From positions 62,001 to 126,000 of IMG/VR virus record IMGVR_UViG_3300047369_000650: a stretch of DNA of 64,000 bases, one strand, 5' to 3'. The position numbers were made by a program, and so were the translations under genes. The notes under the pieces were generated by a model. It made no database searches. It had not been told where the DNA came from and saw only the letters and a list, made by a program, of their open reading frames with translations. Below, piece after piece: positions 1 to 64,000 of the stretch (the first letter of the stretch is position 1; each line of letters starts with the position of its first letter). The DNA comes from a virus.

Positions 1-2
1 TT

Positions 3-3000
3 ATTAGCCCAGATTTAAATGTTGCTGGTAATCTTGTTGTTGGTGGAGACGGAACAAATCTTAGAGTTGATTCGAATGGTGTCTCATTTAATAATGATCT
101 AGCATTTACAAGTAAAAAAGGTGGTACATCATTTAGATTTGATTCTGCTGGTATTACGGTTGGCGGTAGTTTTGCTCTAGGCGGTAATAGTGTTACTATT
201 GGAGGTTTATCTTTTGATAGCCATGTTATTAGACCTGGTAACTTACTAACCAATTTTATAGATACAGACTATGTTCAAGAAAGACTCTCCGTTGATGCAA
301 ATTGGGTTGTTAAATCCGATGCCTTAGTTTATAATCCGTCAGGTATTAAGAAAATAATATTAGGTGGTCTTGGTGTAGGAGATTTAACATCTACTCAACT
401 TCTTGAGCATAGCTTTGCAACTGATGTAAGAGGTAACGGTAAAGCACCATTAGTATTTAAAGAAACTACTGGTAAAGCTATTGATGATGCTTTAGGTCAA
501 AGCCCGATTAATATTATTAATAGTGCGGGTGTTGCAAGAGCTTGGCCAAATGCAGATTATCTTTCAAATATTATTGATCCAACATATATCAACAGTAGAG
601 TCGTAATTGATGGTAATACGATTGCTAACTTTATAGATGATACCTATGTTAAAAGTATTGTTGATAGTGCATATATTCTTTCTGCAGCAAATGATAGTTC
701 AGAGTGGCAAAGAACTAGTGATACACTATTCTTCGGTACTTATCCAAATGTACAAAATGTTAAAGTCGGTATTGGAACAGATAATCCACAAACTAAATTT
801 CATGTTACAGGTGTCGGTAGATTTGATAGTGGATTAACAGTAACTGGTGGACCAGTTAATATATCTGGAACACAAATTACTGTTGATAGTGATTATTTCT
901 ATCAGATTACTCCATCAATTCTTACAGATAATATTGTAACAATTAATAATGGTACACTACTTACATTCTTGAATAATGATACGGATTCACAGTTTGTTAC
1001 TTATACTATGGGCGGCGAAGATGAAAGATTTATTGATGTATATAGAACAGATAGTTTAGGTGCAACTCAAGCAGTATCGCCTTTAGACTATGAAATTATA
1101 GGTTCTTCCTTTATTATTAATAGATCAGCAGTTGATTCGGCTGATAGTGATCTTAATTTAAACTTTAGAACATTACCATCAAATATAGTATTCTCTGGAG
1201 CTGATCTTAACGGCGATACTCTTAATATTAATACAACATACAGTAGTGGTGTTCTTTTAGATTCACAACAGAATCCGAAAGCTGGTTATGGCGGAACATT
1301 TACTGCAGTTAATTCTGGACAAGTAAGTTTTACTGATCATAGTTCATTACAATTAGGTGATGTATTTAGAGTTGATGATAAATCTCCTAAGATTACAACA
1401 TCACTATCTCTAACTGGTCCTACATCATTAACTGGCAATCTAACAGTTAATAATGGTTATGCAACAACTCTTGATACTTTAATTGCTAATTCTATCACAT
1501 CGTCTTTAACTACATTTACGGGTCCTGTGGTTGTAGATAGTTCTACAGTATCATTTACCTTTGACTCAAATGTCACAATGTACTATGGCCCTGGTAGTTT
1601 ATCATTTGATTCAAATATTGAAAGAATTGTTGATTCAAATTATATCGGTAATAGACTTCAGGGAATCTGGAGTTTTAATAATGATGCTTATGGTAATCAG
1701 CAGATTTATTATGATGATGGTGGTGCAGTTGTTATCGGCGAACCAGAAGATATGGTTGCTGGAGACAGTGATACTAAGCTATTTGTAAAAAGTGGCAATG
1801 TTATCTTTAGACATGGTGATTGGGATAGCGCAAATGTTGCGGTAACAACTCCTGGAGTGATTCCTGATTTTAGTACAAATACAAGATACGGCGATAATGC
1901 TGGTGCTAGACTTATGTGGATTCCACAACGTGGAGCATTTAGAGTTGGCGCAGTAGACGGTGTTGATGTAGATTGGGGCGATGAAGAAGTAGGAAGAGCA
2001 TCTGTTGGTATTGGTTATAATACTAGAGCAGCAGATTATTCTATTGCATTAGGTTATGATATTAAAGCCGGTAATCATATACTAAACAAGATAAATTCGG
2101 TATCTATAGGTCATACTGTTAATAACCAGTCAGATGGTGCTGTTGCTGTAGGTTCTAATATATCACATAGCCAACTGTATTCAGGATCTGTTTCTATTGG
2201 TGAAGGAATAGTTAATAATAATAGAGCTGATGGTACAGCAATCGGTAAAGACATTTCCACTAATAGTGGAGTGTCTATCGGTAAAACAGTATCTACTGTT
2301 AATTCTGCAACTAGTGTATCTATTGGTTATAACCAACGAGCCAATACTAATTCAACATCTATAGGTAAATCTTCAGGATCTAATAACAGTGGCGTAAGTA
2401 TTGGTTCTTCAGCAACATCAAATAATTCTACTAGTGTAGGTAACAATGTATCTTCATCAGTCGGTGGTACTACTATTGGCGTGAGCTCATCTACATCAAA
2501 CGGCGGCGTTGCAATAGGTAATAATGTTAGTGGTGGAAATCGCGGTAAAGCAATAGGTGCATCTCTTAGTGCCAACCAGGGTGCTACTGTAATTGGTACT
2601 TCATCGAATGCAGATTATAGCGCAATATCAATTGGTGTTTCTAATGATATAAGACGCGGTAGTGTTGGCATCGGTTCTTCAAATAAAGCTACACATCCAT
2701 ATGGTGGTTCTACCTTAATCGGTAAATCAAATACGGCAACATCAAATAATGTTACTATTGTAGGTCAAAATAACTCTGGTGGAGGTTTTTATGGTGGCCA
2801 AGCAATCATAGGTAGAGACAATACAGGTAACTCTAGTAAAGGTCTTATAGTAGGTAGATCAAACACGGGACATAATGCTAATTCTGCTACTAGCAATTAT
2901 ACAATATTTGGATGGGCTAATGTAAATAATAGCCCAGCGTCTAATAGGTCTACTACATCCGGCGGTCCTGTTCGGATTTTCGGTAATAGCAATAGTACTA

Positions 3001-6000
3001 ATGCCGGAAGTAATATATATGGTTCTTCAAATACCGATAATAAACAGGTAACCATTTATGGTAATAATAATACAGGTTCCATAGGTCCGAGCGGAACCAG
3101 TTATATCTATGGTACTAATAACGTCATTACTCGAAACGGTATGTTATTTGGTGCAAACAATACTGCAACTGATACTGGTTATGCATTCGGTGTCGGTAAT
3201 ACTACTGCTAATGGTGGCTACTCTTACGGTAAAGGTAATACAACCACATTAGGTGAAGGTTATGCATTTGGTTATAATAATACAACTGATGGAACGTCTG
3301 GCACTGACGAACCTATGGCCTTTGGTCATAATATTACAGCATCATCCGGCGGCCTTGGGTTTGGTGAAAATCTAACAGTATCCAATGGTGGTTTAGGTTT
3401 TGGTGCTAATAGTACAGCATCTGGATTTAGATCTGTAGCAATTGGTAGTGGAATAACAGTTAATGGTGTTAATTCTGTTGGTATTGGTTTATCATCAAGT
3501 ACTTCTGGAACAGTAAATGCCGCAAATACTCTTGCAATTATGGGCGGCAAAGTTGCTATAGGTCAAGCTTCTGCAGATCCAGCATATCAGGTTGATATAT
3601 ACGGTAATGTTCACGTTGGAGTATTTGGCGATTACTGGAGACACGGTAAGAGACTTAGTGATTATATTGAAGATGATGTTGTAACCGATACTTATGTTAA
3701 AAACATAGCAAATAGCGCATATGTTCAAGGAATTATAGATGTTCCTTATCTAAGAAGCACTATGACATCTCAGTTCTTCTTCTATAGTGATGCTATTTCA
3801 AATGATCTTTATACTACAACATCAGGTTCTGTTGGTATTGGTAGACAACCAACAAACTCAAGTAAGTATAAACTAGATGTTGATGGAAGTATTAATTATA
3901 CTGGTAAGCTATATCTCAATGGTGATTTACTTATCCCAAGTGAAGATTCTCTTGGTGATGTTTATATTGAACACCACGAAAATCAATACTTTATTGGTCC
4001 AGATAGTGCCGAAGAATATTTTGACTCAGCTTATGTTACAGCTCGTCAACAAATGTTCGGGTTTACTCAGGGACAGACATATACCACAGTAATTGATGAA
4101 GGTTATATCAATAGTAGATTAGATGATACACTATTTGTGGATTCAAATGAAGCACAAACTATGATCGACGCTTCAATACGTGATAAAGTTGCTTTCCAAT
4201 TCGATCCGGCTTTTGGAGATGTTGTTCTACTGGATGATCCACTTGGTAATGCTCCAAGAGTCGCGATAGGTGTTGCGGCTGAATTTGGAACAGCATTAAG
4301 AGTTAAGGGTCTCACTAAGATCGAGGGTGATTTAGACATTGAAGCTGGTGTTCTAAAATTCAATGGAGTAACATTCCAGCCTACTACAGTGTTTACTGAT
4401 GATATCAGTGGATATGTTTATTATAATGGTCCTAAGAATATAGGTATAGGAACAGTAGTACCAACAACAGAATTAGATGTTGCTGGAACAATTAATGCTG
4501 AAGCACTACAAGTAAATGGTGTTGATCTTGATGATATATATGACTCTGATTTTATTAGAGATAGACAAATATTAATTGATTCAGCATTAACTACAGCACT
4601 TATTGATTCCGATTATGTAAGAGCAAGAGCTGATTCAGATTATGTCCAATCTGCAATTACATCAGATTATATTAAATCGTATATAGATTCAGATTATATT
4701 AAATTTGTAGCTGATTCAGATTATATCCAATCTGCTGCCAATCAAGCTTGGATTAGAGCTAATGCAGATTCTGATTATGTTCTTTCAATAGCTGATTCAG
4801 ACTATATTAAGACTGCAGCTAATCAGACTTGGATTAGAACTAATGCAGATTCCGACTATATTAAGACTGCAGCTAATCAGACTTGGATTAGAACTAATGC
4901 GGATTCAGATTATATTCAATCTGCTGCAAATCAAGCTTGGATCAGAACTAACGCAGATTCAGCATATATTCTTTCAGCTGCAAATCCAGCTTATATACTT
5001 TCAATAGCGGATTCTGATTATGTAAAAACAGTTGTTGATTCAGCATATACACAAACTTTAACCGGTATCGGTATAAGAGATGTTGATTTTGGTATTAATA
5101 AAATCACATATAGAAATGCTTATACTGACATAGCATCTTTCCCTGCGGCAAATACTCATGGTGGTATGTTTGCATTAGAAAATGTAAATAAGAAACCATA
5201 TGTTTCCACTGGATCAGCTTGGAATCGCATTATCTTAAATGGTGATAGTGTAGAATTTTCTGATCTTATTGTAACAGGTGATCTTACTGTTCTCGGAACA
5301 CGAACAGTACTTAATACTCAAACTCTGGGTATTGACGATCCAATGATTCATCTTGGAAAAAATAATGAACTATCTGATGCCGTAGATATTGGTTTCATTG
5401 GGCATTATTCTCCAGATGGTGGTACTACAAAAGAACATACTGGTTTCTTTAGAGATGCAACAAATAGTGAATATTATATATTTAATGGATTAGATGATGC
5501 TGCTCTTGATGATAGTGATCCAACAGCTACTGTGGATAGAAGCGGCAGTGGATTTACTCTTGCTGCCTTAAATGTAGGATCTATAGCAGGTCAATATCTA
5601 GGATTTGATTCAGACTTTAGTGTTAAAACTACAACTGATCTTACCGAAGGATCTAATCTATATTATACAACTGCAAGAGCAAATACAGATTTTGATACTA
5701 GATTAGCAACTAAAACTACAACCGATCTAACAGAAGGCACAAACCTATATTATACAGATGATCGTGTAACTGCTCATGTTGATTCGGCATATGTACAACT
5801 TAGAAGCCCACAATTTGATTATCTAACAGTTATTGATTCGGCATATGTACAAGCTAGACAAGAGCCAGGTACTGACTCAGCGGCAGTAATTGCACTTATT
5901 AATGCTAATGCTACACTGGATTCTGCGGCTACAGTTTCTCTTATTGATTCGGCTTATGTTAATGCTAGAGTTTCTACAGTCGACAGTGCTCAAGTTCTTG

Positions 6001-6647
6001 CAATAGTTGATTCAGACTATATTTTAAGTATATCAGGATCTGGCGGAAGTGGATCAGGCGGAGTTACTGTTCTTAAGACATTTAACTATATTGCAACAGC
6101 CGGGCAAACAACTTTTGAGGATTCTGATCTTAATAGTGATATTTTAGAATACACAGTTGGTTCTCAGATTGTTACTGCAAACGGTATTACTCTTACAAGT
6201 GGTGCTGATTACACTGCAACTTCTGGTTCAAGTATAGTATTTGCGGCGGCTAGAGATAGTAATGATGAAATTTCTATTATCACAACAGTTAGTTCTGGAG
6301 ATGCCGGAGTTTCAGGATCTACTGCAACATCAGCATTTAATGTAACATCTGGATCTACTACTACATTTGATCAGACACTTCATAATAATAATTTTAAGTC
6401 TGTAGAATATGTAATTCATATGGATGATTCTGATAATAACCAATCTCAGATTAGCAAAGTATTACTTACATATAATAAATCAAACGTATTTACTACTGAA
6501 TACGGTCTTGTAAATTCTTATAGTAATGATAGTGATATGGGCGAAATTACTGCAGTAGCTACTGCTTCTATGATTCAACTTCAATTAACAAAATCGGCAG
6601 GTACAGGAACAGTTGCGGTAAAAACAACTAAAACAATAATCAGTTAA
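3..6647 (+). CDS. Giant tail-fibre/adhesin protein, 5' truncated by the window
   Basis: The frame is open from base 3 to the stop at 6647, so at least 2214 residues are visible and the true start lies upstream. Several fibre modules can be read: VGIGT..P..LDV-type repeats, a run of SVSIG/AIG repeats at about 1996-3570 resembling the YadA/Hia head beta-roll, DSDYI/DSAYV repeats at about 4550-5050, a GIDDPMIHLG segment near 5330, LTEGSNLYYT repeats near 5640-5760, and a terminal beta-sandwich module with a NGITLTSGADYTATSG-like core. These are typical of marine T4-like phage fibres. The role is virion-surface receptor binding, by inference. It precedes a second fibre gene by 19 bases, with GGGG/GGAAAG acting as the ribosome site. 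Confidence 0.85.
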   Translation: MSPDLNVAGNLVVGGDGTNLRVDSNGVSFNNDLAFTSKKGGTSFRFDSAGITVGGSFALGGNSVTIGGLSFDSHVIRPGNLLTNFIDTDYVQERLSVDANWVVKSDALVYNPSGIKKIILGGLGVGDLTSTQLLEHSFATDVRGNGKAPLVFKETTGKAIDDALGQSPINIINSAGVARAWPNADYLSNIIDPTYINSRVVIDGNTIANFIDDTYVKSIVDSAYILSAANDSSEWQRTSDTLFFGTYPNVQNVKVGIGTDNPQTKFHVTGVGRFDSGLTVTGGPVNISGTQITVDSDYFYQITPSILTDNIVTINNGTLLTFLNNDTDSQFVTYTMGGEDERFIDVYRTDSLGATQAVSPLDYEIIGSSFIINRSAVDSADSDLNLNFRTLPSNIVFSGADLNGDTLNINTTYSSGVLLDSQQNPKAGYGGTFTAVNSGQVSFTDHSSLQLGDVFRVDDKSPKITTSLSLTGPTSLTGNLTVNNGYATTLDTLIANSITSSLTTFTGPVVVDSSTVSFTFDSNVTMYYGPGSLSFDSNIERIVDSNYIGNRLQGIWSFNNDAYGNQQIYYDDGGAVVIGEPEDMVAGDSDTKLFVKSGNVIFRHGDWDSANVAVTTPGVIPDFSTNTRYGDNAGARLMWIPQRGAFRVGAVDGVDVDWGDEEVGRASVGIGYNTRAADYSIALGYDIKAGNHILNKINSVSIGHTVNNQSDGAVAVGSNISHSQLYSGSVSIGEGIVNNNRADGTAIGKDISTNSGVSIGKTVSTVNSATSVSIGYNQRANTNSTSIGKSSGSNNSGVSIGSSATSNNSTSVGNNVSSSVGGTTIGVSSSTSNGGVAIGNNVSGGNRGKAIGASLSANQGATVIGTSSNADYSAISIGVSNDIRRGSVGIGSSNKATHPYGGSTLIGKSNTATSNNVTIVGQNNSGGGFYGGQAIIGRDNTGNSSKGLIVGRSNTGHNANSATSNYTIFGWANVNNSPASNRSTTSGGPVRIFGNSNSTNAGSNIYGSSNTDNKQVTIYGNNNTGSIGPSGTSYIYGTNNVITRNGMLFGANNTATDTGYAFGVGNTTANGGYSYGKGNTTTLGEGYAFGYNNTTDGTSGTDEPMAFGHNITASSGGLGFGENLTVSNGGLGFGANSTASGFRSVAIGSGITVNGVNSVGIGLSSSTSGTVNAANTLAIMGGKVAIGQASADPAYQVDIYGNVHVGVFGDYWRHGKRLSDYIEDDVVTDTYVKNIANSAYVQGIIDVPYLRSTMTSQFFFYSDAISNDLYTTTSGSVGIGRQPTNSSKYKLDVDGSINYTGKLYLNGDLLIPSEDSLGDVYIEHHENQYFIGPDSAEEYFDSAYVTARQQMFGFTQGQTYTTVIDEGYINSRLDDTLFVDSNEAQTMIDASIRDKVAFQFDPAFGDVVLLDDPLGNAPRVAIGVAAEFGTALRVKGLTKIEGDLDIEAGVLKFNGVTFQPTTVFTDDISGYVYYNGPKNIGIGTVVPTTELDVAGTINAEALQVNGVDLDDIYDSDFIRDRQILIDSALTTALIDSDYVRARADSDYVQSAITSDYIKSYIDSDYIKFVADSDYIQSAANQAWIRANADSDYVLSIADSDYIKTAANQTWIRTNADSDYIKTAANQTWIRTNADSDYIQSAANQAWIRTNADSAYILSAANPAYILSIADSDYVKTVVDSAYTQTLTGIGIRDVDFGINKITYRNAYTDIASFPAANTHGGMFALENVNKKPYVSTGSAWNRIILNGDSVEFSDLIVTGDLTVLGTRTVLNTQTLGIDDPMIHLGKNNELSDAVDIGFIGHYSPDGGTTKEHTGFFRDATNSEYYIFNGLDDAALDDSDPTATVDRSGSGFTLAALNVGSIAGQYLGFDSDFSVKTTTDLTEGSNLYYTTARANTDFDTRLATKTTTDLTEGTNLYYTDDRVTAHVDSAYVQLRSPQFDYLTVIDSAYVQARQEPGTDSAAVIALINANATLDSAATVSLIDSAYVNARVSTVDSAQVLAIVDSDYILSISGSGGSGSGGVTVLKTFNYIATAGQTTFEDSDLNSDILEYTVGSQIVTANGITLTSGADYTATSGSSIVFAAARDSNDEISIITTVSSGDAGVSGSTATSAFNVTSGSTTTFDQTLHNNNFKSVEYVIHMDDSDNNQSQISKVLLTYNKSNVFTTEYGLVNSYSNDSDMGEITAVATASMIQLQLTKSAGTGTVAVKTTKTIIS
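4801..4908 (+). repeat. Two tandem 54-base coding repeats (DYIKTAANQTWIRTNADS)
   Basis: The unit starting at 4801 repeats at 4855 with only a few differences at its end. It sits in a longer degenerate array of DSDYI/DSAYI units from about 4550 to 5050, which suggests array growth by slippage or recombination. Confidence 0.85.
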
Positions 6648-6666
6648 GCCACGGGGAAAGTGAACT

Positions 6667-9600
6667 ATGGCAATTAAAGACTTTAAGGTCAAAAACGGTA
6701 TTATTACTGGAGGCAGTATAATACCAGACTCAGATGAAGCATATGATCTGGGTTCTGCGACAAGAAAATGGAAAGACCTATATTTAAGTGGTAGTACACT
6801 TATATTAGGCAATATACGTCTAAAAGATAGTGGTGGAATACCAAGCTTTGAAGCTGCTGGCGGCGGAAAGGTAAAGATAGACCTTTCAGCTATGACTACA
6901 GCCGACTTAGCCGAACATAATACAGCTAAATATTTCACAGAAACCAGATCAAGATCAGCTTTTAGTACACATAGTGGTTCTTCACATTATGATTCTGGAA
7001 CTGGTATTTTTACCCTACCGTCCACAACAGATCATGTAACTGAGGGAAGTAATTTATTCTATACTCAAGGCAGATTTGACACAGCATTTACTGCTAAATC
7101 GACTACTGATCTAAGTGAAGGCACAAATCTTTATTATACAACTACTCGTCATAATACTGATTTTGATACAAGACTTGGTACTAAATCAACTGATAATCTA
7201 TCCGAAGGTTCTAATCTTTATTATACAACCGCTCGTCAAAATACTGATTTTGACACAAGACTTGGTACTAAATCAACTACTAATTTAAGTGAGGGAACAA
7301 ATCTTTATTATACAGATGCTAGAGCAGATGCTAGAGCACAATTAAAAATAGATGATCTTGTGGATGCAGCCCCAGGAACTCTCGACACTTTAAATGAGTT
7401 AGCTGCTGCACTTGGGGATGATGCTAACTTTAGTACAACAGTAACTAACAGTATAGCAACAAAACTTCCGACTATTACTGTAGTAACTGTTACTGTTGCA
7501 AGTGCAACTAATCAATACGGGTCTGGTAATAAATATCATTTTAACGGTGCTGTTAGTCCAGTTCTCCATCTACAACCTGGTAGAACATATAGATTTGATC
7601 AGTCTGACTCAAGTAACTCAAGTCATCCATTAAGGTTTTCTACTAATGCTAATAATAGCCCTTCGGCAACTTATAGTACAGGTGTAACTGTAAGTGGTAC
7701 TCCGGGAAGTGCTGGGGCTTATACAGAAATTGCTGTTAATTTTGCAACACCAAGATTACATTATTATTGCACTAACCACTCTGGTATGGGCGGATCTGGA
7801 CCTGATTATTCTGTGAATTTTAATGGAGCATTCAGTTCATTAACAGGTACTCCTACAACCATTGCTGGTTATGGTATCACAGATGCTTTTGATGGAGCTT
7901 TTAGTTCATTAACAGGTACTCCTACAACCATTGCTGGTTATGGTATCACAGATGCTTTTGATGGTGCATATGGCTCGCTAACTGGCACACCATCAACATT
8001 TACTCCATCTGCTCATAACCAAGCTTGGACAACAATTACTAGCACACCTACTACAATTAGTGGTTATGGTATTACAGATGCTCAGGCTACACTTGTGTCT
8101 GGGACTAATATAAAAACAGTAAATGGTACTTCATTACTCGGTTCTGGTAACATTACAATATCAGGCGGCGGAGGTAGTAGTGGTACCGATTCTGCTACAG
8201 TTTCATCAATTATCTTGTCTGATGTTGATTCAGCTTATGTTCAAGCTAGACAATCTGGTGGTGGTTCTGGAATAAGCTTATCAGAAGCAAGGGCAGGTAT
8301 ATCAGTCACCACGGCTTCTGCATCAGGTGGAGGTTCTTTAAGCTATAATAGTTCAACAGGTGTTCTTACCTTTGCACCATCTACTAACTCAGGTGGAGGT
8401 GGAGGCTCTGGAACCGTAGACTCTGCTCAAACTATTTCTCTTATACAGTCTACTATTGATTCGGCTTATATTCAAGCAAGAGAAATTAATAATATTTCTA
8501 TAGGTAAAGCAAGTCTTGTAGATTTTAAATTTATTGCAGATAGTGCACAAACAGCATTTTCTGGAAATGATGCTGACGGGAAATCTTTAGTATTTGAAGA
8601 TAGTAATTATGAAGTATTTGTAAACGGTATTAGACTTTTAAAATCTGATTACTCAGTTAATTCAGCCACAAACGTTGTAACTCTAGGCACGCCAGCTATA
8701 GATGAAGACGAAGTTGTTATTAAAACTATTGTTGGAGTTGACACTCTGAGTCTTATAGATTCGGCTTATGTAAATGCAAGAGTAAGATCAAGTAAGGCTC
8801 TTGATGGATTAACAACTTATAAATTTTCTGTTGATAGTGGCCAAACAACATTTACGGGAAATGATGAAAATGGATCATTACTTTCTTATTCTGCAGGTGA
8901 TGTACAAGTATTTTTAAATGGCATATTATTACTTGAAACAGATGATTATACCGCAACAAACGGGACAAGTGTTGTTCTTAGTGCGGCAGCTCCAGCAACA
9001 TCAGAATTAGTTGTTCAAGCTTATAATATATCAGAAGTTTCGACATATAGAAGCTTACCTGGATTAGATGTTTATAATTATACAGCAACTTTAAATCAAA
9101 CAAACTTTAGTGGTGCAGATGTTGATGGTAATTCTCTTATATATCATCCAGGTGCTATATTAGTTTCTCTTAATGGTATTATATTAAGTTCAGTAGATTA
9201 CACTGCAACAGATGGGTTTTCTATTGTATTGACAGATGCCGCTGAATCGGCTTCTGAACTTACAATAACTTCTTTTGCTGGTAGTGCAGCAATAGACTCT
9301 GCATATATTAATTCAAGACAGACTTTATATGCAAATGAAGATGTATTATCTTTTGTAGATTCTGCTTATGTACAAGCTAGACAAGCTCCCGGTACTGATT
9401 CAGCTGCAGTTCTTGGTATTGTAAATCAAGCATATATTAGATCAAATGTAGATCAAGCATATATTAGATCACAGCAAATTACAGGTCTTGATTCAGCTTT
9501 AGCTGATGGCTTCTTAATGACATCAGCAGAAACTACAGCTCTTGTAGATTCATCATATGTACAAGCTAGACAAGCTCCCGGTACTGATTCAGCTGCAGTT

Positions 9601-10521
9601 CTTGGTATTGTAGATTCTTCTTATATTCAATCTGTGTTTAGTTCAAGTACTGGTAGTGCAATATCAACATTTAGATATACTTCGGATTCTAATCAATCTG
9701 TATTTACTGGCGCAGACGATGCAGGAAATACTTTATCATATAACTCTGGTCAAATTCAAGCATTTTTAAATGGTATCGTAATTGTAGATGGTGTTGATTA
9801 TACTGCAACAAATGGAAATTCTTTTACTCTTACAGATCCAGTTGTAAATGGAACCGAATTACTTATTACATCTCATACTAATTCATATATTAAAGAATTT
9901 ACTAATAATAATTACTTTCATAATCAATCTTATTTTAAGAATTATGTTTATTCATCAGATTCTGGACAATTAACATTTAGTGGCGCAGATAGTAATGGAG
10001 AAACTTTATCCATTGACACAAATAATCATCAGGTATTCGTTAATGGTATTAGAATATTATCAGATGACTTTACTGCTAATACTTCAACAAATACTATTAC
10101 TCTTAACGATGCAACAGAAGCTGGAGATGAAGTTGTAATTAATACACTTCAAACAGATACTTCATCTGTATTACAAATTACTGGAGCCGATTCAGATTAT
10201 GTAACAGGTATTGTGAATAGTGTTTTAAGTAATGATTATATAGAAGTAAATGCTACACCTCACGCTGCCCAGTTTAATAAAAAATTAATTGTAGATACTT
10301 CCTCATCTTCTATAACAATAAATATGCCAAGTTCTCCTACACTAGGTAATGAAGTTAAAATTATAGATGGTGCTGGAAATGCAGAAACAAATAATATCAT
10401 AGTAAGTTCTTCGGATAAAATATTGGGTTCAGATTCTAATTTGATTATTGATGTAAATGAGGCAGCATTTGGTTTAGTATATTATAATGCAACTCGTGGT
10501 TGGATATTGACCGAAAAATAA
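6667..10521 (+). CDS. Tail-fibre-like structural protein with cupredoxin-like domain
   Basis: 1284 residues. The N-terminus (MAIKDFKVKNGIITGG, then LGSATRKWKDLYLSGS) is the usual start of marine T4-like fibre proteins. Then come LSEGTNLYYT repeats, an APGTLDTLNELAAALGDD fibre motif, and a domain at about 7486-7806 with His320 and C-x2-H-x2-M (Cys368, His371, Met374), the ligand pattern of type 1 copper proteins such as amicyanin. After it lie tandem LTGTPTTIAGYGITDA repeats, DSAYVQARQ repeats and at least five VFLNGI..DYTAT beta-sandwich modules. The C-terminal segment (VDTSSSSITINMP ... WILTEK) is a common fibre tip. It is probably a virion fibre; copper binding is unproven. Confidence 0.85.
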   Translation: MAIKDFKVKNGIITGGSIIPDSDEAYDLGSATRKWKDLYLSGSTLILGNIRLKDSGGIPSFEAAGGGKVKIDLSAMTTADLAEHNTAKYFTETRSRSAFSTHSGSSHYDSGTGIFTLPSTTDHVTEGSNLFYTQGRFDTAFTAKSTTDLSEGTNLYYTTTRHNTDFDTRLGTKSTDNLSEGSNLYYTTARQNTDFDTRLGTKSTTNLSEGTNLYYTDARADARAQLKIDDLVDAAPGTLDTLNELAAALGDDANFSTTVTNSIATKLPTITVVTVTVASATNQYGSGNKYHFNGAVSPVLHLQPGRTYRFDQSDSSNSSHPLRFSTNANNSPSATYSTGVTVSGTPGSAGAYTEIAVNFATPRLHYYCTNHSGMGGSGPDYSVNFNGAFSSLTGTPTTIAGYGITDAFDGAFSSLTGTPTTIAGYGITDAFDGAYGSLTGTPSTFTPSAHNQAWTTITSTPTTISGYGITDAQATLVSGTNIKTVNGTSLLGSGNITISGGGGSSGTDSATVSSIILSDVDSAYVQARQSGGGSGISLSEARAGISVTTASASGGGSLSYNSSTGVLTFAPSTNSGGGGGSGTVDSAQTISLIQSTIDSAYIQAREINNISIGKASLVDFKFIADSAQTAFSGNDADGKSLVFEDSNYEVFVNGIRLLKSDYSVNSATNVVTLGTPAIDEDEVVIKTIVGVDTLSLIDSAYVNARVRSSKALDGLTTYKFSVDSGQTTFTGNDENGSLLSYSAGDVQVFLNGILLLETDDYTATNGTSVVLSAAAPATSELVVQAYNISEVSTYRSLPGLDVYNYTATLNQTNFSGADVDGNSLIYHPGAILVSLNGIILSSVDYTATDGFSIVLTDAAESASELTITSFAGSAAIDSAYINSRQTLYANEDVLSFVDSAYVQARQAPGTDSAAVLGIVNQAYIRSNVDQAYIRSQQITGLDSALADGFLMTSAETTALVDSSYVQARQAPGTDSAAVLGIVDSSYIQSVFSSSTGSAISTFRYTSDSNQSVFTGADDAGNTLSYNSGQIQAFLNGIVIVDGVDYTATNGNSFTLTDPVVNGTELLITSHTNSYIKEFTNNNYFHNQSYFKNYVYSSDSGQLTFSGADSNGETLSIDTNNHQVFVNGIRILSDDFTANTSTNTITLNDATEAGDEVVINTLQTDTSSVLQITGADSDYVTGIVNSVLSNDYIEVNATPHAAQFNKKLIVDTSSSSITINMPSSPTLGNEVKIIDGAGNAETNNIIVSSSDKILGSDSNLIIDVNEAAFGLVYYNATRGWILTEK
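7834..7971 (+). repeat. Two tandem 69-base coding repeats in fibre gene
   Basis: A 62-base stretch beginning at 7834 recurs exactly at 7903, a period of 69 bases or 23 codons. Each copy encodes SSLTGTPTTIAGYGITDAFDG. The absence of silent differences suggests a recent in-frame duplication. Confidence 0.9.
9367..9612 (+). repeat. 57-base exact direct repeat pair (9367-9423 and 9556-9612)
   Basis: Both copies encode YVQARQAPGTDSAAVLGIV and are identical at the DNA level, spaced 189 bases (63 codons) apart. A diverged version of the same peptide is found in the preceding fibre gene near 5850, so the module moves within and between fibre genes. Confidence 0.9.
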
Positions 10522-10522
10522 T

Positions 10523-10530
10523 AATAAATA
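10523..10530 (+). promoter_or_regulatory. Possible T4-type late promoter (AATAAATA)
   Basis: This one-base variant of the TATAAATA late box lies 27 bases upstream of the LamG adhesin start at 10558. Its position matches the exact boxes elsewhere in the window, but A-rich sequence makes chance matches likely. Confidence 0.4.
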
Positions 10531-10557
10531 CTATAGACTAATTTAAGGTTATAAAAG

Positions 10558-13029
10558 ATGGCAAAATCAAAAGGTAGATTACTTTCAGAATTAGCAGAAG
10601 CCCCTAAAAATGAAGACTATTCTGATGTTAATGCATTACCAAATACAGGAAATAAAGTTGGAGATCAGGCTTTTGTAGAAGAAACAGATAGACTCTACAT
10701 ATGGAATGGCTCGGGCTGGTATAATATAGCTTTAATTAATACTACACCAACATGGGATTCTGGTGGACAACCAGCAGGTTCTTATGTATTAGATGCAGAC
10801 AGCCCACAAACATCTACAACAATTACTTTAGCCGCTTCTGATCCAGAAGGTCTTCCTATATCATATAATTATATTACCGGTGGTTCTATGGACAGTATAG
10901 CTACTATCAGTCAAGATTCTTCAGTATTTACAATTACGCCTAAAACTTCAACTCAAGTGCCTGATGGTGGTACGGGTAGTATAACCTTTAGAGCAACTGA
11001 TGGAGTTAATATATTACCTCAAGTATCCAGCTTTACGCTTAGTTTTATTACTGTTATAGAAAACAGTAAATATACAACTTTGTTGGTCACTGCTACGGGT
11101 ACATCTGATAATAATAACATAACAGATGCATCTTCAAATAATCATAGCATCACGGTAACTGGAGATACTTACGCCGGTACTTTTAGCCCGTATCGTAGTG
11201 GTGGATATAGTATGTACTTTGACGGGTCGGGTGGAGATTATGTAAGATCACCTACACATGCCGATTTTGGTTTTAGTACAGATGATTTTACAATAGAATG
11301 TTGGTATTATCCGGTATCAAAAGCTCAGAACTATCCTAGAATATGGCATTTTGGCCCATATTGGAGTAACGCAAATTCCTTATGTTTTCAAGATAGACAT
11401 AATTCTTGGTCAACTACCTTTTCTCTAGTTGCCTTTTCAGGGGGAGAAATTTTAAATTCTACCACAACAGTAGAAAATGGTAATTGGTATCATCTAACAG
11501 TTGAAAGAAGTGGCACTACTATAACTTTATATGTAAATGGCGTAGCAGAAGATACATATAATATTGGAACTTCTCAATTCATAACAAGTTCAACTAGTTA
11601 TGTTACTCTTGGTAATGTAAGTGATGGGTCAAATTTAAACGAATCACAATTAAATGGATATATTAGAGATTTTAGATATGTTAAAGGTACAGCTGTTTAT
11701 GATGGAAACTTTACACCTACAACAGAACCTTTAGAAGAAATTACTAATACAAAGCTGTTTACATCTCACCTACCATACATTACTGATGGTTCTAATAACC
11801 ATTCGCTTACGCTTTCAGGCGATGTTTACACAAAACCATTCTCACCCTATGATTACGATGAATACTCAGCAACAAATCACGGTGGGTCTATAAATTTTGA
11901 TGGTAGTGGAGATCATTTAACTATACCAGATCATTCCTCACTTAATTTTGCTTCTAATGATTGGACTATAGAATGCTGGATATATCCAAGAACAAATGTA
12001 GGTGATTGTGGTATTTGGCACCAGTCTGCATCTGGAACAGATTGGTATAGCATTTATTTAGATGGTGCATTTAATTTAAAATTTGTTTTTTACAATCTTA
12101 GTAATGGTGTTGAGTGGGCTGGAACTGCAGCATCAAATACAGCACCACAAAATACTTGGACTCATGTTGCCTTAGTAAGACAGTTTGGAACTGGTGTTTA
12201 CCTTTATGCTAACGGCAAATTAGTTGCATCAGATACTTTAGATGCAAGTGTTACAATGTTAGATAAAACATACAATCACGTTATAGGATATGAACGGTTT
12301 GTAGGCAGCGGAACATATTTTGATGGCTTTATTAGCGACTTTAAAATGGATATAGGAACTGCACATTATACAGCAGAATTTACTCCACCAACTGCTCCAC
12401 TATCTTCATCTAGTGCTGATATGCATATAAAAGGTACAGACGCTTCTATCATAGATAAGGCTCAAGGATCTAATTTAAAACTGGTTGGAAACACTACTGG
12501 CTCAACTAGTCAAGTTAAATTTGGTGGTTCTAAATCTATGTATTTTGATGGAACTACGGATTATATTGTGTCTCAAGAACCAGTTAAGCTTGGTACACAA
12601 GATTTTACGGCCGAGTGTTGGTTGTATTATCAATCTGGTCTTGAATTAATGGGAAATAGAGTTACTAACGGCTCTGGCGGATTTAGCGTTAGAATAACCT
12701 CAACTTCTCTTACTGTAGGTAATTCTTCTGGATCTGGGTTTGGTAGTGTTTTTAGTGGTACAACGTCTTCTTTAACAAATGCTTGGCATCATATTGCAGT
12801 ATCCAGATCATCTGGTGTTACTAAGATTTATGTTGATGGCACATCTATTGCCTCACATTCTTCTTCTATAGATTTTTCTTTAAGTAATCCGTTTGTAATT
12901 GGATATGCTTACACCAATGGTTCTGGAGCTGATTCAATACAAGGCTGGATCCAAGACTTCCGCATCACTAATGGATTAGCTCGCTACACCGCAAACTTTA
13001 CACCACCAACAGCTTCATTAGAAGGTTAG
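10558..13029 (+). CDS. LamG-domain adhesin, virion-associated
   Basis: 823 residues. An N-terminal module of about 160 residues (GDQAFVEETDRLYIWNGSGW, then a cadherin-like stretch with DGGTGSITFRA) is shared with the genes at 20230 and 40431. Three concanavalin A/LamG-like jelly rolls follow, starting near residues 218, 441 and 660; each opens with a YFDG or NFDG strand and includes W.H.A..R and Y.NG motifs. Such domains usually bind glycans. The last 44 bases are identical to the end of the 40431 gene. It probably encodes a fibre-tip or decorating adhesin; assignment to a specific virion part is not possible. An AAGG ribosome site precedes the ATG. Confidence 0.8.
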   Translation: MAKSKGRLLSELAEAPKNEDYSDVNALPNTGNKVGDQAFVEETDRLYIWNGSGWYNIALINTTPTWDSGGQPAGSYVLDADSPQTSTTITLAASDPEGLPISYNYITGGSMDSIATISQDSSVFTITPKTSTQVPDGGTGSITFRATDGVNILPQVSSFTLSFITVIENSKYTTLLVTATGTSDNNNITDASSNNHSITVTGDTYAGTFSPYRSGGYSMYFDGSGGDYVRSPTHADFGFSTDDFTIECWYYPVSKAQNYPRIWHFGPYWSNANSLCFQDRHNSWSTTFSLVAFSGGEILNSTTTVENGNWYHLTVERSGTTITLYVNGVAEDTYNIGTSQFITSSTSYVTLGNVSDGSNLNESQLNGYIRDFRYVKGTAVYDGNFTPTTEPLEEITNTKLFTSHLPYITDGSNNHSLTLSGDVYTKPFSPYDYDEYSATNHGGSINFDGSGDHLTIPDHSSLNFASNDWTIECWIYPRTNVGDCGIWHQSASGTDWYSIYLDGAFNLKFVFYNLSNGVEWAGTAASNTAPQNTWTHVALVRQFGTGVYLYANGKLVASDTLDASVTMLDKTYNHVIGYERFVGSGTYFDGFISDFKMDIGTAHYTAEFTPPTAPLSSSSADMHIKGTDASIIDKAQGSNLKLVGNTTGSTSQVKFGGSKSMYFDGTTDYIVSQEPVKLGTQDFTAECWLYYQSGLELMGNRVTNGSGGFSVRITSTSLTVGNSSGSGFGSVFSGTTSSLTNAWHHIAVSRSSGVTKIYVDGTSIASHSSSIDFSLSNPFVIGYAYTNGSGADSIQGWIQDFRITNGLARYTANFTPPTASLEG
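12985..13028 (+). repeat. 44-base identical segment shared with 42795-42838
   Basis: The DNA encoding the C-terminus (YTANFTPPTASLEG) of this LamG adhesin is base-for-base identical to the end of the paralogue at 40431-42839. Upstream, the two genes differ at many silent positions. This fits a recombination or gene-conversion tract. Confidence 0.9.
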
Positions 13030-13040
13030 TTTAAAATATT

Positions 13041-16000
13041 ATGACCTTAGCAATATATAATAATAGTGATAGTTTACCATCTCCAGTTAATGCTAATGAG
13101 GGTGATATAGCATTTGTAAAAGAAACAGGTGAAACTAAACAGTTCTTAGATTTAAGTACACTTTCTTCTTTCTCTTATAGCTTTGATGGTAATTCATATT
13201 TAAGCGTAGACTCTCCAAATATTAATCACCTTTCTAATAATATAAATGATAATTTTAGTATATCATTTTTTAGTTATTCGGTCGACTCTCCTTTCAATGG
13301 TTCATTATTAAGTTTTTATTTAGACAGTAATGTTTCAACAATAGTTGATGGGTCAGCAGTGCCAGCGACATTAACTTTATCTGATTCAATTAGTGCTTTT
13401 ACATTTACGCCTTTAGAAACATTAAATAATCCTGAAGCTAACGCTGCTAGTATATATTTCCCTGGAGTAAATTCTTCAATAACATCTAGCGCTAATCAAT
13501 CTTTGGTTAATTTTACTCAAGAGTTTTTACCGTACACGATCGAGTCTTGGACCAAAACTTTACAGACTCCTCTAGGAAGTCAGACTGTAACAGATATTCC
13601 AGGTTGCTTAAGATGGACTAATGATGGTATTATTACAAATGATGTGAAATTTAAATTTCAGACACCAGGTAATTTTATATATGATACTTGGGAACATAAT
13701 GCTTTATCTTATGATGGTTATGATCACAAATATTTTTTAAATGGAACAGAAATTCCTATGTCAATGGATGCCAATTATGAATTTAGTAATGGTAGCCTTT
13801 ATTTAAATCAATTTGAAACAGATAAAAGTGCAACCTTTCAAGCAAAGGTATTTTTCCCTTTAACACCAGTGGATGCTACACTTTTTTCTTTAGGTAATAC
13901 TGGCAATCAGACTAGTATAACATTGTCTAATGCATCAACTACTCCTACACTTACATTAGCTAAAGACGGATTAAGTGTTTCAACTACTTCAGTTCCGGCT
14001 GATAGTGATTATCATGTTGTGTCTTGGATATACGATAATGACGCTGGTTCTATAAAGCTATTATTAGATAATTCTGTTGTAGGAACGGATACTTCGGGCT
14101 CAAGCTTTACTAATTGGGCAGATCAGGGTTCTACCGAATATATTTCAGAATATCCAATATCGGCAGGTGATATAACATATCAACCATATCACTATCATCC
14201 ATCAGCGGCAAATCATGAAGTTCTACAAGATGCTACTACTATTACATCTAGTGGTAATATTAGAATGAATACAACTCGTAATAATAGATGGTCATATTTT
14301 GTAATAACTGGAGGCGATCTTATAACAACATCTCAAAATAAAATATATTATTTTGAATCTAAGTGGATAGGAAATCCAAGACCGAGTACAAGTGCAACCG
14401 ATCCATATCCATATACAAACTCTGGTGTTTTTATTGTTGATGCTGGATGGGATGGTTTACCTACTTCACCTAATGATACTGAATATACTACCGAAAGATG
14501 GCAAGGTGAACATCTTAGAAATTCTAATCTTAGACCATCCGCTTCTAATAACGGTATATATTTAGCACCGCTTTTAAATAGTACTAATGGATATGGAAGG
14601 CACGATAATGGAAAAATATATAGCTATTTTATAGACACTCGCAATAATAAATTAATATGCTTTCGAGATGGACGGTACCTATTAAGAAATTTTGCTAATG
14701 CTTTTGGTGGCGGGTCTGCCCCTGTTGCTGGAAATGGATTTAAAATAGCCATACAAAATTGGAATAATGATAGATATAGCGCAAAACCATATGATCCAGA
14801 TGCAAATGTTGAATTTGTTTTTAATAAAAATGACTGGTCTTTTGATCCGATGGAAATATATCGGACTTATTCTTCAAACTTATCAATTACAATACCAGAA
14901 GACGGTGCTTTTCTATCTAGTTCCAATTTTCAAAATTGGCCACAAGAAACTAATAGTTGGCCATATAAACTTAGATATTATCCTAAGAAAGTAGAAAAAT
15001 TAGAAGCCAAATCCATCACATTAGGTACAGGTGAGAGGCAGCTAAATACCGAAAATGAGACTGGTACTTCATATGCAAATTCATATATTGCAAATACAGG
15101 CGGCTCTATTGTTTCACATAGTGATAGTGATTTAACATCTTTAATAAGTAGCGGTTCAATTAATAGTGGTGACGCATTATTATTAGATTCTGGAACATAT
15201 TCTTTAAATGCAATTCCAGACCCTACGTATGGTAATTCTGGCAATGGAACATTTAATCCATTTGGGGGAAAAAGTATTCTTATTTGTGGCAAGACTTCAA
15301 ACCCAAATGATGTAACAATAAATTATACACCAACAAATATCTATAGAGATAAACCTCTTTTTGGTAGAACACAATCACCAAATAGTGGAATTTCATTCGT
15401 AAGATTCAAAAGAAAATTTGTAGGTGGCGCCGTTACTAATTATACAATGGCTATAAGTAATTTCTCAAATGGATTTACTTGTCATAAAACTATTTTTGAT
15501 TTTGATAATGAGAAATTTTCTTTTAGTTATGATAATAGTTATAAACCTGGCAAAAAAATATTTAATGAGTGTGTATTTACAAACTATAATGGTGAAGTTT
15601 TTCCAGATTATAGAGGAGAGCCATCTTCTATAGTTATTAACAATTGTATTTTTACCGATGAATATGATGAAAACAGTTCTTTTAGACATACTAAAAAAGG
15701 TTTAATAGAAAAAGATGTAAAAGTAAGTAATACAAACTTTTCTTTAACTAAAAAGAATTTTGAAGGTTATATGAAAAACTTTCATGTAAGAAGTTTACAA
15801 GCATATGATTCTGATTTTACTGTAAATGATTCTACTCAAAGAAGCCCTATTTTTTCTTCTAATACTCAAGGCGTTAATACAGAATTACTAGTTAAATCCA
15901 CAGGTGAAAGCCCTACAATACTTGAAGTTACAACATCAGGAAATTTATTACATAATAACAATAGAGTATATAGTGGTTCTATAGAAAAACAAGATTGGAC

Positions 16001-16976
16001 TTATCATAGAATAAAAATTGATAATAACAATTTAGAATATTATAATGATAGTTCATTATTACATACCATAAATAATTTCTTAGTCCCAGAAAAAACAGTT
16101 TCTGATATGGAAGTATTAATCGGAAATAAAAAAGTATTTCAGTCCTCTACAGGATCTTTTATTGATAATCCAGTAGAACAAGATACAATCATAAAAGATT
16201 TTCGTTTAGCTGATAGTATAGACACATCCGTGCCTAATTCAGATCATACTAGAGTTTCAGAAGATAGAGTTTTAACTGCTGATAATTCTACAGTTCCTAG
16301 TAACACTGATGTTAATGTTGTTGGTTCAGGTATTTTTGGAATTAATTTTAGCCCAGTTGCTGGTCAAAATAGAAATTGGTTTACTATATCAAAGGAAAAT
16401 CCTTCGGTAGCTATTAATACTAATATTGTTACACACAATAATGAGATTGGTGCAAATTATGATACTATTGTTAATACATATGATTCAGATCTTATTTTAT
16501 TTGATAGTGGAAATGATTATAAAACTGTCATTACATTACAAAATGTAGATGATTCAAATCAACCCATAAAATGGACATATGAAGTTTTACAGCCAGAAAA
16601 AAGAATTAATATTGGATATGATTCAACTGAAACATCTTACTTAATTAAAAAATATAAAAATGAATATAATCCTGATGATTATGATGCAGGTGGAACACAA
16701 ATAGCTAGTCTCCTTTTCTATCCACAAAAAACAGATTTAAGTGATTCTTCAGAACCAATATTTTTTAATTCTGTAGGAACACAAGAAAAAGGTCCAATTT
16801 CTTCTATAAATGTTATATGTGATAAATTTGGGTTAAATCTTGATAATGAAAATTTATTTAATGTTAATATAGTTACATTTTCCGAATTAGATTCTACACA
16901 ATCCGAATCTTCATATGTTTTTGAAAATAAATTACCAGAAATACAAATATACGATAGTATAGGAGCTTTACCATGA
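13041..16976 (+). CDS. Large putative adhesin with LamG-like and beta-helix-like regions
   Basis: 1311 residues. The start (EGDIAFVKETGETKQFLDL) resembles the first strands of the neighbouring adhesins. LamG-like strands appear near residues 45 (YSFDGNSYLS), 140 (IYFPGVNSS) and 260 onward. Around residues 700-900 there is a DALLLDSGTYSL segment followed by short recurring strands, which suggests a right-handed beta-helix like those in phage depolymerases and tailspikes. No catalytic residues can be assigned. It starts 11 bases after the LamG gene and overlaps the next gene by 4 bases (ATGA), so the block is translationally coupled. The function is probably surface binding or glycan processing. 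Confidence 0.7.
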   Translation: MTLAIYNNSDSLPSPVNANEGDIAFVKETGETKQFLDLSTLSSFSYSFDGNSYLSVDSPNINHLSNNINDNFSISFFSYSVDSPFNGSLLSFYLDSNVSTIVDGSAVPATLTLSDSISAFTFTPLETLNNPEANAASIYFPGVNSSITSSANQSLVNFTQEFLPYTIESWTKTLQTPLGSQTVTDIPGCLRWTNDGIITNDVKFKFQTPGNFIYDTWEHNALSYDGYDHKYFLNGTEIPMSMDANYEFSNGSLYLNQFETDKSATFQAKVFFPLTPVDATLFSLGNTGNQTSITLSNASTTPTLTLAKDGLSVSTTSVPADSDYHVVSWIYDNDAGSIKLLLDNSVVGTDTSGSSFTNWADQGSTEYISEYPISAGDITYQPYHYHPSAANHEVLQDATTITSSGNIRMNTTRNNRWSYFVITGGDLITTSQNKIYYFESKWIGNPRPSTSATDPYPYTNSGVFIVDAGWDGLPTSPNDTEYTTERWQGEHLRNSNLRPSASNNGIYLAPLLNSTNGYGRHDNGKIYSYFIDTRNNKLICFRDGRYLLRNFANAFGGGSAPVAGNGFKIAIQNWNNDRYSAKPYDPDANVEFVFNKNDWSFDPMEIYRTYSSNLSITIPEDGAFLSSSNFQNWPQETNSWPYKLRYYPKKVEKLEAKSITLGTGERQLNTENETGTSYANSYIANTGGSIVSHSDSDLTSLISSGSINSGDALLLDSGTYSLNAIPDPTYGNSGNGTFNPFGGKSILICGKTSNPNDVTINYTPTNIYRDKPLFGRTQSPNSGISFVRFKRKFVGGAVTNYTMAISNFSNGFTCHKTIFDFDNEKFSFSYDNSYKPGKKIFNECVFTNYNGEVFPDYRGEPSSIVINNCIFTDEYDENSSFRHTKKGLIEKDVKVSNTNFSLTKKNFEGYMKNFHVRSLQAYDSDFTVNDSTQRSPIFSSNTQGVNTELLVKSTGESPTILEVTTSGNLLHNNNRVYSGSIEKQDWTYHRIKIDNNNLEYYNDSSLLHTINNFLVPEKTVSDMEVLIGNKKVFQSSTGSFIDNPVEQDTIIKDFRLADSIDTSVPNSDHTRVSEDRVLTADNSTVPSNTDVNVVGSGIFGINFSPVAGQNRNWFTISKENPSVAINTNIVTHNNEIGANYDTIVNTYDSDLILFDSGNDYKTVITLQNVDDSNQPIKWTYEVLQPEKRINIGYDSTETSYLIKKYKNEYNPDDYDAGGTQIASLLFYPQKTDLSDSSEPIFFNSVGTQEKGPISSINVICDKFGLNLDNENLFNVNIVTFSELDSTQSESSYVFENKLPEIQIYDSIGALP

Positions 16977-19900
16977 GTGTATATTCAGCAGGCTCCTTAA
17001 TCCCTGATAGCAGTAATGGTGCAGTATTTGATCGCTCACTAACTGTTAATGGATTAAAGATTGTTGTAGCTGGTGCTGTAGGTGGACAGAGTACAGTACC
17101 CGATTCTTGGGCTCTAAAGATTGCAAGAGTAGTACAATTAATAATTGACCCTAATGCACCAAATATTAATATACCAGATCAAATAAAATTAATTAATACT
17201 TTAAGAGGTGCCGCTGGAACTTTTCATGCTGGTTACCCAACGGCACAAAGAATAGGTTATGGTGGTGGTTCAACTTACACACCAAATTGGTTAGAAGATA
17301 CCGGCATTCCTAGTTATTCTGGCTATCAAGGGTTTTTAAATACTCATTTATCAAATGATATGATATGGTATAGAAATATTAATGGGCCAAATCCAACGAC
17401 AAGTGATAGTGAAATTGAAGAAGTTATGGAGCATATATTCCATACTATTCATTTATTTGGCATACCGGGTGCCGTAACAGGAAGTTCAACTGCTGTAAAC
17501 TGGAGAGCAACAGATTTTGCCAATAATGATTGGAAATTAACTGAACTTCATTTAGCTATGGCTGAAGCTATTAATTCTGGAAAGTTTGATCCTAGCGACT
17601 ATGCTGCAAATTGGAATACTGTTGCCGATGCGGCAGAAGTTGCATATAAAGAATATATGTATTTGCTTAACTGGGGTATGTGGGAAATGTCTGAATTTTG
17701 GGATGGCGAAAGTTTATCTCCAGAATGGTCTGACGATATGCGAACAGTATCCGGAATACAGACTAATAACCCTTTAGGTTATGCTTTATTTAACTCATAT
17801 TTTAATAAAGTATTGAGTAAACCAAATTTCTCAACTTTAAAAAACATATTTCAAGGTAATGATATTGGCATATCAGGTTATGTTCAAGATTATATACAAG
17901 ATTCAATAGAAGATGCTTTTAGCCAAACTGCATTTATAGATGGTTCTTATTATAATAATATTGATAGTCAGTGGTTTAAAACGGGAATACAAACCCCTGG
18001 ATTTAATTCTTATGCAATAATTGGTGGTAAATTAGTTATTAACTATGATTCAGATTTTGATATATTAAGAAATGGATTAACTCCATTTTTAAATTTTAAT
18101 AATGTGGATAGCAATGGTAATAGTATTATTTGGTCTAGCTCAATTAAATATGATGATGGTGCTAATGTTCCAAATAGTAGATTTGCAACAATATCGATAG
18201 TAGGTTCAACTCCACAATTTTCTGTTGTACCATCTAAAGATCCATATGAACAATATAAAACAAATATAATAAGATTTGAAACATCTTCGTTACCTGCGTT
18301 TTCACTATATGATAGTGACAAACAAATTGAGTATAATAATCTTTCAAAATTAAGTGTTGATATTAATTTTTCATATTCTTCTGCTAATATTACTAGTAAT
18401 CACGGTAAAGGATATTCATTAGTAACAATAGGATCTCCACTCGTAAACTTTTTTAATAATTCAAGCATAAAACCGTTTGGAGACAATCAAGGATTACACT
18501 TCAACAGTAACGGCACGAGATTATTTGTCAATAATAATTCAAAGATTAATCAGTACGATTTAACTGTGCCATATGATACTCTAACCATGTCAAATGTAAA
18601 ATCATATACACCACACTTAAACGACGGTACTGGGCTTACAGATTTGACTTTTAATGATTCTGGAAATAAAATGTATCTCGTTAATAATTCGGGCAATAAG
18701 ATACATGAATATGATGTAGATACTCCTTTTGATATAACTACAGCTATTAAAAGAGACAATATTTTAACCCAAGCTAATATGGATAAAGATATTGTCATAG
18801 TTGATAATGGTTCTAAATTAATTACGAAAACTGGATCAACTGTTGTAGCTCACGATTTAGAAGAAAATTATAATATTTCTACTTGGAATAATACAGCAAC
18901 TTCAAGTAAATCTTTAACTACATTAACATATCGAGTCACCGAAAATAGGTACCCTTCTGCTTATGAAAGAAGATATAGTGGTGTTTATTATTTTAGACAA
19001 ACATATTATTCATCACCTTTTTATAGAACTCGTTGGGTAAGTCAATGGGATCATTCTTCTACCGCTAAGTCATATTGTTTTTCTAGTAATGGTCAGTATA
19101 TTTTCTGGGTCACTGGTTTAGCATCTTATTTCGGAAGAGTTTATAGACAAAGTCTTACAACGCCTTGGGATATTACATCAGCTACTTCAACTCAGACAAG
19201 AAATCATACTATAGGAAAAGCAACTAGTGATACATTTGAAAGAAATGATAAAAATAATGGTGTTCAATGCATTCGCATTTCGCCTGATGGTTTAAAATTA
19301 TTTTTATTAGATACATATACGCATTCTATATTTCAACATAATATGACAACAGCATATAGTTTATCATCAATTGGTAGTAATATAAGAGAATTAGACAAAG
19401 CTATTGAACCCAACGGTGGCTATGAAGTTAAATTCACATATAGTGAAATTCCTAATCCTACACCATCGTCATCATATACAGATACAAGTAATGTGAGAAA
19501 TTTTTCATTTAATAGTGGAGGAACTAAACTTTATATTACCAATGATAATGACGTTTATGAGTATAATCTTATAGCTCCTTTTGATTTAAGTTCTGTAACA
19601 TATGTTACATCGTACAGTATCTTTTCTTCCGATATATCAGTCGATGGTGGTATATTTATTGGAGATAGTGATCAAAGAATATATGCATATGGAAGTAATT
19701 TTATTCGTCAATATAATTTAGATTCTAATTTAAGCACAATATCGGATCCTTTTAAGTCTAAAGAATTAGTTGTAACTGCAGAAGATAATCAACCTACAGG
19801 AATTTATTTTAATAATTCTGGATCCACTTTATATATGTGTGGCACTCAAACAAATAATGTATTTAAATATACTTTAACAGATAAAGATAAAATTTACTCA

Positions 19901-20197
19901 GCATCTTTTGATTCTGCATATTCAACACCATCTTTAATTACAAATCTTAATGGTATAGTAACAAATGAAAATGAAGATAAAATGTATTTATTATCAGATA
20001 GATTGGTAGCAGAAATAAACATAAACTCACAGTTTTCTACTTCCACAGATCCAGGAGTTAGCTATACTACAGTAAAAGGTAATTCGGTTAATGGAGGAAT
20101 AAGATGGAATAATGATGGAAGTCAGTTTATAATAGCAGGAAATTCCACCTTAGAAACATATAAAACTGATAATCCATTTAGAGTTATTCCGATATAA
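16973..20197 (+). CDS. Putative virion protein with C-terminal beta-propeller repeats
   Basis: 1074 residues. The first roughly 310 residues are helix-rich and unlike the other adhesins; they include a conserved-looking EEVMEHIFHTIHLFG segment with clustered Glu and His that might bind metal, although no standard HExxH motif is present. The second half, from about residue 480, has repeated units of the form FNSNGTRLFV..(N)..I.QYDL..P(Y/F)D, typical of NHL/YVTN-like beta-propellers. The start overlaps the preceding stop (ATGA). The same propeller units recur in the next gene. It is probably a structural or adhesin protein; enzymatic activity is possible but unsupported. Confidence 0.65.
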   Translation: MSVYSAGSLIPDSSNGAVFDRSLTVNGLKIVVAGAVGGQSTVPDSWALKIARVVQLIIDPNAPNINIPDQIKLINTLRGAAGTFHAGYPTAQRIGYGGGSTYTPNWLEDTGIPSYSGYQGFLNTHLSNDMIWYRNINGPNPTTSDSEIEEVMEHIFHTIHLFGIPGAVTGSSTAVNWRATDFANNDWKLTELHLAMAEAINSGKFDPSDYAANWNTVADAAEVAYKEYMYLLNWGMWEMSEFWDGESLSPEWSDDMRTVSGIQTNNPLGYALFNSYFNKVLSKPNFSTLKNIFQGNDIGISGYVQDYIQDSIEDAFSQTAFIDGSYYNNIDSQWFKTGIQTPGFNSYAIIGGKLVINYDSDFDILRNGLTPFLNFNNVDSNGNSIIWSSSIKYDDGANVPNSRFATISIVGSTPQFSVVPSKDPYEQYKTNIIRFETSSLPAFSLYDSDKQIEYNNLSKLSVDINFSYSSANITSNHGKGYSLVTIGSPLVNFFNNSSIKPFGDNQGLHFNSNGTRLFVNNNSKINQYDLTVPYDTLTMSNVKSYTPHLNDGTGLTDLTFNDSGNKMYLVNNSGNKIHEYDVDTPFDITTAIKRDNILTQANMDKDIVIVDNGSKLITKTGSTVVAHDLEENYNISTWNNTATSSKSLTTLTYRVTENRYPSAYERRYSGVYYFRQTYYSSPFYRTRWVSQWDHSSTAKSYCFSSNGQYIFWVTGLASYFGRVYRQSLTTPWDITSATSTQTRNHTIGKATSDTFERNDKNNGVQCIRISPDGLKLFLLDTYTHSIFQHNMTTAYSLSSIGSNIRELDKAIEPNGGYEVKFTYSEIPNPTPSSSYTDTSNVRNFSFNSGGTKLYITNDNDVYEYNLIAPFDLSSVTYVTSYSIFSSDISVDGGIFIGDSDQRIYAYGSNFIRQYNLDSNLSTISDPFKSKELVVTAEDNQPTGIYFNNSGSTLYMCGTQTNNVFKYTLTDKDKIYSASFDSAYSTPSLITNLNGIVTNENEDKMYLLSDRLVAEININSQFSTSTDPGVSYTTVKGNSVNGGIRWNNDGSQFIIAGNSTLETYKTDNPFRVIPI

Positions 20198-20200
20198 ATA
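20193..20200 (+). promoter_or_regulatory. T4-type late promoter box TATAAATA
   Basis: This exact match to the T4 late promoter -10 box overlaps the end of the preceding gene and lies 29 bases upstream of the ATG at 20230. In T4 such boxes are read by host core polymerase with gp55 and gp33. Confidence 0.75.
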
Positions 20201-20229
20201 GAATTATATTTAGTTTATAGGACATTAAT

Positions 20230-21582
20230 ATGCCATCAGCAGCAAGAAATTTAGCTAATCTATTAGGCGGATCCGCTACGATACCACAGGAAAAACTTGG
20301 AGATGATATATCCACAATTGAACAAGTGGCTACAACGGCACAATTAAGTGATACAGGAAACTCTGTTGGTGACCAAAGAGTTGTAGGGAATAATCTTTAC
20401 ATCTGGAATGGATCAGGCTGGTTTAGAATTGCTTTAATAAATGAAACTCCGACATGGGATTCAGGCGGTCAACCACTATCCTCATATGATTTAAGCTCAG
20501 ATAGCCCACAAACAGCTACAACAATTACTCTTGCTGCTACAGATCCAGATGGATTCCCTATCAACTATTCTTATGTGACTGGCGGTTCTATGGATTCTAT
20601 AGCAACTATCGGTCAAGATTCGTCCGTATTTACGATTACACCTAAAACAGAAGCTCAAGCACCAGATGGTGGTACTGGAACTATTACATTCAGAGCAAGT
20701 GATGGTATTAATATTCTACCTCAAGTGTCCAGCTTTACACTCTCATTTTCTGAAAATGCTTACTATATTGATCCTAGAGATCATGGTATGACTACTGGAA
20801 ATTTTTCTGGTGTTGGTATTAATTCTAATGATGAAGACCTCTATGTTTTGGGATATAGTGGAGACCAAAGAGTCTATAAATGGGAATTAGGAACACCAAC
20901 GGAACTAGCTTCAATTCCTAGTACCTATACTCAGAGGGCAGGTATATCCAACGGCACACCTTCTGGATTTTATATAAACCATGCTGGAACTTATTATTAT
21001 TACTGTAGTTATGGTAATGTATATCAAGTTAGTTTATCAACAGCAAACGATTTAACTACTGGTTCAGAGACATATACTGGCACTACTACTAGTGGACAAG
21101 CCTTTAATAACAGTGGACTTATTTTTGGTGCTACTATGAGTCATACTGGTCATAGACTTTATATAAGTGAAACAAATACCAATAATATACATGAATATCC
21201 TCTCAATACCAATTGGGATATATCAACTGCGCAAAATCGAACAAATTCTTTTGATCCTAATAATATCACCTATGCTTATGGATTAGGATGGAGCTCAGAT
21301 GGTATGAAACTTTGGGCTGCTGAAAACAGGTATGTACGTGAATATTCTGCATCATCCGCATATTCATTATCGGGTATGAGTGCAACTCCAAGCGCATCAT
21401 TTGATATGCAAGATTTAAATGGTAATGTTGATAACGGTGTAAATAATCTTAATAATCAGGAAATTAGGGGTATAGCCGTATCATCTGATGGAAATAGATT
21501 GTATCTGAACATAAGAGGTAAAGGTGTATATAAACTTACCATGACATCTCAAAATACAATTGCAGATGGTTTTGAACTTTAA
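20230..21582 (+). CDS. Beta-propeller adhesin sharing N-terminal module with LamG adhesins
   Basis: 450 residues. Residues from about 35 to 170 are homologous to the N-termini of the 10558 and 40431 products (YIWNGSGWFRIALINETPTW and the TPKTEAQAPDGGTGTITFRA stretch). The LamG domains are replaced by a beta-propeller-like region with recurring HTGHRLYISE..TNNIHEYPL and WSSDGMKLWAAEN..VREY units. Three genes thus share one base fused to different tips. It is preceded by a late box and followed by the promoter-rich gap before the glycan cassette. The role is inferred to be receptor or surface binding. Confidence 0.75.
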   Translation: MPSAARNLANLLGGSATIPQEKLGDDISTIEQVATTAQLSDTGNSVGDQRVVGNNLYIWNGSGWFRIALINETPTWDSGGQPLSSYDLSSDSPQTATTITLAATDPDGFPINYSYVTGGSMDSIATIGQDSSVFTITPKTEAQAPDGGTGTITFRASDGINILPQVSSFTLSFSENAYYIDPRDHGMTTGNFSGVGINSNDEDLYVLGYSGDQRVYKWELGTPTELASIPSTYTQRAGISNGTPSGFYINHAGTYYYYCSYGNVYQVSLSTANDLTTGSETYTGTTTSGQAFNNSGLIFGATMSHTGHRLYISETNTNNIHEYPLNTNWDISTAQNRTNSFDPNNITYAYGLGWSSDGMKLWAAENRYVREYSASSAYSLSGMSATPSASFDMQDLNGNVDNGVNNLNNQEIRGIAVSSDGNRLYLNIRGKGVYKLTMTSQNTIADGFEL

Positions 21583-21619
21583 AAGTTAGTGTTCCCTATC
21601 CTCAAGTAATTACTCTTTT

Positions 21620-21648
21620 AGTATATACTAGATTCTCTGAATTGTAAA
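21620..21648 (-). promoter_or_regulatory. Early-type promoter firing leftward, antisense to fibre genes
   Basis: On the minus strand TTTACA (21648-21643) is followed after 17 bases by TATACT (21625-21620). The -35 is preceded by TTTTAGGGG, the same extension seen at the other early-type promoters. No minus-strand gene lies downstream, so the transcript would be antisense to 20230-21582. Confidence 0.65.
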
Positions 21649-21664
21649 CCCCTAAAATAAGGTA

Positions 21665-21693
21665 TTTACATTGTATAGATATTAGAGTATAAT
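21665..21693 (+). promoter_or_regulatory. Strong early (sigma70-like) promoter of the glycan cassette
   Basis: TTTACA, a 17-base spacer and a perfect TATAAT lie 28 bases upstream of the first cassette gene. This is the best consensus match among the early-type promoters in the window and is divergent from the 21620-21648 promoter. Confidence 0.8.
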
Positions 21694-21721
21694 AGATTAT
21701 AAACAACAGGATGATTTCGTC

Positions 21722-22501
21722 ATGAAACGATTGATTTATCAAGTGTACGTTGGAAAGCGTTCAAAACTCTATGACCACTGTGTTAACTCAGTAGCAGAAT
21801 ACTGTAAAGCACACGGCATTGTACACGAAGTACAAAAAACTCCCATACTCATGATTAAACCAGATGTATTTTCTACAAATCGCAGTAGAGAATCTTATGA
21901 AAAACATGGTGGTTACTTACCAATCTATGAAAAAGAAAACGCCTTTTCATATCTTAAAACATATGATCAAGTAGCAATAGTAGATGCTGATGTATGGATT
22001 CGTCCTGGCGCTCCAAATATCTTTGACGATTTAGAACCACAGTATGATTTTGGTGGTGTCGTTGAACGTGAGATGCCTATTACAAATCAATACAAAGGTA
22101 AGATAGCAAACTATTCACGTATGCAATACCAGACTATTAAGAAAGTGGATTGGAAGTGGAATAATCTTGGTGCGGAATTTATGAATATGGGCATTATGGT
22201 TATGAACCAAAAGATCCAAAAATATTTAAGAGGAGAAACTCCAACACAATTTATTCGTCGTCCGGAGTTTAAACCATTTGTTGATGGTATGGGTGCTTGG
22301 AAATGGTCCACTGATCAGACACTATTAAATACATGGATTCGTGAAGAAAATATGAAGATTAAAAATATGGACTGGAGATGGAACGGATTATTTACTGCTA
22401 ATACTCGCATTAAAGAGTGTCACTTTGTTCATTTCTTTTTAAAGGACCATCTTCCAAACAGAGGTGAGAATGTGGAACAATTAAGGGAATTGGTGGAATG
22501 A
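21722..22501 (+). CDS. GT-A-fold glycosyltransferase-like protein
   Basis: 259 residues, starting MKRLIYQVYVGKR. The segment AIVDADVWIR carries a DxD motif (Asp88, Asp90), the metal and sugar-nucleotide site of GT-A glycosyltransferases, following an N-terminal Rossmann-like half. The opening I(Y/I)Q.. strand recurs at 23199 and 25057, so these are paralogues. It is the first gene behind the strong early promoter and overlaps the next gene by 4 bases (ATGA). It probably transfers a sugar from a nucleotide sugar in the host cytoplasm. The acceptor is unknown; host surface glycan, virion protein or DNA base are all possible. Confidence 0.7.
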   Translation: MKRLIYQVYVGKRSKLYDHCVNSVAEYCKAHGIVHEVQKTPILMIKPDVFSTNRSRESYEKHGGYLPIYEKENAFSYLKTYDQVAIVDADVWIRPGAPNIFDDLEPQYDFGGVVEREMPITNQYKGKIANYSRMQYQTIKKVDWKWNNLGAEFMNMGIMVMNQKIQKYLRGETPTQFIRRPEFKPFVDGMGAWKWSTDQTLLNTWIREENMKIKNMDWRWNGLFTANTRIKECHFVHFFLKDHLPNRGENVEQLRELVE

Positions 22502-23202
22502 GTTTATGGGATGATTTTTTAAAGGATATAACTAAAGAATTTAAAAACAAAGAAAATTTTTTAAAAGGAAATACTATTAGACGTTGTCTTCATCCTACAA
22601 TGGATTCAATGACAGCAATAAAATATCTTAACAAAGTTAATCATTTAGATTTTTTAAAACCAGATCCACAAACTGGAAATCCTATACACTGTATAGACAA
22701 ATTTAGTTTAGTGACTTTACAATCATCACTATATCTAAAAACTATGATAAAAAAATCTAAGTTAGATACTATTAGTGAAATACATGATATTGGTGGTGGT
22801 TATGGAAATATGGCATGGACACTAAAAAACTATGGATATGATAAAAAATATATTATATATGATTTTCCAATTATGCATGATATTCAGAAGTACTGGTTAG
22901 GAAAACAAAATATTAAAGTTGAATATAAATCATTAGATGAGTTAGATCCGGGTAAAAACTCGCATCTTATAGGCACACATAGTATAAATGAAATGGACTT
23001 ATCTGATAGAGAAAAAATACCATTTAATAAATTTAAATCGTTTTTCATTGCACATAATAAAATATTCAATGGAATAGATAATGTAAAATATTTTAGAAAT
23101 TTAGCAAAAAAATTAGATCATACTACTGAACATTTATTTTTCGGAGATGATGATGGACCATTACAGGCATCGCACTATTGGTTAACAGGGGTTAAACCAT
23201 GA
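22498..23202 (+). CDS. SAM-dependent methyltransferase, probable sugar O-methyltransferase
   Basis: 234 residues. A class I SAM-binding motif I is clear at residues 95-105 (IHDIGGGYGNM), followed by an acidic end of strand 2 (YIIYDFP) that would hold the ribose. The length and the Y-F/L-rich C-terminal half resemble putative sugar O-methyltransferases found in polysaccharide clusters. ATGA overlaps on both sides link it tightly to the flanking glycosyltransferases, which supports a glycan substrate. The substrate itself cannot be read from sequence. Confidence 0.7.
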   Translation: MSLWDDFLKDITKEFKNKENFLKGNTIRRCLHPTMDSMTAIKYLNKVNHLDFLKPDPQTGNPIHCIDKFSLVTLQSSLYLKTMIKKSKLDTISEIHDIGGGYGNMAWTLKNYGYDKKYIIYDFPIMHDIQKYWLGKQNIKVEYKSLDELDPGKNSHLIGTHSINEMDLSDREKIPFNKFKSFFIAHNKIFNGIDNVKYFRNLAKKLDHTTEHLFFGDDDGPLQASHYWLTGVKP

Positions 23203-23870
23203 AAAATTTAATTATTCAACACTTTGATGGCGAACTTCGAGACCTTGATAAACTTTCAATAAAAAATATTCAAGAGTATGCTGAGATGGTTGGTGCTGAA
23301 TATCAATTAATAAGAGGCAAGCCATTTAGAAAACATCTTACATCCCCTTGTCAAAAAGTACACATGATAAATCAAGAATTTGATGAGTATGATCAAGTTT
23401 TAATGTTAGATATAGATATGTTTGCTCCGAAGAATATGAACGTAAATATATTTAAACAAGAAGGTGTTGGTTTATATGCTGATACACAGATTAGACTTCA
23501 TAGAAGATTAACTGAGTATTATCCCATGCAATCAAGTATTGAAGCACCTTATTGGGGTGGTGCAATATATAAATTAGATAGAAAACTAAGAAAAAAACTA
23601 AGAGCTGGTCTCGGCGGAAATGAAAATTGGATGAATAACTATAATAAGTTATATCATTTTGAAGATGAAGGCATTATGCACACATTAGCTTGGAAAGCTG
23701 GAATACCAATAAAAGGTATGATATTAGATAGAAAATGGTGTCAATGCAGTTTTCTTCCGAATCCAGAAAAAGCTGGATTTATTCATATTCGCACAAAGAT
23801 TACACCATCGGGACCGAAAAGAGAAAAAATAGAAAATTACAATGAACTAGTTTCAAAAGGAATATTGTAA
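23199..23870 (+). CDS. GT-A-fold glycosyltransferase-like protein
   Basis: 223 residues, starting MKNLIIQHFDGEL. The DxD motif is in VLMLDIDMFAP (Asp71, Asp73). Further downstream a WGGAIYKLDR segment and a C-terminal FIHIR are placed like acceptor-side elements of GT8-type enzymes. It overlaps the methyltransferase gene by 4 bases. It is related in its opening strands to the genes at 21722 and 25057. It is likely a cytoplasmic sugar transferase of unknown donor. Confidence 0.7.
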   Translation: MKNLIIQHFDGELRDLDKLSIKNIQEYAEMVGAEYQLIRGKPFRKHLTSPCQKVHMINQEFDEYDQVLMLDIDMFAPKNMNVNIFKQEGVGLYADTQIRLHRRLTEYYPMQSSIEAPYWGGAIYKLDRKLRKKLRAGLGGNENWMNNYNKLYHFEDEGIMHTLAWKAGIPIKGMILDRKWCQCSFLPNPEKAGFIHIRTKITPSGPKREKIENYNELVSKGIL

Positions 23871-23888
23871 AAAACAAGGACATACGTT

Positions 23889-25055
23889 TTGGAAATAAGA
23901 AACCCAATTGATTTATTGACACATAAAAGATTTGATGTTCCTATTAAATATATGTATGCATCAAATTTATCAAGTAATTTTTATAAAAATGCATATAAAG
24001 AACATTTAAGAGTTTGGAATAATTTTCGTGAAGGAACACCAAATAAAAATGGTTTTGAAGATTTTGATAATGCATTTAAATCAATAATTAATAGTGTTGT
24101 TGATGAGCCAGTTCCAGTAAATAATGAAGGACACCTTGCAAACGGCGCTCATAGATTAGCAGCAGCATTATATCATCAAAGACCTATTAATACTAGAAAT
24201 ACAAATGATAGAGAAAATTATCACATAGAATGTGATTATAGTTTTTTTATTAAAAAAGGTTTATCGCAAACAATTTTAAAAAGAACAGCATTAGAATATG
24301 CAAAACTTAAATCTAATACACACGTTATTTGTTTATTTCCTATTGCACATACTCGTATTCAAGAAGTTATGAATATAATTAGTAAATATTGTAATATATT
24401 TTATCATTCATCTACACAATTAAATTCTGAAGGGCAACTCGGATTAATGAAAGAAATATATCTCGATGATGGTTGGGCAAATGAAGAAGGCATAAGGAGA
24501 AAGGGAAATCAATGCTTTATGGGATATCCTAATGTTACATTTGTATTAGTGGATGGAAAAAATCTTGAAACTGTGAAAGAAATGAAGAAAAAAATTAGAG
24601 CATTGTTTAATGTCGGTAACCATTCTGTTCATATTAATGATTCGCATGAAGAAACTGTTAGGATAGCAAAAACTGTATTCAATGACAATAGCATACACTT
24701 TCTTAATAATAGAAAGAATATTTCTTTTCCGAAGTATAAAAAACTTATGGCTAATATGAAACCAAACGATAATGAAGTAATTACTGGTTCAACGGTATTA
24801 TCGCTATATGGTTTAAGAGATTGTAAGGATATAGATTTAATCTATTATAATAATCCGCCTGCTGACTCTCATAATCAATATTTAGAAACACACTATAAAC
24901 TAACTCTTGATGATATTATTAATAATCCACTATATCACTTGTATTATCAAGGTTTTAAATATGTGTCTTTAAATGTAATAAAGAATATGAAAAAATTAAG
25001 AAATGAACAAAAAGATATTATAGATGTAAATCTAATAGAGAAAATAAGAGCTTAA
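23889..25055 (+). CDS. ParB-like domain fused to nucleotidyltransferase-like domain
   Basis: 388 residues, from a TTG start with AAGGA nine bases upstream; the next in-frame ATG would remove 21 residues. The N-terminal part carries PVPVNNEGHLANGAHRLAA (residues 75-93), the G.HR signature of ParB/sulfiredoxin-like folds. The C-terminal part has ITGSTVLSLYGLRDCKDIDL (residues 298-317), matching the GS...D-x-D pattern of the minimal nucleotidyltransferase fold, and later a KDIIDVNLI helix. The middle contains VHINDSHEETVRIAK, which I do not recognise. Its place among glycosyltransferases suggests sugar or phosphate activation, by inference. Confidence 0.55.
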   Translation: MEIRNPIDLLTHKRFDVPIKYMYASNLSSNFYKNAYKEHLRVWNNFREGTPNKNGFEDFDNAFKSIINSVVDEPVPVNNEGHLANGAHRLAAALYHQRPINTRNTNDRENYHIECDYSFFIKKGLSQTILKRTALEYAKLKSNTHVICLFPIAHTRIQEVMNIISKYCNIFYHSSTQLNSEGQLGLMKEIYLDDGWANEEGIRRKGNQCFMGYPNVTFVLVDGKNLETVKEMKKKIRALFNVGNHSVHINDSHEETVRIAKTVFNDNSIHFLNNRKNISFPKYKKLMANMKPNDNEVITGSTVLSLYGLRDCKDIDLIYYNNPPADSHNQYLETHYKLTLDDIINNPLYHLYYQGFKYVSLNVIKNMKKLRNEQKDIIDVNLIEKIRA

Positions 25056-25056
25056 A

Positions 25057-25878
25057 ATGAAAAACTTAATTTATCAAGTGTGGGCTGGAAAGCTTTCAGA
25101 AGAAGCAAAAGTTAGTAGTAAATTGATGAAAGCCTATGCTGAAAAAATTGGTGCAGAATATATACTTGATTTAAATCCAAATATTGCTAGTAAAATATGC
25201 GATGTTCCTATGTACTTCGAATGGTTAAATCCGATAATAGATGATAGATTTCTAAAGTACGATAAAATTCTATCAGTTGACTTAGATGTATTTCCGGTAG
25301 AAAATTTAAAAGAAAATATATTTAAAGAAGACGTTGGTGACATAGGCGCATGTACTGAACCGTTTCAAGGAAAACAGAGAGCAACAGTGACTGTAGGTGG
25401 TCACATAAATAGACAAAATGATGAAAAATGGGCAGCTGTTGTAAAGAAAAATTGGGGTATTAGTCTTCCAAGAGATGAAGACGATAATCTTAAAGTATAT
25501 AACGCTGGTATGGTGGTTTTTACTAAAGAAGGAATAGAAAAAGCAAAAGAATGGATGCCTTTCCAAGAATATATTGATTTCATGAGAAATAAAGGATTTG
25601 GAAGATTCTATACGGTAGATCAAAATTATTTCCACTTAATGGTATTTGCAAACGCAAATATAGATTTTAGAGAAATGAATAACGGATGGAATTCTCAAAT
25701 ACATTATGTTAGAGGTCCATTAGCAATAACTAACAATATAAATGATGAGAGAAATGAAAATACAAAATTTGTACATGTACAAATGACCGGACATAAGTGG
25801 AATGAACAAAGCCTTTATGAAATTGTAAATCTTTCACGAAGTAAATGGAGATTTAAATATAGTGAAATTAGTAGATAA
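25057..25878 (+). CDS. GT-A-fold glycosyltransferase-like protein
   Basis: 273 residues, starting MKNLIYQVWAGKL, close to the openings of the 21722 and 23199 products. The DxD motif is in ILSVDLDVFP (Asp75, Asp77). An NAGMVVF segment and a late HVQMTGHKW segment fit the acceptor and C-terminal metal-ligand regions of GT8-like enzymes. It starts one base after the preceding stop. This is the third member of a phage paralogue set, which suggests assembly of an oligosaccharide rather than one sugar. Confidence 0.7.
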   Translation: MKNLIYQVWAGKLSEEAKVSSKLMKAYAEKIGAEYILDLNPNIASKICDVPMYFEWLNPIIDDRFLKYDKILSVDLDVFPVENLKENIFKEDVGDIGACTEPFQGKQRATVTVGGHINRQNDEKWAAVVKKNWGISLPRDEDDNLKVYNAGMVVFTKEGIEKAKEWMPFQEYIDFMRNKGFGRFYTVDQNYFHLMVFANANIDFREMNNGWNSQIHYVRGPLAITNNINDERNENTKFVHVQMTGHKWNEQSLYEIVNLSRSKWRFKYSEISR

Positions 25879-25894
25879 TCTGTAAGGAGAGCAA

Positions 25895-26533
25895 ATGGCC
25901 AAAAAGTTAAAGGATACATTACAAAGCATAATGGTTAATTACGACCCGTTTAGAATAAAAGAAAGAGAAAGTAAAAGTGGTAAACCAGTGGGTAGATCAC
26001 TAGTGTTAGAAAATTTGATTAAAGAAAATAATCTGAAAACTGGAGCTGAATTAGGCGTAAGAGCTGGTGAAAATTATTATTATCTACTAGCGCACTGCCC
26101 TGATCTTGAATTACTCGGAGTGGATCTATTTCAAATACAACCAGAAGGTGCTGGTGAAGGCCATAGGCGCAAAACTTTTGAAAAGCCAGAGCACGGCTTT
26201 TCATATGACTTTGAATCATATTATAAATTTATTCAAGAACTACAAAAAGAATTTGGGCCTCGAGCAAAGTTTATTCGCGATTGGACTACAGAAGCAGTTA
26301 AACAAATACCAGATAATAGTTTAGATTTTATTTTTCTTGACGCTGACCACGCATATAAAACAGTAGTAAGAGATATTGAAGATTGGAATCCAAAAGTCAA
26401 AAAAGGTGGATATATTACCGGTCATGACTGGTACCAGTCTCCAGTTAAAAAGGCAGTTACGGATGTTTTAGGTAGAAAAGATATTCAAATAAAACAAGAC
26501 AACGTATGGATATATAGGAAAAAGAATGATTAA
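25895..26533 (+). CDS. Class I SAM-dependent methyltransferase (Methyltransf_24-like)
   Basis: 212 residues. Motif I is AELGVRAGENYYYLL, the second strand ends LLGVDLF, and the later LDFIFLDADHAYKTVVRDI plus GGYITGHDW segments are hallmark elements of the Methyltransf_24 family, whose members often methylate sugars or small molecules. GGAGAG precedes the ATG. It overlaps the next methyltransferase gene by 8 bases. The substrate is unknown; context points to glycan methylation. Confidence 0.75.
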   Translation: MAKKLKDTLQSIMVNYDPFRIKERESKSGKPVGRSLVLENLIKENNLKTGAELGVRAGENYYYLLAHCPDLELLGVDLFQIQPEGAGEGHRRKTFEKPEHGFSYDFESYYKFIQELQKEFGPRAKFIRDWTTEAVKQIPDNSLDFIFLDADHAYKTVVRDIEDWNPKVKKGGYITGHDWYQSPVKKAVTDVLGRKDIQIKQDNVWIYRKKND

Positions 26534-27098
26534 TTCTGAATTAGGACATGTAAAAACTCTTGAAGAGTTTAATAGTGAAATTCGTAGACAGCAAGAAGAA
26601 GCGCATGGTAAGGGTTATACCGATATTCATGATGCAATACAAAAATATCTAAAAAAAGAAGATGTTTATATGGAATTTGGTACACACCAGGGTGGAACCG
26701 CTTCTGCTGCTATGTTAGCTAAACCTAAAAGTGTTATTATGGTAGATATAGATCCTTCAAGATATTATAAATTTCTAAGCCCTATTGCTAATAAGTTTTG
26801 TGAAGAAAATAATATTGAACTAAAGATGAAACAGACTAGTTCAATAGGGCTAGGAGCAGTTGCAAATTGTGATATGCTTGTAATAGATTCAGTTCATACC
26901 ACTACTTTTATGAATCAAGAGTTATCTTTACATGGGGGAAATGTAAATAAGTATATTATAGCACATGATACCAGTGAACTATTCGGAAAGAAAAATGACA
27001 GTTTATTCCAAGTCTTAAATAATTTTGCAATTGCAAATAATTGGAAAATTATTGAAAGAGGGACAATAAATGTTGGATACACAGTTTTAGGAAAGTAA
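26526..27098 (+). CDS. SAM-dependent methyltransferase, CmcI/sugar-methyltransferase-like
   Basis: 190 residues. VYMEFGTHQGGTASAAML is a motif I of the type seen in CmcI and rhamnosyl O-methyltransferases, followed by SVIMVDIDPS (ribose-binding acid) and CDMLVIDSVHTT. A conserved-looking YIIAHDTSELFG follows. The N-terminal 40 residues are helical. It is translationally coupled to the upstream methyltransferase. It is a second, distinct methyltransferase lineage within the cassette. Confidence 0.65.
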   Translation: MINSELGHVKTLEEFNSEIRRQQEEAHGKGYTDIHDAIQKYLKKEDVYMEFGTHQGGTASAAMLAKPKSVIMVDIDPSRYYKFLSPIANKFCEENNIELKMKQTSSIGLGAVANCDMLVIDSVHTTTFMNQELSLHGGNVNKYIIAHDTSELFGKKNDSLFQVLNNFAIANNWKIIERGTINVGYTVLGK

Positions 27099-27102
27099 TC
27101 AA

Positions 27103-27669
27103 ATGGAAGTTTATAAGTACGAAGATTATGATGACTATATCAGATGGCAAAAGAAAATTAATAAGTCAAAAAAAGGATGGGTATATGTAAAAGAAAAGAC
27201 GATTGAAAATATATCTAAAGAATGCCCGTTTGCTTCTCAGATATTATGCCATGGAACTAGAGCAGGTGCTGAACAAAAATATTTTAAAAAATATCTGCCA
27301 AATGCAGAAATAATAGGTACTGAAATAGGCGATAATGCTTTAGAATATGAAATGACCATACAACACGATTTTAATAAACAGTTACCCGAGTTTATTAATA
27401 AATTTGACATTGTTTATTCAAATTCTTTTGATCACAGTATAAACCCAAAAGAAACTTTAAAGGTATGGGGAAATCAATTAAATAATAATGGAAAATTATT
27501 TTTAGAATTTAATGAAAGAGATAGCGTTAAAAATTATGCTCCAGATCCCGTTTATGCAACTAATAAAGAAATAGAAAAATTGCTGATTCAAGAAAATCTT
27601 AACATTATTAAAAAATTAACTAAAGATAATAAAAGTGGTGGTGTAGTTTTTGTTTGTAAGAAAGGATAA
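27103..27669 (+). CDS. SAM-dependent methyltransferase-like protein
   Basis: 188 residues. ILCHGTRAGAEQKYF is a variant motif I with a G-x-R-x-G core, followed by EIIGTEIG (motif II acid) and KFDIVYSNSFDH (motif IV), then WGNQLNNNGKLFLEF (motif VI). This is the order expected in Methyltransf_11-type folds. It begins 4 bases after the preceding stop. The glycine-poor motif I makes catalytic competence less sure than for its neighbours. Confidence 0.6.
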   Translation: MEVYKYEDYDDYIRWQKKINKSKKGWVYVKEKTIENISKECPFASQILCHGTRAGAEQKYFKKYLPNAEIIGTEIGDNALEYEMTIQHDFNKQLPEFINKFDIVYSNSFDHSINPKETLKVWGNQLNNNGKLFLEFNERDSVKNYAPDPVYATNKEIEKLLIQENLNIIKKLTKDNKSGGVVFVCKKG

Positions 27670-27680
27670 AAAGTTTTAAA

Positions 27681-28379
27681 ATGGAAGCTTATGCTATAGT
27701 AATTGAAGGTAATGAAATATCTGAAGCTGGATATGCAGCTTTAGCTAAAAGTTCATATGATGTAAAAAATGAATTTAAACTGAAACAGTTTAAAGCCATT
27801 ACTCCCGATGTAGTAGAAAAAGATATGTATGATCAAGATGTTCAATGGACATATCCTTGGGAAGGTTCTGTTGTTGATTTTGCTTCGGGTCTTACAAAGT
27901 CTGCTTATGTGACTGCCAACCCAAAGGCAAGAATGGCATGTGCCATGAGTCATTTTTCTTTATGGCAACTTTGCTTTGAAAGAAGACAACCTATTATTAT
28001 ATTAGAACACGATGCTATCTTTACTCAGAAAATAGATTTTATACCAGATGATACCGGATTTGATATTGTTGGTTTAAATAATCCTCTTGGTGCTACTCGT
28101 AGAGCAAAACAATATCATGATTCCATATTAAAAAATAAGCAAGCATTTCAGCTAACACCTTATGTGGATGAAGATATGAAAGCTCCTCAAGGGCTTGCTG
28201 GAAACTCAGCATACTTCATAAAACCAGAGGGTGCCGAACAAATGATTTCTTTGGTTTATAAGTATGGTATGTGGCCAAATGATGCACTTATGTGTAGACA
28301 ACTTGTAAATGGGTTAGGAGTAACTAGAAAATTCTATACTAGAATACAAGGCCTTAAATCAACTACAACAAGGAGTTAA
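27681..28379 (+). CDS. Glycosyltransferase family 25-like (LPS biosynthesis type)
   Basis: 232 residues. ACAMSHFSLWQLCFERRQPIIILEHDAIF (split here as the SHFSLW core at residues 90-95 and EHDAIF at 109-114) is the diagnostic GT25 signature seen in LPS galactosyltransferases such as LgtB. The later GNSAYFIKPEGAEQM also fits the family. This is the clearest link in the cassette to lipooligosaccharide synthesis. A second, shorter GT25-like gene lies at 29959. Confidence 0.8.
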   Translation: MEAYAIVIEGNEISEAGYAALAKSSYDVKNEFKLKQFKAITPDVVEKDMYDQDVQWTYPWEGSVVDFASGLTKSAYVTANPKARMACAMSHFSLWQLCFERRQPIIILEHDAIFTQKIDFIPDDTGFDIVGLNNPLGATRRAKQYHDSILKNKQAFQLTPYVDEDMKAPQGLAGNSAYFIKPEGAEQMISLVYKYGMWPNDALMCRQLVNGLGVTRKFYTRIQGLKSTTTRS

Positions 28380-28382
28380 AAT

Positions 28383-28562
28383 ATGTGGACTGTGAAAAGA
28401 GAAAAAGATGGTGAAATTATTGCAATGTGTTCTACACTTAAAGATGCTGAAGCAATGGCATGCAAAGATTTAAATCATGGAATACACTATACAATTGAAG
28501 AAATGGAAGACGGTCCAGAAATAAGAGAAGTGTACCGTTCGGTTTATAAAACAAGGTTATAA
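28383..28562 (+). CDS. Small hypothetical protein, 59 aa
   Basis: An ATG with an excellent AAGGAG ribosome site six bases upstream opens a 59-residue frame (MWTVKREKDGEIIAM to YKTRL), filling the gap between the GT25 gene and the HAD gene almost exactly. It is charged, with no membrane segment. I do not recognise a family; the tight spacing says it is part of the same operon. Confidence 0.75.
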   Translation: MWTVKREKDGEIIAMCSTLKDAEAMACKDLNHGIHYTIEEMEDGPEIREVYRSVYKTRL

Positions 28563-28563
28563 T

Positions 28564-28896
28564 ATGAAATATGTGATAGATATTGATGGTACTATTTGCA
28601 AAGAAGTTATTATGGAAAATGGTAAGAAAGATTATGAAAATCATATACCCCTTCCCGAAAGAATTGCAAAGGTAAATAGACTGTATGAGGCTGGTCATAC
28701 TATTAAATATATGACAGCACGTGGTATTACTAGTGGTATAGATTATGAACCACTAACTAGACGACAACTTATGGCTTGGGGTGCAAAATATCACGAATTA
28801 AGTGTTGGTAAGAAAGAACACTATGATGTATGGATAGACGATAAAGCTTTTTGGAGTGAGAACTTCTTCCGTGAAACAGGAGAGACATATGAATGA
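28564..28896 (+). CDS. HAD-family phosphatase-like protein
   Basis: 110 residues. MKYVIDIDGTIC is HAD motif I (nucleophile Asp6, acid Asp8); IKYMTARG is motif II (Thr) and YDVWIDDKAFW carries the motif IV acids. The size is that of the cap-less capsular-polysaccharide-type HAD phosphatases, which act on sugar phosphates. It lies inside the glycan cassette, directly before an aldolase gene that it overlaps by 8 bases, so a sugar-phosphate substrate is plausible. Confidence 0.7.
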   Translation: MKYVIDIDGTICKEVIMENGKKDYENHIPLPERIAKVNRLYEAGHTIKYMTARGITSGIDYEPLTRRQLMAWGAKYHELSVGKKEHYDVWIDDKAFWSENFFRETGETYE

Positions 28897-29734
28897 TCTA
28901 AAGTTCACATCGGCTGGTGATTTTCTAAAGAGTCAAGAACCCGTTAAACAGTTTATTGCAGCTATGGATAATAGTGGCGGTAGTGCTGGTGGTGTTCTTG
29001 ATCTATATGATAGAGAATGGGATGAGAAAAATAAAATGGAACGCATACACGAATTTCGTCTTAGAATGATGTCTGCTCCAGAATTTACAAGTGATAATAT
29101 CTTTGGTGCTATTCTCTATAAAGATAGTGTAGAACGTGGTGCTGTTAATGTTTTAGATAAAAAATGTATTCGTAGTATTATTAAGATTGATGATGGATGC
29201 GAAGCTGATGGAACATTAAAGCCCTTTGATATAGATGGTATGATACAATATACTTTAGATCATGGTTGCTACGGGACTAAAATGAGAAGTGTTGTAAAAT
29301 CTGAAAATATTATGATACCAATCGTAAAACAACAAATGATATATGCAGAAAAAATAGCTGAAGCGGGATTGGTTCCTATTATAGAACCAGAAGTACCTAT
29401 TGATCACCCATTAAAAGAAAAAATTGAAAGTAATCTTTCTGTTTATTTGGAATCTTGTCTTACTAAATTTCAAGGTGATTGTATATTAAAAGTAACACCT
29501 CCTGAAAAACCAGGCTTATATGATTATTTTACAAAATTAAAAAATGTAAAAGTAGTGTTTCTTAGTGGTGGCTATTCTACAAAAGAAGCATGTAAAAGAT
29601 TATCCAAAAATTCTGGAGTCTCGGCAAGTTTTAGTAGAGCATTAAGTGAAGGTTTAGAATATCCACAGTCGGATAAAGAGTTTAATGACGTAATAGATAG
29701 TAATATAAGAAAAATTGTATTAGCTTCTGGATAA
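28889..29734 (+). CDS. Class I fructose-bisphosphate aldolase
   Basis: 281 residues from the ATG at 28889, chosen over a GTG 33 bases upstream because AGGAGAG sits just before it. Family landmarks are in order: AAMDNSGG (Asp27), IIKIDDG (Lys99), GTKMRSV (131-region), PIIEPEV (Glu167 area), the Schiff-base lysine Lys201 in CILKVTPP, LSGGYS (226-230) and ASFSRALSEGL (Arg250). These match bacterial class I aldolases, which cleave fructose 1,6-bisphosphate to DHAP and glyceraldehyde 3-phosphate. All key residues are present, so it is probably active. It is unusual in a phage. It may feed sugar precursors to the surrounding glycosyltransferases or redirect host carbon. Confidence 0.85.
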   Translation: MNDLKFTSAGDFLKSQEPVKQFIAAMDNSGGSAGGVLDLYDREWDEKNKMERIHEFRLRMMSAPEFTSDNIFGAILYKDSVERGAVNVLDKKCIRSIIKIDDGCEADGTLKPFDIDGMIQYTLDHGCYGTKMRSVVKSENIMIPIVKQQMIYAEKIAEAGLVPIIEPEVPIDHPLKEKIESNLSVYLESCLTKFQGDCILKVTPPEKPGLYDYFTKLKNVKVVFLSGGYSTKEACKRLSKNSGVSASFSRALSEGLEYPQSDKEFNDVIDSNIRKIVLASG

Positions 29735-29737
29735 AAT

Positions 29738-29962
29738 ATGCAACATACTATTGAAGAATTAATTAGAAGAATAGATTTAATGAAAGATAAAGCTATTCAA
29801 GTTCATAGATTAAGAAATGAATTTTCAGAGATTTCTTACAGAGAATATGATCACGAAACGTGTAAACATCTTATATCCGATATACAGTCTATAGCTATGG
29901 GTATAGCAAATGATAGACAAGGGTCTGAAATTAAAACTGAAATGGATGAATGGAAAAAATGA
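29738..29962 (+). CDS. Hypothetical protein, 74 aa
   Basis: A short, charged, helix-rich protein (MQHTIEELIRRIDLMKD...) without recognised motifs. It begins 3 bases after the aldolase stop and shares an ATGA overlap with the next GT25-like gene, so it is within the operon. Confidence 0.6.
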   Translation: MQHTIEELIRRIDLMKDKAIQVHRLRNEFSEISYREYDHETCKHLISDIQSIAMGIANDRQGSEIKTEMDEWKK

Positions 29963-30612
29963 AAGCTTTTGTTATAACAGTTGAAAATATTGAAGAGTCT
30001 GTACAGGCAGCAGAAAGATGTATTAACTCTGCAAGTCAGAATGGTTTTATAGTAAATAAACACTTTGGAATCACACCAGAAGATGATCCAGTAAAATTAT
30101 TTAAAGACAAGGGTCTTCCAACAAAGAATTTTGAGAATAATAAATATTCAAGATATGAAAGATGTTTATCTGCATTTCTATCTCATAGATCACTTTGGGA
30201 GTTATGTGCTGCAGATAAAAGAAATTACCTTATACTAGAGCATGATGCGATAATTAATAATGCACTATCAACTAGTATAATGCACGGAAACGAAATGATT
30301 GTTTCTCTTGGCGAACCATCTTACGGTAAATATAACACACCTCAGTCCATTGGTATAGGACCTTTAGTTTCTAAACAATATTTTCCGGGTGCTCATGCAT
30401 ATGTAATGTCTCCAAAAGGGGCAAAGGCTGCTCTTGAAAAATCTTTAACCGATGCAGCACCTACTGATATATTCTTTAATAATAATAATTTTCCATGGCT
30501 GAAAGAATTTTATCCTTGGCCAATATCGGTAAAAGAAAATTTCACTACAATTCAGAAGACTGAAGGATGCTTAGCCAAACATGGTTATAGTGAAGGATAT
30601 AGTTTATTATGA
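29959..30612 (+). CDS. Glycosyltransferase family 25-like protein
   Basis: 217 residues from the ATG at 29959, preferred to the ATG at 29950 because it forms an ATGA overlap with the upstream stop. FLSHRSLWELC (around residues 73-83) and YLILEHDAI (90-98) match the GT25 core found at 27681. The C-terminal half retains GAHAYVMSPKGAKAALE. A 4-base overlap follows into the next glycosyltransferase gene. It is probably a second LPS-type transferase. Confidence 0.75.
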   Translation: MKAFVITVENIEESVQAAERCINSASQNGFIVNKHFGITPEDDPVKLFKDKGLPTKNFENNKYSRYERCLSAFLSHRSLWELCAADKRNYLILEHDAIINNALSTSIMHGNEMIVSLGEPSYGKYNTPQSIGIGPLVSKQYFPGAHAYVMSPKGAKAALEKSLTDAAPTDIFFNNNNFPWLKEFYPWPISVKENFTTIQKTEGCLAKHGYSEGYSLL

Positions 30613-31295
30613 TTACAATAGCATGTGTATATTGGGGTGATAAATTTCCTATAGCATATCTTGAAAATCTTAGATCAATGATTAAGAGAAATACTACAGT
30701 TGAACATAAGTTTGTTGTTCTTACTGATAGACATAGAAAAGGTTTTGATTGCAGAATACTTAAACCAGGATTTACTGGTTGGTGGAATAAACTACAGCTA
30801 TTTGATACATTTCATAAACTAGGGGATAGATGTTTCTATTTTGATTTAGACACTGTAATCACTAGTGATCTTGATTGGCTATTTAAATATGATGGAGACT
30901 TTCTTGGAATTGAAGATGTTGGTTCTGTAAATTCACATCAACCGCACTTAAAAAATGTATTACAGTCGGCAGTAATGTCTTGGACTCCTATGGTTGGTGC
31001 AAGTATATGGAATGAATTTATATTAAGAAAAGATTGGGCAGTAAAATCTTTTCGTGGTGATGGAGAATATTTGCATGCATCGGTTCCAAAATATCAGAGA
31101 GAATTATTACAGAAGAAGTATCCAGGCAAATTAAAGTCATATAAGTACCAGATATATAATAAGGGTTTAGATAAAGACACATCTATTGTATGCTTTCATG
31201 GGAGACCTAGTATTATTCAAGCAATGGATGAAACAGTAGTCACGCCTATGCAAACATTTGAACCACAGGATTGGATTAAAGATTATTGGAGATAA
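30609..31295 (+). CDS. GT-A-fold glycosyltransferase-like protein
   Basis: 228 residues. ITIACVYWGDKFPIAYLENL opens a Rossmann-like half; CFYFDLDTVI holds the DxD motif (Asp79, Asp81). WWNKLQLF lies just before, as in phage and bacterial DUF-type GT8-like enzymes. The protein has no membrane segment. It is distinct in sequence from the 21722/23199/25057 paralogues and overlaps the preceding gene by 4 bases. Confidence 0.7.
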   Translation: MITIACVYWGDKFPIAYLENLRSMIKRNTTVEHKFVVLTDRHRKGFDCRILKPGFTGWWNKLQLFDTFHKLGDRCFYFDLDTVITSDLDWLFKYDGDFLGIEDVGSVNSHQPHLKNVLQSAVMSWTPMVGASIWNEFILRKDWAVKSFRGDGEYLHASVPKYQRELLQKKYPGKLKSYKYQIYNKGLDKDTSIVCFHGRPSIIQAMDETVVTPMQTFEPQDWIKDYWR

Positions 31296-31298
31296 TTT

Positions 31299-31973
31299 AT
31301 GGGTGATGTAGCACATCTAATAGGAAATGGTAAAAGTTCTGGTTTTTATCAGCACGCAAAAGGATTAAAGATTGCTTGTAATCTTCCGCCATTTGAAGTA
31401 CAGAATCTTTATACTACTGTTATGGTTGATTTTAAGATGATGAACGCTATTCATAAGCAGAATATAACAGTACCTGGAGATTGGGTTCTTGGTGCTAGAC
31501 CTCATAAATGGATGGAAATGAAAAATGATTTCTATGTAAAATATTCAAAACAAATCAAAGAATTTTATCTTACTCTTCCTAAGTATGCAGCAAATTATAC
31601 AGACTTTAACTGCGGCCATATGGCTACACATTGGATTGCAAATAAACTGAAACGTAAAGAGATTCATATGTATGGTTTTGACTCAATCTTTGAGTTTGAT
31701 ACTACAAGTATGTCTGATACTTTTATGGAGTCTGCCAGAGATAATTTAAATACTCAAAGATTAACGTCTAAGTGGAGACCCATCTGGCATGGAATTTTTA
31801 ATGAGTTTAAGGATACACAGTTTATACTTTATCATGATGTAGGTAAGTCCCAGGTTCCTCTTCCAAAAAATGTTGAAGTAAGAGATAATAATAAAGGTCG
31901 CAGAGCCAAGCGTACTCGTAATAAAGATTATAAGCCAGAACCTTTTGATAAAAGTAAAGTTTCTGATGCATAA
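31299..31973 (+). CDS. Hypothetical protein, possibly glycosyltransferase-related
   Basis: 224 residues. The start GDVAHLIGNGKSSGFY has a glycine-rich loop after a strand, and NCGHMATHWIANKLKRKEIHMYGFDS resembles the core of DUF115/sialyltransferase-like Rossmann folds (the motif is at about residues 108-133). The C-terminus is very basic (GRRAKRTRNKDYK). It is the last gene of the cassette, followed immediately by another early-type promoter. The assignment to a transferase is weak and rests partly on context. Confidence 0.45.
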   Translation: MGDVAHLIGNGKSSGFYQHAKGLKIACNLPPFEVQNLYTTVMVDFKMMNAIHKQNITVPGDWVLGARPHKWMEMKNDFYVKYSKQIKEFYLTLPKYAANYTDFNCGHMATHWIANKLKRKEIHMYGFDSIFEFDTTSMSDTFMESARDNLNTQRLTSKWRPIWHGIFNEFKDTQFILYHDVGKSQVPLPKNVEVRDNNKGRRAKRTRNKDYKPEPFDKSKVSDA

Positions 31974-31977
31974 GGGG

Positions 31978-32006
31978 TTTACATTCTCTGAAAAATAGTT
32001 TATTAT
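31978..32006 (+). promoter_or_regulatory. Early-type promoter (TTTACA-17-TATTAT)
   Basis: AGGGG precedes TTTACA, a 17-base spacer and TATTAT; a TATAAT also overlaps three bases further on. It lies 20 bases upstream of the metallopeptidase start. Confidence 0.7.
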
Positions 32007-32025
32007 AATTACAGAGGTGCTAGAA

Positions 32026-32430
32026 ATGTATTACTATATAGACAACAGACCATCAACTCTTTCAATGGATTTCCTTGATGAAGTTCTTGACTTTGGGCAA
32101 TACTATCTCGGATTGGATAGCGATTTTATTATAAAGCTAGTTTTTCTTTCAGACTTGGGTAAACAAGTCTGGGGCTATTGTAATGGGCTGGAAGATGAAG
32201 ACTATGTAATTGAAATCAGTTCTAATATAAATACTTCTGATATGGTAGAAACCATATTTCATGAGTTAGTTCATGTGAAACAAATCATAGACGGGCGCCT
32301 AGATGAAGACGGTCGGACATGGAAAGGTAAAACGTATGACACAACAAAAACTCCCTATAAGGAGCTTCCTTGGGAAATAGAAGCTTTTAGGCTTCAAAGA
32401 CTCATGACAAAAGAATTTTTCTCAGCATAA
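32026..32430 (+). CDS. HExxH zinc metallopeptidase-like protein
   Basis: 134 residues from the ATG at 32026 (AGAGG eight bases upstream; a GTG nine bases earlier overlaps that ribosome site). IFHELVHVKQ (His79-Glu80-His83) is a zinc-binding HExxH motif, and ELPWEIEAFRLQ further on provides a candidate third ligand. This pattern occurs in small phage putative metallopeptidases. It has its own early-type promoter, which suggests action on a host protein early in infection. Confidence 0.7.
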   Translation: MYYYIDNRPSTLSMDFLDEVLDFGQYYLGLDSDFIIKLVFLSDLGKQVWGYCNGLEDEDYVIEISSNINTSDMVETIFHELVHVKQIIDGRLDEDGRTWKGKTYDTTKTPYKELPWEIEAFRLQRLMTKEFFSA

Positions 32431-32443
32431 TAGGAATACTGCA

Positions 32444-32515
32444 ATGGCAGATAGCGACGATCCTTGTGATGACGTAAGTGGGCGTGACTTAAGTAAATGG
32501 TTATATTGGAATTAA
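32444..32515 (+). CDS. Possible 23-aa peptide
   Basis: An ATG preceded by TAGGA opens a 23-codon frame (MADSDDPCDDVSGRD...) between the metallopeptidase and the next promoter. Length alone makes it uncertain; nothing is known of its function. Confidence 0.3.
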   Translation: MADSDDPCDDVSGRDLSKWLYWN

Positions 32516-32544
32516 AAAAAAAATAAAAAAATGCATTTTAGGGG

Positions 32545-32573
32545 TTTACAAATGGGTTAGGATATACTATATT
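32545..32573 (+). promoter_or_regulatory. Early-type promoter (TTTACA-17-TATATT)
   Basis: The sequence TGCATTTTAGGGG stands directly before TTTACA and is repeated at 39581 and on the minus strand near 63000. After 17 bases comes TATATT. It drives the small-gene/tRNA block. Confidence 0.75.
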
Positions 32574-32605
32574 AGTAGTATAAAGAGAATCGGAAGGAAC
32601 TAAAA

Positions 32606-32854
32606 ATGATTGATTATATCTCAGCTAACAACGGAAACATCCAGCTATGGAATGGAAACCAAATCGTAGCAGAAGCTTGTACTGCTAAATCAATTGTTTA
32701 TTTTCTTCAAGAGAATGGTTTTAATGAAGATGGAATTCTTGCTTCGTCTTCAATGGAATTTGCTTCAGAAGAAGGCTTTGATACAGATGACTGTGCTAAG
32801 AATCTTTGGAATGAATCACTTAATCGTTACTATGCATCAGTATGCTATTCTTAA
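32606..32854 (+). CDS. Hypothetical early protein, 82 aa
   Basis: An acidic protein (MIDYISANNGNIQLW...) preceded by GGAAGGA. It is the first gene behind the 32545 promoter. No recognised domain; the size and position are typical of phage early host-takeover proteins, but that is inference. Confidence 0.65.
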   Translation: MIDYISANNGNIQLWNGNQIVAEACTAKSIVYFLQENGFNEDGILASSSMEFASEEGFDTDDCAKNLWNESLNRYYASVCYS

Positions 32855-32870
32855 CTTAAAGGAAAAAATT

Positions 32871-33113
32871 ATGAATACTCCTTGGATTCAAGAAACTCGC
32901 AATGGCTTTGACATAGCCGAAGAAGAAATGAATCGACTCGAAGCTTTACCTGCTCAAGGTGAACAGTCTTCTATGGTTCAGTCTGATATGAAAGCATGGG
33001 CTGTTAAAAAAGGCATTTGGCTATCAGAACCATATAAGAACATTATTGTTCTTCATGCTATTGACCGCGGATGGCTTCAAGAGTATTCAACTGGAATGGA
33101 GATTTGTAATTAA
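32871..33113 (+). CDS. Hypothetical protein, 80 aa
   Basis: Start at the ATG of 32871, with AAAGGA eight bases upstream; an in-frame TTG far upstream would overlap the preceding gene completely and is rejected. The product (MNTPWIQETRNGFD...) is soluble, with a C-terminal WLQEYSTGMEICN. It shares a TAATG junction with the next gene. Confidence 0.7.
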   Translation: MNTPWIQETRNGFDIAEEEMNRLEALPAQGEQSSMVQSDMKAWAVKKGIWLSEPYKNIIVLHAIDRGWLQEYSTGMEICN

Positions 33114-33334
33114 TGTTACAGGATGCAATTTATCATGGTCAAGTAGCACTTGATATTTTAGAGTTTGATTTCCACAGACCATTTAAAAATGGTAAGTGTA
33201 ATCGTGAAAATATCGAAGAAAAGATCATTGAGGGTATTCTTTCAAATGAACTTGAGCCCATGAACGATCAAGATGTTGATATTATTTGTGATTTAATTGA
33301 TAGTTTAATACTTGAACTAGGAGTGAAGAAGTGA
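33113..33334 (+). CDS. Hypothetical protein, 73 aa
   Basis: An acidic helical protein (MLQDAIYHGQVALDILEF...) coupled by one-base overlap to the previous gene and by a 4-base GTGA overlap to the next. No recognised family. Confidence 0.65.
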   Translation: MLQDAIYHGQVALDILEFDFHRPFKNGKCNRENIEEKIIEGILSNELEPMNDQDVDIICDLIDSLILELGVKK

Positions 33335-33510
33335 CTGAAGGGCCATTCAAGAGTGCATTTGATGCAGATACTGCTGGTGTAATTCGCAGAGAGATTATAA
33401 CATATCGAAGAAAAGATAATATTATGGTAAAAGAAACCGCAACAAGAGATTATTATAAAAGCGGTGATTATCATGATACAAGTTCAACAACACCGATTGT
33501 GGAAAGATAG
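33331..33510 (+). CDS. Conserved small phage protein, 59 aa (GTG start)
   Basis: A GTG start overlaps the preceding TGA, with AGGAG just upstream. The product includes REIITYRRKDNIMVKET and a terminal DYYKSGDYHDTSSTTPIVE, a pattern I recall from short hypothetical proteins of marine T4-like phages. Function unknown. It ends 12 bases before tRNA-Arg. Confidence 0.65.
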   Translation: MTEGPFKSAFDADTAGVIRREIITYRRKDNIMVKETATRDYYKSGDYHDTSSTTPIVER

Positions 33511-33522
33511 ATAAGTTAAATA

Positions 33523-33599
33523 GGTTCCTTAGCTCAGCTGGATAGAGCAACTGCCTTCTAAGCAGTAGGTCATAGGTTCGAATCCTATAGGGACCACCA
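33523..33599 (+). tRNA. tRNA-Arg (anticodon UCU)
   Basis: A complete cloverleaf: acceptor GGTTCCT/AGGGACC, anticodon stem ACTGC/GCAGT with loop CTTCTAA, a T-loop TTCGAAT and an encoded CCA end. It reads AGA, a codon much used in this AT-rich genome. Confidence 0.95.
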
Positions 33600-33604
33600 A
33601 TAAT

Positions 33605-33679
33605 ATGGGTGAAGTGTTAATGGTTGCACGTCGGATTCCAAATCCGAAAGACAGAGTTCGATTCTTTGCACCCATGCCA
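33605..33679 (+). tRNA. tRNA-Trp (anticodon CCA)
   Basis: Acceptor ATGGGTG pairs with CACCCAT, discriminator G, encoded CCA; the anticodon stem TCGGA/TCCGA encloses TTCCAAA. The D-stem is short and position 8 is A rather than T, so folding should be confirmed. It lies 5 bases after tRNA-Arg. Confidence 0.88.
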
Positions 33680-33696
33680 AACAAAAAGGATATATT

Positions 33697-33864
33697 ATGC
33701 GTAGAGGAAACAAACCTGAAGCAGAAGACTATATAAAGGTAAGGTTAGAGTTTCTTCACGAAGAAAAGAAAAAGAACGATAATCAAACTGCACATCTAGT
33801 ATTAGATAAAGCAATTTATGAATTAAGTATTGTTCTTGATCTTTTGACAAGAAACGGAGTTTAG
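33697..33864 (+). CDS. Hypothetical protein, 55 aa, overlapping tRNA-Pro
   Basis: An ATG with AAAGGA upstream opens a 55-residue frame (MRRGNKPEAEDYIKVRLEF...). It sits between two tRNAs, and its last ten bases, including the stop, form the 5' acceptor strand of tRNA-Pro. The product is charged and helical. The overlap implies tRNA maturation would cut the mRNA. Confidence 0.65.
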   Translation: MRRGNKPEAEDYIKVRLEFLHEEKKKNDNQTAHLVLDKAIYELSIVLDLLTRNGV

Positions 33865-33931
33865 CGCAGTCTGGTAGCGCATCTGCTTTGGGAGCAGAGG
33901 GTCAGAGGTTCGAATCCTCTAACTCCGACCA
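33855..33931 (+). tRNA. tRNA-Pro (anticodon UGG)
   Basis: Acceptor CGGAGTT/AACTCCG, anticodon stem TCTGC/GCAGA with loop TTTGGGA, T-loop TTCGAAT and encoded CCA. The 5' end overlaps the preceding small gene. Confidence 0.95.
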
Positions 33932-33938
33932 AAAATAT

Positions 33939-34013
33939 TCCGGCGTAGCTCAGTGGTAGAGCAGTTGACTGTTAATCAATTGGTCGTAGGTTCGACCCCT
34001 ACCGCCGGAGCCA
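33939..34013 (+). tRNA. tRNA-Asn (anticodon GUU)
   Basis: Acceptor TCCGGCG/CGCCGGA, anticodon stem GTTGA/TCAAT with loop CTGTTAA, discriminator G and encoded CCA. Confidence 0.95.
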
Positions 34014-34018
34014 AATTA

Positions 34019-34094
34019 GGGTCTGTAGCTTAGTGGTTAAAGCTGCCCGCTCATAACGGGTAGATCGTAGGTTCAAATCCTACCGGACCCACCA
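34019..34094 (+). tRNA. tRNA-Met (anticodon CAU), elongator or Ile2-type
   Basis: Acceptor GGGTCTG/CGGACCC, anticodon loop CTCATAA, encoded CCA. The paired first base argues against an initiator. Whether the wobble C is modified to lysidine (Ile) cannot be told here. Confidence 0.9.
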
Positions 34095-34100
34095 TATATA

Positions 34101-34205
34101 ATGAGGAGAAGTGAATTGGAACTTTTATATACTATAGCAATTATAATTGGTGTTTTTCAAGATGGGAGCCCATTCTCACTTTGTTTAACAAATTGTATCG
34201 GATAG
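34101..34205 (+). CDS. Possible 34-aa hydrophobic peptide
   Basis: An ATG frame (or TTG at 34116 behind GAGGAG) encodes LLYTIAIIIGVF, a possible membrane segment. It runs into the structured-RNA region, so it could be a leader peptide or just chance. Confidence 0.25.
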   Translation: MRRSELELLYTIAIIIGVFQDGSPFSLCLTNCIG

Positions 34206-34378
34206 GCGCAGGGGAAAGCCTAGCAATTTCGCTAAACGTACCCACTAAAAACCCTATTCACGTTAAACGCTCGAGCGGTGTTTAGGTTGGTATACGATCT
34301 GGTACCAGGAAACCCAGACGGTTGTTGCATACGTTAAATGCAAATAGAAAGGGGGGCTCTGCAGTAAGCTCCCCTTTT
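34204..34378 (+). ncRNA. Candidate structured RNA downstream of the tRNA cluster
   Basis: This gene-free stretch carries consecutive short hairpins: AGGC/GCCT (34204-34221), TAGC/GCTA (34221-34234), AACGT/ACGTT (34235-34264), AAACGCT/GGTGTTT (34265-34283), CTGG/CCAG (34299-34308), TTGCAT/ATGCAA (34325-34343) and a terminator at 34351. It has no long frame and looks less AT-biased than the neighbouring genes. I do not recognise the RNA class. The 5' end is uncertain and may lie near 34156, where ATGG/CCAT could pair. It is probably co-transcribed with the tRNAs. Confidence 0.5.
34351..34378 (+). terminator. Intrinsic terminator closing the tRNA/ncRNA transcript
   Basis: GGGGGGCT (34351-34358) pairs with AGCTCCCC (34367-34374), with one G-U pair and an 8-base loop, followed by TTTT. 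It ends just before a late promoter. Confidence 0.85.
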
Positions 34379-34380
34379 GA

Positions 34381-34388
34381 TATAAATA
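34381..34388 (+). promoter_or_regulatory. T4-type late promoter box TATAAATA
   Basis: An exact box directly after the terminator, 25 bases before the ATG at 34414, isolating early from late transcription. Confidence 0.8.
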
Positions 34389-34413
34389 TTAATGTCTAAA
34401 AGGAGATATTAAT

Positions 34414-34719
34414 ATGAATATGAAAGATGTTGCGGATCTACAAAAATATGCTGTAATGCAAGCATCTATGTATAGACCGCCTGTAGATCAATACCCAAAC
34501 TCGGAAAATATTAAACCGCCTATGAAAAAAGACAAAGTGCGTGTTATAGAGCAAATGGATCGGTCTCCGGTTGCATATGATAGCACAAAAGATTTCCATA
34601 AAAAATTAGATGAGCTTATGTCGCAAAGACAAAACGCTGAAATAATTAAATATAAAAAGGACGGATCTATAGATCCCGCCATGGTTGATGTAGGGCAACT
34701 ATTAAATATAAGTGTTTAA
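34414..34719 (+). CDS. Hypothetical late protein, 101 aa
   Basis: AAAGGAG precedes the ATG. The product (MNMKDVADLQKYAVMQASMY...) is charged with proline-rich spots and no recognised domain. A late box points to a virion or assembly role. It ends one base before the stop of the convergent minus-strand gene, with no terminator between. Confidence 0.7.
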   Translation: MNMKDVADLQKYAVMQASMYRPPVDQYPNSENIKPPMKKDKVRVIEQMDRSPVAYDSTKDFHKKLDELMSQRQNAEIIKYKKDGSIDPAMVDVGQLLNISV

Positions 34720-34720
34720 A

Positions 34721-35488
34721 TTATTTATTGTACCAATCTAAATCTGGATTTACAATACTAACAGATTTGCCTTTTATTGGTGCAATATTCATCGGAGATT
34801 TCTTAACGCTTCTTATAGACATCTCGAAAGTAAACTGGTAATTACCGCCACCTTTTGCTTGTACTCTCGCTCTATAACCTAGAGTTGCTGCTTGACTAAA
34901 TCTAGGAACACCTTTAAATTTTAAAGGATTAGATGCACCAAGTAAATAGAATCCTGTAGTACCTACATTCATATAATATGTTTTCTTTTTATTGTAATAT
35001 TGTTCAATGTTTGTTGCAGGTATTTCAGCTTTAATTTCTTCAAATCTTTTTAACTCTTTTGCATAGATAGCTCGTTTATCAAGGTCTTTTATTTCATCTC
35101 TGAGTTCTGGTTTGTTTGAAAACTTATAAGGCTCATTTTTCCATTTTTTGTTAATAGCATCTAAAACACCATATCTCATAGCCAGATCACGAATAAATAT
35201 TTTTTCTTCTTCATTTGGTTTTGGTTCATCAAAATACCATTTACCATTTGCATATTTAATTACTAAAGATCCGCCAGAAGCTCCTGGGGATATTTTTAAT
35301 TCACACCCCGCTTCCTTACCTGCTCTTTGAATCATTAAATCTGGGATATCAGAACCAGCACCAGCCGGAGTAAATTTTTTCGGTACAATGCCCATAGGTT
35401 TTAAAACCTTTACCGCATTTATTTCATATTGAAACCCTTGTTGTGCAGTACTAGCCATTTCTGTAATATACCCTTTAAATGATTGCAT
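34721..35488 (-). CDS. Putative PD-(D/E)XK nuclease with T4-like capsid-targeting N-terminus
   Basis: 255 residues from the ATG at 35488, chosen because AGGA lies 8 bases before it; an in-frame ATG at 35494 is only 2 bases from AGGA. The first ten residues (MQSFKGYITE) resemble the 10-residue capsid-targeting sequence of T4 internal proteins (MKTYQEFIAE) and end in the I-x-E site cut by gp21. GSDIPDLMI followed by GCELKIS matches the PD...ExK nuclease core (about residues 46-66), with an upstream helix Glu in FQYEINAV. It has its own minus-strand late box. It is probably packaged in the head and injected; nuclease activity is a prediction. Confidence 0.6.
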   Translation of the reverse strand: MQSFKGYITEMASTAQQGFQYEINAVKVLKPMGIVPKKFTPAGAGSDIPDLMIQRAGKEAGCELKISPGASGGSLVIKYANGKWYFDEPKPNEEEKIFIRDLAMRYGVLDAINKKWKNEPYKFSNKPELRDEIKDLDKRAIYAKELKRFEEIKAEIPATNIEQYYNKKKTYYMNVGTTGFYLLGASNPLKFKGVPRFSQAATLGYRARVQAKGGGNYQFTFEMSIRSVKKSPMNIAPIKGKSVSIVNPDLDWYNK

Positions 35489-35520
35489 AATCATAGTCCT
35501 ATTAAAATGATGCTTTATGT

Positions 35521-35528
35521 TATTTATA
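35521..35528 (-). promoter_or_regulatory. T4-type late promoter box TATAAATA, minus strand
   Basis: An exact box on the minus strand, 32 bases upstream of the nuclease-like gene start. It lies only 11 bases from the plus-strand late box at 35540, making a compact divergent pair. Confidence 0.75.
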
Positions 35529-35539
35529 CTTTTATTTTT

Positions 35540-35547
35540 TATAAATA
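35540..35547 (+). promoter_or_regulatory. T4-type late promoter box TATAAATA
   Basis: An exact box 27 bases upstream of the lipase ATG, within a T-rich stretch, and divergent from the 35521 box. Confidence 0.8.
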
Positions 35548-35574
35548 CTTTCTATAGGAACATAGGAGCTAAAA

Positions 35575-36330
35575 ATGTTATCCAGATTATCATTTAAGGA
35601 AAGAAGTTTATTATTTGGTAGACTAGCAACTATAGCATATTTGCCTTTTGAAGATGCAAAAAGAGCTGCTAGACGATTAGGTTTTTCACAAACCACTTTT
35701 TATGATAGAGATGGAGCACAAGCATATAGATTTATGAGTAAATATGATATTGTTATTGCTTGTAGAGGCACTGAACCAACTCAATGGAATGATGTAAAAG
35801 CAGATTTAAAAGCAATTCCTGTTATGGCAGAAACTATAAGCAGAGTACATCAAGGATTTAAAGCCGAAGTTGACGATTTATGGCCAATGATTAAACCGCA
35901 TCTTGAAGTCAAAGTAAATGTAAGAAAAAAGCTATGGTTCTGCGGACATAGTTTAGGTGCTGCAATGACAACTATTATGGCTAGTAGAGCATTTCATGAT
36001 GAGAAGCTCGCAGATCCAGTTGAAGTTTATACATATGGCTCACCAAGAGTTGGTTGGAAAAAATATGTTAAGAGTCTAGGAATGATTCATCACCGATTCG
36101 TAAATAATAATGATGTAGTTACTCGTGTTCCTCTTTGGATTATGGGCTATAGACATCATGGTACTATGCACTATTTTAATAGACATGGAGATTATAGTAA
36201 AGCCACAGGTTGGAGACGAGTAAAAGATAGATTAATGGGAATGTGGATGGGCTTAAAGAAAGGTAAGATAGACAACATTGGTGATCATCCAATGGGTGCT
36301 TATATGCCATGTTTAGAAAAAATGCAGTAG
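35575..36330 (+). CDS. Class 3 lipase-like alpha/beta hydrolase
   Basis: 251 residues. CGHSLGAA holds the nucleophile Ser126 of the GxSxG elbow; IVIACRGTE (residues 59-67) is the class 3 oxyanion region; RFVNNNDVVTRVP supplies the catalytic Asp180, and GDHPMGAYM a candidate His238. The triad order and spacing are those of fungal-type class 3 lipases. No signal peptide is seen. The late box and the overlapping murein-hydrolase-like lipoprotein gene suggest a role at lysis, attacking membrane lipids; a virion enzyme is an alternative. Confidence 0.8.
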   Translation: MLSRLSFKERSLLFGRLATIAYLPFEDAKRAARRLGFSQTTFYDRDGAQAYRFMSKYDIVIACRGTEPTQWNDVKADLKAIPVMAETISRVHQGFKAEVDDLWPMIKPHLEVKVNVRKKLWFCGHSLGAAMTTIMASRAFHDEKLADPVEVYTYGSPRVGWKKYVKSLGMIHHRFVNNNDVVTRVPLWIMGYRHHGTMHYFNRHGDYSKATGWRRVKDRLMGMWMGLKKGKIDNIGDHPMGAYMPCLEKMQ

Positions 36331-36797
36331 GTGTTTTCTGTTTAAGTTTTCTTATAGCGTGTCAACCTATAGAAGAAACTTTAGATATATCCAAACCGGC
36401 TGAGCAATATATCGGTTTAGACGAATATAAAAACAGAAAACAATTAAAAGAATTAGTGGGAGTTGATCCTGTTCATACTGAATGGTGTGCAGCATTTGTA
36501 AATTTTGTTCTTGATATACAAGATATACCTGGTTCTGAATCAGTAAGTGATTATCCTCTCATGGCTAGATCATTTTTGACTTGGGGCGAAGAAGTTTTAG
36601 ATAAGCCCATAAAAGGAGATATTGTAATATTTCCAAGAGGCGGTAAACTATGGCAAGGTCATGTCGGATTCTTTATAAGAGAAGTTCAGTATGAAAATAG
36701 AACAAGATGGATTATACTAGGCGGAAATCAAGATAATACTGTAAGTTATGCAGAATTTAATCCTAAAAAAGCAATAGCAATTAGAAGAAAAAAGTAA
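36309..36797 (+). CDS. Lipoprotein with CHAP/NlpC-like murein hydrolase domain (TIGR02594-like)
   Basis: 162 residues. The first 18 residues form a lipoprotein signal (basic start, AVGVFCLSFLIA, lipobox Cys18). The rest fits the TIGR02594-type CHAP-like fold: TEWCAAFVNFVL gives catalytic Cys60, GHVGFF gives His118, and LGGNQDN gives the polar third residue. It starts inside the lipase gene (22-base overlap), so the two are coupled. It is probably a peptidoglycan amidase or endopeptidase exported to the periplasm and lipid-anchored, part of the lysis set. No holin is evident nearby. Confidence 0.75.
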   Translation: MFRKNAVGVFCLSFLIACQPIEETLDISKPAEQYIGLDEYKNRKQLKELVGVDPVHTEWCAAFVNFVLDIQDIPGSESVSDYPLMARSFLTWGEEVLDKPIKGDIVIFPRGGKLWQGHVGFFIREVQYENRTRWIILGGNQDNTVSYAEFNPKKAIAIRRKK

Positions 36798-36805
36798 ATT
36801 AGGGG

Positions 36806-36834
36806 TTTACTTTTCTTAAAAAATATATTAGAAT
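36806..36834 (+). promoter_or_regulatory. Early-type promoter (TTTACT-17-TAGAAT)
   Basis: AGGGG precedes TTTACT; TAGAAT follows after 17 bases, 23 bases upstream of the glycine-zipper gene. It starts a new early block inside otherwise late genes. Confidence 0.65.
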
Positions 36835-36857
36835 AGTAAAATCTAATGGAGATAAAA

Positions 36858-37355
36858 ATGAAAAAAACTTTAACTGCAATGGTATTAGCTATGGCTGCAT
36901 CTGCATCATTAGCTGCTACAAAGAGTGCTGAAGTTTGGTATATAGAAAATGTTAATGTTCAGCAACAAACCCAAGAACCTGTACAAGAGTGTTCGATGCA
37001 ACAAGTACCAGTATATGGTACTGTTCATAATCAACATGCCACTGGTATTAATAATAATGTTCTTGCTGGAGCTATTATTGGTGGCTTAATTGGTGGGACA
37101 TCTAGAGGCAGTGACTCTGGTATTTTACCTGGAGTGATTGTTGGAGGCCTACTTGGTAGCACAACACCTGGTGCTCAGAAACAAAAAATAATTGGTTATA
37201 AGTCTCAACAAGTTTGTAATACTGTTTATCAACCAATAAATCAACAAGTGCAAACTCAGATTGTACACTGGAAACATGGAAATCAGCGTGGCTATTTTTA
37301 TAGTAACGAAAAGCACTATGTTGGTCAGACCGTAATGGTTGATGTTGGAATGTAA
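36858..37355 (+). CDS. Exported glycine-zipper protein, 17-kDa surface antigen-like
   Basis: 165 residues from the ATG at 36858 (GGAG upstream; the ATG at 36846 overlaps that site). An N-terminal Sec signal peptide (MKKTLTAMVLAMAASASLAA, cleavage after ALA-like site) is followed by a glycine zipper, AGAIIGGLIGG...GVIVGGLLGS, as in the Rickettsia 17-kDa antigen/SlyB family of outer-membrane proteins. Paired cysteines flank it. The family is common in proteobacteria but unexpected in a phage, so host acquisition is likely. An early-type promoter argues for envelope alteration or superinfection exclusion rather than lysis. Confidence 0.75.
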   Translation: MKKTLTAMVLAMAASASLAATKSAEVWYIENVNVQQQTQEPVQECSMQQVPVYGTVHNQHATGINNNVLAGAIIGGLIGGTSRGSDSGILPGVIVGGLLGSTTPGAQKQKIIGYKSQQVCNTVYQPINQQVQTQIVHWKHGNQRGYFYSNEKHYVGQTVMVDVGM

Positions 37356-37372
37356 ATTGGAAAGATTATATT

Positions 37373-37558
37373 ATGAGAAATTCAAATACACAGAATAGTT
37401 TTTCTGTAGATAATGATGGTCATATTCGACTGAAGACAAATCTATCACCTAAAGATTTAGGTATCCAAAGTGCAGATACATTTGTGGTTCTAATTGTAGA
37501 TGATGAAGCAATTTTAGTTAAAATGGAATTAGAACTAAAAGCTCATGTAAATGTTTAG
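37373..37558 (+). CDS. Hypothetical protein, 61 aa
   Basis: A small acidic protein (MRNSNTQNSFSVDNDGHIRLKTNL...) 17 bases after the glycine-zipper gene, overlapping the next gene by 8 bases. No recognised domain. Confidence 0.6.
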   Translation: MRNSNTQNSFSVDNDGHIRLKTNLSPKDLGIQSADTFVVLIVDDEAILVKMELELKAHVNV

Positions 37559-38021
37559 TCAGAAAAAAATTGAAGAAATTGTTGACTTACTCATTACTCT
37601 AACGCCAGAAACAAAAATTTACTTTGGTTGTGATTCAGTAAGATACTTTAAAAAGAATAAACCCTATGCTCGTTATGCTACTGTGATGATTGTTCACAAG
37701 AATGGTAATAACGGATGTAGAATTTTCTCAGAGGTATCCTATGAAAGAGACTATGATCTAAAAAAAGATCGACCGAAAATGAGAATGATAAACGAAGCAA
37801 AGAAAGTATGCGAATTATATTTGCATATAATACCATTTATTGATGAATTTGATGTCGAGATACATTTAGATGTTAATACTGATCCTAAACATGGATCCTA
37901 TTGTGCAGTAAATGAGGCAGCTGGTTATGTTCTAGGTATGACTGGTATCGAGCCAAAATTAAAACCGCATGGCTTTGCTGCAAGTTACGGTGCTGATGGA
38001 GTTGCTCATGGAAGAGGATAA
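37551..38021 (+). CDS. YkuK/DUF458-like RNase H-fold protein
   Basis: 156 residues. IYFGCDSVRYF (residues 23-33) and DVEIHLDVNTDPKHGS, followed by an AVNEAAGYVLGMTGIEPKLKP helix, match the RNase H-like DUF458 family (Bacillus YkuK), with acidic residues at the expected strand ends. The family's biochemical role is poorly known; nuclease activity is possible. It overlaps the genes on both sides. Confidence 0.65.
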   Translation: MFSQKKIEEIVDLLITLTPETKIYFGCDSVRYFKKNKPYARYATVMIVHKNGNNGCRIFSEVSYERDYDLKKDRPKMRMINEAKKVCELYLHIIPFIDEFDVEIHLDVNTDPKHGSYCAVNEAAGYVLGMTGIEPKLKPHGFAASYGADGVAHGRG

Positions 38022-38253
38022 TATAAGATCACCAAAACTAATTTTTCTAAAAGATATTCTTGAAACTAAAGTTCGTAAAGAACAAGAGTTAGCATACTAT
38101 CAAAAGAAATTGGAAGAACTTGAAGTAAAGATGGGTTATCTTCGACAAGATATAAATTTAACAAATACTATTATTAATATTATTGAAGAAGAACAAGTGA
38201 TTGATTTTAAAGAACAGATGGAAAAAAGATTACTTATAAAGGACCCTAAATGA
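38008..38253 (+). CDS. Hypothetical coiled-coil protein, 81 aa
   Basis: Start at the ATG of 38008 with GGAG about 6 bases upstream; earlier in-frame ATGs lie deeper in the previous gene. The product is largely one helix (KEQELAYYQKKLEELEVK) likely to form a coiled coil. It is coupled to the next gene by an ATGA overlap. Confidence 0.6.
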   Translation: MEEDNIRSPKLIFLKDILETKVRKEQELAYYQKKLEELEVKMGYLRQDINLTNTIINIIEEEQVIDFKEQMEKRLLIKDPK

Positions 38254-38552
38254 CTCAACCATCATATGCATTTAAAAAAGATTTACAGTTATTAATTCAA
38301 AGACATCGAATAGATGATCTTTGTGGAAAACCATCATATACAGTAACGGAATATATAATGAAACAAATTGAAGCTTATCAAAGAGAACACGTGCAGCCAA
38401 AAAACTGGTGGGGCGATATAAATAGTATTGCACCCTCACCAGTTTACGAAAAAGGCTACCCTTCTTACGAAGCGGTCAATATAGAAAAGCCTATCCAAGA
38501 AAGATACCACGAATATATGGGTCGAATGTTAAAGGAAGAAAAAGATGAGTGA
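38250..38552 (+). CDS. Hypothetical protein, 100 aa
   Basis: A mixed-charge protein (MTQPSYAFKKDLQLLIQRH...) with a central KNWWGDINSI. No recognised family. It overlaps both neighbours, indicating one operon from 36858 to 38805. Confidence 0.6.
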   Translation: MTQPSYAFKKDLQLLIQRHRIDDLCGKPSYTVTEYIMKQIEAYQREHVQPKNWWGDINSIAPSPVYEKGYPSYEAVNIEKPIQERYHEYMGRMLKEEKDE

Positions 38553-38805
38553 TATATTTGATTTTGGTTTTACCGCCGTAGATGAAGATGAACTTCAGGC
38601 AGTACAACAAACACAAGCTTTGGCCAGTAGTGCAGAACAAGTAGCTACTACAACACAGGATAAACTTGATAAACTTTATAATGCTGTTATTCCTCTTTTA
38701 AATAATCTTAAGGCTAATCCAGAGAAGGAATATATTCTCTGGCCGAATCGGTTAGCAAAGGTAGAAGCCTTTGAAACACATCTAACAGATATATACAAAT
38801 CATAA
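38545..38805 (+). CDS. Hypothetical protein, 86 aa
   Basis: An acidic start (MSDIFDFGFTAVDEDELQ) followed by a helix and EKEYILWPNRLAKVEAF. The start and the YILWPNR stretch recall short conserved proteins of marine T4-like phages; function unknown. Confidence 0.65.
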   Translation: MSDIFDFGFTAVDEDELQAVQQTQALASSAEQVATTTQDKLDKLYNAVIPLLNNLKANPEKEYILWPNRLAKVEAFETHLTDIYKS

Positions 38806-38842
38806 AAATCATAAGTTATTCTTTTTATTAGATTCTTTTTTC

Positions 38843-38871
38843 TTTACATTACACATAAAATATGCTATTTT
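38843..38871 (+). promoter_or_regulatory. Early-type promoter (TTTACA-17-TATTTT)
   Basis: TTTACA, a 17-base spacer and TATTTT lie 28 bases upstream of the metalloprotease gene. The AGGGG extension is absent, so this is a weaker member of the set. Confidence 0.55.
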
Positions 38872-38899
38872 GTAAGAGTAGAAAGAAAGAGGATCTATA

Positions 38900-39544
38900 A
38901 TGCAAATCGTAATTACTTCAGACCAAAGAGAACTATTCCACAGTCTTAAAGCAAAAGACTGGAATCGTGAAGCTATTGCTGCTTATCTAAAGTATGAAAG
39001 TAAAAAGAAATCTGTAATTCGCAATAAAAGAATTACGCTTGGATCTGATTCTCAAAGATCAAAAACTTATAGTGCAGAATTTGCTTACCATAAAAAGTTT
39101 GGTTACGGTAAGCAATTCGAGACAATCAAAGATTGCCAAAAATATACTAATAAAATAACTAATTCAGCTACTTGGAAAAAACTAGTAAAAGAATCTAGGC
39201 ACGAACATCGCAGAAATGTTTCAGTAGAGACTCTTGGTGGCCATAGATTTGCTGGCATGTCTCACGGATATAAAATTCGTCTTAATACTACAGGTATGAA
39301 TGAGTATGTCATACTTCACGAATTAGCACATAGTGCAGGATACATGCACCATGATGTTGGATTCCGTATTTGTTTACTAAAGCTTGTATCACGTTTCTTA
39401 GGTAGAGAACAAGCTCAGGAATTAAAGAGCCAATTTAAAGCTCGTAAACTTAAAGTAACGATTAGTAATCATATTAAATCTCCAGAGCAGTGGCTCAAGA
39501 CATATGAAAGATTAGAAAGTGCTAGGGCTGCGAGAGCAGCCTAA
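38900..39544 (+). CDS. HExxH putative metallohydrolase (TIGR04338-like)
   Basis: 214 residues. VILHELAHSAGYMHHDVGF carries the zinc motif His140-Glu141-His144 with a following His150 or His151 as third ligand. This HELAH...H..GF layout is that of phage putative metallohydrolases (TIGR04338 type). The N-terminal 60 residues are basic and helix-rich, ending with a DNA-binding-like charge pattern. The second HExxH protein in the window is at 32026; the two are unrelated outside the motif. Confidence 0.7.
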   Translation: MQIVITSDQRELFHSLKAKDWNREAIAAYLKYESKKKSVIRNKRITLGSDSQRSKTYSAEFAYHKKFGYGKQFETIKDCQKYTNKITNSATWKKLVKESRHEHRRNVSVETLGGHRFAGMSHGYKIRLNTTGMNEYVILHELAHSAGYMHHDVGFRICLLKLVSRFLGREQAQELKSQFKARKLKVTISNHIKSPEQWLKTYERLESARAARAA

Positions 39545-39593
39545 TACTTTTGGATATGGAAAAGATAATGAGTATAGGTATGCATTTTAGGGG

Positions 39594-39622
39594 TTTACAA
39601 ATCATTAGAAATATGATATGTT
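39594..39622 (+). promoter_or_regulatory. Early-type promoter (TTTACA-17-TATGTT)
   Basis: It has the same TGCATTTTAGGGG lead-in as the 32545 promoter, then TTTACA, 17 bases and TATGTT, 25 bases upstream of the HAD gene. Confidence 0.7.
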
Positions 39623-39647
39623 GTAACTATAATAAAAAGGAATAAAT

Positions 39648-40235
39648 ATGATTGACAATATGAATAAAATAATCTTAACCGACTGCGACGGTGTTCTTAT
39701 GAACTGGGAGTTTGCTTTTAATCTTTGGATGAAACATAAAGGTTATAATATCTCTCCAGAAAATGAACATGCCTATGATATGGGTCAACGTTATGGTTTA
39801 GATAGCCAGACTAAAAAATTAGTTGTTCAAACTTTTAATGAGTCTGCAGCTATTGGCTTTTTGCCACCACTACGTGATGCAATGTATTATGTAGATTTGC
39901 TCCATCGGAAACATGGTTATGTTTTTCATATGGTCACTTCTTTGTCATTAGATCCTTCAGCTCAAGCTCTTCGGATTGAAAATACTAAAAAGTTATTCGG
40001 AGAAACCGCTTTTACTAGTTTCTCTTTTGCAGACACTGGTGCAGATAAAGATGATGTACTAGAACCCTACAAAGGTAGTGGTTATCTTTGGTTAGAAGAT
40101 AAAACAGAAAATGCCGAACTTGGTGATCGGCTTGGATTAGAAAGTATCCTAATTGAACATGGTCACAATATGAATAATAAACAATTCCCTTTAATGAAAA
40201 ACTGGAGCGATCTGTATGAGTATATCACTGGCTGA
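39648..40235 (+). CDS. HAD-family phosphatase, 5'-nucleotidase-like
   Basis: 195 residues. IILTDCDGVLMNWE is HAD motif I (Asp12 and Asp14); FHMVTSLS supplies motif II; YLWLEDKTENA gives motif IV acids. Length and cap placement (residues 17-75 between motifs I and II) resemble deoxyribonucleotidases of phages, which could dephosphorylate nucleotides. The start at 39648 is backed by AAGGA seven bases upstream. It overlaps the next gene by 20 bases. Confidence 0.7.
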   Translation: MIDNMNKIILTDCDGVLMNWEFAFNLWMKHKGYNISPENEHAYDMGQRYGLDSQTKKLVVQTFNESAAIGFLPPLRDAMYYVDLLHRKHGYVFHMVTSLSLDPSAQALRIENTKKLFGETAFTSFSFADTGADKDDVLEPYKGSGYLWLEDKTENAELGDRLGLESILIEHGHNMNNKQFPLMKNWSDLYEYITG

Positions 40236-40428
40236 ACTATTAAGACTAAGATCAGAATATGAAGACTTGGCAAGAAGTTTTGATATTGCTGAGGATAAAC
40301 GTCATGGAGTTATAAATAGCTTAGAGTGGTTTAAACGATATGGTAATCGTAAAAACAGATTTAGAAATGGTTATGACAGAGCAATAGAAATATGCAATGT
40401 CATGCTAAGAGAAATTAAAAGGGAATAG
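40216..40428 (+). CDS. Hypothetical protein, 70 aa
   Basis: A basic helical protein (MSISLAELLRLRSEYED...). No recognised domain. Its coding sequence contains an exact late box (40311) that probably serves the following adhesin gene. Confidence 0.55.
   Translation: MSISLAELLRLRSEYEDLARSFDIAEDKRHGVINSLEWFKRYGNRKNRFRNGYDRAIEICNVMLREIKRE
40311..40318 (+). promoter_or_regulatory. Late promoter box TATAAATA inside the upstream gene
   Basis: An exact match 112 bases before the adhesin at 40431. It would let a structural gene be read late although it sits behind an early-type promoter. Confidence 0.6.
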
Positions 40429-40430
40429 GA

Positions 40431-42839
40431 ATGCCATCAAAGTCAGTCCTTATAGCACAAGCTTTTAGTAAAACGGGAGTCTTATCTACAGTTGTAGATT
40501 CGGCTCCTTCAGTTAATACTGGACAAGTAGATGTAGCTACATCAGCCGATTTACCTAATACAGGTAATGATGTAGGCGATCAAGCTTTTGTTCAGGAAAC
40601 TAATAGATTATACATATGGAGTGGTTCAGGTTGGTATAACATTGCATTAATTAATACTACTCCTACGTGGGATTCTAACGGTCAACCAGAAAGTTCTTAT
40701 GTGTTGGATGTTGATAGCCCACAAGATGCAACAGTTATTACTCTTGCTGCTAGTGACCCAGAAGGAATTCCGATAACCTATGAATATATTACGAGTGGTC
40801 AAATGGATAGTATTGCTACCGTATCTCAGGATTCCTCCGTGTTTACTATTACACCAAAAACAGAAGCTCAGGTGCCTGATGGTGGTACGGGATCCATTAC
40901 TTTTAGAGCATCTGATGGAGTTAATATTTTACCTCAAGTATCAAGTTTCACTCTTAATTTTAGTACAAGTATTGCAAATACCAAATATAACACGTTATTA
41001 GTTACAGTAACTGACACGTCGGATAACAATAACATTACTGATGCATCAGTTAATAACCATTTAATTACTGTAAATGGTGATGCTCATGCTGGTACGTTTA
41101 GCCCATATAGAAGTGGTGGATATTCTACTTACTTTGACGGCTCTGGCGATTATTTGACTGCAACAGGCACAGCTATAGGAACAGGAGATTTTACACTAGA
41201 GGCATGGATATATACTGCATCATTTTCAAACTACCGAACTATTTTTACAAATAGAGGTTCATCAAATTCCACTGGCAACTTTGTATTGGGTGTAGATTCA
41301 GCGGCTCAAGTTTATCTTTATAGCAATAACTTTTTAATTACTTCATCGAGTACATTATCGGCAAACACTTGGCACCATGTTGCACTCGTTCGTAATGGCA
41401 CTGGCTCAGGATCAACAGTTTTATATATTGATGGTTCTTCTGTTGGTTCTGCAGATGTCAGCAATAATTTTTCAGACACAGCCTATGATATTGGTGGAGA
41501 TACAGTCGATAGCTATCACTGGAACGGTTATATCTCAGACCTTAGAGTTAATATAGGTACAGCAATATATATCTCTGCCTTTACTCCACCAACTAAGAGA
41601 CTAACAGCTATAACAAATACTTCCCTGCTTACCTGTCACTTGCCATACATTGCTGATGGCTCAACTAATAATTACTCTATCACAGTAAACGGCAATGTTA
41701 CTACAAAACCATACTCACCTTACGACTACGACGAATACGATGCAGACGTTCACGGCGGGTCTGTGTACTTTGATGACACATTTGATTCTTTGCAGCTTCC
41801 AGGCAATATTAATTTAGGTGGTGATTTTACCGTAAGTGCTTGGATTTATATGCAAGGAACAAGTAAAGCGGTTATATTAGGATCTACCTACCCGCCTAAC
41901 TATCAGTTTTTTATTGATAGTAGTAATGTAATCGGTTTTCACGATAACACAACAACGGTAAATGGCACTGGAATAGTCCAAAGAGATAAATGGAATTATT
42001 GTGTTTGGTCAAGGTCTGGATCAAATATTAGTATGTATGTCAATGGTGAATCTAGGGGAACCGGAACTTCTAGTGCAACCTTTCAAATGAGATATGTAAG
42101 CAGTCTTGGTAACCAATATGATTTTTTTAATGGGTATATATCTGATCTGCAAATAAAAACAACTTCAACTTCGGCAGCTAATGCAGTTCCACCAACAGCA
42201 CCACTATCTTCATCTGGCACATCTCTACACATCAAAGGCACAGACGCTTCTATCATAGATAAATCTCAAGTTTCTAACCTAAAGCTTGTTGGTAATACTA
42301 CTGGATCAACTACTCAGGTTAAGTTTGCTAATACTAAGTCTATGTATTTTGATGGGAGTGGAGATTATATTGATACCAATAAAAATTTACAGGGAGATTT
42401 TGGTACAGGTGATTTTACTGTTGAAGGATGGTTTTACTTAAATGAGGCTATTGGTGCTGTCAGAGTTTTATTGGGTTCTGGTACAGGTGATGGCAATGAT
42501 GAGTTTATGCTGGTTCTTGAATCAAATGGTAAACTGACTTATGATTGGTTTAGCGTGTCGGATTATATTCAAAGCACCTCAACGATTACTGCATATACTT
42601 GGCATCATATAGCACTTACCAGATCAGGAACACAACTTGATCTTTGGTTAGACGGTACTAGTGTTGCTAGTAATTCAAGTCATTCATACAACTATAACGG
42701 AACATCTACTTTTAAAATCGGAATGTCAAGAGCTGGCGCCTTTTTTTGGAATGGATATATCCAAGATGTGCGAATTACAAATGGTCTAGCAAGATACACC
42801 GCAAACTTTACACCACCAACAGCTTCATTAGAAGGTTAA
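40431..42839 (+). CDS. LamG-domain adhesin, paralogue of the 10558 product
   Basis: 802 residues. The N-terminal module (about residues 40-180: LYIWSGSGWYNIALINTTPTW and the PKTEAQVPDGGTGSITFRA stretch) matches the 10558 and 20230 products. Three LamG-like jelly rolls follow, beginning near residues 232, 441 and 637, each with a YFDG/YFDD strand and W.H.AL.R motifs. The C-terminal coding DNA is identical to that of the 10558 gene for 44 bases. It lies next to the neck gene gp13, far from the other fibre genes. Probably a glycan-binding virion adhesin. Confidence 0.8.
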   Translation: MPSKSVLIAQAFSKTGVLSTVVDSAPSVNTGQVDVATSADLPNTGNDVGDQAFVQETNRLYIWSGSGWYNIALINTTPTWDSNGQPESSYVLDVDSPQDATVITLAASDPEGIPITYEYITSGQMDSIATVSQDSSVFTITPKTEAQVPDGGTGSITFRASDGVNILPQVSSFTLNFSTSIANTKYNTLLVTVTDTSDNNNITDASVNNHLITVNGDAHAGTFSPYRSGGYSTYFDGSGDYLTATGTAIGTGDFTLEAWIYTASFSNYRTIFTNRGSSNSTGNFVLGVDSAAQVYLYSNNFLITSSSTLSANTWHHVALVRNGTGSGSTVLYIDGSSVGSADVSNNFSDTAYDIGGDTVDSYHWNGYISDLRVNIGTAIYISAFTPPTKRLTAITNTSLLTCHLPYIADGSTNNYSITVNGNVTTKPYSPYDYDEYDADVHGGSVYFDDTFDSLQLPGNINLGGDFTVSAWIYMQGTSKAVILGSTYPPNYQFFIDSSNVIGFHDNTTTVNGTGIVQRDKWNYCVWSRSGSNISMYVNGESRGTGTSSATFQMRYVSSLGNQYDFFNGYISDLQIKTTSTSAANAVPPTAPLSSSGTSLHIKGTDASIIDKSQVSNLKLVGNTTGSTTQVKFANTKSMYFDGSGDYIDTNKNLQGDFGTGDFTVEGWFYLNEAIGAVRVLLGSGTGDGNDEFMLVLESNGKLTYDWFSVSDYIQSTSTITAYTWHHIALTRSGTQLDLWLDGTSVASNSSHSYNYNGTSTFKIGMSRAGAFFWNGYIQDVRITNGLARYTANFTPPTASLEG
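42795..42838 (+). repeat. 44-base identical segment shared with 12985-13028
   Basis: This is the second copy of the identical 3' coding tract of the LamG adhesins, about 30 kb from the first. It could pair in recombination. Confidence 0.9.
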
Positions 42840-42862
42840 TTTCAAGTTCTAATAATTTTTTA

Positions 42863-42870
42863 TATAAATA
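42863..42870 (+). promoter_or_regulatory. T4-type late promoter box TATAAATA
   Basis: An exact box 31 bases upstream of gp13, opening the neck/terminase transcription unit. Confidence 0.85.
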
Positions 42871-42901
42871 GTAGCAAATACTATTTTATAGGAAAGTTAT
42901 A

Positions 42902-43657
42902 ATGGCTGCAGTTACCTCAAGAGATGAATTATCAGAGTATTGTTTAAGAAGACTTGGCGCTCCGGTTATCGACATTAATGTAGATCCAGATCAAATAGAA
43001 GATAGAATAGATGAAGCACTTGAGTTTTTTCAAGAGTTTCATTCTGATGCCACTGTTCGTACTTACTTTAAGCATCTTATAACAGCAGATGATGTAACCA
43101 ACGAATATATCACAATGCCTAATAACATAGACATTGTTTCTAAACTTTTTCCAGTATCAAGTTCAAGTAATAATAGCATTGATATGTTCAGTGTTAAGTA
43201 TCAAATGATGCTTAATGACATTACTGATTTACAGAATTTTGCAGGTGATCTTGCATACTATACTCAGCTACAGCAATATTTAACTTTAATTGATATGAAG
43301 TTAAATGGCTTGCCTCAAGTTCAGTTTTCGAGACATCAACGCAGATTATATATTTTTGGTGACTTTAAAGATAATGATATAAAAGCTGGTGACTATATTG
43401 TAGCTGAGGTATATCAACTAATTGATCCAGAAACTCATACTAGTGTATATAATGATAAATTTATAAAAGCCTATACTACCGCTCTGATCAAGAGACAGTG
43501 GGGAGCTAATCTTATAAAATTTGAAGGTATGCAACTTCCAGGCGGCGTAATGCTAAATGGTAGACAAATTTTTGAGGATGCAATGCAGGACATTGAAAAG
43601 CTTGAAGAGAATATTCGTCTTGAGCACGAAATGCCAGCTGACTTTTTTGTAGGATAA
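42902..43657 (+). CDS. 13: Neck protein gp13
   Basis: 251 residues. The sequence fits T4-like gp13: a conserved start (SRDELSEYCLRRLGAP), then a DQIEDRIDEALEFFQEFH helix, and a terminal helix ending RLEHEMPADFFVG. gp13 joins gp14 in the head-tail connector that closes the filled head and lets the tail attach. It has a late box upstream and is followed 3 bases later by gp14, as in T4. Confidence 0.9.
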   Translation: MAAVTSRDELSEYCLRRLGAPVIDINVDPDQIEDRIDEALEFFQEFHSDATVRTYFKHLITADDVTNEYITMPNNIDIVSKLFPVSSSSNNSIDMFSVKYQMMLNDITDLQNFAGDLAYYTQLQQYLTLIDMKLNGLPQVQFSRHQRRLYIFGDFKDNDIKAGDYIVAEVYQLIDPETHTSVYNDKFIKAYTTALIKRQWGANLIKFEGMQLPGGVMLNGRQIFEDAMQDIEKLEENIRLEHEMPADFFVG

Positions 43658-43660
43658 CAA

Positions 43661-44623
43661 ATGGCCTTAAATCACTATTTTAATCAAAAGGCTAAAAATG
43701 AACAGAGTCTCTATGAAGATATAATCATAGAAAGTCTAAAAATATATGGTCAAGATGTTTATTACTTACCTCGTGAGATAGTAAATGAAAATGATATTTT
43801 TGGCGAAGATGTTCCATCTAAATTTTCTTCTGCTCATAAGATAGAAATGTATATTGAAAATACTGAAGGCTTTGATGGAGAAGGTGATCTATTTACAAAG
43901 TTTGGTGTTGAGATAAGAGATGCTGCTACATTTATAGTTTCAAGAAAAAGATGGGCTAATGTAGTCGGTCAGATGAATAATCAAATAGAAAGTATTAGAC
44001 CAAGAGAAGGAGATTTAATTTATCTTACTCTGACTAATAAACTATTTGAAATTATGCATGTTGAACATGAGCAACCTTTTTATCAATTAAGTAATTTGCC
44101 CACATTTAAACTTAGATGCGAATTATTTACATATAGCGATGAGAGACTCAATACAAATATTGGAGCTATTGATGATATTGAAAAATTGGGTTACAATCTT
44201 CAGTTAAATATGGATCAAGGTGTCGATAGTATTAATTCAGCATTTTCATATGACTTTATGGAAGGCGAATTTGTACAACAAACTCAATCAAGTGGTAAAA
44301 TTCTATCTGCGGAAGTTCTTGAATACAATCAAGCAGAAAACTATATTGTTGTGTCACATATAAGTACAAGTGATGGTACTTATGGTACATTTGTGCCTGG
44401 CATTATTACCAATACGAGACTAAGAAATATCTCTGGTGCTCTTGCATTCTTAGGTGATTCAGAAAGATCAGTATCAAGAACACTTATTTCTATAGACGAA
44501 AATGTTTATGGAGATAGCAGCTTTGCTCAAAATGATATATTTGATACAACAGAAAACTCATTTGATTTGGACTTCTTAGATTTCTCTGAGAACAATCCAT
44601 TCGGCGATCCAGAGGATTTATAA
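43661..44623 (+). CDS. 14: Neck protein gp14
   Basis: 320 residues. It matches T4-like gp14 by position and by sequence: LNHYFNQKAKNEQSLYEDIIIESLKIYGQDVYYLPR near the start (read as LYEDIIIESLKIYGQDVYYL) and an acidic C-terminus ending ENNPFGDPEDL. It works with gp13 in the neck. The stop overlaps the gp15 start by one base. Confidence 0.9.
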   Translation: MALNHYFNQKAKNEQSLYEDIIIESLKIYGQDVYYLPREIVNENDIFGEDVPSKFSSAHKIEMYIENTEGFDGEGDLFTKFGVEIRDAATFIVSRKRWANVVGQMNNQIESIRPREGDLIYLTLTNKLFEIMHVEHEQPFYQLSNLPTFKLRCELFTYSDERLNTNIGAIDDIEKLGYNLQLNMDQGVDSINSAFSYDFMEGEFVQQTQSSGKILSAEVLEYNQAENYIVVSHISTSDGTYGTFVPGIITNTRLRNISGALAFLGDSERSVSRTLISIDENVYGDSSFAQNDIFDTTENSFDLDFLDFSENNPFGDPEDL

Positions 44624-45402
44624 TGTTTACATATTTTTATCATCAGAGAATTAGAAAATCAGTTGCTTTATTTGGTACTCTTTTTAATGACATTTATGTT
44701 ATTCGTAAAGATAAGACTGGTAAATCTATTAGTCAGATAAAAGTACCTTTAGCATACGCACCAAGAGAAAAATATCTTGAAAGAATTAGAACAAATCCTG
44801 ATTTACAAAATAATTCACAAATTGCTCTTAAACTTCCAAGAATGTCTTTTGAGATTACAAGTATTGGATATGATCCTGAAAGAAAACTTCCAAAATTAAA
44901 TAATTATCATAAAGGTGTCACTAATACAACACGTGATAAATTCTTTTCTCCAAGCCCGTATCAAATTACGTTTCAGTTAAATATATTTGCAAAGAATCAA
45001 GACGATGCTTTACAAGTAGTAGAGCAAATACTTCCATATTTTAATCCACAATATACTATTAGTATTAAACCATTTACTGATACACACTCAGATATTGTGG
45101 AAGATGTTCCTATTACAATTCAAGGTGTTAATTTTAGTGATGATTTTGAGGGTGCGCTTGAGAATAGAAGAACAATTATTTACACACTAGATTTTGGAAT
45201 GTCTGTTAACTTCTATGGTCCGATAGATGCTAAGAGCATTATTCGTCAGACAGATACTACTATTCATGATGCTATTGATTTTAGTATTACAACAGATCCT
45301 AAACTGCAAAGAATTACTACAACACCTAATCCACTATCTATTAATCCAGATAGTGATTATGGTTTTACCACAACAATATTAGAAGATTTTGATTCAGGTT
45401 AA
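44623..45402 (+). CDS. 15: Tail sheath stabilizer/tail terminator gp15
   Basis: 259 residues. The opening FTYFYHQRIRKSVALFGTLF and the following N.I.V.R...GK segment are characteristic of T4 gp15, which forms the hexameric ring capping tail tube and sheath and contacting the neck. The order gp14-gp15-gp16 is T4-like. Confidence 0.9.
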   Translation: MFTYFYHQRIRKSVALFGTLFNDIYVIRKDKTGKSISQIKVPLAYAPREKYLERIRTNPDLQNNSQIALKLPRMSFEITSIGYDPERKLPKLNNYHKGVTNTTRDKFFSPSPYQITFQLNIFAKNQDDALQVVEQILPYFNPQYTISIKPFTDTHSDIVEDVPITIQGVNFSDDFEGALENRRTIIYTLDFGMSVNFYGPIDAKSIIRQTDTTIHDAIDFSITTDPKLQRITTTPNPLSINPDSDYGFTTTILEDFDSG

Positions 45403-45416
45403 ATCGGAGTAAATTT

Positions 45417-45794
45417 ATGAGTGATGAAAAACACGAAAATGTAGATGATGATTTTGAATATTCAAGAAGAACATACTACGATTTAATTGAAAAAGGTCAA
45501 GGCGCTCTTGAGGAGATGATGGAGGTTGCCAAGCAACTTGAACACCCAAGAGCATTTGAGGTGGTTTCTGGTATGATAAAAAATATATCAGATGTTAATG
45601 ATCGTCTTATGGATCTTCATAAAAAGAAAAAAGATTATAATAAAAAAGATATAGTCAAACCTGTTGATGGTACAACTAATAATAATCTTTTTGTTGGTTC
45701 TACAGTGGAACTACAACGTATGCTTCAAGATATGAATAAAGAACAAGATAACGTAATTGATATTACTGATAGATTAAATGATGAACCAAAATGA
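45417..45794 (+). CDS. 16: Terminase small subunit gp16
   Basis: 125 residues, acidic and helical with a central coiled coil (ALEEMMEVAKQLEHPRAFEV, then MIKNISDVNDRLMDLHKKKK), as in T4 gp16, which regulates DNA cutting and feeds the packaging motor. It overlaps the gp17 start by 17 bases. Confidence 0.85.
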   Translation: MSDEKHENVDDDFEYSRRTYYDLIEKGQGALEEMMEVAKQLEHPRAFEVVSGMIKNISDVNDRLMDLHKKKKDYNKKDIVKPVDGTTNNNLFVGSTVELQRMLQDMNKEQDNVIDITDRLNDEPK

Positions 45795-47373
45795 ATCGTA
45801 CTTAGGTAACCCAAACGTAAAGCGTGATGGTGTTGTACAACAATGGACACAACAGGAAATAGCCGAGTATATGAAATGCTCTCAAGATGCTGGGTATTTT
45901 GCAAAAAAGTATTGTAAAATTATATCTCTTGATAAGGGTTTGGTGCCCTTCACCTTATATGCATATCAAGAAAAAATGTTTAAACATTTTAATGATAATA
46001 GATTTTCTATTGTTCTTGCTTGTCGACAATCGGGTAAATCTATCTCGTCTGTTGCTTACTTACTTTGGTTTGCTCTATTTCATCCAGAAAAAACTATTGC
46101 TGTAATGGCAAATAAAGGTGCTACTGCCAGAGAAATGCTGGGTAGAATTACTCTTATGCTTGAAAACTTACCATTCTTTTTACAGCCAGGATGTAAAGCA
46201 CTTAATAAAGGTTCTATAGAATTTAGCAATAATTCAAGAATAGTTGCAGCTGCCACATCTGGTTCTTCTATTCGTGGTATGTCTGTTAACTTACTATATC
46301 TCGACGAGTTTGCTTTTGTAGAAAGAGCAAATGAATTTTATACATCTACATATCCGGTTGTATCTTCTGGTAAAGATACCAAGGTTATTATTACCTCTAC
46401 AGCAAATGGTATCGGTAATGTATTTCACAAGATATGGGAAGGTGCTACGCAGGGTGTTAATGAGTATAAGTCATTTAGAGTAGATTGGTGGGATGTTCCA
46501 GGAAGAGATAAGGAATGGGCAAAGCAAACTATTGCTAATACATCTCAATTGCAGTTTGACCAAGAATTTGGTAATACATTCTTTGGAACCGGGGATACTC
46601 TCATTGGCGCAGAAACTTTATTATCTCTAAGGCGTAGAGATCCTATTCAGACTACTAAAGAAGGTGTTAAAATATATGAAAAGCCCATAAAGGGGCATCA
46701 GTATATTATGACTGTGGATGTCGCGAAGGGTAGAGGTCAAGATTATTCGACTTTTAATTTACTCGATGTGACTGCTAATCCGTTTAAACAGGTTGCTGTC
46801 TATCGCAACAATACTATCTCTCCATTACTCTACCCAAATATTATTTATAAATTTGCAGAAAGCTACAATCAAGCAATGGTAGTAATTGAATCAAATGATT
46901 CTGGTCAAGTTGTTTGTAATGGATTATATCATGAACTAGAATATGAAAACATGTTTGTTGAATCAACCGTGAAAGCAAATTCTCTTGGTCTACTTATGAC
47001 TAGAAAAGTTAAACGTATTGGTTGTTCTTCTTTTAAAGATTTATTAGAAAACCAAAAAATAGAAATAGTAGATGAAGATACTATACTTGAGATATCCACT
47101 TTTGTTGCAAAGGGTCAATCATATGAAGCATCTCAAGGTAATCACGATGACCTAGTTATGAACTTTATTATGTTTAGTTATTTTAGTGGAACAATATTCT
47201 TTAATGAAATAACAGACATTAATATTAAACAAATGATGTTTGAAGAAAGAATGCAAGAGATTGAAAATGATGTACTTCCATTTGGGTTTATAGATGATGG
47301 ATTAGATCAACAACCGCAATATGATCCAGATCGTGATGGATGGGCTGTAGAATATAGTCACGAAAACTTCTAA
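45778..47373 (+). CDS. 17: Terminase large subunit gp17 (packaging ATPase-nuclease)
   Basis: 531 residues, a little shorter than T4 gp17 (610). The Walker A-type loop is ACRQSGKS (residues 81-88), Walker B with catalytic Glu is LLYLDE (172-177), and the coupling motif TSTANG follows. The C-terminal RNase H-fold nuclease carries MTVDVAKGRG and VVIESNDSG acids and a later NHDDLVM. It pumps DNA into the prohead and makes headful cuts. Two adjacent ATGs (45778, 45781) are possible starts. Confidence 0.95.
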   Translation: MMNQNESYLGNPNVKRDGVVQQWTQQEIAEYMKCSQDAGYFAKKYCKIISLDKGLVPFTLYAYQEKMFKHFNDNRFSIVLACRQSGKSISSVAYLLWFALFHPEKTIAVMANKGATAREMLGRITLMLENLPFFLQPGCKALNKGSIEFSNNSRIVAAATSGSSIRGMSVNLLYLDEFAFVERANEFYTSTYPVVSSGKDTKVIITSTANGIGNVFHKIWEGATQGVNEYKSFRVDWWDVPGRDKEWAKQTIANTSQLQFDQEFGNTFFGTGDTLIGAETLLSLRRRDPIQTTKEGVKIYEKPIKGHQYIMTVDVAKGRGQDYSTFNLLDVTANPFKQVAVYRNNTISPLLYPNIIYKFAESYNQAMVVIESNDSGQVVCNGLYHELEYENMFVESTVKANSLGLLMTRKVKRIGCSSFKDLLENQKIEIVDEDTILEISTFVAKGQSYEASQGNHDDLVMNFIMFSYFSGTIFFNEITDINIKQMMFEERMQEIENDVLPFGFIDDGLDQQPQYDPDRDGWAVEYSHENF

Positions 47374-47384
47374 ACTCTTTTTTA

Positions 47385-47392
47385 TATAAATA
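47385..47392 (+). promoter_or_regulatory. T4-type late promoter box TATAAATA
   Basis: An exact box just after gp17 and 69 bases before gp18, at the same place as a late promoter would be expected for the abundant sheath protein. Confidence 0.8.
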
Positions 47393-47461
47393 CTATTAAT
47401 TGAATATAACCGTATTATGAAATAGCTTATAATTTACCAAAATGGAAAAAAGGAAAGAGAC

Positions 47462-49492
47462 ATGGCTTTATATACAGCATCAGAGTCTCCGGCAATTATT
47501 ACTCGTGAAGTAGACCTTACTAACGGAGTCCCAAATGTACCAACATCGACAGGTGCATTTGTAGGTGACTTTCGCTGGGGTCCTGTAAATGAGCCGGTAC
47601 TCGTCAACAACGAAGCAACTCTTGCAAACAAATTTGGAAATCCTGATGCCGATAGAGCAATAGATTTCCTAAGTGCTTCAAGTTACTTACAATATTCAGA
47701 CGATCTTTATATCGTTAGAGCAATTACAACTTCAACAGCTACCGGTGGCGCACAGATTCCAGCAGTACTTACTTCAACCCTTGACGGAAATGGCGTTGTT
47801 ACTGCGGTTGCTGTAGCACCAAATGGTGGCTATACTTCAGAACCAACAGTTACAATTTCTACACCCGATTCAGGTGTAACTCCAACATTAACTGTTACAT
47901 ATGATTCCGCAAATGATGAAATTGATGCAATCACTGTATCAGGTTCAGGGTATAGATACGACACAGATCCAGTGTTTACTATTACTGGTGGTGGAAGAGA
48001 AACAGTTGCTGTTAACGCATATGATGCCACAAATACACCAGAAACTTTACCAGTAGTACAAAATGCTGATGGATGGGATACTGATAAAGCAGGTCATGCA
48101 GCTAATAATCATATTACTATTGCTAAGTGGCCAGGTGAACTAGGAAACTCTTTGAAAGTTTGCTATTGCGGCGCTAATGATTCAGACTTTGCCAACTGGA
48201 AATATACAACAACTAGTGGCACAGAAGTTAAATTAAATTCATATTTTGACGGCGCTCCTGGTACATCAAACTTTGCGCAAGAGCGAGGCGCTTCTAATGA
48301 TGAAGTTCACGTGATTGTTATTGATGAAGACGGAGAGTTTAGTGGGGTTCCTAACAGAGTTCTTGAAACTTTCTCATATTTGTCACTTGCTTCTAATGCA
48401 AAAACAACACAAGGTACGGGAAACTATGCTCCTGATGTAATTGCCAGAAGTTCAAATTACATTTGGATTGCAGCAATGCCAGCAGCACTTGGGTCTAATG
48501 CAGGAACTACAGCAGCAAATGGTAAAAACTATGCCGGATCTGGTGTATTAACACATTCAGTAAGTCTTGTAAATGGTTCAAATTCTGGTCCCCTCGGATC
48601 TGGAGAATATGATACAGGTTTTGCTACAGTAAATGATCCAAATGGAACTGCGGTTGATTTCTTAATTGCTCCAGGTATGAGTTCAGCTAGTGATCAGCAA
48701 ACTGTAGTTAATAATATGGTAGTTATTGCTGAAAATACTAGAAAAGACTGTGTTGTTGTTGCTTCTCCAAATAGAGCAGCAGTGGTTGGCAATGCTACAC
48801 CACGGGCATCTATTATTACAGCTCAAGATACTAATAACTTTACACGTAGTTCATATCTATTTGCAGACGCTAACTATCTTAAAGTATATGATAAATTTAA
48901 TGATAGCTATGTGTTTATTCCAGCTGCGGCATCTACAGCCGGTATTATGGCAGCTTCAGATAATAATCAAGCACCTTGGTTTTCACCAGCTGGTACAAGA
49001 AGAGGTCGTTACTTTGGTGTAACATCTCTATCATTTAATCCAGATAAATCAGATAGAGATGAGCTTTATAAAGCTGGATATAATCCGATTGCTAATCTAC
49101 CAGGTCAAGGGATTACACTATTTGGTGATAAAACTCACTTGTCAAGACCTTCAGCATTCGATAGAATTAATGTTCGTAGATTGTTTCTTACTCTTGAAAA
49201 AGCAATATCTTCAGCTGCTCAAAATATTCTCTTTGAATTCAATGATGAATTTACTAGAGCCGAGTTCGTAAATATTGTAGAACCAGTCCTTAGAAATGTT
49301 CAGGGCAGAAGAGGTATTACTGACTTTAAATTAGTATGCGATGAAACTAATAACACCGCAGAAATAATTGATACTAATCAATTTATAGCAAATATCTTCA
49401 TTAAGCCCGCAAGATCAATCAACTTCATTACTCTTAATTTTGTAGCTGTACGATCTGGCGTTTCTTTTGAAGAAGTCGTCGGCGCAGTATAA
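47462..49492 (+). CDS. 18: Tail sheath protein gp18
   Basis: 676 residues. The start (SPAIITREVDLTNGVPNVPT) and VGDFRWGPVNEPVLVNNEATL are classical contractile-sheath sequences, and the C-terminus with NVRRLFLTLEKAIS...FEFN and LVCDETNN(T) matches the conserved sheath core. It forms the contractile outer tail layer. A domain rich in Gly/Thr at residues 90-190 is a likely surface insertion. AAAGGAAAGAG lies before the ATG. Confidence 0.95.
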   Translation: MALYTASESPAIITREVDLTNGVPNVPTSTGAFVGDFRWGPVNEPVLVNNEATLANKFGNPDADRAIDFLSASSYLQYSDDLYIVRAITTSTATGGAQIPAVLTSTLDGNGVVTAVAVAPNGGYTSEPTVTISTPDSGVTPTLTVTYDSANDEIDAITVSGSGYRYDTDPVFTITGGGRETVAVNAYDATNTPETLPVVQNADGWDTDKAGHAANNHITIAKWPGELGNSLKVCYCGANDSDFANWKYTTTSGTEVKLNSYFDGAPGTSNFAQERGASNDEVHVIVIDEDGEFSGVPNRVLETFSYLSLASNAKTTQGTGNYAPDVIARSSNYIWIAAMPAALGSNAGTTAANGKNYAGSGVLTHSVSLVNGSNSGPLGSGEYDTGFATVNDPNGTAVDFLIAPGMSSASDQQTVVNNMVVIAENTRKDCVVVASPNRAAVVGNATPRASIITAQDTNNFTRSSYLFADANYLKVYDKFNDSYVFIPAAASTAGIMAASDNNQAPWFSPAGTRRGRYFGVTSLSFNPDKSDRDELYKAGYNPIANLPGQGITLFGDKTHLSRPSAFDRINVRRLFLTLEKAISSAAQNILFEFNDEFTRAEFVNIVEPVLRNVQGRRGITDFKLVCDETNNTAEIIDTNQFIANIFIKPARSINFITLNFVAVRSGVSFEEVVGAV

Positions 49493-49507
49493 TAGGGGTA
49501 CAAAAAA

Positions 49508-50050
49508 ATGGCAATTTTAGGCGTAAATGATTTTAAATCAAAACTTAAAGGTGGTGGGGCACGTCCTAACCTCTTTCAAGTAATACTTAGTTTCCCTGCT
49601 TATGTAGCGGGGGATGTTGAACTCGCATCATTCATGATCAAAGCAGCTCAAATGCCGGCTTCTGTTATGGGAACTATTCCTGTGGCATATAGAGGGCGTC
49701 AGTTGCAAATGGCTGGGGATAGAACTTTCGAACCTTGGGCAGTTACTGTTATCAATGATACTGATTTTAATATCAGAAAATCAATGGAACAGTGGATGAA
49801 TGGTATTAACCAACACCAAGCAAATACTGGTATCACTAATCCAGATGATTACCAAGTTGATGCAGCTGTACAACAGTTAGATAAAGATGGTTCTGTTCTC
49901 TATGAATATAGATTTAGAGGTATCTTTCCAACTGCTATTAGTGCAATTGATGTATCATATGAAAATGTGGATACAATTGAAGAGTTCGGCGTAGAATTTC
50001 AGATTCAGTATTGGGAGTCAATCGCTCCTGATGGATTTGTAACTTCTTAA
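49508..50050 (+). CDS. 19: Tail tube protein gp19
   Basis: 180 residues. GARPNLFQVILSFP, then AAQMPASVMGTIPVAYRGRQ and AGDRTFEPWAVTVINDTDF, are conserved gp19 elements of the tube beta-sandwich that stacks in hexameric rings inside the sheath. It follows gp18 by 15 bases and is followed by a hairpin terminator. Confidence 0.95.
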   Translation: MAILGVNDFKSKLKGGGARPNLFQVILSFPAYVAGDVELASFMIKAAQMPASVMGTIPVAYRGRQLQMAGDRTFEPWAVTVINDTDFNIRKSMEQWMNGINQHQANTGITNPDDYQVDAAVQQLDKDGSVLYEYRFRGIFPTAISAIDVSYENVDTIEEFGVEFQIQYWESIAPDGFVTS

Positions 50051-50056
50051 AAGTTG

Positions 50057-50064
50057 AATAAATA
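50057..50064 (+). promoter_or_regulatory. Possible late promoter box AATAAATA before gp20
   Basis: A one-base variant of the late box directly after the gp19 stop. The hairpin at 50071 would sit in the leader of a transcript started here. Confidence 0.4.
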
Positions 50065-50070
50065 TAATTT

Positions 50071-50098
50071 GGTTAGGGGAGTTATTCCCCTAACCTTT
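50071..50098 (+). terminator. Hairpin terminator or attenuator between gp19 and gp20
   Basis: GGTTAGGGG (50071-50079) pairs perfectly with CCCCTAACC (50087-50095) over a 7-base loop and is followed by TTTAT. The short T-run suggests partial read-through, lowering gp20 relative to gp18/gp19. Confidence 0.75.
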
Positions 50099-50117
50099 AT
50101 ATAGTTAAAGGATAGTT

Positions 50118-51635
50118 ATGGCAGATAATTCACTTAAACTCTTTGGATTTGAAATCAAAAGAGCCAATTCATCTGAAAAAGCCCAGCAGAAGATTAAATC
50201 AGTTGTACCAAAAGCTGATGATGACGGTGCTGGTTACATTACTGCATCTGGTAGTCACTTTGGTCAATACTTAGATATTGATGGAAGTGCTGCAAAAGAT
50301 AACTATCAGATGATAAGAAAATATCGTGGTGTAGCAGTACACCCCGAAGTTGACAATGCTATTGAAGACATTGTTAATGAATCAATAGTAGGAAGCGACG
50401 ATACTGATCCTATTAGCCTTACGCTTGAGGATGTTGATTTTCCAGAAAACATTAAAAAGCAAGTACAAGAAGAATTTACTAATATTTTGGGTATGTTAAA
50501 CTTTGAAGAAAATGGCCACGATATATTTAGAAGATGGTATGTTGATGGTAGAATATATCACCATTTAGTAGTTGACGAAAAGAATGAAAAAGCTGGCATT
50601 CAAGATATTCGTTTTATTGATGCTATGAAGATTCGTAAAATGAAGGAGGTAAAGAAGAAAAAAGATCCTCTTACTAATGCCGATATTATAGATAGCGTAA
50701 ACGAATATTATGTTTATCAAGAAAAACCAGGACAGCAGAAAGATGCAGTTAAGTTTACTCTTGATTCAATTAGTTATGTCACATCTGGTTTGCTTGATGA
50801 GACTCGAAAAAAAGTAGTATCTCATCTACACAAATCAATTAAACCGATTAACCAGTTAAGAATGATGGAAGACTCGCTTGTTATCTATAGACTTGCTAGA
50901 GCACCAGAAAGAAGAATTTTTTATATTGATGTAGGTAATCTTCCGAAGGGTAAAGCAGAAGAATATATGAAAAATATTATGACAAAGTATCGTAATAAAT
51001 TAGTATATGATGCTCAGAACGGAGAGTTAAGAGACGATCGCAAACATATGTCTATGTTGGAAGATTTTTGGTTACCTCGTAGAGAGGGCGGTAGAGGTAC
51101 TGAAATCTCTACTCTACCAGGAGGTGAAAATCTTGGTCAGATAGATGATATTGTTTATTTTCAAAAACGTGTATATAGATCACTCAATGTTCCTATTAGT
51201 AGATTAGAACAAGAAGCACAATTTTCTCTCGGTCGATCAAATGAAATATCAAGAGATGAAGTTAAATTTCAAAAATTTATTGATAGACTACGCAAAAAGT
51301 TTAGTCATCTATTCTTAAATATTTTAAAGAAACAGCTTATCTTAAAAAAGATTATTACCGATGCTGATTGGGATAATCATAAAATTAATTTTAAGATTGA
51401 CTATGCTAGAGATAATTATTTTGCGGAATCTAAAGAAAGTGAGATATTAAAAGAACGTATTCAAACTCTTGATATGATGCAACAGTATGTTGGAGAGTAC
51501 TATACTAAAGATTGGGTTATGAGAAATGTTCTAAAGTTTTCTGAAGAAGATATGAAAAATATGGAACAAGATGTAGAAGACGAAAATAAAGAAAAAGCGG
51601 ATGAGATAGATAATATTGAATCTGATAACGAATAG
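50118..51635 (+). CDS. 20: Portal vertex protein gp20
   Basis: 505 residues. The YRGVAVHPEVDNAIEDIVNE and APERRIFYIDVGNLPKGKAE segments and EDFWLPRREGGRGTEISTLPG are conserved T4-like portal sequences (the last often used as a PCR marker region of marine myoviruses). It forms the dodecameric channel at the head vertex and docks gp17 and the neck. The acidic tail (DVEDENKEKADEIDN) is usual. Confidence 0.95.
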   Translation: MADNSLKLFGFEIKRANSSEKAQQKIKSVVPKADDDGAGYITASGSHFGQYLDIDGSAAKDNYQMIRKYRGVAVHPEVDNAIEDIVNESIVGSDDTDPISLTLEDVDFPENIKKQVQEEFTNILGMLNFEENGHDIFRRWYVDGRIYHHLVVDEKNEKAGIQDIRFIDAMKIRKMKEVKKKKDPLTNADIIDSVNEYYVYQEKPGQQKDAVKFTLDSISYVTSGLLDETRKKVVSHLHKSIKPINQLRMMEDSLVIYRLARAPERRIFYIDVGNLPKGKAEEYMKNIMTKYRNKLVYDAQNGELRDDRKHMSMLEDFWLPRREGGRGTEISTLPGGENLGQIDDIVYFQKRVYRSLNVPISRLEQEAQFSLGRSNEISRDEVKFQKFIDRLRKKFSHLFLNILKKQLILKKIITDADWDNHKINFKIDYARDNYFAESKESEILKERIQTLDMMQQYVGEYYTKDWVMRNVLKFSEEDMKNMEQDVEDENKEKADEIDNIESDNE

Positions 51636-51650
51636 CTCGAAGTTTAAATA

Positions 51651-54600
51651 ATGTATGATTTAGTTTCCTATATCACGAACAAAGGGCAAAGAGGGACAAT
51701 AGATCCCTCTAGTTCCCCTGGCGTAATTGCTAGAACGATTGATTATGATACCGTTTGGGTTGAGTTTTCGGTCGACTTAGAAACTCCACCTAATCCAGAT
51801 TATATTCGTGGTTGGTTTTTTACCGATGAAACATTACCTGGTTATAGTTTTTTTCCTAATTCTTCAGCCATACAAACTGGAACTAATCCACCAGATAAAA
51901 AGTTATATACGTCTAATGTTCCAGTTAGACTATATCTTGATGAAGACACAATAATTGATCCTCAAGGAAATAGAGTATTAGATTTTAGATTAAGTACTGC
52001 AGTTGCTCAATCTGAAAGTTCTTTAAAAAATGGGCAGTGGATAGAAAGCACAGCCGCCGATATTATATTTACAATATATGCAAATGGTAATCCTGCGCAA
52101 GTATTTTTAGATGTGTTGCCAGTGGACGAATTTGAATCTGATTTTGGTTCACCAACAAATAGTCTTACTATAGATTCCGCATATATTAATGGAATGAGAG
52201 TTGACTCAGCTCATATTAGACATTTAGCATATGTGAATCTTATTGAAGGTGATTCTGCTCAATTTGAACATATTGCCACAAATACTTTGGCAGCTAACAC
52301 TCTTATCACAGATTTAGAAATTAATGGTCAGAAAATATATGGTGTTGGATCAGCACTTAGCGGTAATACATTAGATTTAGATTACGACGAGCCAACTGAT
52401 AGAGACAATAGTGTAGCAATTACTTCGTTACAATCTATACATAATTTTTTAGATGTCAATAATAGCGAAACCGGAAATTATTGGGCACTATATAACAATT
52501 TAAATGCATATACTGATACTATTAATAAAAATAATGCCATTTTTAGTATTGATGAAACTGGTGCTGTTGTAGCAAAATCTCTTGAAGTCAACCAGTATAT
52601 TTTAGATAGTGGCGGATTAAAATGGTCTAAAGATAGTAATGTAAAAATATACTATGATAGCGATGTTCAAGCTTGGAGAATAGAACCAGATTTATTTGGT
52701 TATGCAGACTCTGTAACACCAGGCGCTGATTCAGACTTATCTTTATCTTCAGATAATTTACTTTTAAATCTTTCTGGAAAAGATGGACAATTCTTATCTT
52801 ATGGAGAAGCATCTGAAGCATATTATTTAGATTATGCACTTAAAACTGGTAGATTTATATTTGACGATGATCAGTTAAATGAAGAAAAAGAGTTTATTCC
52901 AGACACTCAACTTGAGTCTATGGATTCTCAGGGTAAGTACAAATACTACGATCAGTTCAGTAATTTTTCTCACTATAATATAAGAGAATTTGATAGTGAT
53001 CCCGTTGAAAATTTTACCTTTCCTTTTAATGATTCAGACGCTCAAGTATTAAGATATGACGAAATCACTAATAGCATTTATAGTGATTTTGCACCAAGAA
53101 CATTTGCTGGTTTTATATCACCTAAAAGATATAACTCATATAATATAAAAGCAACATTTAGTTCTACTACAGCTACAGATTTTCCAATATTTCTAGTAGT
53201 AGCACAGCTAAAAATAAGAGGTAGAGAATATACTATTAGTGCTTTTAGGAGACCAAAAGGCATTCTTCAAGAGCATAGTGATTATTTAGAGCTTGACCAT
53301 ATTGCTGTAAACCCACCTTCATGGGGCTTAGTTTACAACTACGGACAATCAGATGAATATTACTTTGATTTTGATTGGGTGACAAGAGGAATGGCACCAG
53401 CACCAGTTACACCAACATTTGATGGGCAATCTACTAGCGATTGGGTTTCTGCTGGTCAGACAACTGTATGGGGATATAAAGATAATAATATATTATTTGT
53501 TGCAACAAATCAATTTGGTTCTACAGATATAGAAAATCCAGAATTAAAAACTGTAATTTTATTAAATATAGAAGAAGAAATAGCAGCGGGCAGTACATTT
53601 TTAGAGCCGTTTTTAAATGCAGAAACATCTTATGGATTTGGTACACAAAACCAGACTAATGCTGTTATAACAAACATTTTATTTACAACCGAAGATAACG
53701 ATAAAAATATATTTGATTTAAAAAATGATTTAATTTATACCTTTGTTTCAGATAGAGAAAAAGATGAATTTGGGGTTAATTCTTCTGGATATTATATTTT
53801 AGATAGTAGTGTCGGTGTTGATCAAGTAATGAATACTGGTAGACTATTTTATAATGATAGATCAAAAATACTATACTGGAAAGATCCAGATAATTCGTAT
53901 CAGCTTATAAAAGAAGTTGATTTAAGTGGCTTACCTCAAAGTTCTGCATATGTAGAAATGAGGGGAACCGGATTAAATAATAATTCTCCAGCATATCTTT
54001 ACATCGATAACGAAACAGAATATTTTGAGTTTAATCAAAATCCTATTTTATTAAAAGGTTATCATGGGCATGGTAGAGGATTAAATCTTACTACATTTGA
54101 TACTGTCGGCACAAAACTTTCTTCGACTACATTTGATACACACGGATCAGACTCAAATTCCACTTTACTTTCTGATGCAATTAATAATATGACTAATGGT
54201 CATATTGGTGCAATAACATCATATGATGCTTGGATAGCAAATGTAAATGATACTCTCAGAACTACTGCCTTCGACCAAGGATTAATGAAACTCTATAATG
54301 CACCAACAAGTCCTATTAGAAATCCGTATGCTGCAGTATTTCAGAAAACCGGTATTAATGGGACCGTAAAAGCACATGAAATAAGTAGTGATGATTCTTC
54401 AGCTTCTCTATATGCAGATTTAACATTTAGTATTACAAGAGGCACATTTCACACATATGGTCCAGAGCAGCCAAACTCTTTATCGTCTTGGAACGGTAAA
54501 AGAGAGGCTTGGATAGATGAAAATCATAATACTAAAATTAATAATACTCTTATGCTTACCGAAGGTAGATATAAAGGTATGGCATTTGAAGGAACATCTT

Positions 54601-57600
54601 TTACTGCTAGTGGTATTAATGAAGATAGTGCTAGAATTTATCTTACATCAGAAGAAGATTCTCAGAGAACAATGGTTCTTAAAGTTGGAGATAATCTTAG
54701 TGATAAGATAGCATTTGAAGTTCCTGATAATGATGGCGTATTACAAAACGGGTTTATAAATTTTCATAGAGGTAATTTACATATTGTATTTGATCAAACA
54801 CCACAACTAGGTGGCGATTTAGATGTACAACAGTTTAGAATGTATAGAGAAAATTTAAATAATGAAATGATTGATCTTGGTTATACTTTAGGTTACGGTA
54901 GTAATAGTATAGCAATTTCGGCACGGCAAAGTATATTTAATTTCTTAGACAATAATAATAACGAAGAAGATAATTTCTTTGGTATATTTTCCAATAAAAA
55001 TGCTAATTTAGAAGCCACAACTGTAGATGATGCTGTTTTTGCTGTTATGGAAGACGGGTCTATAAAATTTAATTTCGAAGATTCTTCGACTACCATAACA
55101 GAAATAGGGACTAGTACCGGAAGACAAGAGGGTTTAACAACCGATGACGTTCCGGAAGGACCATCAGGATTAAATCTATATTTTGATTCTGCTAGAATGT
55201 TTATAGCACTAAAGCACGAAAATACTAATAATAACTCTGTATATGATGCTGCCGGTGGCGGTATAGGTAATATTAATGTTAATCAAGCAACTAAAACAAT
55301 TGAATTTGAAGGTATTACTAATACAGATGGATTACCAGAAGGTGCTAATAATTTATACTTTACAGACGAAAGAGCACAAGATGCTGTTGGTAATATTATG
55401 TCTGGTGATGATGATATATTAGTTACTTATACTGATAATGGCGGCGCAGCGGGCACTATAGAAATAACATCGACACTTACGCAAGGATCGGTATTTGGAT
55501 TACAAACTAAGTATGAATTACAGGGCGATGGAACAGCATCTAATAATGGACAAATAAAATTAAATATTGATTCTAATGGGGTCTCAAGAACTGAAACTAT
55601 TACAGTTACTGGTCTTAATGGAATCAATATTGATGGTTCTGGTACAAACTCATTAGTAGTTGATGCAGGTTCTTTAGTTAAAACTTATTCAGTATCAAGC
55701 GGTGATGTAACGGGCGGATCTAAACTAATTCTCACTGAAACTGATGTTGATAATAATACGGTAGATGATCAGGTTAGCTTTTTAGGTGCCGATGGTATTT
55801 CAGTATCTCAAGCCTCTGATGCAATAACAATATCTGGAATTGATCTTCAAGCTGTAAGTACGATTACAGCAAATCAGACTGGTGGTAATAGTTTTATAAC
55901 TTTAAATGATTCTAGCCCTGTTGCTGGAATTACTACAACTAATTTAGGTGTTACTGGAGCAAACGGTATTGAAATTAGTGTTGATAGTAATGGTGCAGGT
56001 AATGCTACTTTGGGTATCAGTGCAGCCGCTCTTCAAATTACTTCTACGCTACAAGCTAATGCATCTGCTGCCGGTGTTGATACTAGAATTACTTTTACCG
56101 AAACAGATGCTGCATCAAATTCTACAGCACAATTTATAGAATTTACTGGTACTGGCGGTATAACAGTTTCGTCTATAGCACCAGCCGGTGTTCATGACGG
56201 AATAATAACAATTGGTGCGGATAGTATGCACCACCCAAATACTACATATATTGCCAAGTTTGCTGATCCGCCTGGTGTTACAGAGAATGAAGTTGATTTT
56301 AAATTAATACACCAAGGTCCAGATAGTGGCGAAGATACAACACTAAAGATTAAATCTGTCGATGGTATTTTAACAAGAGAATCTGATGGAGAACTTGTTA
56401 TTGGTGCAATAGTTCAGATTGAACAGATTAATAACGAGACAATTACATTTTCAACTGATGCAACTGATGCTGCAATTTCTCTTGGCACTACAACCGAGTT
56501 TACAACAAATAGTTCTACATCAGAAACAATTACAATTAATCATGGTGCTACAGGATCTGGCGCTGCCCAAACTTCTGCAAATAGTGGTCAAACTGTTATA
56601 CAGAATATTTCACTGGATAAATTTGGCCATGTACAATCAATTACTAATGGTACAGTTGTTGGTCAATATCTTATGGCTGCAACTGGTGTTAATGAAGCCA
56701 ATCTAAGATTTGATACTCAGGCTAATGGACAAAGTGGTTCTGCACAAGATGTAACCCTTAAGGGTGGTGGGGCTGTTGTAGTAAGGTACGTAAACTCAAC
56801 AGAAATAGAAATTGATGTAGATAGTTCACAGTTTGCGCTTGGTTCTATAGGTGGTCATACCGACGTAGATATTACTACGAACGCACCAACTAATGGTCAA
56901 GCTTTAAAATGGAATGGAACAAATTTTGTTCCTGGCGATGTTGCTGTTTCTCTTGCAATGGATGATCTTTCAGATGTTAGTACAGCGGGTATAACTAATG
57001 GTCAAGCTATAATTTATAATGGAACATCTTTTGTTGCAGGTGATGCAGGAGAGACATATACCGCAGGAACTGGACTTTCTCTTGATGTAAATAATGAATT
57101 TACTAATACCGCCCCTGATCAAACAGTATCTTTAACAGGTAGTGGAGCAACATCTGTCAGTGGAACATATCCTAGCTTTACTATTAGTAGCACAGATACG
57201 AACACTGACACAACATATTCAGCTGGTAACGGCATTAGTTTAAGCGGTACCACATTTAGTGTTGGTGCTGGTAGTGGATTAACTCAAACTACGGGCGGCT
57301 TAGGAATGTCTGGGTCTTACACTGGTAATTTCCTTCTTACTGGCGCCTTTACAGCAACTGGAGATATTACTGCATTCGGAACATCTGATAAAAGATTAAA
57401 GACTAATATTTCTGTAATTGATAATGCTTTAGATAAGATAAATAAAATTTCTGGATATACATTTAACTGGAATGAATTAGCGGAAGATAAAGATCAAACT
57501 CTTAGAGAGGCTGGAGTTTTAGCCCAAGAAGTTGAAGAAGTATTACCAGAAGTTACTACAACAAGAGAAGATGGGTATAAAGCTGTTAGATATGAAAAAC

Positions 57601-57671
57601 TGGTTCCATTATTAATTGAAGCAATTAAAGAACTTTCCGAAAAAGTTGAAAGACTTGAAAGGGAAAAATAA
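51651..57671 (+). CDS. Giant tail fibre with C-terminal S74 intramolecular chaperone
   Basis: 2006 residues. After an N-terminal region (VARTIDYDTVWVEFSVD-like strands), long beta-rich stretches carry DSAYINGMRVDSAHI, LPEGANNLYFTDERA and repeated ITVTGLNGINIDGSG-type fibre motifs. The C-terminal 100 residues are a Peptidase_S74 domain: GTSDKRLKTNI (Ser1912 and Lys of the dyad), YTFNWNE, GVLAQEVEEVLPEV, VRYEKLVPLLIEAIKEL and a coiled-coil end. Such chaperones trimerise the fibre and then cut themselves off. The stop overlaps the next gene by one base, a gp37-gp38-like arrangement. The gene interrupts the head gene order after gp20. Confidence 0.85.
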   Translation: MYDLVSYITNKGQRGTIDPSSSPGVIARTIDYDTVWVEFSVDLETPPNPDYIRGWFFTDETLPGYSFFPNSSAIQTGTNPPDKKLYTSNVPVRLYLDEDTIIDPQGNRVLDFRLSTAVAQSESSLKNGQWIESTAADIIFTIYANGNPAQVFLDVLPVDEFESDFGSPTNSLTIDSAYINGMRVDSAHIRHLAYVNLIEGDSAQFEHIATNTLAANTLITDLEINGQKIYGVGSALSGNTLDLDYDEPTDRDNSVAITSLQSIHNFLDVNNSETGNYWALYNNLNAYTDTINKNNAIFSIDETGAVVAKSLEVNQYILDSGGLKWSKDSNVKIYYDSDVQAWRIEPDLFGYADSVTPGADSDLSLSSDNLLLNLSGKDGQFLSYGEASEAYYLDYALKTGRFIFDDDQLNEEKEFIPDTQLESMDSQGKYKYYDQFSNFSHYNIREFDSDPVENFTFPFNDSDAQVLRYDEITNSIYSDFAPRTFAGFISPKRYNSYNIKATFSSTTATDFPIFLVVAQLKIRGREYTISAFRRPKGILQEHSDYLELDHIAVNPPSWGLVYNYGQSDEYYFDFDWVTRGMAPAPVTPTFDGQSTSDWVSAGQTTVWGYKDNNILFVATNQFGSTDIENPELKTVILLNIEEEIAAGSTFLEPFLNAETSYGFGTQNQTNAVITNILFTTEDNDKNIFDLKNDLIYTFVSDREKDEFGVNSSGYYILDSSVGVDQVMNTGRLFYNDRSKILYWKDPDNSYQLIKEVDLSGLPQSSAYVEMRGTGLNNNSPAYLYIDNETEYFEFNQNPILLKGYHGHGRGLNLTTFDTVGTKLSSTTFDTHGSDSNSTLLSDAINNMTNGHIGAITSYDAWIANVNDTLRTTAFDQGLMKLYNAPTSPIRNPYAAVFQKTGINGTVKAHEISSDDSSASLYADLTFSITRGTFHTYGPEQPNSLSSWNGKREAWIDENHNTKINNTLMLTEGRYKGMAFEGTSFTASGINEDSARIYLTSEEDSQRTMVLKVGDNLSDKIAFEVPDNDGVLQNGFINFHRGNLHIVFDQTPQLGGDLDVQQFRMYRENLNNEMIDLGYTLGYGSNSIAISARQSIFNFLDNNNNEEDNFFGIFSNKNANLEATTVDDAVFAVMEDGSIKFNFEDSSTTITEIGTSTGRQEGLTTDDVPEGPSGLNLYFDSARMFIALKHENTNNNSVYDAAGGGIGNINVNQATKTIEFEGITNTDGLPEGANNLYFTDERAQDAVGNIMSGDDDILVTYTDNGGAAGTIEITSTLTQGSVFGLQTKYELQGDGTASNNGQIKLNIDSNGVSRTETITVTGLNGINIDGSGTNSLVVDAGSLVKTYSVSSGDVTGGSKLILTETDVDNNTVDDQVSFLGADGISVSQASDAITISGIDLQAVSTITANQTGGNSFITLNDSSPVAGITTTNLGVTGANGIEISVDSNGAGNATLGISAAALQITSTLQANASAAGVDTRITFTETDAASNSTAQFIEFTGTGGITVSSIAPAGVHDGIITIGADSMHHPNTTYIAKFADPPGVTENEVDFKLIHQGPDSGEDTTLKIKSVDGILTRESDGELVIGAIVQIEQINNETITFSTDATDAAISLGTTTEFTTNSSTSETITINHGATGSGAAQTSANSGQTVIQNISLDKFGHVQSITNGTVVGQYLMAATGVNEANLRFDTQANGQSGSAQDVTLKGGGAVVVRYVNSTEIEIDVDSSQFALGSIGGHTDVDITTNAPTNGQALKWNGTNFVPGDVAVSLAMDDLSDVSTAGITNGQAIIYNGTSFVAGDAGETYTAGTGLSLDVNNEFTNTAPDQTVSLTGSGATSVSGTYPSFTISSTDTNTDTTYSAGNGISLSGTTFSVGAGSGLTQTTGGLGMSGSYTGNFLLTGAFTATGDITAFGTSDKRLKTNISVIDNALDKINKISGYTFNWNELAEDKDQTLREAGVLAQEVEEVLPEVTTTREDGYKAVRYEKLVPLLIEAIKELSEKVERLEREK

Positions 57672-58894
57672 TGCCATTTATACCAAACACCGGAGCTATA
57701 TCATTTAATAATAACATAGAAGATGTATTTGAAGATCAGTCAACTCCTGCAATGAGTTTATCAGAGTTTTATAGAAATGGAACTAATGTTCAAACAGCTA
57801 TATCCGCAACTAATGTTATAACTAATTCTGTAGTTACATCTGGAATCCCTACAAGCGGTCAAATTAGTTTTAGCGATTTTAGAAATCAAGGATTTAATAC
57901 TATACCGGTATCGGCAATATTTGATAGAAGTAATGTTACACTTGGTTCAAATGTTACTTTTACTGTACCAGCCAACGTCACCCAAATATCTGCTGTTTGT
58001 GTAGGCGCTGGAGGCGGCGGAGGAGGTAATTCATCTACTTCATTTACTGGAGCATCTGCAGGCGGTGGGGGCGGTACAGTCTATGGTAATATTTCAGTAT
58101 CTCCAGGTGATACTTTTACTGTAGTGGTCGGCGCGGGTGGTGCTGGCGGAACAAGTTCCGGAGCAGATGGGTCTGATGGTGGTGATACTTATATTCTTGA
58201 CTCGAGTGGTTCTACAAGACTAATTGCATATGGCGGTGAGGGCGGACTAACTGATGTAAACAATAACACTGCAGGTGGTGCCGGTGGTATGAGTGGCGGC
58301 TCTGATAAAACGGGCGGAGGTACTGGTGGCCGCGGCGGTTCTAGTTCAACAGCTATCCCACATAAATCTCCAGGTGGTGGTGGTGCAGGTGGTTATCAGA
58401 GTTCTGGTGGTCGTGGTTGGCATGCGGATGGATCCCCGTCGGCTGGTACTGGCTTTGCAGGTGGTGGTGGGGGTGGCTCAAGAACACAGTCAAGTTCTTC
58501 AAATAATGGGTTTCCAGAAGATTTTCAAGCTGGTGGCGCTACTGGAATATACGGTATGGGTGATGGTGGGCAAGCATTCATCAACTCACCGCTTGGTGTA
58601 CATGTGCAATACTCAAGACACGGAAGCAATTGGAAATCAGCAGCTTTCTTTGCTGGTCCGTTAGGACCATCAAGCGGTGCAGGTTCGATAACTCCACCAA
58701 CTTCTGGTTCAGCTAATCATCCATCATTTAGCGGTCAAGCTGCTTCACCTGGCGGTGGTGGTGCTGGTATTATTCAAAGTACTATTGGTCATGGACAAAA
58801 AGGCGGTGATGGGGCTGTAAGAATTGTTTGGGGCAATCAAAGTAATGGAGCAACAAGGCAATATCCCGATTATGATGATGTATTGGGAGATTAA
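57671..58894 (+). CDS. Glycine-rich fibre-tip adhesin, gp38-like
   Basis: 407 residues. An N-terminal part (GAISFNNNIEDVF, SGQISFSDFRNQGFNT) leads to AVCVGAGGGGGG and at least eight Gly-rich runs such as GGAGGYQSSGGRG and AGGGGGGSRTQ, separated by short Ser/Thr/Asn loops. This is the composition of polyglycine-II sandwich adhesins such as gp38 of phage S16. The one-base overlap with the long fibre gene fits a fibre-plus-tip pair, where variable loops between Gly runs touch the receptor. An alternative is the Gly_rich_2 family of unknown virion proteins. Confidence 0.7.
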   Translation: MPFIPNTGAISFNNNIEDVFEDQSTPAMSLSEFYRNGTNVQTAISATNVITNSVVTSGIPTSGQISFSDFRNQGFNTIPVSAIFDRSNVTLGSNVTFTVPANVTQISAVCVGAGGGGGGNSSTSFTGASAGGGGGTVYGNISVSPGDTFTVVVGAGGAGGTSSGADGSDGGDTYILDSSGSTRLIAYGGEGGLTDVNNNTAGGAGGMSGGSDKTGGGTGGRGGSSSTAIPHKSPGGGGAGGYQSSGGRGWHADGSPSAGTGFAGGGGGGSRTQSSSSNNGFPEDFQAGGATGIYGMGDGGQAFINSPLGVHVQYSRHGSNWKSAAFFAGPLGPSSGAGSITPPTSGSANHPSFSGQAASPGGGGAGIIQSTIGHGQKGGDGAVRIVWGNQSNGATRQYPDYDDVLGD

Positions 58895-58913
58895 AAGTCA
58901 AAAACTTAATTTA

Positions 58914-58921
58914 TATAAATA
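58914..58921 (+). promoter_or_regulatory. T4-type late promoter box TATAAATA
   Basis: An exact box 22 bases upstream of the prohead core gene, restarting head gene transcription after the inserted fibre genes. Confidence 0.8.
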
Positions 58922-58943
58922 ATCTAAAATATGGAGAATAATT

Positions 58944-59273
58944 ATGGATGATGAATTAAATAATGTTACAGATGTTTCAGACGAAAACATCGAAAGTCTT
59001 GAAGATATTGATACAGTAGATACATCTGCTGAAGAAGATACAAGTGATGAACCAGAAGTAGAACTAGATCCAATCGAAGCGATGATATCGTCTATTGAGG
59101 ATAAAGATTTTGTAAATTCTTCAAATATTTTTAATAATTTGGTTTCTGATAAATTAGCAGATGCAATTGATAATAAAAGAATTGAATTAGCTAATAGATT
59201 ATATAATAACGCACCTGAAGAAGTAGATGCAGAAGTAGATATGGAAGTAGAAGTAGAAGATGAAATCGTTTAA
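58944..59273 (+). CDS. 67: Prohead core protein, gp67-like
   Basis: 109 residues, strongly acidic, with a NIFNNLVSDKLADAIDNKRI helix resembling core proteins of T4-like phages. Position directly before gp68- and gp21-like genes supports gp67. It would be part of the inner scaffold and be degraded by gp21. A 14-base overlap leads into the next gene. Confidence 0.7.
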   Translation: MDDELNNVTDVSDENIESLEDIDTVDTSAEEDTSDEPEVELDPIEAMISSIEDKDFVNSSNIFNNLVSDKLADAIDNKRIELANRLYNNAPEEVDAEVDMEVEVEDEIV

Positions 59274-59454
59274 AACTTTAAAAGCCAGCTTAGATGAATC
59301 TAAGAAGATGAAAGTTAAAGGCATTGCAATTGAGATTGTAAAGGTCAAAAATAAGTTTCAGGCTAAAGTTGATGGTGACGTTTTAGATACTTATGCTTCG
59401 GAAAAAGAAGCTGAGAAAATGGCGAAAGAATTCGTCAAACAGTATAAAGGATAA
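59260..59454 (+). CDS. 68: Prohead core protein, gp68-like
   Basis: 64 residues, basic (MKSFKTLKASLDESKKMKVK...). Size, charge and the place between gp67-like and gp21 genes match gp68, a minor scaffold protein affecting head shape. Sequence similarity is too short for certainty. Confidence 0.65.
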   Translation: MKSFKTLKASLDESKKMKVKGIAIEIVKVKNKFQAKVDGDVLDTYASEKEAEKMAKEFVKQYKG

Positions 59455-59458
59455 AACT

Positions 59459-60112
59459 ATGAAGCTTATTGCGGAATACAATGATCAAGAACTATCTTAT
59501 GTTACCGAAGAGGTAGATGAGAGTGGTAAGAAAAACTATGTGATCGAAGGTATCTTCGCACAAGCTGAAAGTAAGAATAGAAACGGCAGAATCTACCCTA
59601 GAGGTATTATGGAGTCTGCAGTTCATAAATTTGCGACTGAACAAGTTGCAACTAAGAGAGCGGTTGGAGAGTTAAATCATCCAGAAGGACCAACTGTTAA
59701 CTTAGATAAGGTTTCGCATCGCATTACCGAGATGACTTGGGAAGGTAATAATGTGATGGGGAAAGCGCTTATATTAGATACTCCAATGGGAAACATTGTA
59801 AAAGGTCTCCTCGATGGTGGTGTTCAACTAGGCGTTTCAACTCGTGGTATGGGAAGTCTTGAGAATCGTAATGGGACAATGTATGTAAAGGAAGACTTTA
59901 TGTTAAACACTGTCGACATTGTACAAGATCCATCTGCTCCAGAAGCTTTCGTTAATGGGATTATGGAAGGTGTAGAGTGGGTTTGGAACAATGGTGTTAT
60001 TCAACCTCAAGATATTGAAGAAATTGAGACTGAAATTAAAAAAGCTCCGCGTGCTGATATGCATTTAGTGCAGGAACGTGAGTTTAAGAATTTCCTCTCG
60101 TTGCTCAAATAA
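59459..60112 (+). CDS. 21: Prohead protease gp21
   Basis: 217 residues from the ATG at 59459; a frame-compatible upstream TTG would lie in gp68. NRNGRIYPRGIM, GELNHPEGPTVNL (catalytic His) and LGVSTRGMGSL (catalytic Ser) are the conserved herpes-like assembly protease core, and VDIVQDPSAPEAFV follows. It matures the prohead by cutting at (I/L)-x-E sites in gp22, gp23 and packaged internal proteins. Confidence 0.95.
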   Translation: MKLIAEYNDQELSYVTEEVDESGKKNYVIEGIFAQAESKNRNGRIYPRGIMESAVHKFATEQVATKRAVGELNHPEGPTVNLDKVSHRITEMTWEGNNVMGKALILDTPMGNIVKGLLDGGVQLGVSTRGMGSLENRNGTMYVKEDFMLNTVDIVQDPSAPEAFVNGIMEGVEWVWNNGVIQPQDIEEIETEIKKAPRADMHLVQEREFKNFLSLLK

Positions 60113-60126
60113 AAGAGGAGTCAAAC

Positions 60127-61179
60127 ATGACTGATCAAATACAAGACCAGGAAGTTGAGCTCGATGAAGCAGCGGAAGTTGTGGACGAAGCTCATGATCC
60201 TAAAAATGCAGAAGCTCAATCAGTCGACAGTGTCGATAAAGCAGCTAAAGCAGTAACAAAACAGGCGCCAATTCCGAAAACAAAAGCGGGAATGGTTAAT
60301 GCTATGTACGGTAAGCTACAAGCAATGAAAAAAGCGGATCTTCAAGCGTCATATAAAACTATGATGGGCGAAGAAGTTGAAATCGAAGATGAGATTGTTG
60401 TCTCAGAACATAAAGAAGACCTTCAAGCACTTATTGCTAACGAAGAGGGTCTTGCGGAAGGTTTCAAAGAAAAAGCCGCTACAATTTTTGAAGCAGCTGT
60501 TAATTCAAAAGTGAATGAAGCAGTAGCTAAGAAAGAAGCTGAACTCGAAGCAACTATTGCTGAAAGAGTAACAGCCCTTGAAGAGCATTATGCAACAGAA
60601 ATTGAAGAAGGTCTCAACGAAACACGTGGAGAGCTTGTTGAGAAAATCGACAGCTATCTAAACTATGTAGTTGAAACTTGGATGGAAGAAAACAAATTGG
60701 CTGTAGAAGCTGGTTTGAGAACAGAGATTGCAGAAACATTCATGAACAATTTGAAAGACTTGTTTACTGAATCTTATATCGAAGTTCCAGAATCCAAAAT
60801 TGATCTTGTGGACGATTTGGTAGAGCAAGTTGAAGAGCTTGAAAGCCAATTGAATTCACAAACAGAGAAAAACATGGAAATGTCAGAATCTGTAAAATCA
60901 ATGAAAAAAGAAGTTTGCATTCGTGAAGCTTCTAAAGACCTAGCAGAAACACAAGTTGAAAAACTTAGAAGTCTTGCTGAAAGTGTTGACTTTACAACCG
61001 AAGAAGATTTTGCTTCAAAAATCTCTACACTTAAAGAATCATATTTTGCTCAGAAACCTGTAGAAACTACAGAAGCACCAGTAGAAATGGTTAATGAAAG
61101 TGTTGTAGAAGAAGAAGCTGATGAAACAGAAATTTCAAGCAACATGGATAAATATCTCTCAGCATTGAGAACATCTTAA
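60127..61179 (+). CDS. 22: Prohead scaffold protein gp22
   Basis: 350 residues, acidic and mostly helical/coiled-coil (for example KEAELEATIAERVTALEEHY and DDLVEQVEELESQLNSQTEK), ending in SSNMDKYLSALRTS, a typical gp22 end. It is the main core scaffold around which gp23 assembles and is digested by gp21. GAGGAG precedes the start by seven bases. Confidence 0.9.
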   Translation: MTDQIQDQEVELDEAAEVVDEAHDPKNAEAQSVDSVDKAAKAVTKQAPIPKTKAGMVNAMYGKLQAMKKADLQASYKTMMGEEVEIEDEIVVSEHKEDLQALIANEEGLAEGFKEKAATIFEAAVNSKVNEAVAKKEAELEATIAERVTALEEHYATEIEEGLNETRGELVEKIDSYLNYVVETWMEENKLAVEAGLRTEIAETFMNNLKDLFTESYIEVPESKIDLVDDLVEQVEELESQLNSQTEKNMEMSESVKSMKKEVCIREASKDLAETQVEKLRSLAESVDFTTEEDFASKISTLKESYFAQKPVETTEAPVEMVNESVVEEEADETEISSNMDKYLSALRTS

Positions 61180-61198
61180 TTTAAGGGGACAAAAGAAA

Positions 61199-62530
61199 AT
61201 GTCTAATACATATAAAAATCTCACAGAGAAATGGGCACCAGTGCTCAACGAAGAATCAGCAGGTAAAATCGATGATTCTTACAGAAAATCAGTAACAGCT
61301 GTAGTTCTTGAGAATCAAGAAAAAGCTCTTGCTGAGCAGCGTCAAGCAGAGCAAGGTTTCTTGTCAGAAAACGCTCCATCAAATAACACCGGTTCAGTAG
61401 GTAACTGGGATCCAATCCTTATCTCACTTGTACGTCGTGCAATGCCAAACATGATGGCTTATGATGTATGTGGTGTGCAGCCAATGACTGGACCAACAGG
61501 CTTGATCTTCGCAATGAAGTCACGCTATGGTGCAGGTGCAACAACCTCAACTGAAGCTCTATATAACGAAGCAAATACTGCTTGGGGCGGAGATTCAACA
61601 GGTGCTAACGGTTCAGCAGGTCCATCAGGTCTTTCTGGTGTAACTGATGCTGCAGCAGATGGTTCACTCGATAATGACCGTGTAGCTAACGGCTTTGCTG
61701 GTGGTATGCCATTAACAGATGGTGAAGCACTTGGTAATACATCATCTACTTTCAACGAAATGGGTTTCACCATTGAAAAAGCAACTGTGTCTGCAAAAAC
61801 ACGTGCGTTGAAAGCAGAGTATAGCCTAGAGCTAGCACAAGACTTGAAAGCAATTCATGGTCTTGATGCAGAATCAGAATTGGCAAATATCTTGTCAACA
61901 GAGATTCTTGCGGAAATCAACCGTGAAGTAATCCGTACAATTAACTCACAAGCTAAGACTGGTGCTGCTACAGCTCAAACCGCTCTTAATGGTGTGTTTG
62001 ATCTTGCAAACGATGCTGATGGCCGTTGGTCAGTAGAGAAGTTTAAAGGTCTTATGGTACAAATCGAGCGTGAAGCAAATACAATTGCTAAAGAAACTCG
62101 TAGAGGCCGCGGTAACTTCATCATCACATCATCAGACGTAGCATCATGCTTGTCTGCAACAGGTATGCTTGATTATGCTCCGGCATTAGCAACTAACCTA
62201 AATGTAGATGATACAGGTAATACTTTTGCTGGTGTTCTTAACGGACGCACAAAAGTATATATCGATCCATATGCAACAACCGATTATGTAACCGTAGGTT
62301 ATAAAGGTACTAATGCATATGACGCCGGTGTATTCTATTGCCCATATGTACCACTAACTATGGTACGTGCCGTAGGTGAGAATGACTTCCAGCCAAAAAT
62401 CGGGTTTAAAACTCGTTACGGCATGGTATCAAACCCATTCGTAGGTGCAAACCCAGCGAGCGGTCTTGCTGCAGCAAAAACCAATCAGTACTACAGAATC
62501 TTCCGTGTGGATAACATCCTTAACGCATAA
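61199..62530 (+). CDS. 23: Major capsid protein gp23
   Basis: 443 residues. The N-terminal peptide contains GFLSE/N (after Glu57), a likely gp21 cut site, followed by WDPILISLVRRAMPNMMAYD and GVQPMTGPTGLIFAMKSRYG, hallmark gp23 sequences with the HK97 fold. The codons look more G/C-ending than in most of the window, as expected for the most abundant virion protein. Two terminator hairpins follow. Confidence 0.97.
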   Translation: MSNTYKNLTEKWAPVLNEESAGKIDDSYRKSVTAVVLENQEKALAEQRQAEQGFLSENAPSNNTGSVGNWDPILISLVRRAMPNMMAYDVCGVQPMTGPTGLIFAMKSRYGAGATTSTEALYNEANTAWGGDSTGANGSAGPSGLSGVTDAAADGSLDNDRVANGFAGGMPLTDGEALGNTSSTFNEMGFTIEKATVSAKTRALKAEYSLELAQDLKAIHGLDAESELANILSTEILAEINREVIRTINSQAKTGAATAQTALNGVFDLANDADGRWSVEKFKGLMVQIEREANTIAKETRRGRGNFIITSSDVASCLSATGMLDYAPALATNLNVDDTGNTFAGVLNGRTKVYIDPYATTDYVTVGYKGTNAYDAGVFYCPYVPLTMVRAVGENDFQPKIGFKTRYGMVSNPFVGANPASGLAAAKTNQYYRIFRVDNILNA

Positions 62531-62548
62531 GATTTAAATATAAAAAAA

Positions 62549-62568
62549 GGGAGGGGTTCAACCCTCCC
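62549..62568 (-). terminator. Terminator hairpin for the minus-strand gene
   Basis: GGGAGGG (62549-62555) pairs with CCCTCCC (62562-62568). On the minus strand it is followed by seven T (complement of the A-run at 62542-62548), so it ends transcripts of the 62597-62947 gene. Confidence 0.8.
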
Positions 62569-62572
62569 AACT

Positions 62573-62598
62573 AAGCTCCATTCGTGGGGCTTTTTTTT
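62573..62598 (+). terminator. Terminator of gp23 with TTCG loop
   Basis: AAGCTCCA (62573-62580), loop TTCG, TGGGGCTT (62585-62592) and an 8-base T-run. The last two T of the run are part of the stop codon of the convergent minus-strand gene. Confidence 0.9.
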
Positions 62599-62947
62599 AT
62601 GCCATCTTATTAGACATTTTCTTTAACCATTGAAACATGATTTTATCTGCCCACTCAGGATTTTTATTTTTTAAGATTTCAAGAGGAGCACCCTCAGGGC
62701 CTTCTTTTTTGCGGGCTTCTACATATTCTTCAATAGTAAAGCTTTTAATTAATTCTTTTAGAAATTTAGCCTTGGTGAAAGGACCGTTATACTTAAACCG
62801 AGCTATGAATAATTCCATTGGCATACCTACACGTGATGGGTGACAGTTAGGAGCAACTTGATCCCAAGTGGGTTGACCTTCATAAGTACCAGTGTACTCA
62901 AGATAACCACCGTGAAAAGTAAATTTAGATTTATCAAACTTAGTCAT
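62597..62947 (-). CDS. Conserved hypothetical phage protein, 116 aa
   Basis: FTFHGGYLEYTGTYEG near the start and ELFIARFKYNGPFTKAKFLKE followed by FTIEEYVEARKKEG form a pattern I recall from a short conserved protein of marine T4-like phages. Function unknown. It is convergent to gp23 and has its own early-type promoter on the minus strand, so it is expressed at a different time from the flanking late genes. CGGAGAAAG precedes the start. Confidence 0.75.
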   Translation of the reverse strand: MTKFDKSKFTFHGGYLEYTGTYEGQPTWDQVAPNCHPSRVGMPMELFIARFKYNGPFTKAKFLKELIKSFTIEEYVEARKKEGPEGAPLEILKNKNPEWADKIMFQWLKKMSNKMA

Positions 62948-62975
62948 ATCTTTCTCCGATTCTATTTACTCTTAC

Positions 62976-63004
62976 AACATATACTAAAAAACATCACTTG
63001 TAAA
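62976..63004 (-). promoter_or_regulatory. Early-type promoter, minus strand (TTTACA-17-TATGTT)
   Basis: On the minus strand TGCATTTTAGGGG leads into TTTACA (63004-62999), then 17 bases and TATGTT (62981-62976), 29 bases upstream of the 116-aa gene. Confidence 0.75.
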
Positions 63005-63028
63005 CCCCTAAAATGCACTTTTTTTCAA

Positions 63029-63036
63029 TATAAATA
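63029..63036 (+). promoter_or_regulatory. T4-type late promoter box TATAAATA
   Basis: An exact box 24 bases upstream of the tail-tube-family gene, back to back with the minus-strand early promoter at 62976-63004. Confidence 0.8.
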
Positions 63037-63060
63037 GATATAACTTCAACGGAGAGGCAT

Positions 63061-63558
63061 ATGGCAGACCTTACTGAAAATTTTAACTTTTTACAGGCTA
63101 GCAACTTTAAGGTTGTTATAGATAGAAAAAAGTATGGTAATTTAGAATTTTTTGCTCAAAGAGTTATCCACCCTGGAGTAACAGTTACTGCACCTATAGT
63201 ACCATTTAAACGTATTCAAAGTATTGCTGTTCCAGGAGATACAATCGGTGTTGATGATTTAGCATTTGATGTATTAGTAGATGAGAATATGACAAGCTAT
63301 ACTGAGGTTTATAATTGGTTAGAAAGTCTTGTAGTCACTCCGTCAAATAATAAAAATAAAATAATAGCAGATGACGAAAACGTTGTTGATATAACATTGT
63401 CTATACTAAGTAGTCATAATAATGTTGTTAAAAAAATTAGATATATAGACTGTGTAGTAACAAACATAGGAACACTATTATTAGAAGCATCTGGTACCGA
63501 AACTCCAGTTATTACCTTTCCGGTAAACTTTAAAATATCATACTTTGAATTAGTATAG
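63061..63558 (+). CDS. Tail-tube-family protein (gp19-like; gp3 candidate by position)
   Basis: 165 residues. NFKVVIDRKKYGNLEFFAQR, then AVPGDTIGVDDLAFDVLVDE and a YTEVYNWLESLV helix, follow the strand order of T4 gp19-like tube and tube-cap proteins, but the sequence is clearly different from the gp19 gene at 49508. In marine T4-like phages, as I recall, gp3, the tail completion protein, commonly lies between gp23 and uvsY, so gp3 is the likeliest role; a baseplate tube-initiator protein is the alternative. It has a late box. Confidence 0.65.
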   Translation: MADLTENFNFLQASNFKVVIDRKKYGNLEFFAQRVIHPGVTVTAPIVPFKRIQSIAVPGDTIGVDDLAFDVLVDENMTSYTEVYNWLESLVVTPSNNKNKIIADDENVVDITLSILSSHNNVVKKIRYIDCVVTNIGTLLLEASGTETPVITFPVNFKISYFELV

Positions 63559-63601
63559 ATACTATTAATATTGAAATTTATTTATTATGGAGATGCACTT
63601 G

Positions 63602-64000
63602 TTGAATCTTGAAGATATACTTAATGATTGGAAAAAAGACTGTATAATTGATGAAAGCCATTTGGATAAATCATCAATTGATATAGCAAAACTTCACGCA
63701 AAATATTTACAACTTCTTTCTATTTCTAAACTACAGCTAAAAAAGACTGAGTTAAAGCAGAAAATTTTACTCAAAGATAAGTGGTTATATTATAATGATA
63801 AAATGACCCAAGAGCAAATTGAAGAGAAAGGTTGGGAATACGATCCTTTTAACGGAATGAAAGTCATGAAAGGTGATATGAATCACTACTATGATTCCGA
63901 TATAGATATTCAAAAGAGTGAAGAAAGAGTAACTTATTATAAAACCTTAGTTGAAACACTACAAGAAATTGTAACCAATATTAATTGGAAACATCAGACT
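63602..64000 (+). CDS. uvsY: Recombination mediator UvsY, 3' truncated by the window
   Basis: The frame is open to the window end. From the TTG at 63602 it reads MNLEDILNDWKKDC, matching UvsY starts of T4-like phages; GGAG at 63589-63592 is nine bases upstream. A TTG at 63599 and ATGs at 63587 and 63593 are alternatives but fit the ribosome site less well or add residues. Landmarks include KTELKQKILLKDKWLYYNDK and an ERVTYYKTLVETLQEIV helix. UvsY loads UvsX recombinase on gp32-coated DNA. About 133 residues are visible; little of the protein should be missing. Confidence 0.8.
   Translation, partial: MNLEDILNDWKKDCIIDESHLDKSSIDIAKLHAKYLQLLSISKLQLKKTELKQKILLKDKWLYYNDKMTQEQIEEKGWEYDPFNGMKVMKGDMNHYYDSDIDIQKSEERVTYYKTLVETLQEIVTNINWKHQT

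Follow-up and report, generated by a model that had tools for sequence, protein, structure and literature searches.

RESULTS AND DISCUSSION

We identified a gene in a marine T4-like phage whose product, P0001, is probably a late-expressed nuclease-type enzyme that is packaged by means of a T4-type capsid-targeting sequence (CTS), trimmed after E10, and ejected together with the phage DNA. The capsid-targeting tag is well supported because it combines position-specific conservation, a frequency beyond chance controls, the presence of gp21 and gp22 genes in the same genome, and agreement with the published virion proteome of another phage. The protein behind the tag is a likely, although unproven, PD-(D/E)XK nuclease.

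The gene and its source

Coordinates refer to the window, the stretch of 64,000 nucleotides analyzed here, which belongs to a virus contig of 177,535 bp (IMGVR_UViG_3300047369_000650). The complete gene for P0001 occupies positions 34721..35488 on the minus strand, in agreement with the strand and coordinates of the initial annotation, and encodes 255 amino acids plus a stop. Of two in-frame ATG codons, we preferred the one at 35488 over that at 35494, because the Shine-Dalgarno sequence AGGA (35497..35500, minus strand, recognized from the sequence) lies 8 nt before the former and only 2 nt from the latter, and because the relative L001 (89% identity) has only the start equivalent to ATG 35488. 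The major capsid protein is closest to those of Phage C48C1, Methylophilales phage Melnitz, and Pelagibacter phage HTVC008M (61-66%), and the source virus is therefore a marine T4-like myovirus.

P0001 has more than 150 viral relatives and matches PHROG_26930, a group of unknown function (E 4e-20). Among 84,980 prokaryote genomes, the sole cellular match was a weak one with 27% identity (L233, on a Nonlabens xiamenensis contig), so the family is essentially viral. The Nonlabens relative is possibly located on a prophage.

A ten-residue tag at the N terminus

The first ten residues of P0001, MQSFKGYITE (35459..35488, minus strand), very probably send the protein into the phage head. We recognized them by conservation and by mapping onto T4, where the first ten residues are sufficient and where suppressor mutants assign residues 4 and 7 to targeting and residues 8 and 10 to processing by gp21 (PMC9026906). 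The N terminus of T4 ipII/ipIII, as read from NC_000866, is MKTYQEFIAE. It shares only three identities with P0001 (M1, I8, and E10), and the two sequences correspond aromatic for aromatic at positions 4 and 7 and as I-x-E at positions 8-10. The T4-type alignment proposed in the initial annotation thus holds at the mapped positions (F4, Y7, I8, and E10), and the gp21 site that it placed at the end of residue 10 is present as I8-T9-E10. The predicted cut after E10 falls between 35459 and 35458 on the minus strand and leaves M11-ASTAQQGF... as the new N terminus. The predicted N-terminal peptide of the uncleaved protein is GYITEMASTAQQGFQYEINAVK, and the predicted semi-tryptic peptide of the cleaved N terminus is MASTAQQGFQYEINAVK.

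The tag is kept in 18 distinct and diverged relatives, with variants such as MQSLITYIGE, MKNFKGFITE, MRSFTNYIAE, MHGFKEYVTE, MERFKRYISE, and MLTFKKYITE. Across the tagged relatives, positions 4, 7, 8, and 10 are conserved and positions 2, 3, 5, 6, and 9 vary. Position 4 is F or L and position 7 is Y or F in 18/18 tagged members (F4 and Y7 here), and all tagged relatives carry I/V/L-x-E at positions 8-10, the predicted gp21 site. The N terminus of untagged relatives, MAAQQGF or MAQQGF, coincides with the residues that immediately follow the tag in tagged ones (e.g., MDSFKGYISE/MAAQQGF). Most of the family lacks the tag, including cyanophage members in replication-gene clusters, and the basic role of the enzyme therefore needs no tag-mediated packaging. 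In a core-only tree with its root placed on the distant cyanophage branch, the presence of the tag requires two changes, which we read as one gain and one loss; the root sits on a long branch and is hence unsure. One relative (L104:3881-4744) has a longer propeptide, MKTFKAYLEE...NEGTRRTFIRE/AVTAQQGF, in which another I-x-E site immediately precedes the core.

The tag motif occurs at gene starts beyond chance. In this genome and the contigs of the 80 first relatives, M..[FY]..[YF][ILV].E was present at 37 of 855 gene starts, compared with a mean of 0.075 (maximum, 1) in 200 shuffles of the same N termini and with 2 of 4349 internal methionines. When 2.9 million viral contigs were searched for DNA encoding M..FKGYI.E, 38 stretches were recovered, which with two or three exceptions lay at gene starts. 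These stretches head many unrelated proteins, as would a portable address.

The initial annotation had suggested looking for the same tag elsewhere in this genome, and P0001 emerged as the sole clear match (score, 22.2; next score, 7.3). The runner-up resembles a signal peptide and is missing the E. We also rejected an open reading frame at the gp68 position (59260-59454, plus strand), which starts with MKSFKTLKASLDE, is loosely tag-like, and scored -2.1; this small frame adjoins gp21. A scan of Pelagibacter phage HTVC008M with a relaxed tag pattern returned no tags.

Head-assembly genes and a late promoter

The genome encodes the proteins with which such a tag would interact, all on the plus strand. 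The gp21 prohead protease (Peptidase_S77; 59459..60112, start chosen from the sequence; PF03420, E 9e-44) is the predicted processing enzyme, and the gp22-type scaffold or core protein (60127..61179; PF25623 T4_CASP, E 3.6e-64) is the presumed docking partner. They are followed by the gp23 major capsid protein (61199..62530; PF07068, E 2e-147), which contains a candidate gp21 site, ...GFLSE/NAPS, that resembles the YITE of the tag.

A T4-type late promoter box, TATAAATA, lies at 35521..35528 on the minus strand, 32 nt from the start codon of P0001. Over-representation of the octamer was discarded as proof of a late box, with 12 copies seen and 15 expected in the window. Position was informative: of the 29 copies in the whole genome, 12 precede by 12-45 nt a gene start that has a ribosome site, the corresponding figure for permuted words being 2.9%, and the copies supported in this way include those of the gp67-position gene and of tail genes. 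These positions validate the minus-strand late box of the initial annotation, from which P0001 would be transcribed. A TATAAAT/ATAAATA box also precedes nearly all tagged relatives. Since such a box is found in tagged and untagged relatives alike, late timing is a trait of the family and by itself no argument for packaging. A second, divergent TATAAATA box (35540-35547, plus strand) lies upstream of a class-3 lipase (35575-36330, plus strand; PF01764, 4.6e-20), and a CHAP-domain-like protein (36309-36797) is encoded downstream of the lipase.

Tagged proteins in virions

To test independently how the tag relates to virion content, we used cyanophage S-CREM2, for which a published study reports 52 of 219 proteins by mass spectrometry of purified virions (PMC10665884). 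A tag profile trained only on IMG/VR metagenomic tags was applied to all 219 annotated S-CREM2 N termini (OR473000.1). The top five were gp6, gp13, gp14, gp136, and gp154; they comprise a cytidylyltransferase (MKNFSSFLTE; score, 20.3), an APH/ChoK-like kinase (VKRFDAFLTE; 15.4), gp13 (MKDLHSFLTE; 9.9), a SAM hydrolase (MKDFDSFLEE; 9.8), and gp136 (MQTFSMFFSE; 7.3). The sixth protein scored -2.3, and no protein absent from the virion list scored above zero. All five tagged proteins (5/5) are in the list (Fisher p=6.5e-4; PMC10665884), and the same test against the non-structural virion proteins alone gave 4.4e-5. With a stricter cut of 10 bits, two proteins are left and the result is marginal (p=0.056). 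The authors leave open co-purification or contamination of these enzymes, and we found no mention of the tag in the parts of that paper that we consulted (PMC10665884). The tag would explain the virion presence of the SAM hydrolase, the kinase, and the other tagged proteins. Two further S-CREM2 proteins deserve mention. Near its N terminus, gp12 (annotated as Cas9-like and listed in virions) contains ...PLRFASFMAEAAVDQ, possibly a tag behind a mis-annotated start, and gp15 (MNFSEFNES) may have a shorter variant of the tag.

T4-GC190 has been shown by experiment to be a virion protein (PMC3037559). Its member in phage P-SSM2, PSSM2_194, starts with MKSFSQFLTE; the homologue of P0001 in this phage, PSSM2_192, is encoded two genes before it. 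The homologue in S-SCSM2R starts with MKSFSKFFSE.

A nuclease-like core

Behind the tag, P0001 has the residues of a putative nuclease-type active site: E22 in helix alpha-1 at the motif I position (codon 35423..35425), P49-D50 as motif II (35339..35344), and E63-(L/V)-K65 as the ExK of motif III (35294..35302), all on the minus strand. No variation was seen at E22, P49-D50, E63, or K65 in an alignment of 41 sequences, tagged and untagged, with about 30-89% identity to P0001, and the order and spacing of E...PD...ExK are those of PD-(D/E)XK enzymes. An AlphaFold2 model built from 39 close relatives had no fold match in the PDB. Confidence improved in a second model from a wider alignment (pLDDT, 89.9; pTM, 0.82), with low confidence at residues 4-11. 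In it, a helix at 4-32 that carries E22 is followed by strands at 51-55, 58-65, and 71-80 and a helix at 94-105. The order is thus alpha-beta-beta-beta; D50 immediately precedes the first of these strands, and ExK closes the second.

Similarity searches were less conclusive. No credible family was found in Pfam for P0001, 39 aligned close relatives, or distant homologues, and neither two profiles nor one homologue matched any PDB sequence. Foldseek with the second model retrieved no significant solved structure from the PDB; the match of highest probability was the Holliday resolvase Hjc (0.18, not significant). Against viral models, all significant matches were to uncharacterised proteins, with the P-SSM2 relative ranking first. 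Named proteins appeared below threshold, among them two Holliday resolvases, two VRR-NUC proteins, and one PD(D/E)XK protein. With hhalign, the P0001 profile aligned to Hjc in the right register, yet 3 of 60 column-shuffled controls scored higher, and we make no claim from this alignment. Of the PD-(D/E)XK core in the initial annotation, the E/PD/ExK residues are present and invariant; no significant match to a known nuclease was obtained. Given the invariant residues, the matching order of secondary structure, and the sub-threshold nuclease-like fold matches, we assign P0001 tentatively to the nucleases and consider a nuclease fold likely.

Genomic neighborhood

DUF6267 genes lie near P0001 relatives at 11 of 17 tagged and 29 of 40 untagged loci. 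DUF6267 (PHROG_455) is of unknown function and occurs in hundreds of cyanophages; many of its members are themselves tagged, usually so beside the nuclease (e.g., L016:4957-5937, L018:5556, L011:5466-6683, L014:6397, and many more), and carry a KYDG/KWDG motif. Read as a motif, KYDG/KWDG would be that of a ligase-type nucleotidyltransferase, typical of ATP-dependent ligases. In the cyanophage branch, tagged T4-GC190 accompanies the nuclease at 17 of 18 loci. At two loci (L007 and L106), the nuclease is followed downstream by a HAD protein with a match to phage polynucleotide kinase (PHROG_415, 1.5e-9); the one in L007 (1946-2491) is tagged (MISFKSFITE) and directly follows a tagged nuclease. 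In the present genome, the nuclease has no tagged companions and adjoins the class-3 lipase, which has a divergent late box of its own, and tblastn with the cargo of the relatives (DUF6267, T4-GC190, HAD, HD, and others) found none.

Proposed mechanism and alternatives

We propose that P0001 would be transcribed late from TATAAATA and that tag residues 4 and 7 would dock it on the gp22 core inside the growing prohead, a step that we infer from T4 and from the virion data on other tagged proteins. The gp21 protease would then cut after I-T-E at residue 10, and the mature enzyme would start at M11, the counterpart of the residue with which untagged relatives begin. It would presumably remain with the packaged DNA, leave with it at infection, and act on nucleic acid in the new cell before any phage gene is expressed. 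As for its target, processing or repair of DNA at entry is tentatively and slightly favored, because the neighbors of relatives include tagged DUF6267 (KxDG, ligase-like), a HAD protein resembling polynucleotide phosphatases, and a nucleotidyltransferase carried in virions. We give somewhat less weight to the possibility that it attacks the DNA of the host or of a defence element. A nuclease packed with the phage's own DNA requires protection or specificity. Packaging of such an enzyme is feasible but needs control, since T4 CTS fusions to EcoRI and staphylococcal nuclease were packaged and delivered (PMC9026906) and the packaged staphylococcal nuclease cut the packaged DNA upon calcium addition (PMC3012670).

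The tag could be a true CTS and its cargo no active nuclease, but an internal protein with a nuclease-like fold that binds DNA or protein. The lack of a significant known-nuclease match in sequence or fold is consistent with this, and T4 IPI, an injected inhibitor of a restriction enzyme, offers a precedent (PMC3012670). However, an IPI-like inhibitor would have no need of the four putative active-site residues that are invariant in 41 sequences, which makes such a protein unlikely. An enzyme packaged via the tag might instead act in head assembly or DNA packaging, trimming or resolving prohead DNA and not working in the next cell; the late promoter and the Holliday-resolvase-like hints would both suit that role. 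T4 uses late nucleases for packaging. Yet T4-type CTS proteins are loaded before DNA entry and delivered with the DNA (PMC9026906, PMC3012670), and the cargo tagged elsewhere appears to have metabolic or anti-restriction roles (SAM hydrolase, NMNAT-like, and kinase), so we consider a role confined to assembly rather improbable.

We regard it as improbable, too, that the N-terminal motif is no capsid tag here and that P0001 is an ordinary late or replication-associated cytosolic nuclease whose ten residues serve another purpose. That homologues in cyanophages have no tag and are surrounded by replication genes, and that this genome has one tagged gene only, would fit such an enzyme, but conservation at the four T4-mapped positions, the chance control, and the test against the S-CREM2 virion data all argue for a tag. 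A packaged and injected nuclease-type enzyme is thus the reading that we prefer.

Comparison with known systems

P0001 resembles the T4 internal proteins IPI, IPII, and IPIII in its ten-residue N-terminal tag, with aromatics at positions 4 and 7 and I-x-E at 8-10, in its late box, and in the company of gp21 and gp22 in the genome. It differs in that its tag precedes a conserved nuclease-like enzyme of ~245 aa for which we detected no relation to the internal proteins, in being the one tagged gene of its genome, and in that its packaging is a prediction. The CTS fusions of the Black laboratory (EcoRI and staphylococcal nuclease) likewise carry a nuclease into the head by a T4-type tag; they are artificial, whereas P0001 is natural and conserved across a phage clade, with packaging again predicted. 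Tags of the same kind are found on virion enzymes of T4-like cyanophages, namely the T4-GC190 cytidylyltransferase/NMNAT-like protein and the SAM hydrolase and APH/ChoK-like kinase of S-CREM2, and cyanophage homologues of P0001 share a cluster with T4-GC190. These enzymes have other activities and were detected by mass spectrometry.

Archaeal and viral Hjc and VRR-NUC proteins have the same order of E, PD, and ExK at similar spacing and give weak fold matches. The similarity is significant in neither sequence nor fold, and the C-terminal half of P0001 (NYQFTFEM...) has no counterpart that we could find. DarB of phage P1 is also packaged via an N-terminal signal and delivered, but the P1 signal spans >9 and <=30 residues and has no consensus shared among Dar proteins (PMC9024508), and DarB, an anti-restriction protein, protects DNA and does not cut it.

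A proposed portable tag in marine phages

The T4 CTS was previously known from a few coliphage proteins and as an engineering tool, and the literature that we examined contained no description of the tag in marine T4-like phages. We see about an even chance that these phages (Kyanoviridae and relatives) hold a modular arsenal of head-packaged enzymes, all bearing one portable ten-residue tag and injected at time zero, with P0001 as an active nuclease among them. The proposed arsenal would include nucleases, ligase-like and polynucleotide-phosphatase-like proteins, a SAM hydrolase, kinases, NMNAT-like proteins, and others. If the tag works as an address, the packaged, and so injected, proteins of abundant ocean phages could be predicted from gene starts alone. 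It would also account for enzymes repeatedly found in cyanophage virions, for which authors could not exclude contamination. A natural head-packaged nuclease raises the question of how a DNA-cutting enzyme is carried beside the phage's own genome and what it cuts on arrival.

Several unrelated proteins were found behind the same tag. Four of them (L165:599-1405, L073:6550-7992, L025:15370-16362, and L163:1504-2430, minus strand) have motifs such as VDVKI..FEVKGAN, ISLKKAGGSQ, and GNDFNLV..GETKAG and, on a reading of these motifs, look like further PD-(D/E)XK nucleases; those searched had no Pfam match. Another tagged family, characterized by ...FHVT...LQ.KK.SISAF... (L185:6532-7428, L176:328-1302, L181, and L197), perhaps has an ADP-ribosyltransferase-like fold as in T4 Alt, and the one member searched had no Pfam match. 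Finally, L012:9566-10099 encodes a tagged HD-domain hydrolase (MESFKQYISE; HD_4, 3e-16) that is perhaps ppGpp-hydrolase-like.
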